A stretch of DNA of 50,675 bases from Bacteroidales bacterium. Its GTDB lineage: Bacteria > Bacteroidota > Bacteroidia > Bacteroidales > UBA7960. Of this stretch, positions 1-50,675 are shown in pieces. Position numbers and translations under genes: made by a program. The notes under the pieces are model-generated. The model searched no databases. It saw only the letters and a program-made list of their open reading frames with translations, and was not told the origin of the DNA. Within the stretch, counting starts at the first letter, position 1, and each line of letters opens with the position of its first letter. Location: the NCBI GenBank assembly GCA_007118495.1, contig SKRM01000043.1, positions 1 to 50,675 of the forward strand. The letters are read 5' to 3'.

Positions 1-69
1 ATGGTTGCCATGAATGTGTTTATGATATACCGTCTGCGTGAAAAATACGCCTGTATCCTTGCGAAGTAA
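1..69 (+). CDS. C-terminal end of an unidentified protein (partial)
   Basis: The window opens in an open frame that runs 22 codons to a TAA at 67-69; the other two forward frames stop within the first 40 bases. It is followed by a strong two-way terminator at 100-153, which suits the 3' end of a real gene entering from the left. The visible tail ends REKYACILAK. Too little remains to assign a family, and the frame could be chance. Confidence 0.4.
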   Translation: MVAMNVFMIYRLREKYACILAK

Positions 70-99
70 TCTGTAAACTGATCTGTTGGTTTGCAAAAA

Positions 100-153
100 G
101 GGCCTGCCTGGTTCTGGTCATTGACCAAACTCAGACAGGCCCGCTTATTTTTT
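100..153. terminator. Bidirectional intrinsic terminator
   Basis: GGGCCTGCCTG (100-110) pairs with CAGACAGGCCC (132-142), with one internal mismatch. The loop contains a second stem, TGGTCA/TGACCA. A T-rich stretch follows on the plus strand (146-153) and an A run precedes it (95-99), which reads as T-rich on the minus strand. It lies between a plus-strand gene end (69) and a minus-strand gene end (187), so it can stop transcription from both sides. Confidence 0.8.
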
Positions 154-186
154 GATTATTTGAAATCCGGATTTGTTTATGAGCGT

Positions 187-2217
187 TTACTGACCCAGAT
201 ATCGATCCAGCCAGTTGTAGAACTCCTCATACCAATAAATTGAATTCTGGGGATTCAGTATCCAGTGGTTCTCGTCGGGAAAATACACCAGACGCGCATC
301 CAGACCCATATTCTTGTAAATATTGTAAACCATAAATCCATGTGCCACAGGTACACGGTAGTCTAATTCACCATGGATAACCAACATGGGAGTGGTGAAG
401 TTATGGGCAAACTGTGAAGGGTTGATGGCATTCACCTGATCGAAGTTTTCCCATGGCGACCCACCGTACTGATACATGCGGTTGGCCGAATAGTCAGAGG
501 CAAACTGCAAATGAAGGTCGTATACGCCTGCATGGTTAATGAGGGCGGCAAAGCGGTCAGTATGTCCTGCGATCCAGCTTACCATATAACCACCATAGCT
601 TCCACCAGTGGCTGCCATACGGGTTTCATCAACCAGGTCGCGGTCAATCATATAGTCTACAGCTTTCATGATGTCTCTGAATGGAAGCTCAGAATGGTTG
701 CCGTGGATGCTTTGCACAAAGTCCTGGCCAAAACTGGTTGAGCCGTGGAAGTTGGGCAGAATGGCAATATATCCGGGAGCGGCAAACAACTGGCTGTTCC
801 AGCGGAAGTGGAAAGTGTCGCCAAAAATTCCGTGGGGGCCGCCGTGTATCATAACCACCAAGGGGTATTTCTTGTTTGGGTCGTAGTCGGGTGGGTAGTT
901 GATGAACATTTGTATATCAGCTCCATTGGCGCCTTTATAGGTTACGTTTTCAATTTCGCCCCAATGAATGTATTCAACCAGGTGGTCATTGAACCCGGTC
1001 ATTTTGGTGAGGTCGCCGTTGCGCATGTTCAGTTTGTAAATTTCCGGGGGGGCGCTCAGGTTATTGTGTGAAAAGACCATGTGGCGGATGCCTGCAAGTG
1101 AAGCTCCGTTATTGGTGCCACCTCTGAATATTTCTGTGTGATTGCCACCGCGGGCAGGAATACTGAAGATTGACTTCATGGCACGGTCTTCAGCTATAAA
1201 ATAAATGGTACGGCCATCTTCAGACCAGAACCATTGTTCTGCGTCCAGGTCAATATCTGCGGTAAGTTCGGTACGTGATCCGGTTTGGGTATCGTAGAGA
1301 ACCATGATGACCTTATCGGCATAGAAATGATAGATTGTTTGTTTTCCATACAAGATGTATCGTCCATCAGGGCTATATACCGGATTGGAATCATTGGCCG
1401 GATTGTCGGCTGTTATGTTTGTAAGCCGGCCGCTTCCATCGGTGGGCACCAGATAAATTGCATGGTTAAGCCTTTCATAGGGCGGTTTTGTTGAGTTCTT
1501 ACTTACGGCTATGGTCTGGCCATCGGGTGAGATATCGTACGATACCCCGCCCATTAAGCCAAAGAAATTACCGTCGTCTGGCATCAGATCTACCACTTCT
1601 TTGGTATACAGGTCAAGGGTAAACAACCTTGATACATGTCCGTCAGTAAGCCAACGGTCCCAGTAGCGGTACATATTGTTTTCTGTAACCTTTGCAGTGA
1701 CTTTGCTTTCGCCCATTCTTTTCTGTAATTGCCTGTGGGTGTCCCAGTCACCATTGTAATCTGGTAATACATTGGCTGCAAAAGCTATGCGCTTTCCGTC
1801 AGGGAACCACTTAAGTCCGTAGACGCCTACTGGCAGATCGCTTGCTTTACGTGCTTCACCACCAGCAAGGTCGAGAATATACACCTGACCTGGTCCTCCA
1901 TGCCGACGAGAGACAAATGCAAGTTTTTTCCCATCAGGGCTCCAAGCCGGTCCGCTATCCCTTCCACTGAAGGTAATCTGGCGCAAGTTGCCGGTTTCGT
2001 TGTGCATCAGGTAAAGGTTGCTGGCAGAGGTATTGCCCTCAACATCATATGATGTTACTGCAAACACAGACAAGGCCCCATCGGGTGAAACGACCGGATT
2101 GCCAGGTCGCTGCATCTCCCAGAGGGTTGTGGGATCAATCGGTCTTTTGTTCTGTGCATTGACAGTATGCAAGCCACAGATAAAAAGAATCAGAATAATT
2201 AAACTGTACTTTTTCAT
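187..2217 (-). CDS. Secreted S9 family prolyl oligopeptidase / acylaminoacyl-peptidase-like serine peptidase
   Basis: A 676-residue exported serine peptidase expected to cleave short peptides in the periplasm. The start at 2217 is preferred over an upstream in-frame start because it gives a clean signal peptide (MKKYSLIILILFICGLHTVNA). Residues ~30-400 are WD40/TolB-like beta-propeller repeats carrying SPDG motifs (WSPDGKKLAF, YSPDGRYILY). The C-terminal alpha/beta-hydrolase domain has the catalytic triad Ser540 in GGSYGGYM, Asp619 in GELDYRVP and His651 in DENHW. The family (S9B/S9C, DPP IV and acylaminoacyl peptidase) is clear; the exact specificity is not. It stands alone and is transcribed divergently from the epimerase gene at 2340. 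Confidence 0.9.
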   Translation of the reverse strand: MKKYSLIILILFICGLHTVNAQNKRPIDPTTLWEMQRPGNPVVSPDGALSVFAVTSYDVEGNTSASNLYLMHNETGNLRQITFSGRDSGPAWSPDGKKLAFVSRRHGGPGQVYILDLAGGEARKASDLPVGVYGLKWFPDGKRIAFAANVLPDYNGDWDTHRQLQKRMGESKVTAKVTENNMYRYWDRWLTDGHVSRLFTLDLYTKEVVDLMPDDGNFFGLMGGVSYDISPDGQTIAVSKNSTKPPYERLNHAIYLVPTDGSGRLTNITADNPANDSNPVYSPDGRYILYGKQTIYHFYADKVIMVLYDTQTGSRTELTADIDLDAEQWFWSEDGRTIYFIAEDRAMKSIFSIPARGGNHTEIFRGGTNNGASLAGIRHMVFSHNNLSAPPEIYKLNMRNGDLTKMTGFNDHLVEYIHWGEIENVTYKGANGADIQMFINYPPDYDPNKKYPLVVMIHGGPHGIFGDTFHFRWNSQLFAAPGYIAILPNFHGSTSFGQDFVQSIHGNHSELPFRDIMKAVDYMIDRDLVDETRMAATGGSYGGYMVSWIAGHTDRFAALINHAGVYDLHLQFASDYSANRMYQYGGSPWENFDQVNAINPSQFAHNFTTPMLVIHGELDYRVPVAHGFMVYNIYKNMGLDARLVYFPDENHWILNPQNSIYWYEEFYNWLDRYLGQ

Positions 2218-2339
2218 GGATATGAATTTAGATGAACATTTTTCCGTACAAAGAAACAAAATTTTCCCCAACTACCCGGGTGCAGCGAGGGTATAACAGC
2301 AACGCTAAACTGTTGTATAACTTTTTCTATTTTTGTAAT

Positions 2340-3383
2340 ATGATATTATTAACTGGCGGCACCGGACTTGTAGGCTCTCACCTCCTCTTTGAACTGGCTT
2401 CAGGGGGAAGGAAAGTACGTGCCCTGAAACGGGAGGGGAGCAACACAGCCACGGTCAGAAGGCTTTTTTCATGGTATGATCCCCAACAGGGAGACGAATT
2501 ATTTGACAATATCCAATGGGTTGATGGTGATGTGAACGACATTGTCAGCCTGCAGGAGTGTATGGTTAATGTGGAGTATATATATCATTGCGCAGCCATG
2601 GTATCTTTTTTGCCCGAAGACCGGCAAACCATGATGAAGGTAAATGTGGAGGGCACGGCTAACCTGGTTAATGTGGCTTTGCTCAATAACATTAAAAAGC
2701 TTTGCCATTGTAGTAGCGTGGCGGCACTGGGATCACCACAGAAAGGAAATAAAGTAACTGAATCGCTGGTTTGGAAAACCTCGTCAAAACATTCCTGGTA
2801 TGCACTCAGTAAGTACGGCTCAGAGCGCGAAGTATGGAGGGCATCAGAAGAGGGTTTGAATGTGGTTATCGTAAACCCTACTGTGGTAATCGGACCCGGT
2901 GACCCTGGCCGGTCAAGTGCCCAGCTTTACCAGTCGGTTAAAAATGGCATGAAATTCTATACATCTGGAGTAACTGGCTTTGTGGATGCGCGTGATGTTG
3001 CCATATCGATGGTAAAATTGATGGAAAGCGATATTGTGAATAAGCGGTTTATCATTACCAGCCAAGACTTGTCATACAAGGAACTCTTTGCGTATTTTGC
3101 GCATTTTTCAGGAACCCGCCCTCCAAAATACAAGGCTGGCCGCTTTTTGAGTGAAATGGCCTGGCGCGCTGAAAAGGTAAGGAGTTTCGTAACGGGTCAG
3201 AAGCCATTGCTTTCAAAAGAAACTGCCCGAAATGCAAACGTAAAAAGATATTTCTCAAATAAGAAGGTCAGAAATGCTTTGCAGATGGAGTTCAGACCCA
3301 TAAGTGAAGCAGCTGAAAACACTTCACGATTCTTTAAAAAATATCCGGTTTACCTTTCGCCCGACTTCAGGATGCCCTCATAA
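2340..3383 (+). CDS. NAD(P)-dependent epimerase/dehydratase family protein (extended SDR)
   Basis: A 347-residue extended short-chain dehydrogenase/reductase. The start at 2340 places the nucleotide-binding glycine motif TGGTGLVGSH at residues ~5-14, as expected; an upstream in-frame ATG at 2232 would add 36 unlikely residues. The family catalytic pair is visible as YALSK (Tyr-x-x-x-Lys) near residue 155, preceded by the Ser-rich strand CHCSSVAALG. The closest general class is NAD-dependent epimerase/dehydratase or dihydroflavonol-4-reductase-like enzymes acting on nucleotide sugars or other small molecules. The substrate cannot be told. It converges on lnt with a 47-bp gap. Confidence 0.85.
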   Translation: MILLTGGTGLVGSHLLFELASGGRKVRALKREGSNTATVRRLFSWYDPQQGDELFDNIQWVDGDVNDIVSLQECMVNVEYIYHCAAMVSFLPEDRQTMMKVNVEGTANLVNVALLNNIKKLCHCSSVAALGSPQKGNKVTESLVWKTSSKHSWYALSKYGSEREVWRASEEGLNVVIVNPTVVIGPGDPGRSSAQLYQSVKNGMKFYTSGVTGFVDARDVAISMVKLMESDIVNKRFIITSQDLSYKELFAYFAHFSGTRPPKYKAGRFLSEMAWRAEKVRSFVTGQKPLLSKETARNANVKRYFSNKKVRNALQMEFRPISEAAENTSRFFKKYPVYLSPDFRMPS

Positions 3384-3430
3384 GGCATTTATTTCATCGC
3401 TTTTTGATCACAGCCACGTGGAATATGGGG

Positions 3431-5059
3431 TTAGCGGTTTTGGCCTTTGCGGATTAATCCCTGTGATAGCATATACAGAAGTAAAAGTGCTGACATAAAA
3501 AGTGACAGCTTACCCAGGAAATTACCAGTCCGGCTGTAAAATGTGAGCTTGTTCTGTTCGTTTATGCTGGCTGAAATTGATGTGGCCTCCCACCACGATG
3601 TTTGCATGAGCACTTCACCCCTCTGGTCAATAAATGAAGATATTCCTGTGCTTGCTGCCCTGGCAACGCTTCGGCGCGATTCAATGGCTCTGAGCCTTGC
3701 GTATTGATTATGCTGTCTGTAGCCCGGGGTGTTACGCCACCAGCCGTCATTGGTTATTACGAATAAGAAACCAGCTCCACTTCGAATAAATGCTCCGAGA
3801 TATTCACCGTAAATAGACTCATAGCACACGGCCGGAGCAACCAATGTTCCATCAGGCCCCTGAAAAACAGTAGTTTCATCAACCGTACCAAGACTGCCGG
3901 CCATGCCTCCAAACCTGTCAACCAGTTTTCCGACTGGTTTAAGCAATCTGAAATAGGGCATTCTTTCAATACCGGGCACCAGTTTGGCCTTGTGATGGTA
4001 TTGAATAGGCCCCTCTGGCGGAATCATCACGGCTGAATTATACACATCATAATAATAGCCCGATTCTCTATAAGGTCTGGCTGTTGCCGGTGGATCTTCA
4101 TCAGACCCGTAAAGTTTATAGGTGAAACTGCCCAGTATCCAGGTAATCTGAGGATGGGTTTGCATATGTTGTCTCAGGCGGGCTACCGTGTAATGTGATT
4201 CGGCTTCATGCATCCAGATGCCCCTCGGATTGGCTCCTTCGGGTGCAACAACAAAGCTTGTGGAGGGTGTGATGCTCTCATCAGCAAGACGGATCATATG
4301 TTCTACCCTCTCTTCCCATTCAATCATTCCTGTAACTTGCCCATAGGGGTCTTCAGCTGGCTGAACGATTACAACCTCAACAGGTGCAGACTCTTCATCA
4401 TAGTTTATCCAGGTATAAATGGAAAATATGGATGGTATTACAAAAAATACCAGGGCAGTGATGACATTCCATCGTGCCTTTTTGCGAGATTGGCCCTTGA
4501 TGGCTGCATGTCTTAAACCAGCAAAAAGAAGCAGATTGATAACCAGTACCCAAAGGCTCCCTCCGGCCACGCCGGTTATCTCATACCATTGCACCCAGGC
4601 TGGCCAGGCGGCAAAAACATTACCCAGATCAAGCCAATTCCAGCTTAGCTCCCATAAACTATGCAGGTATTCAAAGCTTAACCACAATAAAATTATGGAT
4701 AGTTGCCCCTGGCGTCCGGGGAGCAGTCTGCGCGACTTATGCATAATCCACCAGGGAATGGCCATAAATGTTGAGTTCAGCAAAACAGCCACGATCATAC
4801 CCGGGATGGTTGCAAACATAATCCACCAGGTGGTTAAAAGATTGAATGCAAAAAAAGCAACCCATGCGTGCAGAAAAAAAACGATTGATTTAAATTGCTG
4901 GTTTTTTTCATGCATTTGATCCTCAACATAAAAAAGTGGTATAAGAGCCACAAAAGCAATCAGGGGGAACCCTCTGGCTGGCCAGCTCAATGCCAGGAGT
5001 ATGCCAGTTGCCAGGCTAAAGAGCAGAAATTTGTATTTGTTGTAACTAACTGCTTTCAT
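3431..5059 (-). CDS. lnt: Apolipoprotein N-acyltransferase
   Basis: A 542-residue inner-membrane enzyme that transfers the third acyl chain from phospholipid to the N-terminal cysteine of lipoproteins. The first ~220 residues hold several hydrophobic membrane segments; a periplasmic nitrilase (CN-hydrolase) domain follows, and a last hydrophobic segment lies near the C-terminus (LSLFMSALLLLYML). The Glu-Lys-Cys triad is visible as APEGANP (Glu), KAKLVPGIE (Lys) and APAVCYESIYGE (Cys). Length is slightly above E. coli Lnt (about 510). The gene is divergent from a TetR regulator at 5176. Bacteroidota export many lipoproteins, including the GldH encoded at 39926-40399. Confidence 0.92.
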   Translation of the reverse strand: MKAVSYNKYKFLLFSLATGILLALSWPARGFPLIAFVALIPLFYVEDQMHEKNQQFKSIVFFLHAWVAFFAFNLLTTWWIMFATIPGMIVAVLLNSTFMAIPWWIMHKSRRLLPGRQGQLSIILLWLSFEYLHSLWELSWNWLDLGNVFAAWPAWVQWYEITGVAGGSLWVLVINLLLFAGLRHAAIKGQSRKKARWNVITALVFFVIPSIFSIYTWINYDEESAPVEVVIVQPAEDPYGQVTGMIEWEERVEHMIRLADESITPSTSFVVAPEGANPRGIWMHEAESHYTVARLRQHMQTHPQITWILGSFTYKLYGSDEDPPATARPYRESGYYYDVYNSAVMIPPEGPIQYHHKAKLVPGIERMPYFRLLKPVGKLVDRFGGMAGSLGTVDETTVFQGPDGTLVAPAVCYESIYGEYLGAFIRSGAGFLFVITNDGWWRNTPGYRQHNQYARLRAIESRRSVARAASTGISSFIDQRGEVLMQTSWWEATSISASINEQNKLTFYSRTGNFLGKLSLFMSALLLLYMLSQGLIRKGQNR

Positions 5060-5115
5060 GGGTTCTGGTGTATCAGAAGTCTGTTTTTTAACCGGGATAA
5101 AGATACGATTTTAAA

Positions 5116-5139
5116 GTTTTAAACGGTGTTTTAAACGGT
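5116..5139 (+). promoter_or_regulatory. Tandem 12-bp direct repeat, candidate TetR operator
   Basis: GTTTTAAACGGT occurs twice head to tail without a mismatch (5116-5127, 5128-5139), and TCTAAATC follows directly. Each copy overlaps a partly palindromic site (TTTAAACGGTCTAAA), a shape common for TetR operators. The block ends 9 bp upstream of a TATATTTG -7 element and lies between the divergent lnt and tetR genes. Confidence 0.5.
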
Positions 5140-5148
5140 CTAAATCAT

Positions 5149-5156
5149 TATATTTG
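5149..5156 (+). promoter_or_regulatory. Bacteroidota -7 promoter element for the TetR gene
   Basis: TATATTTG matches the TAnnTTTG consensus and lies 19 bp before the ATG at 5176. No convincing -33 TTTG was found at the usual distance; the region where it should be is covered by the tandem repeat. Confidence 0.45.
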
Positions 5157-5175
5157 TGAGTCAAATATTATAGCC

Positions 5176-5787
5176 ATGAGTAAGAGTAAAAATACAGAAC
5201 AGAAAATTTTTGATGCAGCTACCGAGCTGTTTCTTGAGAAAGGTGTTGACCGGACAAGTGTTCGCGAAATTGCAGCCAAGGCCGGGATTAACCTTGCTTT
5301 GATGAATTACTATTTCAGGAGTAAGGAAAACTTGTTCGGTTCTATTTTTTCTATGCTAGTGCAGAAAAACTCAGAAGAACTAATCCGCATACTGGATAGT
5401 GATATGGAATTGTTTGAAAAGATCAGGCAATATGTGGGTGTTTACATTGATATGTTATCAGAGAATCCACTGCTTGTGTCTTTTGTGATGTCTATCCTGC
5501 ACCGCAGCCGCGAACGGATTACTGAGATGAAGGTCATCAGCAGCCTGTATTCAACTGATCAGTTCACCCGACAAATACTTGATGAAGGCAAAAAGGGCAA
5601 TATCCGCCGGACTGATCCCACACAGATTTTTGTTGACATGCTTTCGCTGATTGCTTTTCCCTTTGCCATTAAAATGCTCGTGATCGACAAGAACAATTTT
5701 ACTGAAGAAGAGTTCGGGGAGTTTATCCTCGAACGGAAAAAACGCATTCCCGAACTTCTTATTGAGAGTTTGCGTCCTCCCCGTTAA
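5176..5787 (+). CDS. TetR/AcrR family transcriptional regulator
   Basis: A 203-residue one-component regulator. Residues ~8-55 form the TetR DNA-binding domain: IFDAATELFLEKGVDRTSV, then the helix-turn-helix REIAAKAGINLALMNYYFRSKENLF. The remaining helices form an unassigned ligand-binding and dimer domain. The gene is divergent from lnt, with a candidate operator at 5116-5139, so autoregulation and possible control of lnt can be proposed. Its 3' end overlaps the 3' end of queG on the other strand by 29 bp (5759-5787). The ligand is unknown. Confidence 0.88.
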   Translation: MSKSKNTEQKIFDAATELFLEKGVDRTSVREIAAKAGINLALMNYYFRSKENLFGSIFSMLVQKNSEELIRILDSDMELFEKIRQYVGVYIDMLSENPLLVSFVMSILHRSRERITEMKVISSLYSTDQFTRQILDEGKKGNIRRTDPTQIFVDMLSLIAFPFAIKMLVIDKNNFTEEEFGEFILERKKRIPELLIESLRPPR

Positions 5788-6754
5788 GGTTGTTGCGCAC
5801 CATGCTGATGTTTTCGGTGAGTTTGTTGTAGCTTGCCCTTGCCAGGGGTGACCCCTCTTTTTTCAGGGCATGTGCATAGACCTCTCTTTGTAGGGTTTCC
5901 CACTGAGAATTGCCCCATGTGCTGATGGCTTCAAGGGGTCGGAGGTAGTCGTTTTCATGGGGTTTGGCGTGTTTGTTGTGGGGGCAGGCCTCCTGGCAGA
6001 TGTCGCAGCCAAATATCCAGCCATTGAGGTTTTTCAGGAATTCTTCAGGGATAGAATCTTTCAATTCTATGGTCAGGTATGAGATGCAACGGCGGGCGTC
6101 CAATACACCCGGTAAAACTATGGCTCCGGTGGGGCATGCCTCCATACAACGGGTGCACGTTCCGCAAAGGTCTTTTTTAAAGGGCTGATCAGGTTGTAGT
6201 TCAACGGATGTAATTAGCTCACCGAGAAAATAATAACTTCCTTTTTTTGGAATGATCAGACAGGTGTTTTTTCCTGTTTGCCCCAGTCCGGCCTCGATGG
6301 CCCAGGCTCTTTCCATAACAGGGGCTGAGTCGGTAAAGACCCTGTAATGATGCGGTCCATTGGTTTCGGTTATGGTGGCTGCAAGGCTCTCCAGTTTTTG
6401 CCGAATCAAGAGGTGGTAGTCTCTTCCGTAGGCGTAGCGTGCAATCTTATAATGGGTATTATCAGGCTGTCGGGTTCCGGGATAATAATTCATTGCCACG
6501 ACCACCACCGAACGTGCCCCGGGAACAAGCAGGCCCGGATCGATACGCTTTTGGCGATGATTGGCCATATAGCCCATGCGTCCGTGGTAATTTTGCCCAA
6601 GCCAGTTGTCAAGATATTTTTTGTGTGTTTCTAGTTGTACAATGGAGGCAATGCCACAAACATCAAAACCCAGCTGGTTTGCTGCCGCCTTGATTTGTGA
6701 TGAAAGCCTGAAGGGTGTCATGGGTATTGGGTTTTGCAGAATCACTGCACTCAT
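5759..6754 (-). CDS. queG: Epoxyqueuosine reductase
   Basis: A 331-residue cobalamin and iron-sulfur enzyme that reduces epoxyqueuosine to queuosine in the tRNA wobble position. Two [4Fe-4S] motifs are complete: [16 protein letters not shown] (Cys197, 200, 203, 207) and [11 protein letters not shown] (Cys250, 253, 257). The family active-site aspartate is in [14 protein letters not shown] (Asp142). The start at 6754 overlaps the ruvB stop as ATGA, pointing to translational coupling; an internal Met12 is an alternative. The 3' end overlaps the convergent TetR gene by 29 bp. Confidence 0.93.
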
Positions 6755-7785
6755 TGATCGAACAGGGTGTTCTGATCTTTTGTCTTGATCTTGCCCAGGT
6801 GCTTGTAGGCGATTTCGGTGGCCTCTCTTCCGCGTGGTGTGCGCATGATATAGCCTTCTTGTATAAGGAAAGGCTCATATACTTCTTCAATGGTGCCGGC
6901 ATCTTCACCCACTGATGTGGCAACATTACTCAGTCCGACTGGTCCACCCCTGAATTTATCAATAATGGTTGCCAATATTTTGTTGTCCATTTCATCCAGT
7001 CCGTGTTTGTCTACGTTCAGGGCAGACAATCCATAGCTTGCAATAGCAAGGTCAATATTCCCGTTGCCTTTCATCTGGGCGAAATCTCTTACCCTCCTTA
7101 GCAGTGCATTGGCTATACGGGGGGTGCCCCTGCTGCGTCTTGCAATTTCACCGGCTGCTTCATCCGAAATCTTTACCTTGAGAATCCCGGCCGACCGGAT
7201 GATAATTTTGTGCAGCAACTGGGCGTCATAGTAGTTTAGCCTTGAGTTAATGCCAAACCTTGCCCTTAGGGGTGAGGTGAGTAATCCTGAACGGGTTGTT
7301 GCACCGATGAGGGTAAATGGGTTGAGGTTCAGCTGTACGCTTCTTGCATTGGGACCCGTTTCGATCATGATGTCGATGCGGAAATCTTCCATGGCTGAAT
7401 ACAGATACTCTTCAACAACCGGACTAAGTCTGTGAATTTCATCAATGAACAGCACATCACGGGCTTGAAGATTGGTAAGCAGACCAGCCAGGTCACCGGG
7501 CTTATCCAGTACCGGCCCTGAGGTTACCTTGATGCCAACGCCCATTTCATTGGCAATAATATGCGCCAGCGTGGTTTTTCCAAGACCGGGCGGGCCATGA
7601 AGTAAAACATGGTCAAGTGCCTCATTGCGTTGACTTGCTGCGCCGACAAATACCCTCAGGTTTTCTACTACCTTGAACTGGCCCGTAAAACTTGAAAAAT
7701 CATCAGGTCTCAGGGTATGCTCAAATATCCGTTCTTCGCGGCTAAGGCGCTCTGTAGCAGGATCAAGGTTTTCATTTATCGACAT
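6751..7785 (-). CDS. ruvB: Holliday junction branch migration helicase RuvB
   Basis: A 344-residue AAA+ motor that drives branch migration with RuvA. Walker A is GPPGLGKT (residues 64-71), Walker B is LFIDEIH (112-118), and the sensor region GATTRSG and the C-terminal winged helix ([16 protein letters not shown]) are present. Length is normal for the family. It forms a coupled pair with queG through a 4-base overlap. A promoter-like -33/-7 pair lies at 7843-7815. RuvA and RuvC are not in the window. Confidence 0.97.
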
Positions 7786-7814
7786 AATCTGCTTGTTATA
7801 TTCTCTACTGTATA

Positions 7815-7843
7815 CAAAAGTACATGAAATTTTTTCATTGCAA
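7815..7843 (-). promoter_or_regulatory. Promoter of ruvB-queG
   Basis: On the minus strand TACTTTTG (7822-7815) fits the Bacteroidota -7 consensus TAnnTTTG. A TTG (7843-7841) sits 18 bp upstream as the -33 element. The -7 element is about 30 bp from the ruvB ATG. Confidence 0.6.
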
Positions 7844-7987
7844 TTGATGTACTGCCAAGGTAATCAATTTCACTGCACTGGTTGGGTCATTGGCTTACCT
7901 GGGCTGTATAATGAAAAAAAGCGGTAATTTTGATATGCAACCTCCATATGCTGTGCCCGGAGCCAGACTGGTCAAGCTTGTTTTACT

Positions 7988-8995
7988 ATGTCATTTGAAA
8001 AGGAGATTATTGAGCGGATTTTTTCAGTGGGCAAAAAAAATGCTTTCACAGAAGTTGCCCTGGAGGTGTTTGATTTTCAATATACCCGTAATGCAGTTTA
8101 CCGGCAGTTTTGTACACTGCTCAACAGAACGCCCGGCCATGTGAGAGAGATGCAGGATATTCCCTTTTTACCGGTTGAGCTTTTTAAGTCAAAACGGATC
8201 ACCTCATTTGATGGAAAAGAAGAAATGGTGTTTACCAGCTCAACCACCACTGGCAGTACGCCTTCAAGCCATTATATAAAAAGCCTGGCAGTTTACGAAG
8301 AGAGTTTTATGCACTCATTCAGGATATTTTATGGAGAGCCTTCTGAATATTGTATCTTGTCGCTGCTGCCGGGTTATCTGGAACGTACAGGTTCTTCACT
8401 GGTTTATATGGCAAAAAGATTAATGGAAGAGAGCGGCCACCCCCGGGGAGGTTTTTACCTGGACAAATTGCATGATCTGGCCAAAGTACTCGGCGAACTT
8501 GTGGCCAAAGGTGAAAGGGTCATGTTGCTTGGTGTAAGTTTTGCACTGTTGGAGCTGGCTGAAAAATTTCCCATGCCTTTGCCCGGTGTGGTTATTGTGG
8601 AAACAGGCGGAATGAAGGGCCGGCGTGATGAAATCACCCGAAAGGAGCTGCATGAGGTGTTGTGTGGTGCATTTGGCCAGGAGTATATTCATTCAGAATA
8701 TGGCATGACTGAATTGCTTTCACAGGCTTATTCAAAAGGAAATGGACGGTTTGTTTGTCCGCCCTGGATGCGGGTTTTGATCAGAGACGGGAATGATCCT
8801 CTGAGCTATATGCCCAAGGGTCGATCTGGCGGGGTGAATATCATTGACCTGGCCAATTTGTATTCGTGCTCATTTCTGGCAACCCAAGATCTGGGCAGCA
8901 TGCATGGAGATGGGATGTTCGAGATTTCCGGCCGTTTTGACCATGCCGATATCAGGGGCTGCAACCTGATGTTTTCAGATGAATTGGGCCACTAA
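7988..8995 (+). CDS. LuxE-like acyl-protein synthetase
   Basis: A 335-residue protein of the LuxE family, which activates a carboxylic acid as an acyl-adenylate and forms an acyl thioester. Visible features include the nucleotide-binding segment FTSSTTTGSTPSSHY near residues 82-96 and the central IVETGGMKGRR and EYIHSEYGMTELLSQAY motifs typical of the ANL-like fold. In luminous bacteria LuxE works with LuxC and LuxD, but neither is here. In other Bacteroidota such genes lie near biosynthetic loci; here the neighbours are ruvB and mntP, so the role is open. The 3' end overlaps mntP by 21 bp in convergent orientation. Confidence 0.78.
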   Translation: MSFEKEIIERIFSVGKKNAFTEVALEVFDFQYTRNAVYRQFCTLLNRTPGHVREMQDIPFLPVELFKSKRITSFDGKEEMVFTSSTTTGSTPSSHYIKSLAVYEESFMHSFRIFYGEPSEYCILSLLPGYLERTGSSLVYMAKRLMEESGHPRGGFYLDKLHDLAKVLGELVAKGERVMLLGVSFALLELAEKFPMPLPGVVIVETGGMKGRRDEITRKELHEVLCGAFGQEYIHSEYGMTELLSQAYSKGNGRFVCPPWMRVLIRDGNDPLSYMPKGRSGGVNIIDLANLYSCSFLATQDLGSMHGDGMFEISGRFDHADIRGCNLMFSDELGH

Positions 8996-9532
8996 GAATA
9001 AAGCCGATGCCATCAGCATGAAAGAGCCTCCGAAGTAGGCGGTTTTTTTTGCATAAGCCAGACCGAGCTGACTACCGCCTGCCATGCCTGCAATGGTAAA
9101 GATAAAAACGATAAGGGTTACCATCACACTGGGAAGCACCAGGCCGAGTCGCACCACTCCCATGGCAACACCGGCCAGAAATGCGTCCATGGCAGTTGCC
9201 AGAGACAATACCACTATGACCTTGGTCTGGTTGATGTCAAATACCTTGGTTGAGGGGTGCCTGCGGCGAACTTCCATGATCATTTTAATCCCTACAATTC
9301 CAAGAATCATAAAAGCTGCCCATTGTTCAAGCCCTTGAAACATGTTCTGCACCAGACCGCCCAGCTGATAGCCCAGCACCAGGGCAACCAGGTGTGCAAA
9401 TGCGAAAGCAATGGATACTTTAAGGGAGATGCCTGGTTTTACCAGCCCGGATATGGAGCTGTTGCTGATGGATATGGTGAAACAATCCATGGCCAGGCCC
9501 ATGGCAATAATAAAAATAACCAGGAGGTCCAT
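8975..9532 (-). CDS. mntP: Manganese efflux pump MntP
   Basis: A 185-residue inner-membrane protein that exports Mn(II). Six hydrophobic segments are visible in two inverted halves, each with a membrane-embedded aspartate motif (GLAMDCFTIS near residue 16; LATAMDAFLAGVAMG near 113-127), as in the MntP/YebN family. Length matches the family. No manganese riboswitch (yybP-ykoY type) was recognised upstream; the fRMsr stop at 9566 lies only 33 bp away, so the two genes may be co-transcribed. Confidence 0.92.
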   Translation of the reverse strand: MDLLVIFIIAMGLAMDCFTISISNSSISGLVKPGISLKVSIAFAFAHLVALVLGYQLGGLVQNMFQGLEQWAAFMILGIVGIKMIMEVRRRHPSTKVFDINQTKVIVVLSLATAMDAFLAGVAMGVVRLGLVLPSVMVTLIVFIFTIAGMAGGSQLGLAYAKKTAYFGGSFMLMASALFLVAQFI

Positions 9533-9565
9533 ACCAGTGTTTTTTTTGTTTTTGCGTAATTGTTG

Positions 9566-10021
9566 TTAAAGCAGGGAGAGTATTTTCTCCAGCCCCTGAC
9601 GGTCATATTCGTCAAAGGCATTGAGGTCTTTGCTGTCAACATCCAGCACACCGGTTATTTCTCCCTCTTTGTTACGCAAAGGTACGACAATCTCGCTGTT
9701 TGAACGGCTGTCACAAGCGATATGTCCGGGAAAATCATGGACATTCGGAACAAGGATGCTTTCGCCGCGGTCGATGGCTGCCCAGCAAACTCCGGTGTGC
9801 TTTTTCAGCAATTGACAAGCCACCGGACCCTGGTAAGGTCCGGCTATAAGCTCACCGTTGTCAAGCAGGTAAAATCCGGTCCAGAAGAAATGATCCATTT
9901 TTTGATGCAACAGGGCTGCAACGGTTGCCATACGTGAAATATCATTTCCTGGTAGCTGCAAAAGTTTCTGCAACTGATCGAAAATCCGCTGGTATCTTCC
10001 TGCTTTATTGTTGTCTTTCAT
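9566..10021 (-). CDS. msrC: Free methionine-(R)-sulfoxide reductase (GAF domain)
   Basis: A 151-residue GAF-domain enzyme that reduces free methionine-R-sulfoxide. The three family cysteines are Cys69 (GPVACQ), Cys79 (TGVCW) and Cys103 (HIACDSRS). Their spacing of 10 and 24 residues equals that of characterised fRMsr enzymes. The ATG at 10021 is chosen; an upstream TTG at 10054 would add 11 residues not seen in the family. It is a cytoplasmic oxidative-damage repair enzyme. It lies upstream of mntP on the same strand, and both fit a metal/redox stress theme. Confidence 0.92.
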   Translation of the reverse strand: MKDNNKAGRYQRIFDQLQKLLQLPGNDISRMATVAALLHQKMDHFFWTGFYLLDNGELIAGPYQGPVACQLLKKHTGVCWAAIDRGESILVPNVHDFPGHIACDSRSNSEIVVPLRNKEGEITGVLDVDSKDLNAFDEYDRQGLEKILSLL

Positions 10022-10087
10022 GATCTGATGTTTTACTTCAGTCAGAATAAACAACCAGGGTTCATTTCTGTTCGATATGCAGTTTCC

Positions 10088-11464
10088 CTACACCTTCTCC
10101 AACTCAACTGTGAAATGGCGCATGATGGGGGCTTCTCTGACAATCCGGTAACCTGCAGTTATCTGCTCTCTGCGCTGGTATATATTTGAAAGGCATACGG
10201 CAACATAATCCATGTGGTTGTTGGTGTAGGTTCTTCGTGGAATGGCCAGGCGTAAAAGCTCAAGTTGGGGATAGCGGTTTTCACGGGTTTTTGGATCACG
10301 GTCAGCCAATAGCGTTCCGATCTCTACACCCCTTACACCTCCTTCGAGATAAAGCTCAATGGCCAGGGTCTGGGCCTGGTATTGTTCTTTTGGGAGATGT
10401 TTGAGAATCTTTTTTGCATCGACAAATACAGCATGACCACCCGTTGGCTCCTGACAGGGAACGCCATATTTTTTTAGTTGGGCTCCCAGGTAAGCCACCT
10501 GACCAATTCTTGACTCAAGGTAACTGAATTCGGTACCTTCTTTCAACCCCTGTGCCATTGCAGCCAGATCACGCCCGGCAAGACCCCCATAGGTGAGGTA
10601 TCCTTCGTATAGGATGCAGAACATGCTGACTTTTTCAAACAGTTTTTTGTCACGGCATGCCAGGAAACCCCCAATATTGACGATGGCATCTTTTTTACTG
10701 CTCATGGTGGCACCGTCAACATATGAATACATTTCGCGTACAATGTCGCGGATACTGTGTTCTTCGTATCCTTTTTCCCTGATTTTGATAAAATATGCAT
10801 TTTCTGCAAAGCGGGCAGCATCAAAAAACACAGGAACTTCATATTTGCGGCACATGGCTGATACCTCCCGAATATTTTCCATTGAAACAGGTTGTCCTCC
10901 TGAAGTATTACAGGTGACGGTAATGATGCAAAGGGGTATTTTTTGCCTGGAATGAGATTTGAGTACCGATTCGAGTTTGTTTAAGTCGATATTCCCCTTA
11001 AAAGGGTGGTCAAGGGTGGTGTCTGATGCTTCATCAATGGTGCAGTCGATGGCTGTTGCCCGCCTGAATTCAATATGCCCCTTGGTGGTGTCAAAATGTG
11101 AATTGCCCGGCACCACGTCTCCTTCACTGATCATGGCTGAGAACAATACGTTTTCAGCCGCTCTTCCCTGATGGGTTGGCACAAAATGGGGCATTCCGAG
11201 TAAATCGGTGATCACATCTTTGAGTTTAAAATAAGACGCTGATCCTGCGTAACTTTCATCACCCAGCATGATCTCTGACCATTGGTGATGGCTCATGGCT
11301 CCTGTACCCGAATCTGTAAGCAAGTCAATGAATACTTGTTCGCTTCGCAGGTTGAAAAGATTGTATTTAGCGTCTTTGATCCATTGCTCACGCTCCTGGC
11401 GTGTACTTCTTCCAAGAGGTTCTACTACCTTTATTTTATAAGGTTCTGCATATGGTAATTCCAT
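10088..11464 (-). CDS. tnaA: Tryptophanase (L-tryptophan indole-lyase)
   Basis: A 458-residue PLP enzyme that splits tryptophan into indole, pyruvate and ammonia. The PLP lysine is Lys258 in MSSKKDA, and the PLP-ring aspartate is in FFDAARFAENAY. Two positions separate tryptophanase from tyrosine phenol-lyase: the latter has Thr (YFTTT) and Arg (MERG), whereas this protein has Asp125 (HFDTTKGH) and Ile382 (VEIG), as tryptophanases do. The ATG at 11464 begins MELPYAEPYKIKVVEPL, aligning with known N-termini; the longer frame reads into the leader. The promoter lies at 11671-11641, leaving a leader of roughly 170 nt with a small ORF and alternative hairpins. No tryptophan permease is adjacent. 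Confidence 0.92.
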   Translation of the reverse strand: MELPYAEPYKIKVVEPLGRSTRQEREQWIKDAKYNLFNLRSEQVFIDLLTDSGTGAMSHHQWSEIMLGDESYAGSASYFKLKDVITDLLGMPHFVPTHQGRAAENVLFSAMISEGDVVPGNSHFDTTKGHIEFRRATAIDCTIDEASDTTLDHPFKGNIDLNKLESVLKSHSRQKIPLCIITVTCNTSGGQPVSMENIREVSAMCRKYEVPVFFDAARFAENAYFIKIREKGYEEHSIRDIVREMYSYVDGATMSSKKDAIVNIGGFLACRDKKLFEKVSMFCILYEGYLTYGGLAGRDLAAMAQGLKEGTEFSYLESRIGQVAYLGAQLKKYGVPCQEPTGGHAVFVDAKKILKHLPKEQYQAQTLAIELYLEGGVRGVEIGTLLADRDPKTRENRYPQLELLRLAIPRRTYTNNHMDYVAVCLSNIYQRREQITAGYRIVREAPIMRHFTVELEKV

Positions 11465-11528
11465 GGGAAATGACAATGTTTGACAGTTGTTGAATAAGAA
11501 AAGAGATACTGAAGAAAACGGATGCTTA

Positions 11529-11571
11529 CCCGGCAGGGTTGCCACCGGGATTAAAAATGGAAGGTATCCCG
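11529..11571 (-). promoter_or_regulatory. Two mutually exclusive hairpins in the tnaA leader
   Basis: On the minus strand CGGGAT (11571-11566) can pair with ATCCCG (11551-11546). The CCCGG that begins at 11549 can instead pair with CCGGG at 11533-11529, aided by GGCA/TGCC inside. The two stems share 11549-11546, so only one can form at a time. No U-run follows directly, so rho-dependent or translational control would be more likely than an intrinsic terminator. Confidence 0.45.
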
Positions 11572-11619
11572 TCTTTTAAGGTTCAGATAGATCCGCTTTA
11601 TGGGGCAAACTGTTCTCAT
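11551..11619 (-). CDS. Possible leader peptide upstream of tnaA
   Basis: A 22-codon ORF starts at ATG 11619 and ends at TAA 11551, inside the loop of the first leader hairpin. An AGGAG lies 2 nt before the ATG, an unusually strong ribosome-binding site for this phylum although the spacing is short. It sits between the tnaA promoter and tnaA, the place of tnaC in enterobacteria. Unlike E. coli TnaC it has no tryptophan codon; it starts MRTVCPIK and ends DTFHF. It could be a chance ORF. Confidence 0.35.
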   Translation of the reverse strand: MRTVCPIKRIYLNLKRRDTFHF

Positions 11620-11640
11620 TGCTCCTGAAGTATTTAACTT

Positions 11641-11671
11641 CAAAAGTACATGATTTTTTTTAAATTCAAAA
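11641..11671 (-). promoter_or_regulatory. Promoter of tnaA
   Basis: Minus-strand TTTTG (11671-11667) and TACTTTTG (11648-11641), 18 bp apart, match the Bacteroidota -33/-7 promoter well. Transcription would begin near 11634, giving a leader of roughly 170 nt before tnaA. Confidence 0.65.
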
Positions 11672-11734
11672 CTGCGCCAAAAACACTACCAGGTTAATGT
11701 CCGGAATAAATTAAGATTTTGGCGAGCTCTTTGC

Positions 11735-11799
11735 TACCTTTGAATAAACAATTCGGCAAAAAACCTGCAAAGGCGAATTAAAAACTTCACGTAAATTTG
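11735..11799 (+). promoter_or_regulatory. Candidate -7 elements for the acyltransferase gene
   Basis: Two TAnnTTTG matches precede the plus-strand gene at 11844: TACCTTTG (11735-11742) and TAAATTTG (11792-11799). Neither has a -33 TTTG at the usual spacing (the nearest TTTG to the first is 13 bp upstream). With the tnaA promoter and leader they fill the 379-bp gap between tnaA and the acyltransferase. Confidence 0.35.
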
Positions 11800-11843
11800 C
11801 AGCATAGAACTTGCCCCAATATACATATAACCCCATTGTTGCT

Positions 11844-12401
11844 ATGAGCTTTTTTGCCAAATTCATTCTCAGGTTATTCGGCTGGAATATTTATAACAAG
11901 GCTTCTGCCGACTTGCGTAAGGCTGTCGTTATCATGGCTCCACATACGAGTAACCTTGATTTTGTTATTGGCCGTCTTTCATTTTTCTGGCATAGGATGA
12001 CCCCCAGGGTAATCATCAAGAAAGAGGCCTTCACACCCTTGATGGGTCCGATACTCAGATGGTTGGGTGGTATCCCCGTTGATCGTAAAAACAGCCAGAA
12101 TACCGTCAAAAAGATCACAGCCCAAATGGCCAGGCATGATGAGTTTTTTCTCCTGATCACTCCTGAAGGAACCCGCAAAAGGGTTGATAAGTGGAAAAAG
12201 GGTTTTTATTTTATTGCACTTACGGCCAAAGTGCCCATTTGTTTGGGGTTTCTTGATTACGGGCGAAAAGAGGGTGGCATTGGGATGGTTCTCGAGCCCA
12301 GTGGTGACTTTGAAGCCGACTTTAAGATCATCGAAGATTTTTACCGTGACAAGCAGGCAAGGTACCCTGAGAAATTCAATTTAACACCCACCTATGACTA
12401 A
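11844..12401 (+). CDS. PlsC-like 1-acylglycerol-3-phosphate acyltransferase family protein
   Basis: A 185-residue acyltransferase related to 1-acyl-sn-glycerol-3-phosphate acyltransferases. The HX4D motif is APHTSNLDF (His34, Asp39), and the second motif is TPEGTRKR (residues 107-113). A hydrophobic N-terminal segment suggests membrane association. The ATG at 11844 is preferred to a TTG at 11811. The protein is shorter than PlsC (about 240) and belongs to the compact group often annotated simply as acyltransferase; the acceptor could be a lysophospholipid or another hydroxylated lipid. It converges on meaB with a 27-bp gap. Confidence 0.85.
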   Translation: MSFFAKFILRLFGWNIYNKASADLRKAVVIMAPHTSNLDFVIGRLSFFWHRMTPRVIIKKEAFTPLMGPILRWLGGIPVDRKNSQNTVKKITAQMARHDEFFLLITPEGTRKRVDKWKKGFYFIALTAKVPICLGFLDYGRKEGGIGMVLEPSGDFEADFKIIEDFYRDKQARYPEKFNLTPTYD

Positions 12402-12428
12402 CCTCAAATCAATCCACTATTGGTGGGA

Positions 12429-13577
12429 TTAGCGGGTTTTGTCAGGGGGAGGGGTATTTTCTGTTTTTTCAAAGTAAGCTTCTAAAAGTCGCGTGGCTGC
12501 CTGGTATGAAGTCATTTTCTGGGCTGTCAGCATTTGCTCAAGCTCGCTGATGCGCGACTGTATATCAGGATCATCATAAAAATGTGAAGTAAGTGCCTCT
12601 TTGATGGTTTCGTGCATCCTGTGTTTTTGCTGCTGGTTTCGGTTGCTCTGGAAGAACTTTTTTTCTTTCATGAGGGTTTCATGCGATTTGATCATGTCCC
12701 AGACTTCACTGATTCCGGTCTTCATGACTGCCGAGCAAATTGTCACCTGGGGTTTCCATCCGGTAGCTGGCGGCGGAAAGAGGTGTAGGGCATTGGCGTA
12801 TTGCACCCTTGCTGCCCTGGCTTTATTCAGGTTGTCACCGTCTGCTTTATTGATGGCCATTCCATCGCACATTTCGATGATGCCTCTTTTTATCCCCTGC
12901 AATTCGTCACCTGCACCGGCCAGCATAAGTAAAAGAAAAAAGTCAACCATAGAATGAACAGCCACCTCTGATTGGCCGACACCCACTGTTTCAATCAATA
13001 TGACATCATATCCTGCTGCCTCGCAAAGGATAATGATCTCTCTGGTCTTCCGGGCCACACCTCCCAGCGAACCTGCTGAGGGTGAAGGTCGTACAAATGC
13101 ATTTTCGTCTACCGAAAGGGTCTCCATTCTCGTTTTATCGCCCAATATGCTTCCCTTTGATATTTCACTTGAGGGATCAACGGCCAGAACCGCCAGCTTG
13201 TGGCCTTTGCCTGTGAGGTGTTTTCCGAGTGCTTCAATAAAGGTGCTCTTTCCCACACCGGGTACGCCGGTAACCCCTACCCGGAGCGATTGACCGGAGT
13301 GGGGGATGCATTTTTCGATGACCTGCTGACCAAGGGCGTAGTGGCTGCTTAATGAACTTTCAATAAGGGTGATGGCTCTGCTTAAGAGTACCCTGTCACC
13401 GGCCAGTATGCCTTTGACATACTCATCCGCTTTCAGCAGACTGGCCTTTCTGAGCCTGAAGGCATTGGCCGCTTGCTCATTCACCTGCGATGGCTGGTCA
13501 ATACCCTTGTTTACCTTCAGGGCTGATTGGGGTGTGGTTCGCTTGCCTGTACTGTCGTCCATGATCAAATTCTCCAT
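12429..13577 (-). CDS. meaB: Methylmalonyl-CoA mutase-associated GTPase MeaB
   Basis: A 382-residue G3E-type GTPase that protects and loads adenosylcobalamin into methylmalonyl-CoA mutase. The P-loop is GVPGVGKS (104-111), followed by AVDPSSEISKGSILGDKTRM, the switch motif IETVGVGQSE and the guanine-specificity region NKADG. About 45 poorly conserved N-terminal residues precede the usual family start; Met6 is an alternative start. The mutase subunits are not in the window. The enzyme belongs to the propionate/succinate pathway common in fermentative Bacteroidota, and like QueG it ties the region to cobalamin use. Confidence 0.92.
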   Translation of the reverse strand: MENLIMDDSTGKRTTPQSALKVNKGIDQPSQVNEQAANAFRLRKASLLKADEYVKGILAGDRVLLSRAITLIESSLSSHYALGQQVIEKCIPHSGQSLRVGVTGVPGVGKSTFIEALGKHLTGKGHKLAVLAVDPSSEISKGSILGDKTRMETLSVDENAFVRPSPSAGSLGGVARKTREIIILCEAAGYDVILIETVGVGQSEVAVHSMVDFFLLLMLAGAGDELQGIKRGIIEMCDGMAINKADGDNLNKARAARVQYANALHLFPPPATGWKPQVTICSAVMKTGISEVWDMIKSHETLMKEKKFFQSNRNQQQKHRMHETIKEALTSHFYDDPDIQSRISELEQMLTAQKMTSYQAATRLLEAYFEKTENTPPPDKTR

Positions 13578-13585
13578 TGATTATA

Positions 13586-13593
13586 CAAATGTA
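13586..13593 (-). promoter_or_regulatory. Candidate -7 element of meaB
   Basis: Minus-strand TACATTTG fits TAnnTTTG and is 9 bp from the meaB ATG. No -33 element is evident, and the distance to the start is short, so the mRNA would have almost no leader. Confidence 0.3.
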
Positions 13594-13710
13594 CACGATT
13601 TTTTTCATGCTGATTGGGCTAAATAATTACACACAGAACAACGAATCTGGTCATGATAACCGTCGTGTCAAAAATTCATGTAATTTTATAGAACCCCAAA
13701 ATAAGTATTT

Positions 13711-14550
13711 ATGCAAACCCTGAATCGTAATACATATATAGCAGCCATATGGGTACTATGTCTTACCCTGAGTTTTTCATGTTCGCGTCAGAGCATATAT
13801 TCATCGCTGTGGCAACCTGAACCCATCCAGATCAACACCAGACCGCCGGGCTGGGATAATGCCAGTGAGTTTGACCGCACAACCAGACTGCATTATGCTG
13901 TATCAAACGACCAGGAAAACATGTACGTTTTCCTTAAATCTTCAGACAGAACCATGCAAATGAAAATGCTTAGGGCAGGGGTTCAATTGGGTATAGATAC
14001 TACGGGTGGAAAAAATGTGCATTTGTCGCTTCACTACCCATTCTTACCTGCTGCCATGGCAGCCATCGCCGGTATGGAAAGGCTGGGCGGAACCCAGTCT
14101 GGCAGCCGGCCAGAAGCAGTTAACCGTTTTCTTAGTGGTGCCGGAACCATGCATGTTTCAGGTTTTCCCGGACATGACAGGGGGGAGTTACCCCACGATA
14201 TGCCGGGGAAGATCAATGTCAACCTTGAAATGGACGAAAGAGAAGATCTTCATTTTTGGGCGGTGATACCGCTTAAATATCTTGGAGTTACGCCTGAAAA
14301 TGTCTGGGGAAAACCACTGGCCTTGACTGTTTCTCTGCCAGGTATTGACACCGGCCAAAGGAGTGGAACACAGCGTGGAGGCAGACCCACTGATGGAATC
14401 CGGATAAATCCGGATGGTGGAAGGGTAGGGGCACAACCAGTAGGTGATAACAGACCGAGGCCTGGTATGCAGAGCGCGCCGGCTGATCCGGAAACCATGA
14501 GAAGAACACAGTCTTTTCACCTGGTCTTCAACCTCTCAGCAAGGCAATAG
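13711..14550 (+). CDS. Uncharacterised lipoprotein with a CBM9/DOMON-like domain
   Basis: A 279-residue exported protein of unknown function. The N-terminus is a hydrophobic signal ending in LSFSCS, where Cys24 could be lipidated, although the lipobox is imperfect. Residues ~35-130 (WQPEPIQIN, LHYAVSNDQENMYVFLKSSD, GVQLGIDTTGG) resemble the carbohydrate-binding module 9/DOMON-type sandwich seen in many Bacteroidota surface proteins. The C-terminal third is rich in Gly, Pro and Arg and low in complexity (GQRSGTQRGGRPTDG). It stands alone, convergent with nadC 11 bp away. Confidence 0.65.
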   Translation: MQTLNRNTYIAAIWVLCLTLSFSCSRQSIYSSLWQPEPIQINTRPPGWDNASEFDRTTRLHYAVSNDQENMYVFLKSSDRTMQMKMLRAGVQLGIDTTGGKNVHLSLHYPFLPAAMAAIAGMERLGGTQSGSRPEAVNRFLSGAGTMHVSGFPGHDRGELPHDMPGKINVNLEMDEREDLHFWAVIPLKYLGVTPENVWGKPLALTVSLPGIDTGQRSGTQRGGRPTDGIRINPDGGRVGAQPVGDNRPRPGMQSAPADPETMRRTQSFHLVFNLSARQ

Positions 14551-14561
14551 AATTTGCAGAG

Positions 14562-15395
14562 TTAATGAAGTTTCAAGCTGATATCCAAGGCCTTGACACT
14601 GTGGGTCAAGGCACCAACCGAAATCATATCCACTCCGGTAGCAGCTACGGCAGAAAGATTTTTGCTATCCATATTGCCTGAGGCTTCAGTAAGGGCCCGG
14701 CCTCCGATTTTTTCAACGGCTTTTCTCATGGTTTCTATGGCCATATTGTCAAGCATAATGATATCTGCACCGGCTTCAAGGGCCTGATCAACCTGGTCAA
14801 GCGTTTCCGTTTCAACTTCTATTTTAAGTGTCTTTGGTGCATTTTTTCGGGCGGCTTCAACGGCTTGTCTGATACCTCCGGCAGCCTTGATGTGGTTGTC
14901 TTTGATGAGCACTCCGTCTGAAAGGTTCATGCGGTGATTGCCCCCACCTCCGGTTTTGACCGCATATTTTTCAAGCACCCTCAGCCCTGGGGTAGTTTTT
15001 CTTGTGTCAACAATTTTGGTTGATGTGCCGGCTACCTGACTGACATAAAATGCTGTATTTGTAGCAATACCCGAGAGGCGTTGCATGAAATTAAGCGCCA
15101 GCCTTTCTCCGCTGAGAATACCTGGGGCAGACCCTGAAATGTGGGCAATCTCGTCACCGGGGTTTACTTTATGGCCATCGCTGACAGCTATTTCCATTTT
15201 AATTGAAGGATCAAGGGTCAGAAATACCATGGCTGCGATGTCTGTTCCACAAATAATTCCCTGCTGTCTGGCTATAAAGCTTCCTGAAACCATGGTACCT
15301 GCGGGTACCACGCTGGCGGTGGTGATATCTCCTGTTCCCAGGTCTTCTTCAAGCGACTGTGCGATGAGACGTTTGATATATGTGCTGTTTTTCAT
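14562..15395 (-). CDS. nadC: Nicotinate-nucleotide pyrophosphorylase (quinolinate phosphoribosyltransferase)
   Basis: A 277-residue enzyme converting quinolinate and PRPP to nicotinate mononucleotide in de novo NAD synthesis. Family motifs are plain: EDLGTGDITT near the N-terminus, ERLALNFMQRLSGIAT, DTRKTTPGLRVLEKYAV, GGGGNHRMNLSDGVLIKDNH, EVETE and GADIIMLDNM. The ATG at 15395 overlaps the nadA stop (ATGA), so the two are translationally coupled. Length is standard. Confidence 0.96.
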   Translation of the reverse strand: MKNSTYIKRLIAQSLEEDLGTGDITTASVVPAGTMVSGSFIARQQGIICGTDIAAMVFLTLDPSIKMEIAVSDGHKVNPGDEIAHISGSAPGILSGERLALNFMQRLSGIATNTAFYVSQVAGTSTKIVDTRKTTPGLRVLEKYAVKTGGGGNHRMNLSDGVLIKDNHIKAAGGIRQAVEAARKNAPKTLKIEVETETLDQVDQALEAGADIIMLDNMAIETMRKAVEKIGGRALTEASGNMDSKNLSAVAATGVDMISVGALTHSVKALDISLKLH

Positions 15396-16336
15396 TGACA
15401 AAGTGTTGTTGTTGCAGGTAAGCAGGTAACTTCAAGCATTCTTTGCAGCGAAATTCGTGCCTTTGATGCCAAATCTTCATGGATGTGAACTTCTGCTTCC
15501 ATGGTCTGCAGGCTTCGTAATAAATGAGCCGCTGTGATCTTTTTCATGTCTCTGCATATAAAATGCCGGGTCAACATGTGGAACTCCTTTTCGGGATGCT
15601 TTTGGGTAAGGGGGTGTAATATACCCTCTTCGGTACCTATCAGAAAGCAGCGGTGATTGCTGTTTGCCACATAGTTAATTATCTGTGCCGTACTGCCGAT
15701 AAAATCTGCATGTTTTCTTACCTCCTGACCACATTCAGGATGGACCAGCAGCTTTGCCTCCGGATGGGCTTCTCTGGCCAGCAGCACGTCTGTTTCACTT
15801 GCATCCTTGTGCGGGGGGCAAAACCCATTGAACAGGATAAACTCCTTTTCAGGGATCAGGCTGGCGGCATAGGTGCCCAGGCCTGAATCGGGAACAAAGA
15901 TTATTTGCTTGTTGGGTAATGACCGGATAACTCGGATGGCGTTGCCTGATGTACAGCAGATATCGCTCAGGGCTTTGACGTCTGTGGTTGAGTTTACATA
16001 TGAAACCACAGCTGCGTCGGGATATTGATCTCTGAGTGATTGTACATGGCTGGCGCTGGCCATATTGGCCATGGGGCAACTGGCTCCCTCAACCGGCAGG
16101 ATAACCGTTTTTCCGGGGCTGAGCAGCTTTGCACTTTCTGCCATAAAGTCTACCCCACAAAAGACAATGAGATCATTTGGCAAACTTGATGCCAACTTGC
16201 TCAGGGCGAAGGAGTCTCCCACATGGTCAGCTATCTCTTGAATTTCAGGGAGCTGGTAGTAATGTGAGAGAATGACGGCGTTTTTGCTTTGTTTGAGTTT
16301 TTGAATTTCCGCAATCAGATAGTCGTGGTAGGTCAT
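15392..16336 (-). CDS. nadA: Quinolinate synthase A
   Basis: A 314-residue [4Fe-4S] enzyme that condenses iminoaspartate with dihydroxyacetone phosphate to quinolinate. The three cluster cysteines lie in VFCGVDFMAESAKLL, HPECGQEV and HFICRDMKKI, and the YVNSTTDVKA and PDSGLGTY motifs are present. It is first in the nadA-nadC pair, with the 4-base overlap. nadB is not in the window, so iminoaspartate is supplied from elsewhere. Confidence 0.96.
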   Translation of the reverse strand: MTYHDYLIAEIQKLKQSKNAVILSHYYQLPEIQEIADHVGDSFALSKLASSLPNDLIVFCGVDFMAESAKLLSPGKTVILPVEGASCPMANMASASHVQSLRDQYPDAAVVSYVNSTTDVKALSDICCTSGNAIRVIRSLPNKQIIFVPDSGLGTYAASLIPEKEFILFNGFCPPHKDASETDVLLAREAHPEAKLLVHPECGQEVRKHADFIGSTAQIINYVANSNHRCFLIGTEEGILHPLTQKHPEKEFHMLTRHFICRDMKKITAAHLLRSLQTMEAEVHIHEDLASKARISLQRMLEVTCLPATTTLCQ

Positions 16337-16355
16337 TTTAAAAATACTTTGCCAG

Positions 16356-16381
16356 GCAGCATACCTTTTTCGGTATGCTGC
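16356..16381 (-). terminator. Hairpin after the formate dehydrogenase operon
   Basis: GCAGCATACC (16356-16365) and GGTATGCTGC (16372-16381) form a perfect 10-bp stem with a 6-nt loop. It lies between the fdsA-like stop (16415) and the nadA start (16336), both on the minus strand. On that strand the stem is followed about 10 nt later by a short T run, so it may be a weak terminator or a 3'-end stabiliser. Confidence 0.55.
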
Positions 16382-16414
16382 ACGGCCTGATTAAAGAGCA
16401 CAAAAATAGCAATT

Positions 16415-19141
16415 TTACAATGCTTCTACACGTACGGCAGAAATCTTGAATGGTGCAATTTTTGAGTAGGGGTCAAGTTCATCGCGGGTAAGCTTATTTA
16501 CAGGAGCTTCAGGATAATGGAATGGCATAAACAATTCTCCTTTCAAAACTTCTGAACTTCTCCTGACAACGGTGGCAATTTCTCCCCTTTTTGAGGTGAT
16601 TCTCACCATTTGTCCTTCTTTGAACCCGCACCGGTCAACATCATCGGGATGCATCAAAAGGTAGGCTTCATTGGCAAAGTCTGTAAGCGATTTGTTGCGC
16701 CTTGACATTGTTGACGAATGGTATTGGTAAAGTATCCGGCCTGTATTCAGAATAAAGGGATACTCTATGTCTGCTTTCTCACTTTGTTCGACATGATCAA
16801 CCGGGTGCAGTTTGCCCAGCCCATTGGGAGTGTTAAACTTTTCGGTGAAAAGGGTGGCTGTTCCGGGATGATCAGGGGTTGGGCAGGGCCACTGTATGCC
16901 CTGATGATCAAGGCGATCATAGCTTATTCCGCCAAAAATAGGGGCGGTTTTGGCTATTTCGTTCCAAATGTCGCTTTCATGCTTGTAGTTGCCAAGGGGC
17001 TTGCCCATTCGCCGTGCTATTTCAGCCACAATCTCCCAGTCTTGTCTTGCCTGTCCGGGCGGATCCACGGCTTTTCTTACACGCAGCACCCTTCTGTCAC
17101 TGTTGACATAGGTTCCTTCGCTTTCAGCAAAAGCAGTGGCGGGAAGTATGACATCAGCAAATGGGGTGGTTTCTGTATGGAATATATCCTGGACGACCAG
17201 AAATTCGAGTTTTTTGATTGATTCTTCAGTATGGTTCAGGTTCGGATCGGTAATCATGGGGTTCTCACCCATGATATACATCCCTTTAACCTGGCCATCA
17301 TAGGCTGCCTGCATGATCTCAACGGTTGACAGACCTTTTTCTCCATCAAGCTCTTCAAAAGGCACACCCCATATTTCAGCTACCTTACGGCGGTTGTTGG
17401 CATCTTCAACTGAAATATATCCCGGATAGGTAAATGGCGAGGCACCCACATCTGACACACCCTGCACATTGTTTTGGCCCCTTGGTGGATTCAGTCCTGC
17501 ACCAACGCGGCCAATCTGACCCGTTATGAGCATCATGTTGATCAATGCAAAGACATTGTGGGTGCCTGTTACCTGCTGGCTAAATCCCATGCCTGTGGCA
17601 ATCAGCGGACGTTTAGCCGTGGCATAAATCCTTGCTGCTTCGGTGAATAGTCTGGCCGGGACGCCTGTTATTTTCTCTGTATATTCAGGAGTGTATTTTT
17701 CGGTGAGTTCTTTCAAAGCCTCGAATGCCTCCATTCCGCCATCAACCCGTTTTTCAATAAACGAACGGTCAATGAGGTCATTGCTGATAATTTCCCGGAT
17801 CATACCATTGAGCAAGGCCACATCTGTTCCCAGCTTTGGCTGAAGCCAGATATAAGCGTCTTTGACCAGGGGTGTCCATTTCGGATCAATGATGACTATT
17901 TTTGCGCCCTTTCGCTGGACTGCATATTTTACAAAAGTTGCAGTTACCGGGTGGGTATCGATCATGTTATTGCCCGTCACCAGTATGTAGTCACTGTGCT
18001 CATAATCTTCAATGGAGTTGCTTCCAGCCCCGTCACCCAATGCCCTGAGCATGGCGGTTACCGTTGATGCGTGGCACAACCTGGTGCAATAGTCAACATT
18101 GTTGTTGCCAAAAACCAAACGTATAAACTTCATAAACAGGTAGTTGTCTTCATTGGTGGTTTTGGCTGAAGCATATCCCGCCAGGGCTTTTTTACCGTAC
18201 TTTTCTCTGATTTCGGTAAATTTTTGGGCTATCAGATCAAGCGCTTCATCCCAGCTTGCCTCTACAAACTTCCCGTTCTTTTTGATAAGCGGGGTTGTTA
18301 ATCGCTCGTGATGTTGTACATAATCGTAGCCAAACCGGCCTTTGACACATAGACGCCCGTAATTGGGGCTTACATCGTCGACACCATTGCTGCGTAAGAT
18401 TTTTCCATTTTGCACAAAAAGCTCCAACTGACACCCCACACCGCAATAGGGACAGGTTGTACGTACTTTTTTAATATCGCCATTCAGTTGTATTTCTTCC
18501 CTATGGGGTTTTTCAACAATGGCTCCGGTGGGACATAGCTGGATACACTCGCCGCACCCGTCGCATTCGCTTTCACCCCATTTGTCAAAGCCTCCAATGA
18601 TGTAAGAGTGGATGCCCCGGTTGGTAAAAGACAGTACGTTTTTACCCTGTACTTCATCACAGGCTTTAATGCACCTGAAGCACTTAATACATTTGGCGGC
18701 ATCGTAGCTTAATATTGGTGAAGTTTCATCTTTTGGGTAGGCCAGCTCTTTTACAATGGACGGGAAATAACGGTTCTCTTTTTTGTCAAGCCCATACCTG
18801 AAAATAAGCTCCCTGAATTCATCTGTATATGTTGCGTCATAGGTTTCGTCATGTTCTGACAACAAATAATCAAGCAGGTATTTTCTGGCTTCTTCCAGTT
18901 CTTCATCAAATGCGGTAACAATCATGCCCTCTTTTGCCGTCACTCCACATGAAGCGATAAGCCCATTCTGATCTTTTATCTTGACAATACATAAGCGACA
19001 GGCACCGGTGGGTGAAAACTTTTTATGGTAACACAGATTGGGGATGGCAATGTTATTGTTTTTTGCAACCTGCAAAAGGTTCTCTCCCTCTGTGGCTTTA
19101 ACTACCTTGTTGTCGATGGTAAGTTTTATGGTCTTTTGCAT
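16415..19141 (-). CDS. fdsA: NAD-dependent formate dehydrogenase, molybdopterin alpha subunit
   Basis: A 908-residue cytoplasmic Mo/W-bis-PGD enzyme that oxidises formate or reduces CO2. Domains in order: NuoG-like [2Fe-2S] (Cys37, 48, 51, 65); a region corresponding to the His-Cys [4Fe-4S] site, where His97 is kept but the cysteines are gone; two ferredoxin [4Fe-4S] motifs (Cys151-161 and Cys193-203); and the catalytic domain with its own [4Fe-4S] (Cys230, 233, 237, 265). The active site reads CTRLCH: Cys356 replaces selenocysteine and His357 follows, and GLNPPRGQNN supplies the family arginine. It forms an operon with the NuoF-like and NuoE-like genes upstream, in the FdsG-B-A order. FdhD and FdsD chaperones are not adjacent. 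Confidence 0.88.
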   Translation of the reverse strand: MQKTIKLTIDNKVVKATEGENLLQVAKNNNIAIPNLCYHKKFSPTGACRLCIVKIKDQNGLIASCGVTAKEGMIVTAFDEELEEARKYLLDYLLSEHDETYDATYTDEFRELIFRYGLDKKENRYFPSIVKELAYPKDETSPILSYDAAKCIKCFRCIKACDEVQGKNVLSFTNRGIHSYIIGGFDKWGESECDGCGECIQLCPTGAIVEKPHREEIQLNGDIKKVRTTCPYCGVGCQLELFVQNGKILRSNGVDDVSPNYGRLCVKGRFGYDYVQHHERLTTPLIKKNGKFVEASWDEALDLIAQKFTEIREKYGKKALAGYASAKTTNEDNYLFMKFIRLVFGNNNVDYCTRLCHASTVTAMLRALGDGAGSNSIEDYEHSDYILVTGNNMIDTHPVTATFVKYAVQRKGAKIVIIDPKWTPLVKDAYIWLQPKLGTDVALLNGMIREIISNDLIDRSFIEKRVDGGMEAFEALKELTEKYTPEYTEKITGVPARLFTEAARIYATAKRPLIATGMGFSQQVTGTHNVFALINMMLITGQIGRVGAGLNPPRGQNNVQGVSDVGASPFTYPGYISVEDANNRRKVAEIWGVPFEELDGEKGLSTVEIMQAAYDGQVKGMYIMGENPMITDPNLNHTEESIKKLEFLVVQDIFHTETTPFADVILPATAFAESEGTYVNSDRRVLRVRKAVDPPGQARQDWEIVAEIARRMGKPLGNYKHESDIWNEIAKTAPIFGGISYDRLDHQGIQWPCPTPDHPGTATLFTEKFNTPNGLGKLHPVDHVEQSEKADIEYPFILNTGRILYQYHSSTMSRRNKSLTDFANEAYLLMHPDDVDRCGFKEGQMVRITSKRGEIATVVRRSSEVLKGELFMPFHYPEAPVNKLTRDELDPYSKIAPFKISAVRVEAL

Positions 19142-19143
19142 AG

Positions 19144-20391
19144 TTAAATGGTTATAAGTTCTTGTTCAAAATAACGGCCAGCAGATTCAAGGGGTAAAAC
19201 AGGTGATTGTCCCAGGGGGCAAAGCGATGTGGCTGCCATAATCTCCGACTGTTTGACCATTCTGACCAGCAGGCTTTTTTTGTCAGGATGCCCGTTGCGT
19301 AATTTATCAGCTTCACTGACAAGTTGCGTGGTGCCCACCCGGCAGGGGACGCATTTGCCACATGATTCATGCCTGAAAAACCGCAGGCAGTTGTGCAGTA
19401 TATCATATACACTGTCACCTTCGGCCATAATAATTACGGCTCCTGATCCCAGGGTGGCGCCTTTTTCTTTGAGGTTGTCGTATGTCATGCGTTCGTCAAG
19501 CATGCTGGCACCTACAAATGTTCCCGCTGCGCCTCCAAGCAGTCCTGCCTTGAATGGCTTGCCATTTTTCATGCCTCCGGCCAGCTCGATGAGCTGCCTG
19601 AGTGTAACTCCCATATGCACCTCGAAGTATCCGGGTTTGTTAACCTGTCCGCTGATGGTGAATATTTTGGTTCCGGGTGAACGTTCGGTTCCCAGGCTTC
19701 GATACCACTCCTTGCCATTGGCAATGATAAGTGGTGCATTGGCCAACGTTTCCACATTATTGACCAGGGTTGGCATTCCGAAAACGCCTTTCTCTGCCGG
19801 GAAGGGGGGCTTGATACGGGGGTTGCCGCGCTTGCCCTCAAGAGATTCAAGCATGGTCAACTCTTCACCACACAGGTATGATCCTGCACCCAGTTTGATC
19901 TCTATATCAAAATCAAATCCTGAACCCAGGATATTCGTTCCAAGAAACCCTTTTTTATATGCGGCTTCAATGGCTTTTTGGGTTTTGCGGATTGATTCAT
20001 AGTACTCAGCCCTGATATAAATGTATCCCTTTGTTGCCTGGATAGCCCAGGCAGCAATGATGGTTCCCTCAAGGTAGAGGTGTGGGTCTTGCTCCATGAT
20101 CACCCTGTCTTTGAAGGTACCTGGTTCTCCCTCGTCAGCGTTTACAACCACATATCGCTGTGGGCATTTCAAGCACGATTCACTGGTGAACTTTTGTTTC
20201 ATCCCAGTTGAAAAACCGGCTCCTCCGCGGCCACGAAGTCCGGCTTCGAGTAACTCGTCAATAACTTCAACAGGTTTAAGGCCCAGTGCCTTTTCAAGCC
20301 CCTTATATCCACCGGCACTGATATAGTCATCGATGCTCTCAGGGTTGATCTTGCCTATGTTTTTTAAAATGATCCGGGTTTCCTTAATCAT
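19144..20391 (-). CDS. fdsB: Formate dehydrogenase beta subunit, NuoF-like NADH/FMN-binding
   Basis: A 415-residue flavoprotein that passes electrons between NAD(H) and the iron-sulfur chain. Visible are the glycine-rich NADH/FMN motif GRGGAGF (54-60), the second binding region GAGSYLCGEETML-like (GAGSYLCGEELTMLESLEG) and the C-terminal [4Fe-4S] motif SCGKCVPCR with a later Cys in SLCPLGQ. It has neither the N-terminal thioredoxin-like nor the C-terminal ferredoxin extension of HydB-type proteins. The ATG at 20391 overlaps the upstream stop by 8 bp; a longer frame from 20442 would give a low-complexity N-terminus. It ends 2 bp before fdsA. Confidence 0.88.
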   Translation of the reverse strand: MIKETRIILKNIGKINPESIDDYISAGGYKGLEKALGLKPVEVIDELLEAGLRGRGGAGFSTGMKQKFTSESCLKCPQRYVVVNADEGEPGTFKDRVIMEQDPHLYLEGTIIAAWAIQATKGYIYIRAEYYESIRKTQKAIEAAYKKGFLGTNILGSGFDFDIEIKLGAGSYLCGEELTMLESLEGKRGNPRIKPPFPAEKGVFGMPTLVNNVETLANAPLIIANGKEWYRSLGTERSPGTKIFTISGQVNKPGYFEVHMGVTLRQLIELAGGMKNGKPFKAGLLGGAAGTFVGASMLDERMTYDNLKEKGATLGSGAVIIMAEGDSVYDILHNCLRFFRHESCGKCVPCRVGTTQLVSEADKLRNGHPDKKSLLVRMVKQSEIMAATSLCPLGQSPVLPLESAGRYFEQELITI

Positions 20392-20845
20392 GGTTTTTTT
20401 GTTTGTATTCGTTGATGATGGTTTTGATGCGGTTGGCATCAAGATTGTTGTATACCTTGTCGTTGATCATCATTGAAGGCGCTTCCTGACATTGACCCAG
20501 GCACTCTGAAAGTTCAAGTGTGAATAAGCCGTCGGATGATGTTTCGCCGGTTTTGATCGCCAGGATTTGCTCAAGATGGGCTATCACAGTATTGACTTTC
20601 AATAGTTCGCATACCGGCGAGGCGCATATCCGGATGATGTAACGGCCTCTGGGTGTGGTGCTGAACATGGAATAATACCTGGCCACACCGAAGACAGAGC
20701 TTTTGGTGAGCTTCAGGTACCTGGCCGTTTCTTCCAGCGCTTGTTCCGTAAGGTAGTTCTGGGGGTGTTGGTCCTGGAGTGCATGCAGTATCTGCAGCAG
20801 GTTTTGTTGCTCCGGTTTAAAGGTTTTCAGGGTTTCTTGTATCAT
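20384..20845 (-). CDS. fdsG: Formate dehydrogenase gamma subunit, NuoE-like [2Fe-2S] protein
   Basis: A 153-residue thioredoxin-like ferredoxin. Four cysteines, Cys74 and Cys79 (CASPVC) and Cys115 and Cys119 (CLGQC), match the NuoE [2Fe-2S] site. It is first in a tightly packed three-gene operon with the NuoF-like and molybdopterin subunits, the composition of soluble NAD-linked formate dehydrogenases. A block of hairpin repeats begins 11 bp upstream of its ATG (20856-20954), so any mRNA leader would contain them. Confidence 0.88.
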   Translation of the reverse strand: MIQETLKTFKPEQQNLLQILHALQDQHPQNYLTEQALEETARYLKLTKSSVFGVARYYSMFSTTPRGRYIIRICASPVCELLKVNTVIAHLEQILAIKTGETSSDGLFTLELSECLGQCQEAPSMMINDKVYNNLDANRIKTIINEYKQKNHD

Positions 20846-20855
20846 TTTGTTTCTG

Positions 20856-20954
20856 GTTGGGCACGTCGTTTTGCTCCGTGCAGTTAGGCCCCCGGCTTCG
20901 CTGTTATGCCCTCGTTGCGCTCGGGCAGGTTTGCTCGGCGCGGAGCGCCTCGCG
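20856..20954 (+). repeat. Cluster of intergenic hairpin-repeat units (locus A)
   Basis: Four units in tandem, each beginning GTT. Unit 20856-20882 has arms GCACG/CGTGC. Unit 20883-20902 is short (20 bp), with GCC-CCC-GGC then TTCGCT. Unit 20903-20928 has arms GCCC/GGGC around TCGTTGCGCTC. Unit 20929-20954 has flank GTTTGCTC, core GGCGCGGAGCGCC (a perfect 5-bp stem with a 3-nt loop) and tail TCGCG. The same unit design recurs at 30353-30409, 33031-33053 and 49785-49961. The block is much more GC-rich than the AT-rich sequence after it. Confidence 0.8.
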
Positions 20955-21051
20955 GTTTAATTGTTTAGTTTTTGGGGTTCAAATTACGAAATATTATGCA
21001 TTGGAGTGCATGATTAGCTCATCAAAACATCTGATATACAGTAGTTTTTAT

Positions 21052-24000
21052 TTAGACTGATTTTGCTTTTCCTTCGTCGAGGTAGAGAATAATCTTTTTT
21101 ACCGAGGGATAACCCATAGCCTGGAGGATGCTTGCATAGGTATCCATTTGCTCCTGATGCTTAGTATATTGCCGCCCTGTTTTATAGTCAAGGATCAGAG
21201 TCTCTTTGTCAAGGAAAACAACGCGGTCGGGCCTGTAAAAATGACCGTTTTTGTCATACATGCCGGGTTCGGTTTTAAGTCTGGCACCGGGAGCAAAACA
21301 GGGGGCAATCGCATCTTGTGTTATGAGCTGCATGATTTTTTCTGTCCACTCCCTCAAGGTTAATGCATCTATTTCTCCCCTCTGATGCATTGTCTGTAAA
21401 ACCATCTCCACATCATCTGATGTATTGATGCTTTCCATGGCTCTGTGGAGAAGATTTCCTCTTTCAAGGGGGTCGTTACCTGAAATTACTGTGCTCCTCT
21501 CTGCCTGGTGTGACCTCATGCGTAAGGCCCTGCTCCACGACCCGGACAACAGGACTTTCAGCGGTGATTCACTGGCAGCTCCTGTCTGGGTGGGTTTGAA
21601 AGCATGGCTTGCCTGCCCGAATTCGTAAATGCTTTGCTCGTTATTCCACATGCCTTCACTTTCAAGAAAACTTTTCATCTGGCCGGGAATGTCATCGGTT
21701 GGGTATTTTTTTTCTTTTCGGGTCAGTATGAAAAGTTTTTCAGAGGGCCTGGTAAGGGCCACATAGGTTGCATTAAAATGATCAAGCATGGTTTTGCCTT
21801 CTTCTTCTGCCAGCTTTTCGGCAAAGGCTGAGGCTTCAAGGGTTTTCGCATATTTAATCCATGCGGCCGGAAGTTCTGGAATTCCGGCCAGATCGCCGCT
21901 GATCCAGAATCCGGATTTTGTGGGTTTCTTCTTTGCTTTGTAGGCAAAGGGAAAAATGACCACAGGAAACTGAAGTCCTTTTGATTTGTGCACTGTCATT
22001 ACCTGGACAGCGTCTATCCCTTCGGGTACAATGAGAGAAAACGTAGATTGCCTGGTTTCCCACCAGGCAAGAAACCCATCAAATGACTGTACATGTTTAA
22101 CAGTGTAATCGTATACAGCTTCCATGAAAAAAGCCACAAAAGGATTTGGAGGCGATTGTGCTGCGAAAAACCGTCGCAGAATGGTTTCACATGTGTCGTA
22201 TACATTGTGGTGATTGAAATCTTTGAAAGATAGTTCTATGCCATTATGATGCAATAGCTTTTCAACGCCTTTATGCCATGAGGTATTGGCCGATGGATCT
22301 TTTTTTCCGTATAAACCTGTGTAGAGGAGGCATTCGTGCAGGCTCTCCGGTTTACTGATCAGCTTGCTGTCTAAGAGGAACCCCACAATTTCAAGCGCTG
22401 CAACGGTATCCTGGGGGTTGGACAGTATACGGAGCATTGAAAGGAAAAAGTTTACTTCACCCGAATGACTCAGCAAAAGTGAATCTTTTGAAATGACCGG
22501 GATCTGGTTTTCCATCAGCATGACCGCCAGCTGGCTGCCTGCCTTGTTGGTGGGGCAAAGAATGGTGATATCCTGCAGGGGGTATCCCAGTTGCCTGCAT
22601 TCAGCAATAACTTCAAGCACCCGCACCGATATAACCTCGTTGAGATTGTTCTCTTCATCATCTTCTGCAAATTCAACCCTCACATAACCTCCGGGCTTGT
22701 CTTTTCTTGCTTGCTGATCTGGGTTTTCATATATCCTGCCCAAATTCTCACCCAGATATTGTCTGTTGTGAAGAAAAAAGCGGTTGTTAAAATGTACGAT
22801 CTCAGTGGTCGATCTCCAGTTGGTATCCAGAGGAATTTCCCGGTAATTGTTTTTGAGGGTGACCTCCCACTGCTCTTTTGCCACTGCCCCGATGTCGGGT
22901 GTCAGATAGGGAAGTTCTGCAAATTGGGTTACATCACCGTTGCGAAACCTGTAAATAGCTTGCTTTCCGTCGCCCACAACCAGACTCAGCTTGCCTTCAG
23001 CAAGTCCATTTTCTACCAGGGGCAATAAATTTTGCCACTGCAGTGCAGAGGTATCCTGAAACTCATCAATCATATAGTGCCTGTATCGCTCCCCAAGTCG
23101 CTCATATATGAAAGGGACGGGCTCTTCGGCAATGATGCGGGCGATTGACTTGTTGAAATCAGAAATATGCAGGATGTTTTGTTCGGCTTTTATCTCGCTG
23201 AGCATTTTTTCAACTTCGTTCAAAACAGCCAGCGGAAAAATATTGGGCCATACCTGTTGCATGTTGATGTATTGATCCAGGCCTTTACCCAGCGCATTTT
23301 GTATATTGGTGTAATGTTCAATTAATGCATCCCTGATTGACATAATAGATTGTTTTTCATCCTCTGTACATTTTCCTGAAGTCCAATTGTCTTCTTCGAT
23401 GGTTTTAATGACATGTGAATTTGGATGAATTTTTTCCATGATCCGTCCGTCAGCAAGATTTGAAAAATAACTGTAGATTCCCTTTTTTCCGTAATAGAAC
23501 GCAGTATCACTGATCTGTTGTGCGTTTATAAGGCTAAAGGCTGCTTTTGCTTCAGTCTGGATACGGCGTTCAATGCCTTTGATTTTGTTTCGGATATTTT
23601 TTGCTACGCTCCTGAATGTGTCCATATCTAAAGATGAGAGCAGCTCCACATAACCCACCCCATCCTCTTCGGTAAGGGTTTTAGCCATTTTGGCTATTTT
23701 TGTTTCAATGCGAATATCCAGTTCATCATCGGCCTGGCTGATCATATACTCAACCAGCAGGTCGGTAAGTTGTTGATTGTGTCCCACCTGCAATATGAGC
23801 CTGTCAATGGCCAGATTCAGCAAGGCCTCTGTATCCATTTCAACCTCAAAATTCATGGGAATCTTCAGGTCAAAAGCGAAAGTGCGCACCACCCTGTGAA
23901 TGAAACTATCGATGGTACTTACTGAAAAATTGGAGTAATTGTGCAGGATTTGCCTGAGAACTGTCCTGGCATTGTCAATGATTTCTTTTCTTGACGGCAG

Positions 24001-24288
24001 GTAGGTTGCAGTCTTGTGCCAGTCATTGAGTAGTGCTTCAAGCAATTGCTCAGCTTTGCCGGGTTTGGCTTGAATCTCCTGCAAAGATGCGATCTCGGCC
24101 AGTGATTCAATGATGCGGCTTTTCATCTCGGCTGCAGCGGCGTTGGTAAAGGTAATGGCCAGAATATGTCTGACGGCCTGAGGCTCTCTCAACACAATTT
24201 TAAGGTATTCTCTTACAAGGGTGTAGGTTTTACCGCTTCCGGCAGACGATTTATATACGTGGAAATATTTTTCTGCAGGAGGGATCAT
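21052..24288 (-). CDS. UvrD/RecB-family ATP-dependent helicase-nuclease (AddA/RecB-like)
   Basis: A 1078-residue superfamily 1 helicase joined to a nuclease, expected to process double-strand DNA ends before recombination. Walker A is AGSGKT (16-21). Other helicase motifs are MIDEFQDTS, VVGDGKQAIYRFRNGD, TNWRST, VMTVHKSKGLQFPVV and YVALTRPSEKLFIL. The C-terminal PD-(D/E)xK nuclease shows LILDYKTG. Length and architecture fit AddA or RecB beta subunits. The partner (AddB or RecC/RecD) is not adjacent: the next gene upstream is a divergent sigma factor and the next downstream is the formate dehydrogenase operon. Confidence 0.9.
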   Translation of the reverse strand: MIPPAEKYFHVYKSSAGSGKTYTLVREYLKIVLREPQAVRHILAITFTNAAAAEMKSRIIESLAEIASLQEIQAKPGKAEQLLEALLNDWHKTATYLPSRKEIIDNARTVLRQILHNYSNFSVSTIDSFIHRVVRTFAFDLKIPMNFEVEMDTEALLNLAIDRLILQVGHNQQLTDLLVEYMISQADDELDIRIETKIAKMAKTLTEEDGVGYVELLSSLDMDTFRSVAKNIRNKIKGIERRIQTEAKAAFSLINAQQISDTAFYYGKKGIYSYFSNLADGRIMEKIHPNSHVIKTIEEDNWTSGKCTEDEKQSIMSIRDALIEHYTNIQNALGKGLDQYINMQQVWPNIFPLAVLNEVEKMLSEIKAEQNILHISDFNKSIARIIAEEPVPFIYERLGERYRHYMIDEFQDTSALQWQNLLPLVENGLAEGKLSLVVGDGKQAIYRFRNGDVTQFAELPYLTPDIGAVAKEQWEVTLKNNYREIPLDTNWRSTTEIVHFNNRFFLHNRQYLGENLGRIYENPDQQARKDKPGGYVRVEFAEDDEENNLNEVISVRVLEVIAECRQLGYPLQDITILCPTNKAGSQLAVMLMENQIPVISKDSLLLSHSGEVNFFLSMLRILSNPQDTVAALEIVGFLLDSKLISKPESLHECLLYTGLYGKKDPSANTSWHKGVEKLLHHNGIELSFKDFNHHNVYDTCETILRRFFAAQSPPNPFVAFFMEAVYDYTVKHVQSFDGFLAWWETRQSTFSLIVPEGIDAVQVMTVHKSKGLQFPVVIFPFAYKAKKKPTKSGFWISGDLAGIPELPAAWIKYAKTLEASAFAEKLAEEEGKTMLDHFNATYVALTRPSEKLFILTRKEKKYPTDDIPGQMKSFLESEGMWNNEQSIYEFGQASHAFKPTQTGAASESPLKVLLSGSWSRALRMRSHQAERSTVISGNDPLERGNLLHRAMESINTSDDVEMVLQTMHQRGEIDALTLREWTEKIMQLITQDAIAPCFAPGARLKTEPGMYDKNGHFYRPDRVVFLDKETLILDYKTGRQYTKHQEQMDTYASILQAMGYPSVKKIILYLDEGKAKSV

Positions 24289-24456
24289 GGTCTGGCTGTA
24301 GATTTGCTTTGGTGGTTTTGTAAAAATAAGATTTTTTGCCAGTTTATGCAGTTATTTGCAGCATCTGAGGTATTTTGTGCGTATGGTAGTATAACTGGTG
24401 TCTGGTGTCTGTAAATAGTTATGACTGGCTTATTACCAATACATTCACTTGTTTGC

Positions 24457-24464
24457 TAACTTTG
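24457..24464 (+). promoter_or_regulatory. -7 element of the ECF sigma factor gene
   Basis: TAACTTTG matches TAnnTTTG and lies 22 bp before the likely TTG start at 24487. No good -33 element was seen at standard spacing. Confidence 0.45.
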
Positions 24465-24486
24465 AAAAAAGAAATAGTATAGTCGG

Positions 24487-25056
24487 TTGGACCACAAACA
24501 ATACAATGATTTACAGCTCATCAGGGGTTGCCGGAAAAATAAACGGCATTTCCAGGAACTGCTATACCGCAAGTTTTTTGCATTTGGTATGTCGGTTTGT
24601 TTGCGCTATACAACCAACCGCGAAGACGCCCTTGAAGTTTTGCATGATGGCTTTATAAAAGTGTATAATAACTTGCATGTATATGATGATGCAATGCCAT
24701 TTAAAAGCTGGTTCAGGAAAATTCTTGTGAATACCGCGCTTGATCAATACCGTCGTGACAGAAAATACAAACTGAATATTCAACTTGATTTGCCTGAAGA
24801 GAATGCCACTGAACCATATCAACAAGATCTGCCGGCATTGGGTGCTGATGAGATACTGGAATTATTCAGACAACTGCCTGATATGTTCAGGATGACCTAT
24901 AATTTGTACGAAGTAGAAGGATATAAACATGATGAAATTGCCGGGATGCTTGATATATCACCGGGAACATCCAGATCGAATCTGAGTCGGGCAAAAAAAA
25001 TGTTGCGCCAACTCTATATTGAATCTGAAAGAAAAGCTGGCAATGAAGCAATTTGA
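24487..25056 (+). CDS. ECF-type RNA polymerase sigma factor (sigma-70 family)
   Basis: A 189-residue extracytoplasmic-function sigma factor. Region 2 is seen in AFGMSVCLRYTTNREDALEVLHDGFIKVYNNL and FKSWFRKILVNTALDQYRR; region 4 is seen in LPDMFRMTYNLYEVEGYKHDEIAGMLDISPGTSRSNLSRAKKML. The start appears to be TTG at 24487: an in-frame stop lies at 24475-24477 and no ATG occurs before region 2. The 3' end overlaps the next gene by 14 bp, so the two are co-translated. The next protein has the N-terminal anchor expected of an anti-sigma-type partner. Confidence 0.9.
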   Translation: MDHKQYNDLQLIRGCRKNKRHFQELLYRKFFAFGMSVCLRYTTNREDALEVLHDGFIKVYNNLHVYDDAMPFKSWFRKILVNTALDQYRRDRKYKLNIQLDLPEENATEPYQQDLPALGADEILELFRQLPDMFRMTYNLYEVEGYKHDEIAGMLDISPGTSRSNLSRAKKMLRQLYIESERKAGNEAI

Positions 25057-26254
25057 TGAACATTTTTCAGAACAGGTGCGTCAAGTGTTTGATCGCTATG
25101 ATGAAGCTGTTGACGAGCAAGCGTGGACTGCCATGAAAGTCCGCCTTGAGAAAAAAAGGCCACTTTACGTAGTTCCTCTGGTGCGAACTTTGTCAGCGGT
25201 TGCGGCTGTCTTGCTTTTGCTTGTGGTATTTCATTTTGTGTTCAGATCAGACCTTCGCATCGATCTGCCAGCCCATTTCGCTTCGATGCCTTCACTGCTT
25301 AGTCCTTTGCCTGCGGTGGTAGAACATGATGCCGTGTTTGATGCACCTCTACACAGGACAATTATGCAGAAACGTTTTATAACTGCTGCTATTGAAGCAG
25401 ATACAACAGGTTTATTGATGCTGGCAGGTGAGATGGCAACACAATTAAGCGACTTCGTTGTTATGCCGGCTCAGGGCGTAATGGCCACAGATTCGGTTGC
25501 ACATGAACATTCTGTTGAACATCTTGCCGGTATTGCAGGGTTTTACACAAACGACCCGGAGCAGTTAACCCCACCTGCGATTATGCACCCTGGCCGTGAA
25601 GGTGCGCTTTCATGGAGTGTCACGGCAGGGCCTGTATTAACCTGGGCTGAGGATCAACTGGCAACAGGAGTGGGTTATGGCATTGGGGTTTTGGCTGACT
25701 ACCACCTGACTGAGAATATCAGTCTGTCATCTGGTGTGTTGTTTTCGCACCGGCAGTTTGAGCTAAATCAAGTCCTGGTCAGTGAATTTACAGTAGTTGA
25801 CCAGTTTAACACCGAAAACTTTTATGAAATCGCTGTGTATGGCGATTATCAAATCGAACACCTGACCTTTGATATTCCTGTCAATGTCAGGTTTAACCTA
25901 CCGGGAAGGCCAGGCAGACAATTTTTTGCTACAGCCGGATTTTCATCTCTTTTATACGTAAGCCAGAACTTCTCAGGCACACATACTTTACATACCCAAA
26001 CATACCAGATCAGCCAGGGCTCTGTAGCGCTTACAGCAAGTGATGTGTTTTCGCGTGCTGCTGAATCACCGCAGGGCCGGCATTATAATATAGCCGGATT
26101 GATCAACCTCGCTATTGGCTATGAACTTCCCCTCGACCGCCATGCATTCTTCCTTGAGCCATTTATACAGTACCCCCTTGGCGAACTTAGCCCACACCAA
26201 TTGAGAATGGGTATGGGCGGTCTGAGGTTACGCCTGCTGCTTTCTGGAAAATAA
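25043..26254 (+). CDS. Membrane-anchored protein with C-terminal outer-membrane beta-barrel; possible anti-sigma partner
   Basis: A 403-residue protein in three parts. Residues 1-45 are charged and soluble (FDEHFSEQVRQVFDRYDEA). One transmembrane helix follows at about 46-68 (VRTLSAVAAVLLLLVVFHFVF). After a linker of about 110 residues comes a C-terminal domain of alternating strands (WSVTAGPVLTWAEDQ, YGIGVLADYHL, FDIPVNVRFNLPG, FFATAGFSSLLYVS) typical of small outer-membrane beta-barrels. The ATG at 25043 is used; it lies inside the end of the sigma gene. The overlap and layout suggest that the N-terminus holds the sigma factor at the inner membrane. No zinc-finger anti-sigma motif is present, so that role is inference. 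Confidence 0.7.
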   Translation: MKQFDEHFSEQVRQVFDRYDEAVDEQAWTAMKVRLEKKRPLYVVPLVRTLSAVAAVLLLLVVFHFVFRSDLRIDLPAHFASMPSLLSPLPAVVEHDAVFDAPLHRTIMQKRFITAAIEADTTGLLMLAGEMATQLSDFVVMPAQGVMATDSVAHEHSVEHLAGIAGFYTNDPEQLTPPAIMHPGREGALSWSVTAGPVLTWAEDQLATGVGYGIGVLADYHLTENISLSSGVLFSHRQFELNQVLVSEFTVVDQFNTENFYEIAVYGDYQIEHLTFDIPVNVRFNLPGRPGRQFFATAGFSSLLYVSQNFSGTHTLHTQTYQISQGSVALTASDVFSRAAESPQGRHYNIAGLINLAIGYELPLDRHAFFLEPFIQYPLGELSPHQLRMGMGGLRLRLLLSGK

Positions 26255-26285
26255 GGACAATATATTTTGTATTTTAGCCATTGAA

Positions 26286-26759
26286 ATGATGGCACATGAG
26301 ATAGAAAGAAAGTTTCTTGTAAAAGGTGACTTCAAGCAAGAGGTTCGCCAAAAGTTTGATATTACCCAAGGCTATTTGTCATCGGTTCCTGAAAGAACAG
26401 TGCGGGTTCGTATTAAAGGTGATAAAGGTTTTTTAACCATAAAAGGCAAAGGCAATGAAACTGGTGCAACGCGCTTTGAGTGGGAGATTGAAATTCCTGT
26501 TGAGCAGGCAAAAGAACTTCTGAATCTTTGTGAACCCCATTTGATTCAAAAAACAAGGTATTTGTTAAACTCTGGCAGTCATCTGTTTGAGGTTGACGAG
26601 TTTTATGGAGAAAACAAGGGTTTGGTAATTGCTGAGATAGAACTTTTGTCGGAGGACGAGGATTTTGAAAAACCCGCATGGCTTGGTGAGGAGGTTACAG
26701 GGGTTGCCAGGTATTACAATGCAATGCTTTCAAAACATCCCTGGTTGCATTGGAGGTAG
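26286..26759 (+). CDS. CYTH domain protein (triphosphate-binding, adenylate cyclase/ThTPase superfamily)
   Basis: A 157-residue CYTH protein. The signature ExExK is present as HEIERKFLV at residues 4-12. Basic and acidic residues of the triphosphate tunnel follow (TVRVRIKGDKGFLTIKGK, FEWEIEIP, KTRYLL, FEVDEFYG, LVIAEIELLSEDE). Family members hydrolyse inorganic triphosphate or organic triphosphates with Mg or Mn; a few make cyclic AMP. Short bacterial members such as this are usually tripolyphosphatases. It follows the barrel gene by 31 bp and precedes the ATP-cone nuclease by 83 bp. ATG 26289 is an alternative start. Confidence 0.9.
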   Translation: MMAHEIERKFLVKGDFKQEVRQKFDITQGYLSSVPERTVRVRIKGDKGFLTIKGKGNETGATRFEWEIEIPVEQAKELLNLCEPHLIQKTRYLLNSGSHLFEVDEFYGENKGLVIAEIELLSEDEDFEKPAWLGEEVTGVARYYNAMLSKHPWLHWR

Positions 26760-26842
26760 TTTCTGATTTCAGTTGAAGTCTGTGTTTTTCAGGCAAGTGT
26801 TATGGTGTGTTTTTAGTAGTTTAGCCACTAAATCGGCAGTTT

Positions 26843-27682
26843 ATGAGCGAAAAAATATTGGTTAAGAAGTACTCTGGTGAGAAGGAGGCCTTTGATCCGG
26901 ATAAATTACATTCTTCACTGCAGCGGGCCGGGGCATCTGAACGCCTGATAAAAGACGTGGAAGACGCACTTCAAAAACACCTTGAAGACGGTGTCACAAC
27001 CAGAGAGATTTACAGCAAGGCCTTTCAGTTGCTTCGAAAGTTCCAGCGATCAACGGCCGCCCGCTACAGCCTGAAAAAAGCCATCATGGAACTTGGGCCT
27101 TCGGGCTATCCGTTTGAGAAATTTGTGGGAGCAGTTCTTGAGAGTCTTGGCTATGAAATTGAGGTTGGGAAAATGGTGCAGGGACAGTGTATCCAGCACG
27201 AGGTAGATGTGATTGCCCAAAATGATCACCAAAAATTTGTGGTTGAGTGTAAGTATTATAACAGTCAGGGAAAATATTGCAATGTAAAGGTGCCCCTGTA
27301 CATTCACAGCCGGTTTAATGACATTGAAAAACGCTGGCAGTCTTCGCCAAGAAAAGAGAATAAATCATTCCATGGATGGGTGGTGACCAACACCCGTTTT
27401 ACCAAAGATGCCATGGATTATGGAAAATGCGTTGGCCTTCGTATGGTAAGCTGGGACTACCCAAAGGGAGAAGGGCTGAAAGATATGGTGGAGCAAACCG
27501 GGTTGTTTCCTATTACAGTTCTTACATTACTAAATCGCAAACAGAAGGAGCAATTGCTTGAAAAAGGTATTGTTTTATGCAGGCAGCTGTTGCAAAAAAA
27601 AGGAATTCTTGATACCCTGGGTCTGCCCGGAAACAAACACAAAAAAGTGATTGAAGAACTGGAACAGATTGTCCAGGATTGA
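26843..27682 (+). CDS. ATP-cone domain fused to Mrr/restriction-endonuclease-type nuclease
   Basis: A 279-residue two-domain protein. Residues 4-85 form an ATP-cone (VKKYSGEKEAFDPDKLHSSLQRAGA ... VTTREIYSKAFQLLRK), the (d)ATP-sensing module known from ribonucleotide reductases and NrdR. Residues ~88-200 form a PD-(D/E)xK nuclease of the Mrr/restriction type: GYPFEKFVGAVLESLGYEIE, then the catalytic HEVDVIAQ ... FVVECKYY (Asp122, Glu135, Lys137). A helical tail follows (residues ~225-279). No methyltransferase or DNA-recognition gene is adjacent. It lies between a CYTH protein and a periplasmic amylase. Function is unproven; a nucleotide-regulated nuclease for defence or repair is the simplest reading. 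Confidence 0.85.
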   Translation: MSEKILVKKYSGEKEAFDPDKLHSSLQRAGASERLIKDVEDALQKHLEDGVTTREIYSKAFQLLRKFQRSTAARYSLKKAIMELGPSGYPFEKFVGAVLESLGYEIEVGKMVQGQCIQHEVDVIAQNDHQKFVVECKYYNSQGKYCNVKVPLYIHSRFNDIEKRWQSSPRKENKSFHGWVVTNTRFTKDAMDYGKCVGLRMVSWDYPKGEGLKDMVEQTGLFPITVLTLLNRKQKEQLLEKGIVLCRQLLQKKGILDTLGLPGNKHKKVIEELEQIVQD

Positions 27683-27708
27683 TTTTTTCAGTGGTCAAAC
27701 TTTAGCTT

Positions 27709-29574
27709 ATGAAGATGATACAAGCAACTAACATCAGGATATTGATTTTTGTGTTTTTGGTTTTGCTGACAGCCCCCATGGCTTTGGGGCAGCAGACACC
27801 TGAGCGCATTGAACCGCCTTTTTGGTGGAGCGGGATGTACCACACAGAATTGCAAATCATGGCTCAGGGACAGCAAATTGGCGAAACACGTGTTCATATT
27901 GATTACCCCGGAGTGCATGTAATGGAGGTTGTGGCTGTTGATAGTCCCAATTACCTGTTTATATACCTGAACATTGAAAATGCCTTGCCGGGTACTTTCA
28001 GCATTGACTTTATGAAAGCTGGTGAAGCGGTATACTCGTATAATTTTGAACTAAAACAGCGTGAGCCCAACTCCCGGTACAGAGAAGGCTTGAATGCCTC
28101 AGACGCCATGTATCTTTTGATGCCTGATCGCTTTGCCAATGGCAATCCTGAGCTGGATGACCAGCCCGGTATGCTTGAACGGGCCAACCGCCGGCATCCG
28201 TCCGGAAGGCATGGGGGTGACATTCAAGGGATTGTCAACAACCTTGATCACATTGCCGGAATGGGTTTTTCAGCCATTTGGATCAATCCGCTTCTTGAAA
28301 ACAACCAGCCCAGATATAGCTACCACGGATATGCCATCACTGACTTTTATAATATTGACCCCCGTTTTGGGACAAATGATGATTACCGTGACCTGGTATC
28401 CACTGCAGGTGAGATGGGAATAAAGATCATCAAAGATATGATACTCAATCACTGCGGTCACTACCATTGGTGGATGAATGACCTGCCAACAACCGACTGG
28501 ATCAACCAATGGGATGAGTTTACAAGAACCACCTATCGCATGACCACCATTGTTGACCTACATGGTTCACGATATGACTACAACCGCATGGTGCATGGCT
28601 GGTTTGACACCAATATGCCAGACCTGAACCAGACCAACAGGTTGCTGGCCGGATATCTGAAACAAAATGCTGTCTGGTGGATAGAATTTGCAGGTATCAG
28701 GGGCATACGTATGGACACCCAGCCTTATGCCGATCGTTATTTTATGGCCGACTGGGCCCGGTATGTGCTTCAAGAATATCCCTATTTTATGCTAATTGGT
28801 GAGGCCTGGATGGGGATTCCTGCCATGGTTAGTTATTTTCAGGGAGGGAAACAAAACCACGATGGATATGACTCACACTTTCCCTCAGTCTTTGACTTTC
28901 CTCTGTATGATGATATTGGGCGTGCCTTCAATGAGAGTCAGGGGTGGTCAACAGGGTTGATGCGGCTGTATAATACACTTGCCCAGGATTTTCTATACCC
29001 CGACCCCTTTAACCTGGTGGTGTTTGGTGACAACCATGACACAGACCGCCTGTATACAAGGGTCGATGAAGACCTTGACAAGCTGAAGATGGCCTTGACC
29101 TTTATGTTTACCACCCGGGGTATCCCCCAGTTATATACGGGCACTGAATTGCTTGAGTCAGCCCGTGAACATGAGGGACATGGAGAACTGCGGGCCAACT
29201 TTCCGGGAGGATGGCCTGGTGATCCGGTAAATAAGTTTACAAGAGAGGGAAGAACCCCTGAGCAGAACCTTGTGGTAGATTATATCAGCACACTGCTGCA
29301 TTTCAGAAAAGAAACTCCTGCACTGCATTATGGCTGGTTGCTGCAATTTGTTCCCGAAGACAATATTTATGTGTATTTCAGGTATGACCAAACCCAAACT
29401 GTGATGGTTATCCTGAATAACAATGATACAGAAAAAATGCTTGACCTGGCCAGGTTCACAGAGGGATGGGAAAGCTATTCACGGGCTGAAGAATTGTTTA
29501 CCGGGCAGGTTTACAGAAGCTTTGACACATGGGTTTTACCGGCTAATGCCTCAATGGTACTCAGGCTTAGATAG
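27709..29574 (+). CDS. Periplasmic GH13 alpha-amylase / neopullulanase (SusA-like)
   Basis: A 621-residue glycoside hydrolase family 13 enzyme that hydrolyses alpha-glucans or maltodextrins. A signal peptide is visible (ILIFVFLVLLTAPMALGQ). Residues ~30-115 form the N-terminal cyclomaltodextrinase-type beta domain, followed by the (beta/alpha)8 barrel. Catalytic residues are Asp336 (GIRMDTQPYAD), Glu365 (LIGEAWMG) and Asp444 (GDNHDTDR); the C-terminal sheet domain ends the protein. It resembles SusA of Bacteroides, but no SusC/SusD pair is adjacent. It begins 26 bp after the ATP-cone nuclease and is probably co-transcribed with the GT2 gene downstream. Confidence 0.92.
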   Translation: MKMIQATNIRILIFVFLVLLTAPMALGQQTPERIEPPFWWSGMYHTELQIMAQGQQIGETRVHIDYPGVHVMEVVAVDSPNYLFIYLNIENALPGTFSIDFMKAGEAVYSYNFELKQREPNSRYREGLNASDAMYLLMPDRFANGNPELDDQPGMLERANRRHPSGRHGGDIQGIVNNLDHIAGMGFSAIWINPLLENNQPRYSYHGYAITDFYNIDPRFGTNDDYRDLVSTAGEMGIKIIKDMILNHCGHYHWWMNDLPTTDWINQWDEFTRTTYRMTTIVDLHGSRYDYNRMVHGWFDTNMPDLNQTNRLLAGYLKQNAVWWIEFAGIRGIRMDTQPYADRYFMADWARYVLQEYPYFMLIGEAWMGIPAMVSYFQGGKQNHDGYDSHFPSVFDFPLYDDIGRAFNESQGWSTGLMRLYNTLAQDFLYPDPFNLVVFGDNHDTDRLYTRVDEDLDKLKMALTFMFTTRGIPQLYTGTELLESAREHEGHGELRANFPGGWPGDPVNKFTREGRTPEQNLVVDYISTLLHFRKETPALHYGWLLQFVPEDNIYVYFRYDQTQTVMVILNNNDTEKMLDLARFTEGWESYSRAEELFTGQVYRSFDTWVLPANASMVLRLR

Positions 29575-29624
29575 CAAATTTGTTTAAATGGTCCGGCAAG
29601 GCCGGTGAAATGCGATGCTTGAAC

Positions 29625-30353
29625 ATGAATAATGCTCCCTTGTACACGTTATCGATTATAATTCCTGTTTTTAACGAGGAAAAAACCGTCTCCCTCATCC
29701 TAGATAAGATTATTGAGGTTGACCTGGGCCTGGTAAAAAAAGAGATTGTTGTGGTGAATGATTGCAGCACTGATGAAACTCAAGGGCTGGTGCAGCAGTT
29801 TATGAATAAATATCCGCAAGAAAACATCCGCTTGGTTGAGCAGCCCCACAATGAGGGCAAAGGCGCGGCTCTCCACAGGGGTATCAGAGAGGCCACCGGT
29901 GATTTCATAATTATTCAGGATGCAGACCTTGAATATGATCCCCGTGAATACCAGGATCTGCTTAGCCCTGTTCTTGAGGGCAATGCAGATGTTGTGTATG
30001 GGTCAAGGTTTATCGGTTCACGTCCTCACCGCATCCTTTTTTTCTGGCATACTGCCGGAAACAAATTCCTCACCTTTCTTTCGAATGTGTTTACCAACCT
30101 GAATCTTACTGACATGGAAACATGTTACAAACTTTTCAAGGTAGATATTCTTAAAAGCTTGAAGCTGAAGGAAAAACGTTTTGGTTTTGAGCCTGAGGTT
30201 ACGGCAAAAGTTTCACGTGTACCAGGGATCAGGATATTTGAGGTTGGGATTTCATATTATGGGCGGACATTTGAAGAGGGGAAAAAGATTAACTGGAAGG
30301 ATGGTTTCAGGGCGATGTATTGTATACTGAAGTATAATATCTGGGCACGATAG
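29625..30353 (+). CDS. Family 2 glycosyltransferase (dolichyl/polyprenyl-phosphate sugar synthase-like)
   Basis: A 242-residue GT-A fold enzyme. It shows LSIIIPVFNEEKTV at the N-terminus, VVNDCSTDET, the DxD metal motif DADLEYDP, and VYGSRFIGSRPHR. This pattern is typical of DPM1-type enzymes that load a sugar on polyprenyl phosphate. It has no C-terminal membrane segments. The ATG at 29625 is used; ATG 29610 and TTG 29580 are in frame. A small hairpin (CCGGC-AAG-GCCGG, 29591-29603) lies just upstream, which favours the later start. The next gene encodes a GT-C-like membrane protein that could use the lipid-linked sugar. Confidence 0.88.
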   Translation: MNNAPLYTLSIIIPVFNEEKTVSLILDKIIEVDLGLVKKEIVVVNDCSTDETQGLVQQFMNKYPQENIRLVEQPHNEGKGAALHRGIREATGDFIIIQDADLEYDPREYQDLLSPVLEGNADVVYGSRFIGSRPHRILFFWHTAGNKFLTFLSNVFTNLNLTDMETCYKLFKVDILKSLKLKEKRFGFEPEVTAKVSRVPGIRIFEVGISYYGRTFEEGKKINWKDGFRAMYCILKYNIWAR

Positions 30354-30409
30354 TTAGCTCGGCCTTGCAGGCCTCGCGGTTAGCTCAGCCCTGCGGGCTT
30401 CGCAGTTAG
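30353..30409 (+). repeat. Two tandem hairpin-repeat units (locus B)
   Basis: Two exact-length 26-bp units begin at the last base of the GT2 stop codon. Unit 30353-30378 has flank GTTAGCTC, core GGCCTTGCAGGCC and tail TCGCG. Unit 30379-30404 has flank GTTAGCTC, core AGCCCTGCGGGCT and tail TCGCA. A trailing GTTAG (30405-30409) starts an aborted third copy. Both cores are perfect 5-bp stems with a TGC loop; two stem positions changed on both sides so that pairing is kept. Confidence 0.85.
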
Positions 30410-30446
30410 AAGGTTGGGGAGTTGTAATTTAAATATTGGGTTGTTT

Positions 30447-31895
30447 ATGGATTGGCGAAAGTATGTTCGTAGTGAGGCATGGGCACTGGGGGCTTTGCTT
30501 CTGGGGTTTTTGTTCTTTTTTTTATGGATATTGGCACGCTCTGAAGGCTTTGTGGGTGATGCGGACAGCTTAACCCATTACAAATTCTCCAGGTACTCCT
30601 GGTTGTATCCTGAGTTTTTGCTGCACCACTGGGGTAAACCTGTTTTTACTTTGCTTTCGAGCCCTTTTGCCCAGTTTGGACACGAAGGGGTAGGAGTTTT
30701 TAATTTACTGGCCGGGCTGGGCAGTGTATGGTTTGCCTGGTTGTCTGCACGGCGTCTTGGGTATGAACAGGGTCTGTTGCTGCCATTTTTCATTTTGTTT
30801 ACACCCATTTATACCTTACTGGTTATATCTGGTCAGGTAGAGGTGCTTTTTGGACTGTTTATCACAGCTACCACCTATTTGTGTCTTGACAAGAGATACC
30901 TTGCCGCGGCTATATTGATTTCGTTTTCACCCCTTGTGAGAACAGAGGGCATAATCATCATCCCCATCATAGCCTTGTTTTTCCTGGTCAACAGGCAATT
31001 TAAATTCATCCCCTGGCTGTTTACAGGATTTCTTGTCTATAGTGTCATTGGCTATTTTTATTTTGGTAATTTTTTCTGGCTGATCACCCAGCTTCCTTAC
31101 ACAGGTGGATCAGATGTTTATGGAACAGGTGATTTTGGTTATTTTTTCAGGCTTGCACCCCGGATATTTGGTCCGCTATTGCTTGTGCTTATGATATCGG
31201 GCATATTGTTTATGGTTTGGGATGCGGTCAGTAAAAAAGACAATCAAAGCCTCAATGCTCTTCTTGTAGTATTACTACCGTTTACTATTTACTTTCTTGC
31301 CCATGTGGTGATGTGGTACACAGGGATAGGTCGTTCACTGGGACTGCACAGGTATATGGTGTCTATTGTGCCCCTGGGAGGCATCCTTGCGCTAAGGGGA
31401 TACATGGCGGCAAATGCATGGCTCAGATCATTTGAAAATGGCAGGGTGTTATCTATTGTTTTTACGATCTTTCTCGTTGCTGCAATCATTTACATGCCAT
31501 TCAGACGCTATCAGATACCCCAGCAATTGTCAGGAATGAACAAGGTGATGAAAGAAGCCTCTGATTTTGTCCTCAGTGAGGGTTTGAATGACAATAAGAT
31601 TTACTATTATGATCCGGCCTTTTTTTATTTCCTTGACCTGAACCCATACGACAGTCTGCAATCACAGACATTCGTCTACAGGGCTTCTGAACCGCATTAT
31701 AAAATCAACCATGGCGAAGTGGTGATCTGGGACGGACACTTTTCTCCCCTTTTGTTCCTGAAACTGGATAACTTGTTTGAAAGTCCTTATTTTGAAACCA
31801 TTGCTGTATTTGAGCCTGAGCGACCCTTTACCATTTTTGATACAGATTATAAGGTGGCCATCTTCCGTCGCAATGCACGTATACCCCAGCCTTAA
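30447..31895 (+). CDS. Multi-pass membrane protein, probable GT-C type glycosyltransferase
   Basis: A 482-residue integral membrane protein with about ten hydrophobic segments and a soluble C-terminus of about 110 residues. The first extracytoplasmic loop holds an acidic motif (EGFVGDADSLTHYKFSRY), as in GT-C enzymes that take sugars from polyprenyl phosphate. No closer family can be named. The ATG at 30447 is preferred over the upstream start because it follows the repeat block. It lies downstream of a DPM1-like GT2 gene on the same strand and converges on another GT2 (31922-33010). Its role is probably periplasmic sugar transfer to lipid or protein. Confidence 0.65.
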   Translation: MDWRKYVRSEAWALGALLLGFLFFFLWILARSEGFVGDADSLTHYKFSRYSWLYPEFLLHHWGKPVFTLLSSPFAQFGHEGVGVFNLLAGLGSVWFAWLSARRLGYEQGLLLPFFILFTPIYTLLVISGQVEVLFGLFITATTYLCLDKRYLAAAILISFSPLVRTEGIIIIPIIALFFLVNRQFKFIPWLFTGFLVYSVIGYFYFGNFFWLITQLPYTGGSDVYGTGDFGYFFRLAPRIFGPLLLVLMISGILFMVWDAVSKKDNQSLNALLVVLLPFTIYFLAHVVMWYTGIGRSLGLHRYMVSIVPLGGILALRGYMAANAWLRSFENGRVLSIVFTIFLVAAIIYMPFRRYQIPQQLSGMNKVMKEASDFVLSEGLNDNKIYYYDPAFFYFLDLNPYDSLQSQTFVYRASEPHYKINHGEVVIWDGHFSPLLFLKLDNLFESPYFETIAVFEPERPFTIFDTDYKVAIFRRNARIPQP

Positions 31896-31921
31896 CCCCT
31901 GTCTCATCCTCAAGCCCGGTA

Positions 31922-33010
31922 TCAATCTTTATACAGTCGGTCGTTATTCTGTATGTCCATCCACATGGCAAACAGCAGCGACTGGAATCCACTGATGAAT
32001 AAAAACATGAATGCCATGGCTGTGAGGGGGTTTACATCCACACCCTGAATGGCCAGCCGTAGTATTTTTACCCCATAGGGAAAGGAAAGTATGAGCAGCA
32101 GAAAGGCAAAATGGTACAGGATAAACAATGGATGAAAATCTTTGAAGAGGTACTTAACCCAGAGTCTTTTGAAAAACGACCGCTTTAACAGCCATATGAG
32201 GGGCAAGACTATTCTGCGAACCTTCATCTTTGATTGTTCCCCTACGCCATATATCGGCTTGATGTCTACTTCTTTCAGGGTACAGGAGGCGATGTTGAGT
32301 TTTACGAGCATATCATTGGGCATTCCGTAGCGGGGATAGATATCGTATAGGCTGATTGCCCTGAGTGCCCTCAGCGAAATGGCAGTATAGCCTGTTTGTG
32401 TATCGGAAACCGACCAGTAACCTGATGCTATTTTGGTGAGGATGGTCAGTATGGCATTGCCCAGAAATCGTTTCCTGGGGATCAACAATGATGCACTGCG
32501 ATGTGAAAGGCGGTTGCCCTTAACATAGTCGATATCCTGTGCCACTATGGGGGTACATATTTTTTCCAACTCATCCGGATCCATCTGCCCGTCACCAGCC
32601 ATCACGGCGGTGCAGTCAATGTGGTGGTCTTTGGCCCATTTGTATCCACGGGCAATAGCGGCCCCAACCCCGGCGTTTCTGGCAAGGCTGATAAGTACCA
32701 ATTTGTCGTTCTCATTTTTATGGATGATTTGGGCAGGTACAAAATGTTTTTCTTCTTCCTGGTCCTGGCTGGCCGTTAACATATCTGCACGGTTGTAAAA
32801 ACTTTCGGTGGGAGGATTGACCTTTGCCAACTGTACTTTTGGCAGGCTTCCCATTTTTAACCTGACTACTTCGGCTGTCTTATCTGTGGAATAATCGTCT
32901 ACAACAATGATGCGGTCAACAAAACCGGGCATGCTTTCAATAACCCGACTGATTTGTTCCTCTTCATTGTAGGCAGGAACAACAACTGCTATGGTTTTTC
33001 CGTGTATCAT
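31922..33010 (-). CDS. Membrane-anchored family 2 glycosyltransferase
   Basis: A 362-residue GT2 enzyme: IAVVVPAYNEEEQISRVIESM, IIVVDDYSTDKT, the metal motif MAGDGQMDPDELEK, and the acceptor region SDTQTGYTAISLRAL. Two hydrophobic segments at the C-terminus (LFILYHFAFLLLILSFPYG and LTAMAFMFLFISGFQSLLFA) anchor it in the membrane, as in polyprenyl-phosphate glycosyltransferases. An insert of about 40 residues after the first domain (ESFYNRADMLTASQDQ) is unusual. It is the last gene of a long minus-strand run, 46 bp after a GT-C-like gene, with a hairpin repeat between them. Confidence 0.87.
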   Translation of the reverse strand: MIHGKTIAVVVPAYNEEEQISRVIESMPGFVDRIIVVDDYSTDKTAEVVRLKMGSLPKVQLAKVNPPTESFYNRADMLTASQDQEEEKHFVPAQIIHKNENDKLVLISLARNAGVGAAIARGYKWAKDHHIDCTAVMAGDGQMDPDELEKICTPIVAQDIDYVKGNRLSHRSASLLIPRKRFLGNAILTILTKIASGYWSVSDTQTGYTAISLRALRAISLYDIYPRYGMPNDMLVKLNIASCTLKEVDIKPIYGVGEQSKMKVRRIVLPLIWLLKRSFFKRLWVKYLFKDFHPLFILYHFAFLLLILSFPYGVKILRLAIQGVDVNPLTAMAFMFLFISGFQSLLFAMWMDIQNNDRLYKD

Positions 33011-33030
33011 CAGTGTTCTTTTTTAACTTC

Positions 33031-33053
33031 CAAACGCGGCGAAGCCGCATAAC
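33031..33053 (-). repeat. Single short hairpin-repeat unit (locus C)
   Basis: Read on the minus strand: GTTAT (33053-33049), core GCGGCTTCGCCGC (33048-33036, a perfect 5-bp stem with a TTC loop), then GTTTG. It matches the GTTAT/GTTTG junctions of loci A and D but lacks the GCTC and TCGCG parts. It lies in the 46-bp gap between the GT-C-like and GT2 genes. Confidence 0.65.
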
Positions 33054-33056
33054 TCA

Positions 33057-34490
33057 TCAACCATCTTCATTGGGTTGCCCCGGCTTGACGGGCACATAGA
33101 TACCCTGCCTGGCTTTTTCATAGTCGGGTATGGTAATCAACTCCCAATACCTTTCAGTGGGCCGGCGTTTTAAAAAAGTTTCCCAATATGCTTCTTTGTT
33201 CATCCACCAGTAATGTATGGCCATACTCCTGTATTGCTGGGTTTGGAAATAGTTAAACCAGATAAGTACAACCAGCAATCCAAATATCGGATACCTGATC
33301 AGTTTACGCTGCCTGAATACAAATGCTATCAGGGCTGCCAGGGGGATGGCCATTACGGCGTATGAATCCACAAAGGCACGTAATCCGAAACCTCCTCCAA
33401 ACCACCATGACCACCATGATGACAAGATGTATATATTCAACAGTTTATACAATAAGATTGGAAGCCATAAGCTACGGAGCTCACTATGCGTTACGATCTT
33501 TGGCCAGGGCAGCAGAAAAATGCCTAAAAAAGCGAAAAACATCAGGGGCGTGTAAACAAACCACCCTTTTTTATAGCTGAACAGGATGTTGGTTATTTGG
33601 GGATTATGCCAAAAGAAGCCTCCGCCTTCTTCTCCGTAGGTGAAATAGAAAAACATTCCCGATACATATTTCCAATATGCAAACTGGGGTATCCAGACCA
33701 GGATAAAAAACAGGGCCATCACCAGGGGAAGGTGCATGTTCTTCGCGTACCAGATTATCCGGTTTTTCAAGGCTCCGAAACTGCCGATATCCCAGAAAAA
33801 GAACAAAACAAGTATGATGATATTGGTTGGCCTGACCAGGCTGATGAAACCTGCCAGCAGTCCTGGTAATATGATGCGTCGCAAAGAGGGCTTTTCATAA
33901 AAGCGGATTGTCAGCCACAGAAATATGGATATCAGGGCAAAGTTGTAACCGTGGGTCATGGCCCCTTCATGGGTGGTGTAATATAACAGGTTTGTTCCCA
34001 TGATTACGGCAACCAGGGTAAATGCGGCCACTTTCTGGTTAACATACCGAAGCAAAACTTTTTTTAGAAATACAGCCCCCAACAAAACATAGAACAGGGC
34101 GCTGAAATTCAAAAAAAAGCGGTAGGGAACCGAGTATCCGTCAGCTTCCCAGCCTGTTAGTGATGCGTAGATATGGGCCACAAAGAAAAAGGGAATGTAC
34201 AATACTGACATCCCCATGGTGGTGATGATGGCTCTTTTTCCGGTTGGAGTTGTTACTGGCCATATCATGTCCCCCAGCTTTTCACGATCGTCGTCAATAA
34301 AATGAAGGGTAAGGTCATTGTAGATAAATACCGCTGGCAGGTAAGCATAGTATGACTTCACATCCCACTCAATGACTCGCCCGCGCGTCCAGTTATGGTG
34401 GTCGAAGTTAATGGCTGTCAGGGCCAGTGCCATGAGTATGATGGCCAGGTTGCAGGGTTTCCTGACGATATGTTGCCAGTTTGAATTCAT
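33057..34490 (-). CDS. Multi-pass membrane protein, probable GT-C type glycosyltransferase
   Basis: A 477-residue membrane protein with about ten hydrophobic helices. An early loop contains WTRGRVIEWDVKSYYAYLPAVF, where the acidic pair sits where GT-C mannosyl- or glucosyltransferases keep their catalytic acid. A Trp-rich late segment (YILSSWWSWWFGGGFGLRAFVDSY) is common in such proteins. No named family was recognised. It follows recO by 37 bp and precedes a membrane GT2 by 46 bp on the same strand, so the pair probably loads and transfers a lipid-linked sugar. Confidence 0.65.
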   Translation of the reverse strand: MNSNWQHIVRKPCNLAIILMALALTAINFDHHNWTRGRVIEWDVKSYYAYLPAVFIYNDLTLHFIDDDREKLGDMIWPVTTPTGKRAIITTMGMSVLYIPFFFVAHIYASLTGWEADGYSVPYRFFLNFSALFYVLLGAVFLKKVLLRYVNQKVAAFTLVAVIMGTNLLYYTTHEGAMTHGYNFALISIFLWLTIRFYEKPSLRRIILPGLLAGFISLVRPTNIIILVLFFFWDIGSFGALKNRIIWYAKNMHLPLVMALFFILVWIPQFAYWKYVSGMFFYFTYGEEGGGFFWHNPQITNILFSYKKGWFVYTPLMFFAFLGIFLLPWPKIVTHSELRSLWLPILLYKLLNIYILSSWWSWWFGGGFGLRAFVDSYAVMAIPLAALIAFVFRQRKLIRYPIFGLLVVLIWFNYFQTQQYRSMAIHYWWMNKEAYWETFLKRRPTERYWELITIPDYEKARQGIYVPVKPGQPNEDG

Positions 34491-34527
34491 GCTTTATTCG
34501 TCAGTTTACTGACTGCTTCAGCCAAAG

Positions 34528-35262
34528 TTACGTTTTTTCACGCAATACCATGGCCAGTATGGTATGTGACTTGATCTCCTGCATCCCATCCAGATGATAT
34601 CTGAAATACCTGATGGTGTGTTCCAGCAATTCTCTGCGGTGAAGGGGAGATATTTTAAGGTGGCCGGATGTATCGGGACGGGCCTGGGATAAGGCGTGAA
34701 AATTTTTACTTAACTCTTCGCTTATGATTTCTTCGCCACCACCCGGTAACCCCTGATAAACACCCTCTCTGAGATTAAAATACCGATGTTTGCTGTCATA
34801 GTTGTTTCTGGGCTCAATACCCAGAAATCGACTCAGCCTGATGAGAAACACCAGGTGAAAGTCAGCGATCCGTCCCGTGGTTTGATCAAGAAACAGAATA
34901 GATTCTTTGATAAAATCAAACAGCGGGGTGTTCTGTTCCTGATTTTTCAGTGACTTAGCCAGTACCTCTGCGAGGAAAACGGCTATGGAGGTTTTGGTTA
35001 TGTCATCATGAATGGTGTGAAATACCTCTCCTATTTGTACTTCGCGGATATGCTGCAACTGGTCACTGGCCTTGTGGTAGGCTTCTATCCGGATGATCGT
35101 AAGGGGCTGAAACAGGTTTTGCCGGATGCGCGATTTGGGTTTCCTGACCCCTTTAACCAAATATGACTGTATGCCCATTTCTCTGGTGAACACCCTTACA
35201 ATAAGGCTGGTGTCTCCGTACTTCAAACTGTGGAGAACGATTGCTTCTGTTTTGGTGATCAT
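34528..35262 (-). CDS. recO: DNA repair protein RecO
   Basis: A 244-residue recombination mediator that helps load RecA on single-stranded DNA with RecR. The N-terminal OB domain is clear (TKTEAIVLHSLKYGDTSLIVRVFTREMG, YLVKGVRKPKSR), followed by a helical C-terminal domain; the four-cysteine zinc site of some RecO proteins is not evident. It starts 16 bp after the porZ-like stop on the same strand and is probably part of the same transcript. Confidence 0.9.
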   Translation of the reverse strand: MITKTEAIVLHSLKYGDTSLIVRVFTREMGIQSYLVKGVRKPKSRIRQNLFQPLTIIRIEAYHKASDQLQHIREVQIGEVFHTIHDDITKTSIAVFLAEVLAKSLKNQEQNTPLFDFIKESILFLDQTTGRIADFHLVFLIRLSRFLGIEPRNNYDSKHRYFNLREGVYQGLPGGGEEIISEELSKNFHALSQARPDTSGHLKISPLHRRELLEHTIRYFRYHLDGMQEIKSHTILAMVLREKT

Positions 35263-35278
35263 TAATCCGGGGTTTTGG

Positions 35279-37609
35279 TTAATGGATAAACATGATCTTG
35301 GTTACGATGGTTTCCTCACCGTCTTCATTGGTAGAAAAGACCAGGTATACACCTGTAGCAGGTCGCCTCCCAAAAAGATCTTGTCCGCTCCATACGGCTT
35401 GCCCTCCCTCAGCAACCGTTTCCCATACCAGGTTGCCGTTGATATCTGTGATCTTGACCCTTGCGTTGCGAACAAGGCCTTTAACAGAGATGTACCCTGC
35501 ATAACCGGGACGAACCGGATTGGGATAGGCGTAAACGTCGCTTTGCTGCCTGATGGAGGCTTCGGTTGCCAGGCCACGGAATGACACAAGCCCGCGATCG
35601 GTTGCAAAAAATACCTCACCTGTCTCACCATTGATGGCGATATCCAAAATGTTATTGGACGGAAGCGGGCTGTTTTGCCGGGTAAAGTGAAATATGGTAC
35701 TTCGTCCGTCTTCTGACAACAGAAAAGCACCCGAGCGGTTTGTCCCAAACCATTTTTTATTTGAACCATCTACCTTTATGGTGGTAACAATTTCAGTTTC
35801 AAGAAGATATCCAGCAAATCCATCTGCCTGCTCAACGACAATGCGCTGGGAGTTAACCGGCTCACCTGAGAAAACCCGCCCGGGGTTGTAAAAAACGGCC
35901 ACCCCTTCTTCAGTACCTGCCCAGATATACCCGTTGTGGTCTACTGCCAGACTATGGATATTGATGTTGTGCAGTCCACCATTATTTGCCTGGGTGGTCA
36001 GACGCCTGGCCTGATAGTCTGCATTGTTTTCCAGGCTGTTTTCTTTGAGAACAAAAATTCCGTTTCTGGGCAATATCACCCACTTTTGCCCTTGATGGTC
36101 AATGATCAGGTCACTTACTACGGTTTGTGATCCATTGAAGCTGCCTTTGGGTGAAAATGATCTCCACTCTCCATTTTCTTTTCTGACAGAGAGGGGGTTT
36201 TCTACTTCAGAATTGGTTACCCAAACATTGCCATGTCTGTCAACAGCTGTCCCACCAATCCTTAATCTGTCATTGTGATCTGTTCGTTTGCGTAAAGTGC
36301 TGTTGTTTTCATCATACCGGGCAACAGGTCCTTCAGGGCCAAGCTCAAGCATTCCTCCCAGCCAGCTTGCCGCATAGACCCTGTCCGGATTCCCCGGGTC
36401 AACACTCATCCTTATGATATCTGCCACAGGCTCCATCACCTGAAACTGAAATCGGTTAAAGCCTGACCACTTACCTTGTTCAAAAAGAAATATCCCGTTC
36501 TGGTTCCATGCGTTTTCTCCCCCATAGCTAACCGCTCCGGGAGCAACCCATATTCGCCCTCCGCCTGAAGCCAGACCAAATGCATTGGCATAGGGTGGGC
36601 CGGGTAGTGTGATCAACTGAAATTCCATGGGGGCCTGCCTTCTGACAAGGCCAAATTGATTATCGGCAACCCAAAGCCTGTCGGTTGCGTCTATCAGGGC
36701 GTCATTGGCTGTTACCACACCGGGATGGTAGCTGGCAAGTTGTTCGGTCAGCTGCATGTTGTGGTCATATATATCAAGCTGACTCTCTCTGGCAATGATA
36801 AGGTGATTCCGGCTTGAACGCATCCCCCTTAATTGGCTTTGGCCAGAAACAGGGGCATGTTGCCAGACATTTTCATGGTATGAAAACAATCTCGCCCCTC
36901 CGGGTGAAATGCGGTAGGCTAATAGCTGTTCTGCATGTACAGTGAGCATTGTGAAGACGCCTGCATGCTGACCTTCGGGAATGACAAGGTCCCAGTTTCT
37001 GTAATCAGCCAGGTTTTCTGTTTGCAGGTGAGCAACCATCAATCCGGCATTGGTTGCGGCATAAATATGGTTGTCATATATGGCCAGATCATGCACGGTT
37101 ACAATGCTTCCAAATGGTCCGATAAACCAGGTATCCATGATCAGGAGCTGATCCAGGCTAAACTCAACGATCCCAAAGCCAGAGGCAATAAATGCCCTGT
37201 TTCCGCTGATCAGTGTATTATTGATGGTCTTACTCCCCAGAATATTTGCCTGCAGAATATCCCGGATATTAATTACTTTTCCATTGCTGAGTATATCCAG
37301 GTTGCCGTTTTCATAACCAATTACCATCAGGTGATGGGTATCCGACCAGGCCAGGCTTGTTATGCCAAAATCACTTAGTCCATGTACTTTGTTGATTCGC
37401 TCCAGGCTTTGGTCTGATTTGTTAAAAACCACCAGCCCATAGGGAGTTGCTCCCACAATTTTTTCGGGAGTTTCGACTATGTCAATGATGCGGTTATTGG
37501 GTAGGTGATGCCTCCAATGGCCTACTGCTATATCGCCTGCCTTGAGCTGCAGGCTGGTTGCTGCGAGATGCAGAAGCAACATGGCACAAAGCAAGCTTAG
37601 AAATTTCAT
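35279..37609 (-). CDS. porZ: PorZ-like T9SS beta-propeller protein with C-terminal sorting domain
   Basis: A 776-residue exported protein. The ATG at 37609 gives a signal peptide (MKFLSLLCAMLLLHLAATS); the longer upstream frame does not. Two propellers built from two-component-regulator-type repeats fill most of the chain (KIVGATPYGLVVFNK, DRLWVADNQFGLVR, GYIWAGTEEGVAVFYN, KKWFGTNRSGAFLLS). The last ~80 residues form a T9SS type A C-terminal domain (YPNPVRPGYAGYISV ... ATGVYLVFS). The architecture and length match Porphyromonas gingivalis PorZ, part of the surface attachment complex that handles T9SS cargo. It is 10 bp downstream of PBP1A and two genes from gldH. Confidence 0.82.
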   Translation of the reverse strand: MKFLSLLCAMLLLHLAATSLQLKAGDIAVGHWRHHLPNNRIIDIVETPEKIVGATPYGLVVFNKSDQSLERINKVHGLSDFGITSLAWSDTHHLMVIGYENGNLDILSNGKVINIRDILQANILGSKTINNTLISGNRAFIASGFGIVEFSLDQLLIMDTWFIGPFGSIVTVHDLAIYDNHIYAATNAGLMVAHLQTENLADYRNWDLVIPEGQHAGVFTMLTVHAEQLLAYRISPGGARLFSYHENVWQHAPVSGQSQLRGMRSSRNHLIIARESQLDIYDHNMQLTEQLASYHPGVVTANDALIDATDRLWVADNQFGLVRRQAPMEFQLITLPGPPYANAFGLASGGGRIWVAPGAVSYGGENAWNQNGIFLFEQGKWSGFNRFQFQVMEPVADIIRMSVDPGNPDRVYAASWLGGMLELGPEGPVARYDENNSTLRKRTDHNDRLRIGGTAVDRHGNVWVTNSEVENPLSVRKENGEWRSFSPKGSFNGSQTVVSDLIIDHQGQKWVILPRNGIFVLKENSLENNADYQARRLTTQANNGGLHNINIHSLAVDHNGYIWAGTEEGVAVFYNPGRVFSGEPVNSQRIVVEQADGFAGYLLETEIVTTIKVDGSNKKWFGTNRSGAFLLSEDGRSTIFHFTRQNSPLPSNNILDIAINGETGEVFFATDRGLVSFRGLATEASIRQQSDVYAYPNPVRPGYAGYISVKGLVRNARVKITDINGNLVWETVAEGGQAVWSGQDLFGRRPATGVYLVFSTNEDGEETIVTKIMFIH

Positions 37610-37619
37610 CTGGAAGATT

Positions 37620-39875
37620 TTAGAACACGTCGCGACGGAAATAATCTCTGGGCCTTTCGGCTTGTTGCACCTTTGAACAGTCAGTTTCAAAATGAGGGCG
37701 ATTCAGGGGTTGTTCGAAATCATCTTTCGACACATTGAGAGTTGGGTCGGCATATACCCTGGTCATGAACTCTGCCCATATGGGCAGCGATGTATTGGCC
37801 CCTTGTCCGAGTGACAGGTCACGAAACCTGATACCCCGGTCTTCGCCTCCAACCCAGACTCCTGCAACCAAATCAGGGGTTATGCCGACAAACCATCCAT
37901 CAGAGTTGCTCTGCGTGGTTCCTGTTTTACCTGCAATGGGATGGTTGAAACCATATCGCCAGCTCAATCTTCGTCCGGTGCCTTCAGATACGACACCTTT
38001 CATAAGTTCGAGCATCAGCCAGGCGGTTTCTTCGCTCATGGCTTCTTCTCTGTGTGGAGTGAATGACTCAATCAGGTTGCCGCTTTGGTCTTCAATATGG
38101 GTAATGAAAGTGGGTTCAATGTATACGCCTTTATTTGCAAATGTGGCCTGTGCTCCCACGATTTCATACACTGAAAGATCGGGCGTCCCCAGGGCAATGG
38201 CATAATAGGGTTCAATTGGACTTTTCACCCCCATGCGCCTGACCAGCCCAATGAGGGCTTCGGGTGAGTATCGCCGCATCAGGAATGCCGATATGTAATT
38301 GGTCGAATTGGCCAGGGCCCATTGCAGGGTGACCATCTCGCCTTCACGGTCATCACTTGAATTCTTGGGCTCCCAAACATCGCCATTGGGTAACTCGATG
38401 GCTACCGGGGTGTTTGGTATCTGTGTGCAGGGACCGAACTCTCCCTCTTGCATTGCCAGGGTGTATAAGAAGGGTTTGAATACTGATCCTACCTGTCGGC
38501 GGCTTCCTGTTACATGGTCAAATTTAAAATGCCTGAAATCGTTGCCACCCACGTAGGCTTTTACATGCCCGGTCTGAGGCTCAACAGCCATCATGCCTGC
38601 ATTTAAGAAATGCTTGTAATACCAGATACTGTCAAGGGGCGACATAATGGTATCAATATCACCATGCCATGAAAACACACGCATCGGAACGGGTTCACGA
38701 AAGTTGGCGAGGATGGAGTCTTGCGAAACGCCGGCATTCTGAAGACTTCTGAACCTGTCAGACCGGCGTATGGAGTTGTTGATGTTTCTGTCAATTTGTT
38801 CCTGGCTAAGATCTCTGTCATATGGTGCATTGTTATAACCCCTCCAGTGTCTGAAAAAGGCTGGCTGCAGATCATTGGCCATGTGCACCCGAACAGCTTC
38901 TTCAGCATATTGTTGCATTCGGGAATCAATGGTGGTATATATTCTCAGTCCATCGCGGTAGATATCGTAATGGCTTCCGTCAGGCTTAATACGGGCCTGG
39001 CCCCATGCCCTTAATTCATTTCTGAGGTATTCTCTCAGGTAGGTAGCAATCCCGGTGTGCTGATCCTGGATGTTAAAATTTGACATATCCAGAGGAATTG
39101 CGCGAATGGAGTCTAGTTGAGCCGGAGTCAGATATTGGTACCTGGCCATCTGTGTGAGTACAACCTGCCTTCTGTTAAAAGCCCTTTGCGGATTTCTGAC
39201 AGGGTGGTACCATGAAGGGGCTTTGAGCAAACCAACCAGCAGGGCGGCCTCTTCAGCTTTAAGAGAATCGGGTGTTGTGTTGAAGTAGGTCATTGATGCG
39301 GTTTTTATACCAAATGCATGGCTGCCAAAATCAACCGTATTAAGGTACATGGCTATGATCTCATCTTTGGTATAGTTACGTTCAAGTTTTGCTGCAGTGA
39401 CCCACTCTTTTAGTTTGATTATCACAATTTGAAATACCGAGGGGCTTTCCTGACGGGGAAAAAGATTTTTTGCCAGCTGCTGGCTCAGTGTGCTTCCACC
39501 CCCGGCGCTTCTTTGCCCTCCGATAATATTCCTGAATAATACCCGGAAAATACTCCTGATGTCAACTCCTGAATGGTAGCGAAAGCGGATATCTTCAGTT
39601 GCCAGCAATGCATTGATCATATTGGGCGATATCTCATTGTAATTAACATTCGACCGGTTATGAATGTAGAAGGTACCCAACAAAGCCCCGTCAGCCGAAT
39701 AGATTTCACTGGCCAGGTTGCTTTTTGGGTTTTCCAATTCTTCAAATGAAGGCATAAAGCCCCATAAGCCAATGGATATGGTGAAAAAAAGCAAAAAGGC
39801 CAGCACCACGGGTGAGATAAACAAAAGCCAGAAAGCCAATGTATATTTTCGCTTTTTTAAAACCTGTTTGGTCAT
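37620..39875 (-). CDS. Penicillin-binding protein 1A, bifunctional peptidoglycan synthase
   Basis: A 751-residue class A PBP that polymerises and cross-links peptidoglycan. An N-terminal membrane anchor (residues ~11-40) precedes the GT51 domain with Glu94 (ATEDIRFRYHSG) and GGSTLSQQLAKNLF (127-139). The transpeptidase domain carries SVFK (Ser464), SxN as STN (524-526) and KTGTTQSNSDGWFVG. All catalytic residues are present. It lies between gldH (50 bp) and porZ (10 bp) on the same strand, so cell-wall synthesis and T9SS/gliding genes may share a transcript. Confidence 0.95.
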   Translation of the reverse strand: MTKQVLKKRKYTLAFWLLFISPVVLAFLLFFTISIGLWGFMPSFEELENPKSNLASEIYSADGALLGTFYIHNRSNVNYNEISPNMINALLATEDIRFRYHSGVDIRSIFRVLFRNIIGGQRSAGGGSTLSQQLAKNLFPRQESPSVFQIVIIKLKEWVTAAKLERNYTKDEIIAMYLNTVDFGSHAFGIKTASMTYFNTTPDSLKAEEAALLVGLLKAPSWYHPVRNPQRAFNRRQVVLTQMARYQYLTPAQLDSIRAIPLDMSNFNIQDQHTGIATYLREYLRNELRAWGQARIKPDGSHYDIYRDGLRIYTTIDSRMQQYAEEAVRVHMANDLQPAFFRHWRGYNNAPYDRDLSQEQIDRNINNSIRRSDRFRSLQNAGVSQDSILANFREPVPMRVFSWHGDIDTIMSPLDSIWYYKHFLNAGMMAVEPQTGHVKAYVGGNDFRHFKFDHVTGSRRQVGSVFKPFLYTLAMQEGEFGPCTQIPNTPVAIELPNGDVWEPKNSSDDREGEMVTLQWALANSTNYISAFLMRRYSPEALIGLVRRMGVKSPIEPYYAIALGTPDLSVYEIVGAQATFANKGVYIEPTFITHIEDQSGNLIESFTPHREEAMSEETAWLMLELMKGVVSEGTGRRLSWRYGFNHPIAGKTGTTQSNSDGWFVGITPDLVAGVWVGGEDRGIRFRDLSLGQGANTSLPIWAEFMTRVYADPTLNVSKDDFEQPLNRPHFETDCSKVQQAERPRDYFRRDVF

Positions 39876-39925
39876 ATCAGAACTTGGTTATTAGTGTTTT
39901 TTTAACGTAGGTGAGGGGGGTTTTA

Positions 39926-40399
39926 TTATTTTTTGTCAATCCGGATACCCACATCAGCTATCCCCCCAAGATCAGTTTCACGCATTCCCTGGTAGATTGT
40001 AAATCTGTAAGTTCCTGCCTGGGGAAACCACACATCGTCGCGGAAAAGAAACCTGTTGAAGCGCATATGCCCCAGGCCCCTTCCTGTCCAGTTGCCTCTG
40101 GTGTCAGCCAGAACACATTCTATGGTATCCCGAAGTATCCTGTTGTCAGGAAATTCAATCTCCAAAAAAAGGAATAAATTCCTGTATCTGTAGTCAGTTG
40201 TATTTCTGACGTCAAGATATAGTTCGTGTAGTGACAGGGTATCCTGTATCTCTGCATCAAAAACAATACCATCACTGTAGTGCCAACCAGAAATGGGAAT
40301 TGACTGGTTATCCTGATAAACAACAGCTGTCTGGCATGACCAGCATCCAATCAGACAAAATAAAATAACAATCAGGTGGTTATATCTGATGGTTTGCAT
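39926..40399 (-). CDS. gldH: Gliding motility lipoprotein GldH
   Basis: A 157-residue lipoprotein. The signal peptide ends in FCLIGC, with Cys19 in a good lipobox (Cys22 is an alternative). The body has the GldH pattern: YQDNQSIPISGWHYSDGIVFDAEI, YRYRNLFLFLEIEFP, RDTIECVLADTRGNWTGRGLGHM, TYRFTIYQGMRETDLGGIADVGIRI. GldH is needed for gliding in Flavobacterium and occurs in many T9SS-bearing, non-gliding Bacteroidota. It lies 14 bp after the PSP1/RicT-like gene and 50 bp before PBP1A. Confidence 0.9.
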   Translation of the reverse strand: MQTIRYNHLIVILFCLIGCWSCQTAVVYQDNQSIPISGWHYSDGIVFDAEIQDTLSLHELYLDVRNTTDYRYRNLFLFLEIEFPDNRILRDTIECVLADTRGNWTGRGLGHMRFNRFLFRDDVWFPQAGTYRFTIYQGMRETDLGGIADVGIRIDKK

Positions 40400-40413
40400 G
40401 AACGGACAATTTC

Positions 40414-41595
40414 TTATTGTGGTGGCGCATTCTTATTGTTCCTGCCTCTTTTGCGTCTTTTTTTGTTTTTTCGGACGTTGTCAGGCGGATTGTCAAAACG
40501 GGTCAGACTATCTTCAAGTCCGTTGGCATTTGTACCTGTCAGGTTATCGGGAGCTTCTTCTGTTATAGTATCCGGATCGAGCAGGTCATCAGGTTTTCGT
40601 TTGTTCTTGTTGAGTTCAATGATCTCTTTGACACGTTCGGCCGGAACCATGATGATTTGCCCTGGACTTTCCTTATATGAGTACCCTATTTGCTGACGCA
40701 ATACGTCCATTTTCTGGAAGAAAGCTGAACCCTTGCGGGTTAACAGTTCTACACTTGTATCAGGCATGTTTTTAAGCAGGTCTTCGTAGCAGCTGTTTTC
40801 GTAGTTAATGCAACACTTTAGCTTACTACACTGCCCTGCCAGTTTCTGCGGGTTCAGTGATAATTGCTGGGTGCGTGCACTATTGGTGGATACTGATCTG
40901 AACTTGGTCAACCATGTGGCGCAACATAACTCTCTGCCACATGACCCGATGCCTCCCAACCGGCTGGCTTCTTGCCGCATACCAATTTGCCGCATTTCAA
41001 TGCGCACGCCAAATGCATCAGCCAGAACACGGATCAATTCTCTGAAATCGACTCTGTCATCAGCTGTGTAGTAAAAGATGGCCTTGGTGCGATCACCCTG
41101 ATATTCAACATCGCTGATCTTCATTTCAAGTTTCAGTTCAGAAGCATGTTCTCTTGATCGATACATGGTAGAGTCTTCATGCTTTACGGCAGTTACCCAT
41201 TTTTCTATATCTGAAACTTTGGCCTTTCTGTATACACGCTTAAGGTCAGGATTTTTAGGGTCGGCTTTTTTGCTCCTCATTTGCAGCTTAACCACCTCGC
41301 CTGTGAGGGTTACAATTCCAATATCATGTCCGGGTAATGCTTCAACAGCCACAATGTCACCGGTTTTTAAATCAAGTTCAGGTGATGTCCTGAAAAACTC
41401 TTTCCGGCTATTTTTAAAGCGGATTTCGACCACATCAGAGGGAGGGAATACTTCAGGAGGAGAAATATGTTTGAGCCAGTCAAAAGCATCCAGTTTGTTG
41501 CATGAATGTTTGAACACGTCAAGTTGGCGTGTGTGAGGCTGCGGAGCACATTTGCAACCCCTTGACATGAACCCCTGATCGTTGTTATTCTCCAA
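40414..41595 (-). CDS. ricT: PSP1 domain protein (RicT/YaaT-like)
   Basis: A 393-residue cytoplasmic protein with a central PSP1 domain (residues ~50-300). Conserved segments are VEIRFKNSRKEFFRTSPELDLKTGDIVAVE, FYYTADDRVDFRELIRVLADAFGVRIEMRQIG, GGIGSCGRELCC and LAGQCSKLKCCINYE. The Cys-rich parts match the iron-sulfur ligands of the Bacillus RicA-RicF-RicT complex, which affects RNase Y. The ~80-residue C-terminal tail is basic and low in complexity (NVRKNKKRRKRGRNN). RicA and RicF are not adjacent. It lies between holB and gldH on one strand; the holB-ricT order is common. Confidence 0.88.
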   Translation of the reverse strand: MENNNDQGFMSRGCKCAPQPHTRQLDVFKHSCNKLDAFDWLKHISPPEVFPPSDVVEIRFKNSRKEFFRTSPELDLKTGDIVAVEALPGHDIGIVTLTGEVVKLQMRSKKADPKNPDLKRVYRKAKVSDIEKWVTAVKHEDSTMYRSREHASELKLEMKISDVEYQGDRTKAIFYYTADDRVDFRELIRVLADAFGVRIEMRQIGMRQEASRLGGIGSCGRELCCATWLTKFRSVSTNSARTQQLSLNPQKLAGQCSKLKCCINYENSCYEDLLKNMPDTSVELLTRKGSAFFQKMDVLRQQIGYSYKESPGQIIMVPAERVKEIIELNKNKRKPDDLLDPDTITEEAPDNLTGTNANGLEDSLTRFDNPPDNVRKNKKRRKRGRNNKNAPPQ

Positions 41596-41638
41596 AGCTT
41601 AAATAATTTATCACACAAAGTTAGCAAATAATCCGGGA

Positions 41639-42775
41639 TTAGCCTGCACCAACCCTCATCAGTCTGACCAGTTGAAATGACAGGTCGGTGAACAGAATCT
41701 TTGGGTTGGCATTCCTTTCCAGGTGATTGATAGCCAGGTGAAAAGCATCCACTACTTCGGTCGCATTTTTGTGGTTAACGTAGGGAGAAAAGTTTTTAAT
41801 GAAAGTTGCTTCTTCACCCTCTAGCCTGATCAGCTCATGGGCATGATAATTCTGCAATACGCAAAGCCGGAATAGCTTCAGACCGTATTGAAGGAATGAT
41901 TTTTGTCTTTCTCTTCCGGCTCTTGAGGTTTGTTCAACCCATTTAAGTATTCCGGCTGTTTGGTTCTTAAAACAAAAACGCATCCACTCTCTGAATGAGT
42001 GAAAATCGGCCATTTGGCCTTCATCTTGTTTTAGCAGCCTCAATGCTTCATGCATATTTCCCTCAGACAAAAATGAAATGGTACCGGCTCTTTTTGGGTC
42101 GAGTTGTTGCTTGCTGATGAGTTCAGCTTTGACGCTTTCTTCACCCGGAAGCGGGACTTTTAGTATTTGTGCCCTTGATAAGATGGTTTTGAGTATCTGA
42201 TCTTTGTTTTCGGCTATGAGCAGAAACAGGGTTTTTTCGGGAGGCTCCTCCAAAACCTTGAGTAATTTGGGCGCGGCCTGGTAGTAGAACTTCTCGGCCA
42301 TATAAACAACAATGATCTTATATGGACTCTCATATGATTTCAGACCCAGTATTCGAATAATGTCGTTACAGTCTTCTGCATTGATAATGGCCTGCTTATT
42401 TTCAATGCCCATTTTCTTAAGCCAGTCAAGAAATGAAAAATATGGTTGCTGAAGGATTAATTCACGCCATTGCCTGAGGAATAATTTACTGCTTACGTTC
42501 TTTGAATGCTCATTGTTTGGCGCGTTGGGAAAAAAGAAGTGCAAGTCAGGATGCTCCATCTTGTTTATTTTCAAACAAGATGGACAAAAGCCGCAGGCGT
42601 CTGTCTCTTTTTTATCGCGGCATTGTACAAACCTTGCAAAAGCCAGGGCAAGTGGCAAAGTTCCGCTGCCTTCAGCACCCAGAAACAACTGGGTGTGACT
42701 TATTCTGCCCTGGAGTGTATTGGTTATTAGTTGTTTTTTTAAGTCTTTGTGACCAACAACATCAGAAAACATCAT
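41639..42775 (-). CDS. holB: DNA polymerase III subunit delta'
   Basis: A 378-residue clamp-loader subunit. It has the AAA+ fold of the DnaX/HolB family, with SHTQLFLGAEGSGTLPLALAFARF where a P-loop would be. The lysine is replaced, so it should not bind ATP, as expected for delta'. A four-Cys zinc module follows (CRDKKETDACGFCPSC), then KIIVVYMAEKFYYQAAPKLLKVLEEPPEKTLFLLIAE. It is the first gene of the long minus-strand run ending at 31922, with promoter elements at 42832-42802. ATG 42772 is an alternative start. Confidence 0.92.
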   Translation of the reverse strand: MMFSDVVGHKDLKKQLITNTLQGRISHTQLFLGAEGSGTLPLALAFARFVQCRDKKETDACGFCPSCLKINKMEHPDLHFFFPNAPNNEHSKNVSSKLFLRQWRELILQQPYFSFLDWLKKMGIENKQAIINAEDCNDIIRILGLKSYESPYKIIVVYMAEKFYYQAAPKLLKVLEEPPEKTLFLLIAENKDQILKTILSRAQILKVPLPGEESVKAELISKQQLDPKRAGTISFLSEGNMHEALRLLKQDEGQMADFHSFREWMRFCFKNQTAGILKWVEQTSRAGRERQKSFLQYGLKLFRLCVLQNYHAHELIRLEGEEATFIKNFSPYVNHKNATEVVDAFHLAINHLERNANPKILFTDLSFQLVRLMRVGAG

Positions 42776-42801
42776 CTTATCTGAACTGGCTTTTGAACTG
42801 T

Positions 42802-42832
42802 CAAACCTACGGTTTTTTTTTCAATGGGCAAG
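42802..42832 (-). promoter_or_regulatory. Promoter of the holB-led operon
   Basis: Minus-strand CTTG (42832-42829) and TAGGTTTG (42809-42802), 19 bp apart, fit the Bacteroidota -33/-7 promoter. The -7 element is 26 bp from the holB ATG. Confidence 0.5.
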
Positions 42833-42984
42833 TGGTAAAACTCTTTGGCCTGATTTTTGATTAATAAGTGCGCCAGTTGTTTTATACAGTAATACAGATT
42901 ATTATTTGAAACAATTTGGGTAAACAAAACGTATAATGGGTTGTTATATGTTCGTTGGTAACACAAAAAACATAGTTTGCAAGA

Positions 42985-43002
42985 TACAAGACCTTGTAGG
43001 TC
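42985..43002. other. Overlapping palindromes in the holB-mltF intergenic region
   Basis: TACAAG-AC-CTTGTA (42985-42998) and GACCT-TGT-AGGTC (42990-43002) overlap. They lie in the 315-bp gap between divergent holB and mltF, about 50 bp before the mltF -7 element. They could be an operator or a remnant of a dispersed repeat. The second has the 5-3-5 form of the hairpin-repeat cores, but its flanks do not match. Confidence 0.35.
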
Positions 43003-43051
43003 AGACAAATATTTTTACAACATAAGTAATTATGTGGTTAGAAAAATTATG

Positions 43052-43059
43052 TACCTTTG
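43052..43059 (+). promoter_or_regulatory. -7 element of the mltF-like gene
   Basis: TACCTTTG, followed by C, matches TAnnTTTG exactly and is 31 bp before the chosen ATG at 43091. No clear -33 TTTG was found. The element favours the later of the possible gene starts, because the long upstream frame would begin before the promoter. Confidence 0.55.
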
Positions 43060-43090
43060 CAGGCTTTTTTATGCACGAAATTGCCAATTC

Positions 43091-44563
43091 ATGATCAGAC
43101 AACGAAAAAGAGTCCTTCTCTTCGTTGCAATTTCCCTACTACTTATTGCAGGAACGGTGGCTCTCCTCAATTTTGAGGTAGACCAGGATTTTATGGTTGA
43201 CGAAGAAAAGGAAAAAGTAACCGATTTGACTGAAATCATTGAGCGGGGTGTTCTCCGCGCTGCTACAGACTACAACTCGACCAACTACTTCATATACCGG
43301 GGCGAACCAATGGGTTTTCACCTTGAGCTGTTAAAACATTTTGCCAATTACCTGGGTGTTGACCTTGAAGTGTCTGTTTCAAATGATTTACAAGAAAATA
43401 TGGATTGTATTCTGGCTGATGATGGTTGTGACCTTATTGCCCAGAACCTTACGGTGACAAATTCGCGGCGCAGTTTGCTGAGTTTTACCGAACCCCACAG
43501 CCAGACAAGGCAGGTGCTTGTTCAGCGCAAGCCTGATCAGTGGTATAATATGAGGTCGTCAGAAATTGAGAACTACCTTGTCAGAAATCAGCTCGACATG
43601 GGTGGCAAAACCGTTCATGTTCAGAAAAATTCGGCTTTTGTAAGCCGATTGCATAGTCTGATGGATGAGATTGGAGATACCATTTATATTGTTGAACGTG
43701 ATGAAGAGGTAGAGGAGTTGATTAACCTGGTGGCCGGTGGGATGATTGATTATACTGTCAGTGATGAAAATCTGGCAAGGCTTAACCAAATGTATTTTGC
43801 CAATATTGATGCACGGACACCGGTGAGTTTTCCGCAAAACCTCAGTTGGGCTGTGCGTCCCGGAGCCAACGATCTGCTTGAAGCAGTCAATGAATGGTTA
43901 CGTGAATTCAAGACCACGCGTCAGTACACCGCCATTTACAACAAGTACTATAATAACTCCCGGAGTGTTTTCATTGCAAAAAGTGAGTTGCATTCACTTG
44001 GAGGTGGGCGCATATCTCATTATGATGATTATTTTAAAAGGTATGCGGACATTGTTGGATGGGACTGGCGTCTGATCGCTTCTCTTTCTTACCAGGAGTC
44101 ACGCTTTGATCATTCAGCGGTATCTTGGGCCGGTGCTTTTGGCATCATGCAGCTTATGCCTGGAACAGCTGAATTTTTAAATGTTGCTGAAGATGCCAGT
44201 GTTCAGGAACATATTGCCGCTGGTGTAAGGTATCTGCGCTGGCTTGATCAGCGGTTTACAGATGAGATTCAGGATGATGAGCAAAGGGTTTTGTTTGTTT
44301 TGGCCGCATATAATGTAGGTATCGGACATGTACTTGATGCCCGCAGATTGGCTGAAAAATATGGCAAAGATCCCAATACATGGAAAGATAATGTAGACTA
44401 CTTTGTCCTAAACAAGTCAAAACCTAAATATTACCTTGATCCGGTGGTGCGTTACGGATATGCACGTGGTGCTGAACCTTACAACTATGTGACTGAGATC
44501 ATGGAGCGCTACAGGCATTATCGAAACGCCCTTGAAAGGGTAGAAATAGCCCAATCGTACTAA
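43091..44563 (+). CDS. mltF: MltF-like membrane-bound lytic transglycosylase
   Basis: A 490-residue enzyme that cleaves peptidoglycan glycan strands. A hydrophobic N-terminal segment (VLLFVAISLLLIAGTVALL) anchors or exports it. Residues ~45-290 form a solute-binding domain 3 (GVLRAATDYNSTNYFIYRGEPMGFHLELL, TPVSFPQNLSWAVRPGANDLLEAVNEWL), the regulatory part of MltF. Residues ~315-460 form the SLT domain, with catalytic Glu336 (SLSYQESRFD) and GAFGIMQLMPGTA. The ATG at 43091 is chosen because it follows the promoter element and starts the signal segment. It converges on polA with a 4-bp gap. Confidence 0.92.
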   Translation: MIRQRKRVLLFVAISLLLIAGTVALLNFEVDQDFMVDEEKEKVTDLTEIIERGVLRAATDYNSTNYFIYRGEPMGFHLELLKHFANYLGVDLEVSVSNDLQENMDCILADDGCDLIAQNLTVTNSRRSLLSFTEPHSQTRQVLVQRKPDQWYNMRSSEIENYLVRNQLDMGGKTVHVQKNSAFVSRLHSLMDEIGDTIYIVERDEEVEELINLVAGGMIDYTVSDENLARLNQMYFANIDARTPVSFPQNLSWAVRPGANDLLEAVNEWLREFKTTRQYTAIYNKYYNNSRSVFIAKSELHSLGGGRISHYDDYFKRYADIVGWDWRLIASLSYQESRFDHSAVSWAGAFGIMQLMPGTAEFLNVAEDASVQEHIAAGVRYLRWLDQRFTDEIQDDEQRVLFVLAAYNVGIGHVLDARRLAEKYGKDPNTWKDNVDYFVLNKSKPKYYLDPVVRYGYARGAEPYNYVTEIMERYRHYRNALERVEIAQSY

Positions 44564-44567
44564 AGTA

Positions 44568-47372
44568 TTAGTGTGCTTCGAGCCAGTTATTGCCCGTATT
44601 CATTTCAACGACAATGGGTACCGGTAGTTCGATGGCTGTCTTCATTTTATCCTCAACAATGTGCTTCAGTGTTTCCAGCTCATCAAGCCGGGCATCGAAA
44701 ACAAGCTCATCATGCACCTGCATGATCATTTTGCTTTTCATATTCTTTTCTTCCATTGCCCGGTGAATACTGATCATGGCAATCTTGATCATATCAGCTG
44801 CCGTACCCTGAACCGGTGCATTGATGGCATTGCGCTCTGCATATCCCCTGACCACCCCGTTTGAGCTGTTGATATCTCGCACATACCTTCTTCTGCCCAG
44901 CATGGTTGTTACGTAACCGTGCTCTCTGGCAAAATTGATGTTGTCTTCCATGTATTTTTTTACGCCGGGATATTTCTGGAAATACTGATTGATAATGTTT
45001 GCGGCTTCATGCCTTGAAATACGCAATCGTTCAGACAGTCCAAACGCCGAGATACCATACACAATGCCAAAGTTGACTGTTTTGGCGTTACGACGCATGT
45101 CACTGTCTACTTTATCCAGGGCCACTTCGTACACTTTGGCTGCAGTGGCTGTATGAATATCCAACCCATTTCGAAATGCTTCAACCATGGCCTCATCTTG
45201 GCTAAGAGCAGCTATAACCCTTAATTCAATCTGGCTGTAGTCAGCCGCCAACAGGGTGTGGTCATTATCTCTGGGTACAAAAGCTTTTCTGATCAATTTT
45301 CCTTCTTTGGTTCGGATGGGAATATTCTGCAGGTTCGGGTTATTTGATGAGAGCCTTCCTGTAGCTGCAACCGCCTGGTTGTATGAAGTATGGATCCGGC
45401 CGGTTTTTTCCGAGATGAGCTTGGGCAAGGCGTCTACGTAGGTTGATTTAAGCTTGGTCAGCGATCGGTATTCAAGGATTTTTTCAACAATGGGGTGTTT
45501 ATCGCTTAGTTTTGATAATACATCTTCGCTGGTGCTGTATTGTTTGGTTTTGGTTTTTTTTGCGCCTGCTGAAATTTTAAGACGGTCAAACAAAATATCA
45601 CCCAGTTGTTTTGGCGAGCCTATGTTGAATCTTACGCCTGCAAGTTCATAAATTTCCTTCTCGGTTGTTGCTATACTTTCTGACAATTCATCTGCGTATA
45701 ACGCCAGAGAGTCTCTGTCAATTTTTACCCCTTCGTTTTCCATGTCAGCCAAGACCTTAACCAAAGGGGTCTCAATATCTTCAAACAGCCTGATTAGCCC
45801 CTGTTCTCTGAGTTGAGGTTCAAAAACCCGGCGAAGCCTCAGGGTTATATCTGCATCTTCACAGGCATATGGAGTAATCAGATTGAGGGGTACTGAGCGC
45901 ATGCTTTTCTGTGATTTACCCTTTTTTCCAATGAGCCACTCAATTGATACCGGCCGGTAATCAAGGTAGGTTTCGGCCAAAATGTCCATGTTATGCCGCA
46001 TGTCGGGCTGTAACAGATAGTGGGCCAGCATGGTATCGAAAAGTTTTCCGTTTACCTCCAGACCATGGTTTTTTAATATACCAATATCAAATTTCAGGTT
46101 TTGCCCTGTTTTTTCAATGGTTGCATCCTCAAATACTTCGCTGAAAAGTTGAAGAAGCTCTTCAGCATCTTTTCTTTTTTCTGGAAATGGCACATAAAAA
46201 GCTTCTTCTTCTTTGATTGAAAACGCTATGCCCACCAGCCCGGCTTCCTTGCCATCAAGACCCGTGGTTTCGGTGTCAAAACAGAACATCTCAGCAGCTT
46301 TTAGCTGACTGATAAGTTGTATTATCTCTTCATTTGTGCTTATGGCTTTATACTTTCGTTCTTTCATCATGGCCCCGAGTCGGTTTTCGGCTTCTTCAGC
46401 AGGATCTGAAAAAGCCTGAGCATCGTCAAAGAGCCCCATTTGTCCTGTTTTTTGAATAGTAGTTTTTTTGGTTTCTTCGGGGATGATTGTTTTGTCTGAA
46501 AACACCCTTCGGGCAAATGTTCTGAATTCCAGTTCTTCGAAAAGGGGCAGAAGCTTATCAGGATCGGGCTCACGGCGTTCTAGCCCACCTGGTTCAACAC
46601 CTATGGGTACATCAAGGATAATGGTGGCAAGACTTCTCGAAAGCAGGGCCTGGTCGCGGTGCTCTATGAGGCTCTCCCTGCTGCGTTTCTCTTTGACCTG
46701 ATCTACATTGGCCAAAAGGTTATCCATCGACCCAAATTCGCTGATCAGGGCTTTCGCCTTTTTCTCACCGATACCGGGAACTCCCGGAATATTGTCAGAT
46801 GCATCACCCCATAAGCCCAGGATGTCAATGAGTTGCTCCGGTTTTTGAATGCCAAATTTTTCACATACCTCAGCAACCCCCCATAATTCGGCTTCATTGC
46901 CCATCCGGGCAGGTTTAAGCATATAAATATTTTCAGAAACCAGTTGACCGAAGTCTTTGTCGGAGGTCATCATATATACGGTAAAGCCTTCTTTTTCAGC
47001 CTTTTTAGCTAAGGTCCCGATAATATCATCTGCCTCATAGCCTTCTTTGATAAGCACGGGGATGTTAAAACCCTCAAGCAGCTGATGTATGTAAGGCAGA
47101 GATGAAACAATGTCTTCGGGCATATCTTCGCGATTGGCTTTGTACGCGGCAAAATCGGCCTTTCGAAGGGTAGGGGCTATGTGGTCAAAGGCCACAGCCA
47201 TATGGCTTGGATTTTCCTTTTTGATGACTTCGGTCAGGGTATTGGCAAACCCAAGGATGGCAGATGTGTTCTGGCCTTTTGAATTGATTCTCGGATTACG
47301 GTTCAGTGCATAATATGCCCTGTAAATAAGGGCCATTGCATCAAGCAGAAGGAGCTTTCTGGGTTCTGGCAT
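44568..47372 (-). CDS. polA: DNA polymerase I
   Basis: A 934-residue enzyme with three domains. The 5' nuclease (residues ~5-290) shows LLLLDAMALIYRAYYAL, MMTSDKDFGQLV and WGDASDNIPGVPGIGEKKA. The 3'-5' exonuclease is intact, with FDTETTGLD and YACEDADITL. The polymerase shows DYSQIELRVIAALSQDE, RRNAKTVNFGIVYG and QVHDELVFD. Proofreading should therefore be active, unlike in Taq. It is likely transcribed alone: a terminator precedes it at 47400-47430 and the convergent mltF ends 4 bp away. Confidence 0.97.
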   Translation of the reverse strand: MPEPRKLLLLDAMALIYRAYYALNRNPRINSKGQNTSAILGFANTLTEVIKKENPSHMAVAFDHIAPTLRKADFAAYKANREDMPEDIVSSLPYIHQLLEGFNIPVLIKEGYEADDIIGTLAKKAEKEGFTVYMMTSDKDFGQLVSENIYMLKPARMGNEAELWGVAEVCEKFGIQKPEQLIDILGLWGDASDNIPGVPGIGEKKAKALISEFGSMDNLLANVDQVKEKRSRESLIEHRDQALLSRSLATIILDVPIGVEPGGLERREPDPDKLLPLFEELEFRTFARRVFSDKTIIPEETKKTTIQKTGQMGLFDDAQAFSDPAEEAENRLGAMMKERKYKAISTNEEIIQLISQLKAAEMFCFDTETTGLDGKEAGLVGIAFSIKEEEAFYVPFPEKRKDAEELLQLFSEVFEDATIEKTGQNLKFDIGILKNHGLEVNGKLFDTMLAHYLLQPDMRHNMDILAETYLDYRPVSIEWLIGKKGKSQKSMRSVPLNLITPYACEDADITLRLRRVFEPQLREQGLIRLFEDIETPLVKVLADMENEGVKIDRDSLALYADELSESIATTEKEIYELAGVRFNIGSPKQLGDILFDRLKISAGAKKTKTKQYSTSEDVLSKLSDKHPIVEKILEYRSLTKLKSTYVDALPKLISEKTGRIHTSYNQAVAATGRLSSNNPNLQNIPIRTKEGKLIRKAFVPRDNDHTLLAADYSQIELRVIAALSQDEAMVEAFRNGLDIHTATAAKVYEVALDKVDSDMRRNAKTVNFGIVYGISAFGLSERLRISRHEAANIINQYFQKYPGVKKYMEDNINFAREHGYVTTMLGRRRYVRDINSSNGVVRGYAERNAINAPVQGTAADMIKIAMISIHRAMEEKNMKSKMIMQVHDELVFDARLDELETLKHIVEDKMKTAIELPVPIVVEMNTGNNWLEAH

Positions 47373-47399
47373 TGTTTGATTGTTTTTTCAAAGATAGTT

Positions 47400-47430
47400 A
47401 AAAACAAAAAGCCCGGCGGTGAGCCGGGCT
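47400..47430 (-). terminator. Intrinsic terminator of the TonB receptor gene
   Basis: AGCCCGGC (47410-47417) and GCCGGGCT (47423-47430) form a perfect 8-bp stem. On the minus strand it is followed by TTTTTGTTTTT, a good U-tract. It lies between the receptor stop (47525) and the polA start (47372). Confidence 0.85.
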
Positions 47431-47524
47431 TCATCCATTAACCAAAACAACATGAAGAGAAACTAAATGTGGGTATTTACAATTCCAATTCGGCTAATCT
47501 GGAACAAATAGCGTGCCAAACATT

Positions 47525-49765
47525 TTAAAAATACCATCTGTATGCAAGATTTATATTTCTCCCGGGCATGAGAATGTTTCTGTCTTCAATACGCGACAGG
47601 TGGTCTCTGTATGCGGTGTTTAATATATTGTCTCCCCGCAGTATGATTACATGGCGTCCGTTCAGATCTAAACGGTAACCGGCCTGGAAGCCCAGGAGGG
47701 TGTAACCGTCGGTTGTGTCCTCTTCAGGAGCTACACGACTTTGGGTGGCAACTGACTTGGCATTTCCTCCAATCCAGAATGATCCAAAATCGTACTCTAT
47801 ATCTGCCATGGCCCGCATGGGAGGCATAAACGGAAGGTAGTCATCTCCGTTGCCAACACGTCTTGCATTCACATAATCTGCACCCAGACCCAGGGTAAGC
47901 CGCGAAGTGGGTTTAAACCTGAAGGTAAATTCAGCTCCTGTAAATTTGGCCTCATCTCCTTCATAGGCAAAAATGGGATATCCTGAACCGGGATCTGATT
48001 CGCCCGTTGGCTGAAAAATGATGAAGTTATAAAAATGGTTGGTAAAACCGGCCAATTCAAAATGATAGCGCTCATGCTGGTAGCTGACAAAAAGATCAAC
48101 ACCTTGTCCGACCTCATCTCTGAGGTCAGCGTCACCGATTTCATATACACCGGCACCCAGATGGGGACCATCTGCAAAAAGTTCTTCAATTGTCGGATTG
48201 CGATGTGAACGGGCAAACTGGCCTCCGATTTCCCATCCCTGTTCAGGCCTGTAATTAAGACCTATGGAGCCTGAATAGTTGAATGCATTGCGTGAAGCGC
48301 TAACATCAGGAAAGAGCTCATTTGTGATGGCTGCAGTATTTTGGTAGTCAAGGCGTATGCCCCCCTGCAGCCTGGTTTTGTTTGTCAGCGGGATTTCCTG
48401 AAATGTAAACACCGCCATAGAAATTCTGCGTTCACCGGGGGTGAAGGCCTCATCACCTCGAACCCTCATATTATGTGCGTAGAGGTTTAAGCCCAATGCT
48501 CCCCTGTCGAGAGCCCCCACCGGGTGGTGTTGCAGGGTGAGGGTGGAGCTGAATGTATATTTCTCATATTCCATCTCAACGTCTTCATCCCAATGGCCGT
48601 CATCTTCGAATTCCATTTCAATCTCTTGCTGGAACATACGGGATGCGTGAAATCTGAGCTCCATGCGGTCAAAAAAATTGTTTCGCTGTGCGAACATGTT
48701 TCCCTGCAGGCTTTGACGCTGCATGCGGATCTCAATCCTTTCATCGTCATCAAGTGATTCAGGAATCTGGAAGGTTTGTCCTGTTAGTCCGGCACTAAAA
48801 CCACCGGCGGATCCATCTCCCCTGAATCCCATCCCGAATGAACCATCGTAGTTTTGCATTGATGTACCGGTAACCAGTCCATCAGGGGTATTGATGTCTC
48901 CTGATTGGCGGTAAGAAAATCTGGCTGTTGCTGCCCGGCTGTCATTTCCGAAGGTCAATCGTCCAAAGCCTGCCCCCATTTCATTAACAGTGGCCCCCTG
49001 GGCCGAAATGATCCCGGAGGTACCATGATCCCAGTCATTTGGGATATCGGTGGTAATCAGGTTGATTACACCTCCAAGCGCGCTTGAACCGTAAAGCAGG
49101 CTGGCCGGACCTCTAACTACTTCGACACGACTGGCTGCCAGAGGATCAAGTGATATACTGTGGTCGGCAGAAGTTTCAGATATGTCACCCATTCGTTCTC
49201 CATTTTGAAGAATGAGGATGCGGTCACCATCCAGTCCGCGAATAACTGGTCTTGCCGGAGCTGAACCCAGAGAGCGCATGGTAACACCAGGTTCGGCGTT
49301 GAGCATTTCACCAAATGATGCCTCACTGCGACGCTGAAGGTCTTCGCCGATGAATGCCTGGTTGGGTTGATATCTGAAACCACTCCTGGTAGGAGAGGAT
49401 GTAAAAACGATCAGATCCAGATCAATTGCTGCGGGTGTGATCTCTATGTCTACTTCTATGCTTTGATCTTTGATTGCTTCAATCTCCTTATAGGTTGTGA
49501 GATAACCCAGCCCCTGGACTACTAATCGGTGCTTGCCAGGGGGAAGGTTGGTGAGCAGGTAGTGTCCTGATGCATCGGTAATGGTACCAATCCTGGTACC
49601 CTCGATGATGATATTTATAAATGGTATATGTTCTCCTGTTTCGGAATTGATAATGTGGCCGAAAACATTGGCATCAGTTGCCGGTCGTGGTTGGACGTTA
49701 CTGTCTGTTGCAAAACCCGGGATGGTTGCAAACAAAAAAAATATAATCAGGATGATGTGTTTCAT
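47525..49765 (-). CDS. TonB-dependent outer-membrane receptor, ZnuD-like (probable metal uptake)
   Basis: A 746-residue outer-membrane receptor. After the signal peptide (MKHIILIIFFLFATIPGFA) comes a carboxypeptidase-regulatory-like domain (~32-115), then the plug (~135-240: GEMLNAEPGVTMRSLGSAPARPVIRGLDGDRILILQNGERMGD, VEVVRGPASLLYGSSALGGVINL), and a 22-strand barrel ending in INLAYRWYF. The plug motif GDISETSADHSISLDPL resembles ZnuD-type zinc receptors. A loop at 381-402 is dense in Glu, Asp and His (EFEDDGHWDEDVEMEYEKY), as in metal-binding loops. No SusD partner is present. A His-rich membrane protein is encoded upstream. Zinc is the best guess, with copper or another divalent ion as alternatives. 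Confidence 0.87.
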   Translation of the reverse strand: MKHIILIIFFLFATIPGFATDSNVQPRPATDANVFGHIINSETGEHIPFINIIIEGTRIGTITDASGHYLLTNLPPGKHRLVVQGLGYLTTYKEIEAIKDQSIEVDIEITPAAIDLDLIVFTSSPTRSGFRYQPNQAFIGEDLQRRSEASFGEMLNAEPGVTMRSLGSAPARPVIRGLDGDRILILQNGERMGDISETSADHSISLDPLAASRVEVVRGPASLLYGSSALGGVINLITTDIPNDWDHGTSGIISAQGATVNEMGAGFGRLTFGNDSRAATARFSYRQSGDINTPDGLVTGTSMQNYDGSFGMGFRGDGSAGGFSAGLTGQTFQIPESLDDDERIEIRMQRQSLQGNMFAQRNNFFDRMELRFHASRMFQQEIEMEFEDDGHWDEDVEMEYEKYTFSSTLTLQHHPVGALDRGALGLNLYAHNMRVRGDEAFTPGERRISMAVFTFQEIPLTNKTRLQGGIRLDYQNTAAITNELFPDVSASRNAFNYSGSIGLNYRPEQGWEIGGQFARSHRNPTIEELFADGPHLGAGVYEIGDADLRDEVGQGVDLFVSYQHERYHFELAGFTNHFYNFIIFQPTGESDPGSGYPIFAYEGDEAKFTGAEFTFRFKPTSRLTLGLGADYVNARRVGNGDDYLPFMPPMRAMADIEYDFGSFWIGGNAKSVATQSRVAPEEDTTDGYTLLGFQAGYRLDLNGRHVIILRGDNILNTAYRDHLSRIEDRNILMPGRNINLAYRWYF

Positions 49766-49784
49766 TCTTTTTTAGATTTGGTCC

Positions 49785-49961
49785 TCGGCTCTGCCTCGGA
49801 TAGTTTGGTAGCGCGAAGCACTGTAGTTTGAAAGTTGTGCAGCTTCACTGCTTGGCTCGGCGCAGGGCGCCTTGCGGTTATGCCCTCGCTGTGCTTGGGC
49901 AGTTTGCACGTTGCGCAGCAACATGCGCGTTGGCCCGGCCCTGTGGGCCTGGGGTGTTTGG
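49785..49961 (+). repeat. Long cluster of hairpin-repeat units (locus D)
   Basis: This fills most of the gap between the His-rich gene and the TonB receptor. Clear units: 49851-49876 (flank CTTGGCTC, core GGCGCAGGGCGCC, tail TTGCG); 49877-49901 (GTTAT, arms GCCC/GGGC around TCGCTGTGCTT); 49902-49928 (GTTTGCAC, core GTTGCGCAGCAAC, ATGCGC); 49929-49955 (GTTGGCCC, core GGCCCTGTGGGCC, TGGGGT). The part before 49851 holds decayed copies (GTTTGGTA with GCGC-GAA-GCAC; GCAG-CTTCA-CTGC). Three cores are perfect 5-bp/3-nt hairpins. It may also separate the two minus-strand genes transcriptionally. Confidence 0.8.
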
Positions 49962-49963
49962 GG

Positions 49964-50326
49964 TCAGTGCTTGGGTGGGCCGCGGGTGATGATTGATCCC
50001 GTAAGAGGGTAGGGGATATGATGGGAGGTGTATTGTTTTAGCTGAAGCTGTTGGCTTTTTAGGAAAAGACCAAGTGTGATCACGAAAATTATCAAGAGCT
50101 CTGTCAGATGTGTGATTTGAGCAAAGAATAATAATTCAGCATCTGTGTGTTCGTGATCCTGATAAGGTTTGTTGCTATTTGAAGGCGTGAAGGGATGGGC
50201 ATGCTCAATGAGCAAGCCATTTTCGGTCAGGTGATAATGCCAGTTTGCTGACTTATTGTAGTAAAGCAGCATTACCGCCGGAATGGCGAAATAGATCCAA
50301 ATATGTTTCCAGTTACGGGTATTCAT
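49964..50326 (-). CDS. Histidine-rich small membrane protein next to a metal-type TonB receptor
   Basis: A 120-residue protein with two hydrophobic helices (about 8-24 and 73-90). Between them is a stretch rich in histidine and acids: NWHYHLTENGLLIEHAHPF and QDHEHTDAELL (His30, 32, 42, 44, 58, 60). No named family was recognised. The ATG at 50326 is preferred; a longer frame to 50488 gives an unlikely Cys/His-rich start that overlaps the palindromic operator region. It lies upstream of the ZnuD-like receptor on the same strand, separated by the hairpin-repeat cluster. Metal binding on the periplasmic side is inferred from composition and context. Confidence 0.6.
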   Translation of the reverse strand: MNTRNWKHIWIYFAIPAVMLLYYNKSANWHYHLTENGLLIEHAHPFTPSNSNKPYQDHEHTDAELLFFAQITHLTELLIIFVITLGLFLKSQQLQLKQYTSHHIPYPLTGSIITRGPPKH

Positions 50327-50446
50327 TGGTTGATGGCACTTTTGCTTTGATGTTTGGTAAACAAAACAAATGTGTATATGTTTAGAGGCTGCAAAAAAAA
50401 AATCATGCGTTGCTTTAAAGCCCTCCAACATAATCAGCAAGAAATA

Positions 50447-50497
50447 TTTCATGTGTATGTGCGAAAAGTTACACATGAAAATTTTCATGTACTTTTG
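50447..50497 (+). promoter_or_regulatory. Promoter with palindromic operator ahead of the C69 peptidase gene
   Basis: TACTTTTG (50490-50497) is a Bacteroidota -7 element, 38 bp before the ATG at 50536. Directly against it lies a perfect 18-bp palindrome, ACATGAAAATTTTCATGT (50473-50490). A further inverted copy, TTTCATGTGTA (50447-50457), pairs with TACACATGAAA (50470-50480). Three half-sites therefore share the word TTTCATGT. The position between -33 and -7 suits a repressor. The region is also upstream of the divergent His-rich gene, so one regulator might control both. Confidence 0.6.
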
Positions 50498-50535
50498 TTT
50501 GCAAAACTATCAATTTACACATAAACATTTGTACT

Positions 50536-50675
50536 ATGCACAGAATCAGTGTTTTGATTTTTGTTTTTTTAACAATCGCGGTACACGGCAGGCTGAGCGC
50601 CTGCACAAGCTATTTGGTTACACCCGGGGCGACAGTTGACGGATCAAGCATGATCAGCTATGCGGCCGATTCACA
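50536..50675 (+). CDS. C69 family dipeptidase, N-terminal part (runs off the window)
   Basis: The first 46 codons of a secreted N-terminal-nucleophile peptidase. A signal peptide (ISVLIFVFLTIAVHGRLSA) is followed at once by Cys23 in CTSYLVTPGATVDGSSMISY. This matches the C69/PepD signature, in which the processed N-terminal cysteine is the nucleophile. The family cleaves dipeptides. The rest lies beyond base 50675. A palindromic operator and promoter precede it. Confidence 0.75.
   Translation, partial: MHRISVLIFVFLTIAVHGRLSACTSYLVTPGATVDGSSMISYAADS

Follow-up and report, generated by a model that had tools for sequence, protein, structure and literature searches.

The closest described counterparts of the repeats considered here are the REP, BIME and REPIN sequences, which the available text of three sources describes as imperfect intergenic palindromes of 20-40 nt with a short 5′ tag and with hairpin-bulge-hairpin forms (PMC3733652, PMC6006769, PMC3116915). 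Most families with the GTAG tag can, according to PMC3733652, be divided into sub-families that have alternative, complementary stem residues, so compensated stem covariation is not in itself new; in most genomes a head-to-tail layout of these GTAG repeats is given as absent or under-represented. The same text reports CGTC-tagged REPs, including the neisserial dRS3, from the Bacteroidetes among other phyla and without a dedicated transposase, and genomes with REPs yet without the gene, as well as atypical structures in Bacteroidetes, are mentioned in the available portion of PMC6006769. There is no settled account of how REP-like palindromes originate, how they spread and how their shape is maintained, and the CGTC repeats are reported without a dedicated transposase (PMC3733652, in part). 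A further kind of small repeat, the heptamer direct repeat TAACTGA, is described as intergenic, patchy and common to distant bacteria (PMC4679880, in part). No account of arrays such as those described below was found for the Bacteroidota in the literature outside subscription journals.

Hairpin units of the window

The window, which is the whole 50,675-nt stretch of DNA that was analysed, belongs to a Bacteroidales genome of 2.63 Mb (78 contigs, 98% complete). A Pfam family was found in 34 of the 38 window proteins scanned (complex I, RuvB, RecO, DNA polymerase I, glycosyltransferases and others). As had been anticipated for transposase and CRISPR genes, the Pfam scan found no transposase, integrase or CRISPR protein among these 38, and no Rfam family matched the window at the gathering score. 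Hairpins with a 5-bp stem, a 3-nt loop and at least four G/C per arm occur 14 times in the window, and six of them fall within 384 bases (0.06 expected).

The original prediction had described, at four places, a modular unit in which conserved flanks enclose a perfectly paired core. Its seven perfect cores are all present, with the stems GGCGC (two copies), GGCCT, AGCCC, GCGGC, GTTGC and GGCCC, and hairpins were found at each of the four places, but the GCTC/TCGC flanks are missing at 33036-33048 and the unit as described thus stands at three (Table 1). The copies were also said to lie strictly between genes, which holds in the window apart from the GTTA tag of the unit at 30357-30377, which begins at 30353 within the stop codon (TAG) of the upstream gene and overlaps it by one base. 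Elsewhere in the window, a terminator-like hairpin is located at 47373-47524 between the genes for a TonB receptor and DNA polymerase I, and similar adjoining sequence (TTGGTT..ATGGATGAAGCCCGG) is seen in two genus mates (L149, L157).

Table 1. Hairpin units of the window, and hairpins that flank Y1 genes at two loci of relatives
Sequence	Position	Strand	Feature	Support
Window	20861..20881	+	Unit, 5+2 bp type, GCACG-TC-GT-TTT-GC-TC-CGTGC; GTT before, AGTTA after	
Window	20886..20902	+	Degenerate unit AGGCCCCCGGCTTCGCT, flanked by GTT spacers	Weak covariance-model match, E 0.43
Window	20908..20926	+	Unit, 4+2 bp type, GCCC-TC-GT-TGC-GC-TC-GGGC	
Window	20933..20953	+	Unit, 2+5 bp type, GC-TC-GGCGC-GGA-GCGCC-TC-GC	Core-blind flank search, covariance model
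Window	30357..30377	+	Unit, 2+5 bp type, GC-TC-GGCCT-TGC-AGGCC-TC-GC	Core-blind flank search, covariance model
Window	30383..30403	+	Unit, 2+5 bp type, GC-TC-AGCCC-TGC-GGGCT-TC-GC	Core-blind flank search
Window	33036..33048	-	Lone plain hairpin GCGGC-TTC-GCCGC, GTT tag on minus strand, without TC/TC mismatch	
Window	49782..49800	+	Atypical unit, TCC-TC-GGC-TCT-GCC-TC-GGA	
Window	49855..49875	+	Unit, 2+5 bp type, GC-TC-GGCGC-AGG-GCGCC-TT-GC	Covariance model
Window	49882..49900	+	Unit, 4+2 bp type, GCCC-TC-GC-TGT-GC-TT-GGGC	
Window	49906..49926	+	Diverged unit, GC-AC-GTTGC-GCA-GCAAC-AT-GC, mismatch no longer TC/TC	
Window	49933..49953	+	Diverged unit, GC-CC-GGCCC-TGT-GGGCC-TG-GG, TC/TC mismatch gone	
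L286 (G091)	1189-1448 and 1956-2019		Hairpins either side of Y1 gene	
L283 (G314)	1086-1390 and 1930-2198		Hairpins either side of Y1 gene	

Architecture, pairing and covariation

The unit is a hairpin of about 21 nt that consists of an outer stem, a 2x2 mismatch in which TC faces TC (TC/TC), an inner stem and a loop of mostly 3 nt. The stem is split 2+5, 5+2, 4+3 and similarly, with about seven base pairs in total. When the sequence of the internal loop was left unspecified in the search, TC/TC made up 53 of the 162 hairpins with a 2x2 internal loop and the next class only 7, a dominance that points to one architecture behind both unit types that had been distinguished earlier; the 'second unit type' with the arms GCCC/GGGC does exist, but as the same architecture with the mismatch merely shifted along the stem. 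The stems are drawn from about eight words (AGCCC, GGCGC, GGCCT, GGCCC and GGTGC, more rarely GGCAC, GGTGT and AGCCT), some words are perfect palindromes (for example GCCGTCGC-TT-GCGACGGC) and a few have perfect stems of 8 bp. Pairing, mismatch and, roughly, total stem length are constant while the stem letters vary. Inversion or exchange of the core by a copying mechanism, as had been proposed, is not supported in that form: the words are discrete and not freely exchanged cores, and the TC/TC mismatch, which a simple perfecting of palindromes would erase, is retained.

The seven cores of the original prediction had been picked by their pairing, which is circular, and pairing was therefore re-tested with the cores ignored. 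The pattern GTTNGCTC-N13-TYGC has 13 matches in the whole genome and none when reversed; as read from the match list, 11 of these flank-selected cores are fully paired (one with wobbles), one pairs at 4/5 and one is unpaired. With fixed flanks and a free 13-nt core, 34 units with GTT on both sides were found in 386,865 bases of the genome, of which 31 pair at 5/5, two at 4/5 and one at 3/5 (wobbles allowed), and the same bases in reverse gave none. A looser scan for GTT-tagged hairpins gave 132 matches against 69 in reversed sequence, and its list thus includes chance matches.

Among 31 distinct units, which are related copies whose cells are not independent events, 98.2% of cells are paired compared to 84.7% in shuffles, and an intergenic repeat family with conserved flanks and compensated stem changes, as first proposed, is thereby upheld. 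Five of the seven base pairs are altered on both sides, and the covariation score is 0.456 against 0.211 in shuffles, with none of 500 shuffles reaching it; the count of pairs altered on both sides is by itself unexceptional (equalled in 87 of 500 shuffles). The paired-core pattern recurs in two further lineages, in different spacer DNA. The genus mates G019 and G016 have GTTNGTC-core-TCCRGTT at 32 places, and family f75 (G120, G223, G314) has TTKGCTC-core-TCGYG at 22 places; five or more consecutive pairs are formed at 29 and 20 of these, respectively, with zero matches to the reversed pattern in either set. These loci were partly selected by model or similarity, and their counts are confirmatory and do not constitute independent discovery.

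The strand opposite TC/TC presents a tandem GA/GA mismatch, and the TNC triloops (63 of 108) read as GNA on this GA strand. GA/GA mismatches and GNA loops make DNA hairpins unusually stable. In DNA folding the GA strand gains only 0.3-0.5 kcal/mol in each of the five words tried; for five words the z-scores are modest, and the predicted folds lack both outer pairs of the 2+5 type and the inner stem of one 4+2 word. RNA folding predicts the outer pairs of 2+5 words in most units.

Arrays and their distribution among genomes

The covariance-model search of the genome, which had been suggested as a check, revealed a family larger than first noted: there are at least 79 matches at E 1 or better and at least 77 at E 0.01 or better, spanning 20 contigs, and these counts are lower bounds from the scoring of 150 of 640 first-look candidates. 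A unit finder that demanded at least one GTT per unit and sought the TC/TC mismatch type recorded 135 units in 32 arrays within 723,028 bases, one array being the contig-end overlap of another. Nine of the stretches (about 153 kb) came from contigs that lacked model matches, and these held zero units; most of the others were picked since their contigs had such matches. The densest stretch seen is L030 (C52), with five arrays in 20 kb, or six when a pair of plain hairpins is counted. Within an array, 97 identical bases are shared by L245 (C18, 3403-3499) and L029 (C50, 6899-6995), at or near contig ends, so that arrays seem to break the assembly and the copy number is probably underestimated.

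The largest array has nine units joined head to tail by GTT spacers, and GTT occurs in all 91 spacers of up to 12 nt, mostly as GTTA, GTTG or GTTT. Neighbouring model matches within 160 nt are on the same strand in 42 of 43 cases, the sole opposite pair being on C61. The two array ends are bounded by GTT in 30 and 31 of the 32 arrays, which is partly built in by the tag that the finder required. A conserved short tag beside a folded hairpin, with GTT at both array ends, would be expected of attachment or recombination sites of another system (dRS3-like phage sites, integron-like hairpins or the sites of another recombinase). Integron attC boxes are inverted, AAC...GTT, at the foot of the hairpin. 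In the present units both flanking GTTs are on one strand, a search of a viral contig collection with two GTT-tagged words gave zero matches, and the window proteins include no candidate integrase or transposase; attachment sites are accordingly a very improbable explanation.

The order of words within arrays was compared with within-array shuffles, omitting L245 as the contig-end overlap of L029. Recurrent two-word successions number 56 against 37.7 in shuffles (18 of 3000 as high), and two word classes alternate, same-class neighbours being 20 of 80 where 32.5 are expected (5 of 5000 as low). Only 4 of 101 neighbouring pairs consist of identical words, and a single run accounts for three of these; the number is not significantly below that of the shuffles (mean 5.7), and simple tandem slippage is unsupported.

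Mosaic arrays of this kind could also be formed by template switching without a dedicated enzyme, wherein replication forks would stall at hairpins, the new strand would fold back and copy one arm from the other, and jumps between arrays through the shared micro-homology of GTT and hairpin would shuffle the words. Such a process would explain coupled changes of both arms in a single step and the lack of a detected transposase; the perfect palindromes resemble TC/TC words with the mismatch repaired, and short degenerate repeats are plentiful in the intergenic DNA nearby. Fold-back copying should, however, erase TC/TC, which nevertheless dominates the 2x2 loops, and 118 of the 135 units are of the mismatch type, though this is the type that the finder sought. 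Adjacent identical words, the product expected of slippage, are few, albeit not significantly below shuffles, and words that are identical, loops included, in another bacterial family (AGCCC/GGGCT and GGCCT/AGGCC) are left unexplained. Because the mismatch is kept, template switching alone is weakened and is considered rather unlikely.

The distribution of the units among relatives is patchy. Under strict filters, and with the scoring of 18 candidates in each genome, the model matches 6 of the 393 genomes searched in the order (the genome of the window, G019, G120, G223, G091 and G278, the last with a single weak match). The spacer phrases differ by genome, GTTAGTC...TCC being found in G019, GGTTATTCGT-like decamers in G120 and G223 and GACATTAGGTG-like phrases in G091, and the GGCGC/GCGCC and AGCCC/GGGCT words sit within these unlike phrases. 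At one orthologous site of G120 and G223 the hairpin is identical while spacers and neighbouring repeats differ, the compared regions having 75% identity overall. In the gap upstream of the TonB receptor gene, which carries hairpin arrays in the genome of the window, differing sets of hairpins were seen by eye in G019, G016 and G014. Plain degenerate short repeats, such as TTGGCTATTGGC, TTTTCAAC and CATCCGCGT, occupy the same gap in G008 and other genus mates (L150, L148, L158). No empty site with exact boundaries was seen at the few orthologous sites compared.

Matches to the exact flanks occur in 42 of 59 genomes (that of the window included), in numbers near those of the reversed-pattern control, and among 22 foreign matches picked by hand from the list, none pairs at 5/5 and two pair at 4/5; the exact unit of this species is thus not genus-wide. 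A DNA similarity search with one array recovered only the genome itself and G120 among 197 genomes. The word GCTCAGCCC-N3-GGGCTTCGC was found across genome contigs in 51 stretches, most in GC-rich DNA, and most of these are probably chance matches, that of G120 being real. In Rubrobacteraceae (L075, L100, L105, L121), which belong to another phylum, the word GCTCAGCCCTTCGGGCTTCGC stands in a TCAGCA-rich stretch with CAGCAC before and TTGTCAGC after, a layout that resembles the arrangement of phrase plus hairpin. In Proteobacteria (L108, L110, L116, L117) the same hairpin word has CCTCACCCG on one side and a CCCTCTCCC motif on the other, in what seems to be a different dispersed repeat.

Arrays are intergenic except for five that overlap ORFs of uncertain reality. 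Both neighbouring genes were called for 22 arrays, and these genes are co-directional for 13 arrays, convergent for 5 and divergent for 4; the corresponding numbers among all 297 gaps of at least 30 nt are 176, 35 and 86, and convergent gaps show at most a mild excess of arrays. Replication-strand bias was not seen: of 26 arrays on contigs with at least 15 kb of sequence, 14 show positive GC skew on the GTT strand. Of the 13 arrays in co-directional gaps, 10 have the GA strand as the coding one, which would suit hairpins that act in mRNA (stability, processing or translation) through their GA/GA and GNA strand. The frequency of GNA triloops, the small but uniform folding advantage of the GA strand and the hairpin kept at the orthologous site of two species amid differing spacers are in line with such an RNA-level element. 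Yet 10 against 3 is just suggestive (about p 0.09, two-sided), the gene-gap context adds at most the mild convergent excess, no such array was seen by eye in the 260 nt upstream of NuoE at 19 genus-mate loci, and copy number and words vary freely. A role at the RNA level is on this evidence improbable.

Transposase association and likeness to known systems

The suggested link to a Y1 (RAYT-like) transposase was not borne out for the genome of the window, in which a Pfam search did not find Y1_Tnp, a gene in an assembly gap being possible. Y1_Tnp is present in 38 of 58 relatives searched and in 7 of 20 genus mates, and is absent from the genus mates G014, G016 and G019, which carry such hairpins; among eight genomes compared it occurs in G120, G223, G314 and G091 and is lacking in G019, G016, G014 and G278. 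The 12 Y1 loci of the four positive genomes (37,314 bases) have zero model matches at E 1. Two of the 12, L283 (G314) and L286 (G091), have other hairpins with compensated 5-bp stems (TCCCC, ACCGC, TGCCC, ACCCC) and 3-nt loops (TAC/GTA), including eight copies of ACCGCGTAGCGGT at 26-nt spacing in L286. Variable yet paired stems can thus occur together with a Y1 gene in this order, which does not tie the units described here to one.

The explanation given most weight, at about an even balance of probability, is that the units are REP-like, non-autonomous palindromes that were spread in single-stranded hairpin form by an enzyme which recognised their shape and which is now lost or of another kind. 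REP-type single-strand copying fits the retention of TC/TC and stem length under changing letters, the patchy spread and the mosaic arrays. The hairpin would be the form that is copied: DNA that becomes single-stranded during replication or repair would expose hairpin and GTT tag to recognition by shape, possibly by an enzyme of the Y1/HUH kind that acts on single-stranded DNA, and copies would be inserted at or beside GTT-rich DNA. Compensated stems would persist since shape alone would matter, and new stem words could arise and spread. The enzyme may since have been lost, or may be of a kind outside the search, and the arrays may now be mostly rearranged by recombination with each other; a cellular function would not be required.

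This REP-like reading is supported by core-blind pairing in three lineages, covariation at five of seven pairs, TC/TC dominance, shared strand, mosaic order and patchiness, and the compensated hairpins that flank the Y1 genes at two of the 12 loci serve as a positive control for it. It is opposed by the lack of Y1_Tnp in the genome itself and in G019, G016 and G014, by the 12 Y1 loci without a unit, by the absence of a GTAG/GTGG tag, by head-to-tail arrays without replication-strand bias, by modest DNA folding, and by the lack of an empty site with exact boundaries at the few sites compared. A repeat system that is built of words and has no transposase of its own, copied by shape between sites and bacterial families, is a tentative alternative. 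Here the constant TC/TC and total stem with free letters would define words that are slotted into the spacer phrase of each genome, the two word classes alternating, and copying would proceed through a host replication activity or an undescribed enzyme family.

About eight words of the same type share flanks in one genome and have look-alikes in other genera and families, so that the predictions of shape-guided copying, of selection and of template switching differ and can be tested, and the units are a good test case for the spread of tiny repeats.

Set against GTAG-tagged REPs, the units share the occurrence as many short, imperfect intergenic palindromes, a paired foot followed by a small bulge and a second stem (2+5, 4+3 and 5+2 around TC/TC in the units), and sub-families with alternative complementary stem letters. 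They differ in having GTTN where REPs have GTAG or GTGG 0-2 nt 5′ of the hairpin, and in the lack of a cognate Y1 gene flanked by the repeats, such a gene being undetected in the genome itself and units absent from the 12 Y1 loci. BIMEs and REPINs are inverted pairs, in contrast to the head-to-tail, single-strand mosaics of the units. Because these defining features fail, the units are not filed as REP. The CGTC-tagged REPs are alike in being reported without a dedicated transposase and in the Bacteroidetes, but as described in the available part of PMC3733652 they have a terminal CGTC tag, a stem of 8-9 bp and a CCA tail, whereas the units lack CGTC and CCA and most of their stems are interrupted by the mismatch. 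Integron attC sites differ by their inverted boxes. Cyanobacterial small dispersed repeats (SDR) are hairpin-like mobile repeats of very small size (21-27 nt), and the likeness to the units lies in this general description, in another phylum. The TAACTGA heptamers share the patchy intergenic occurrence, and the opposite strand of the unit spacer is rich in NAAC, but the available text of PMC4679880 describes plain repeats and no hairpin words. The hairpin arrays at the Y1 loci L283 and L286 resemble the units in their 5-bp stems, 3-nt loops and compensated letters, and in the 26-nt tandem of L286; they differ in their TAC/GTA loops, in that no TC/TC was seen, in the lack of GTT spacers and in their tie to a Y1 gene. 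They may be compared with the 'atypical secondary structures' of subclass 2.6 (PMC6006769, in part). Hairpin families of similar form, with and without a link to Y1, thus occur in one order and provide a natural comparison.
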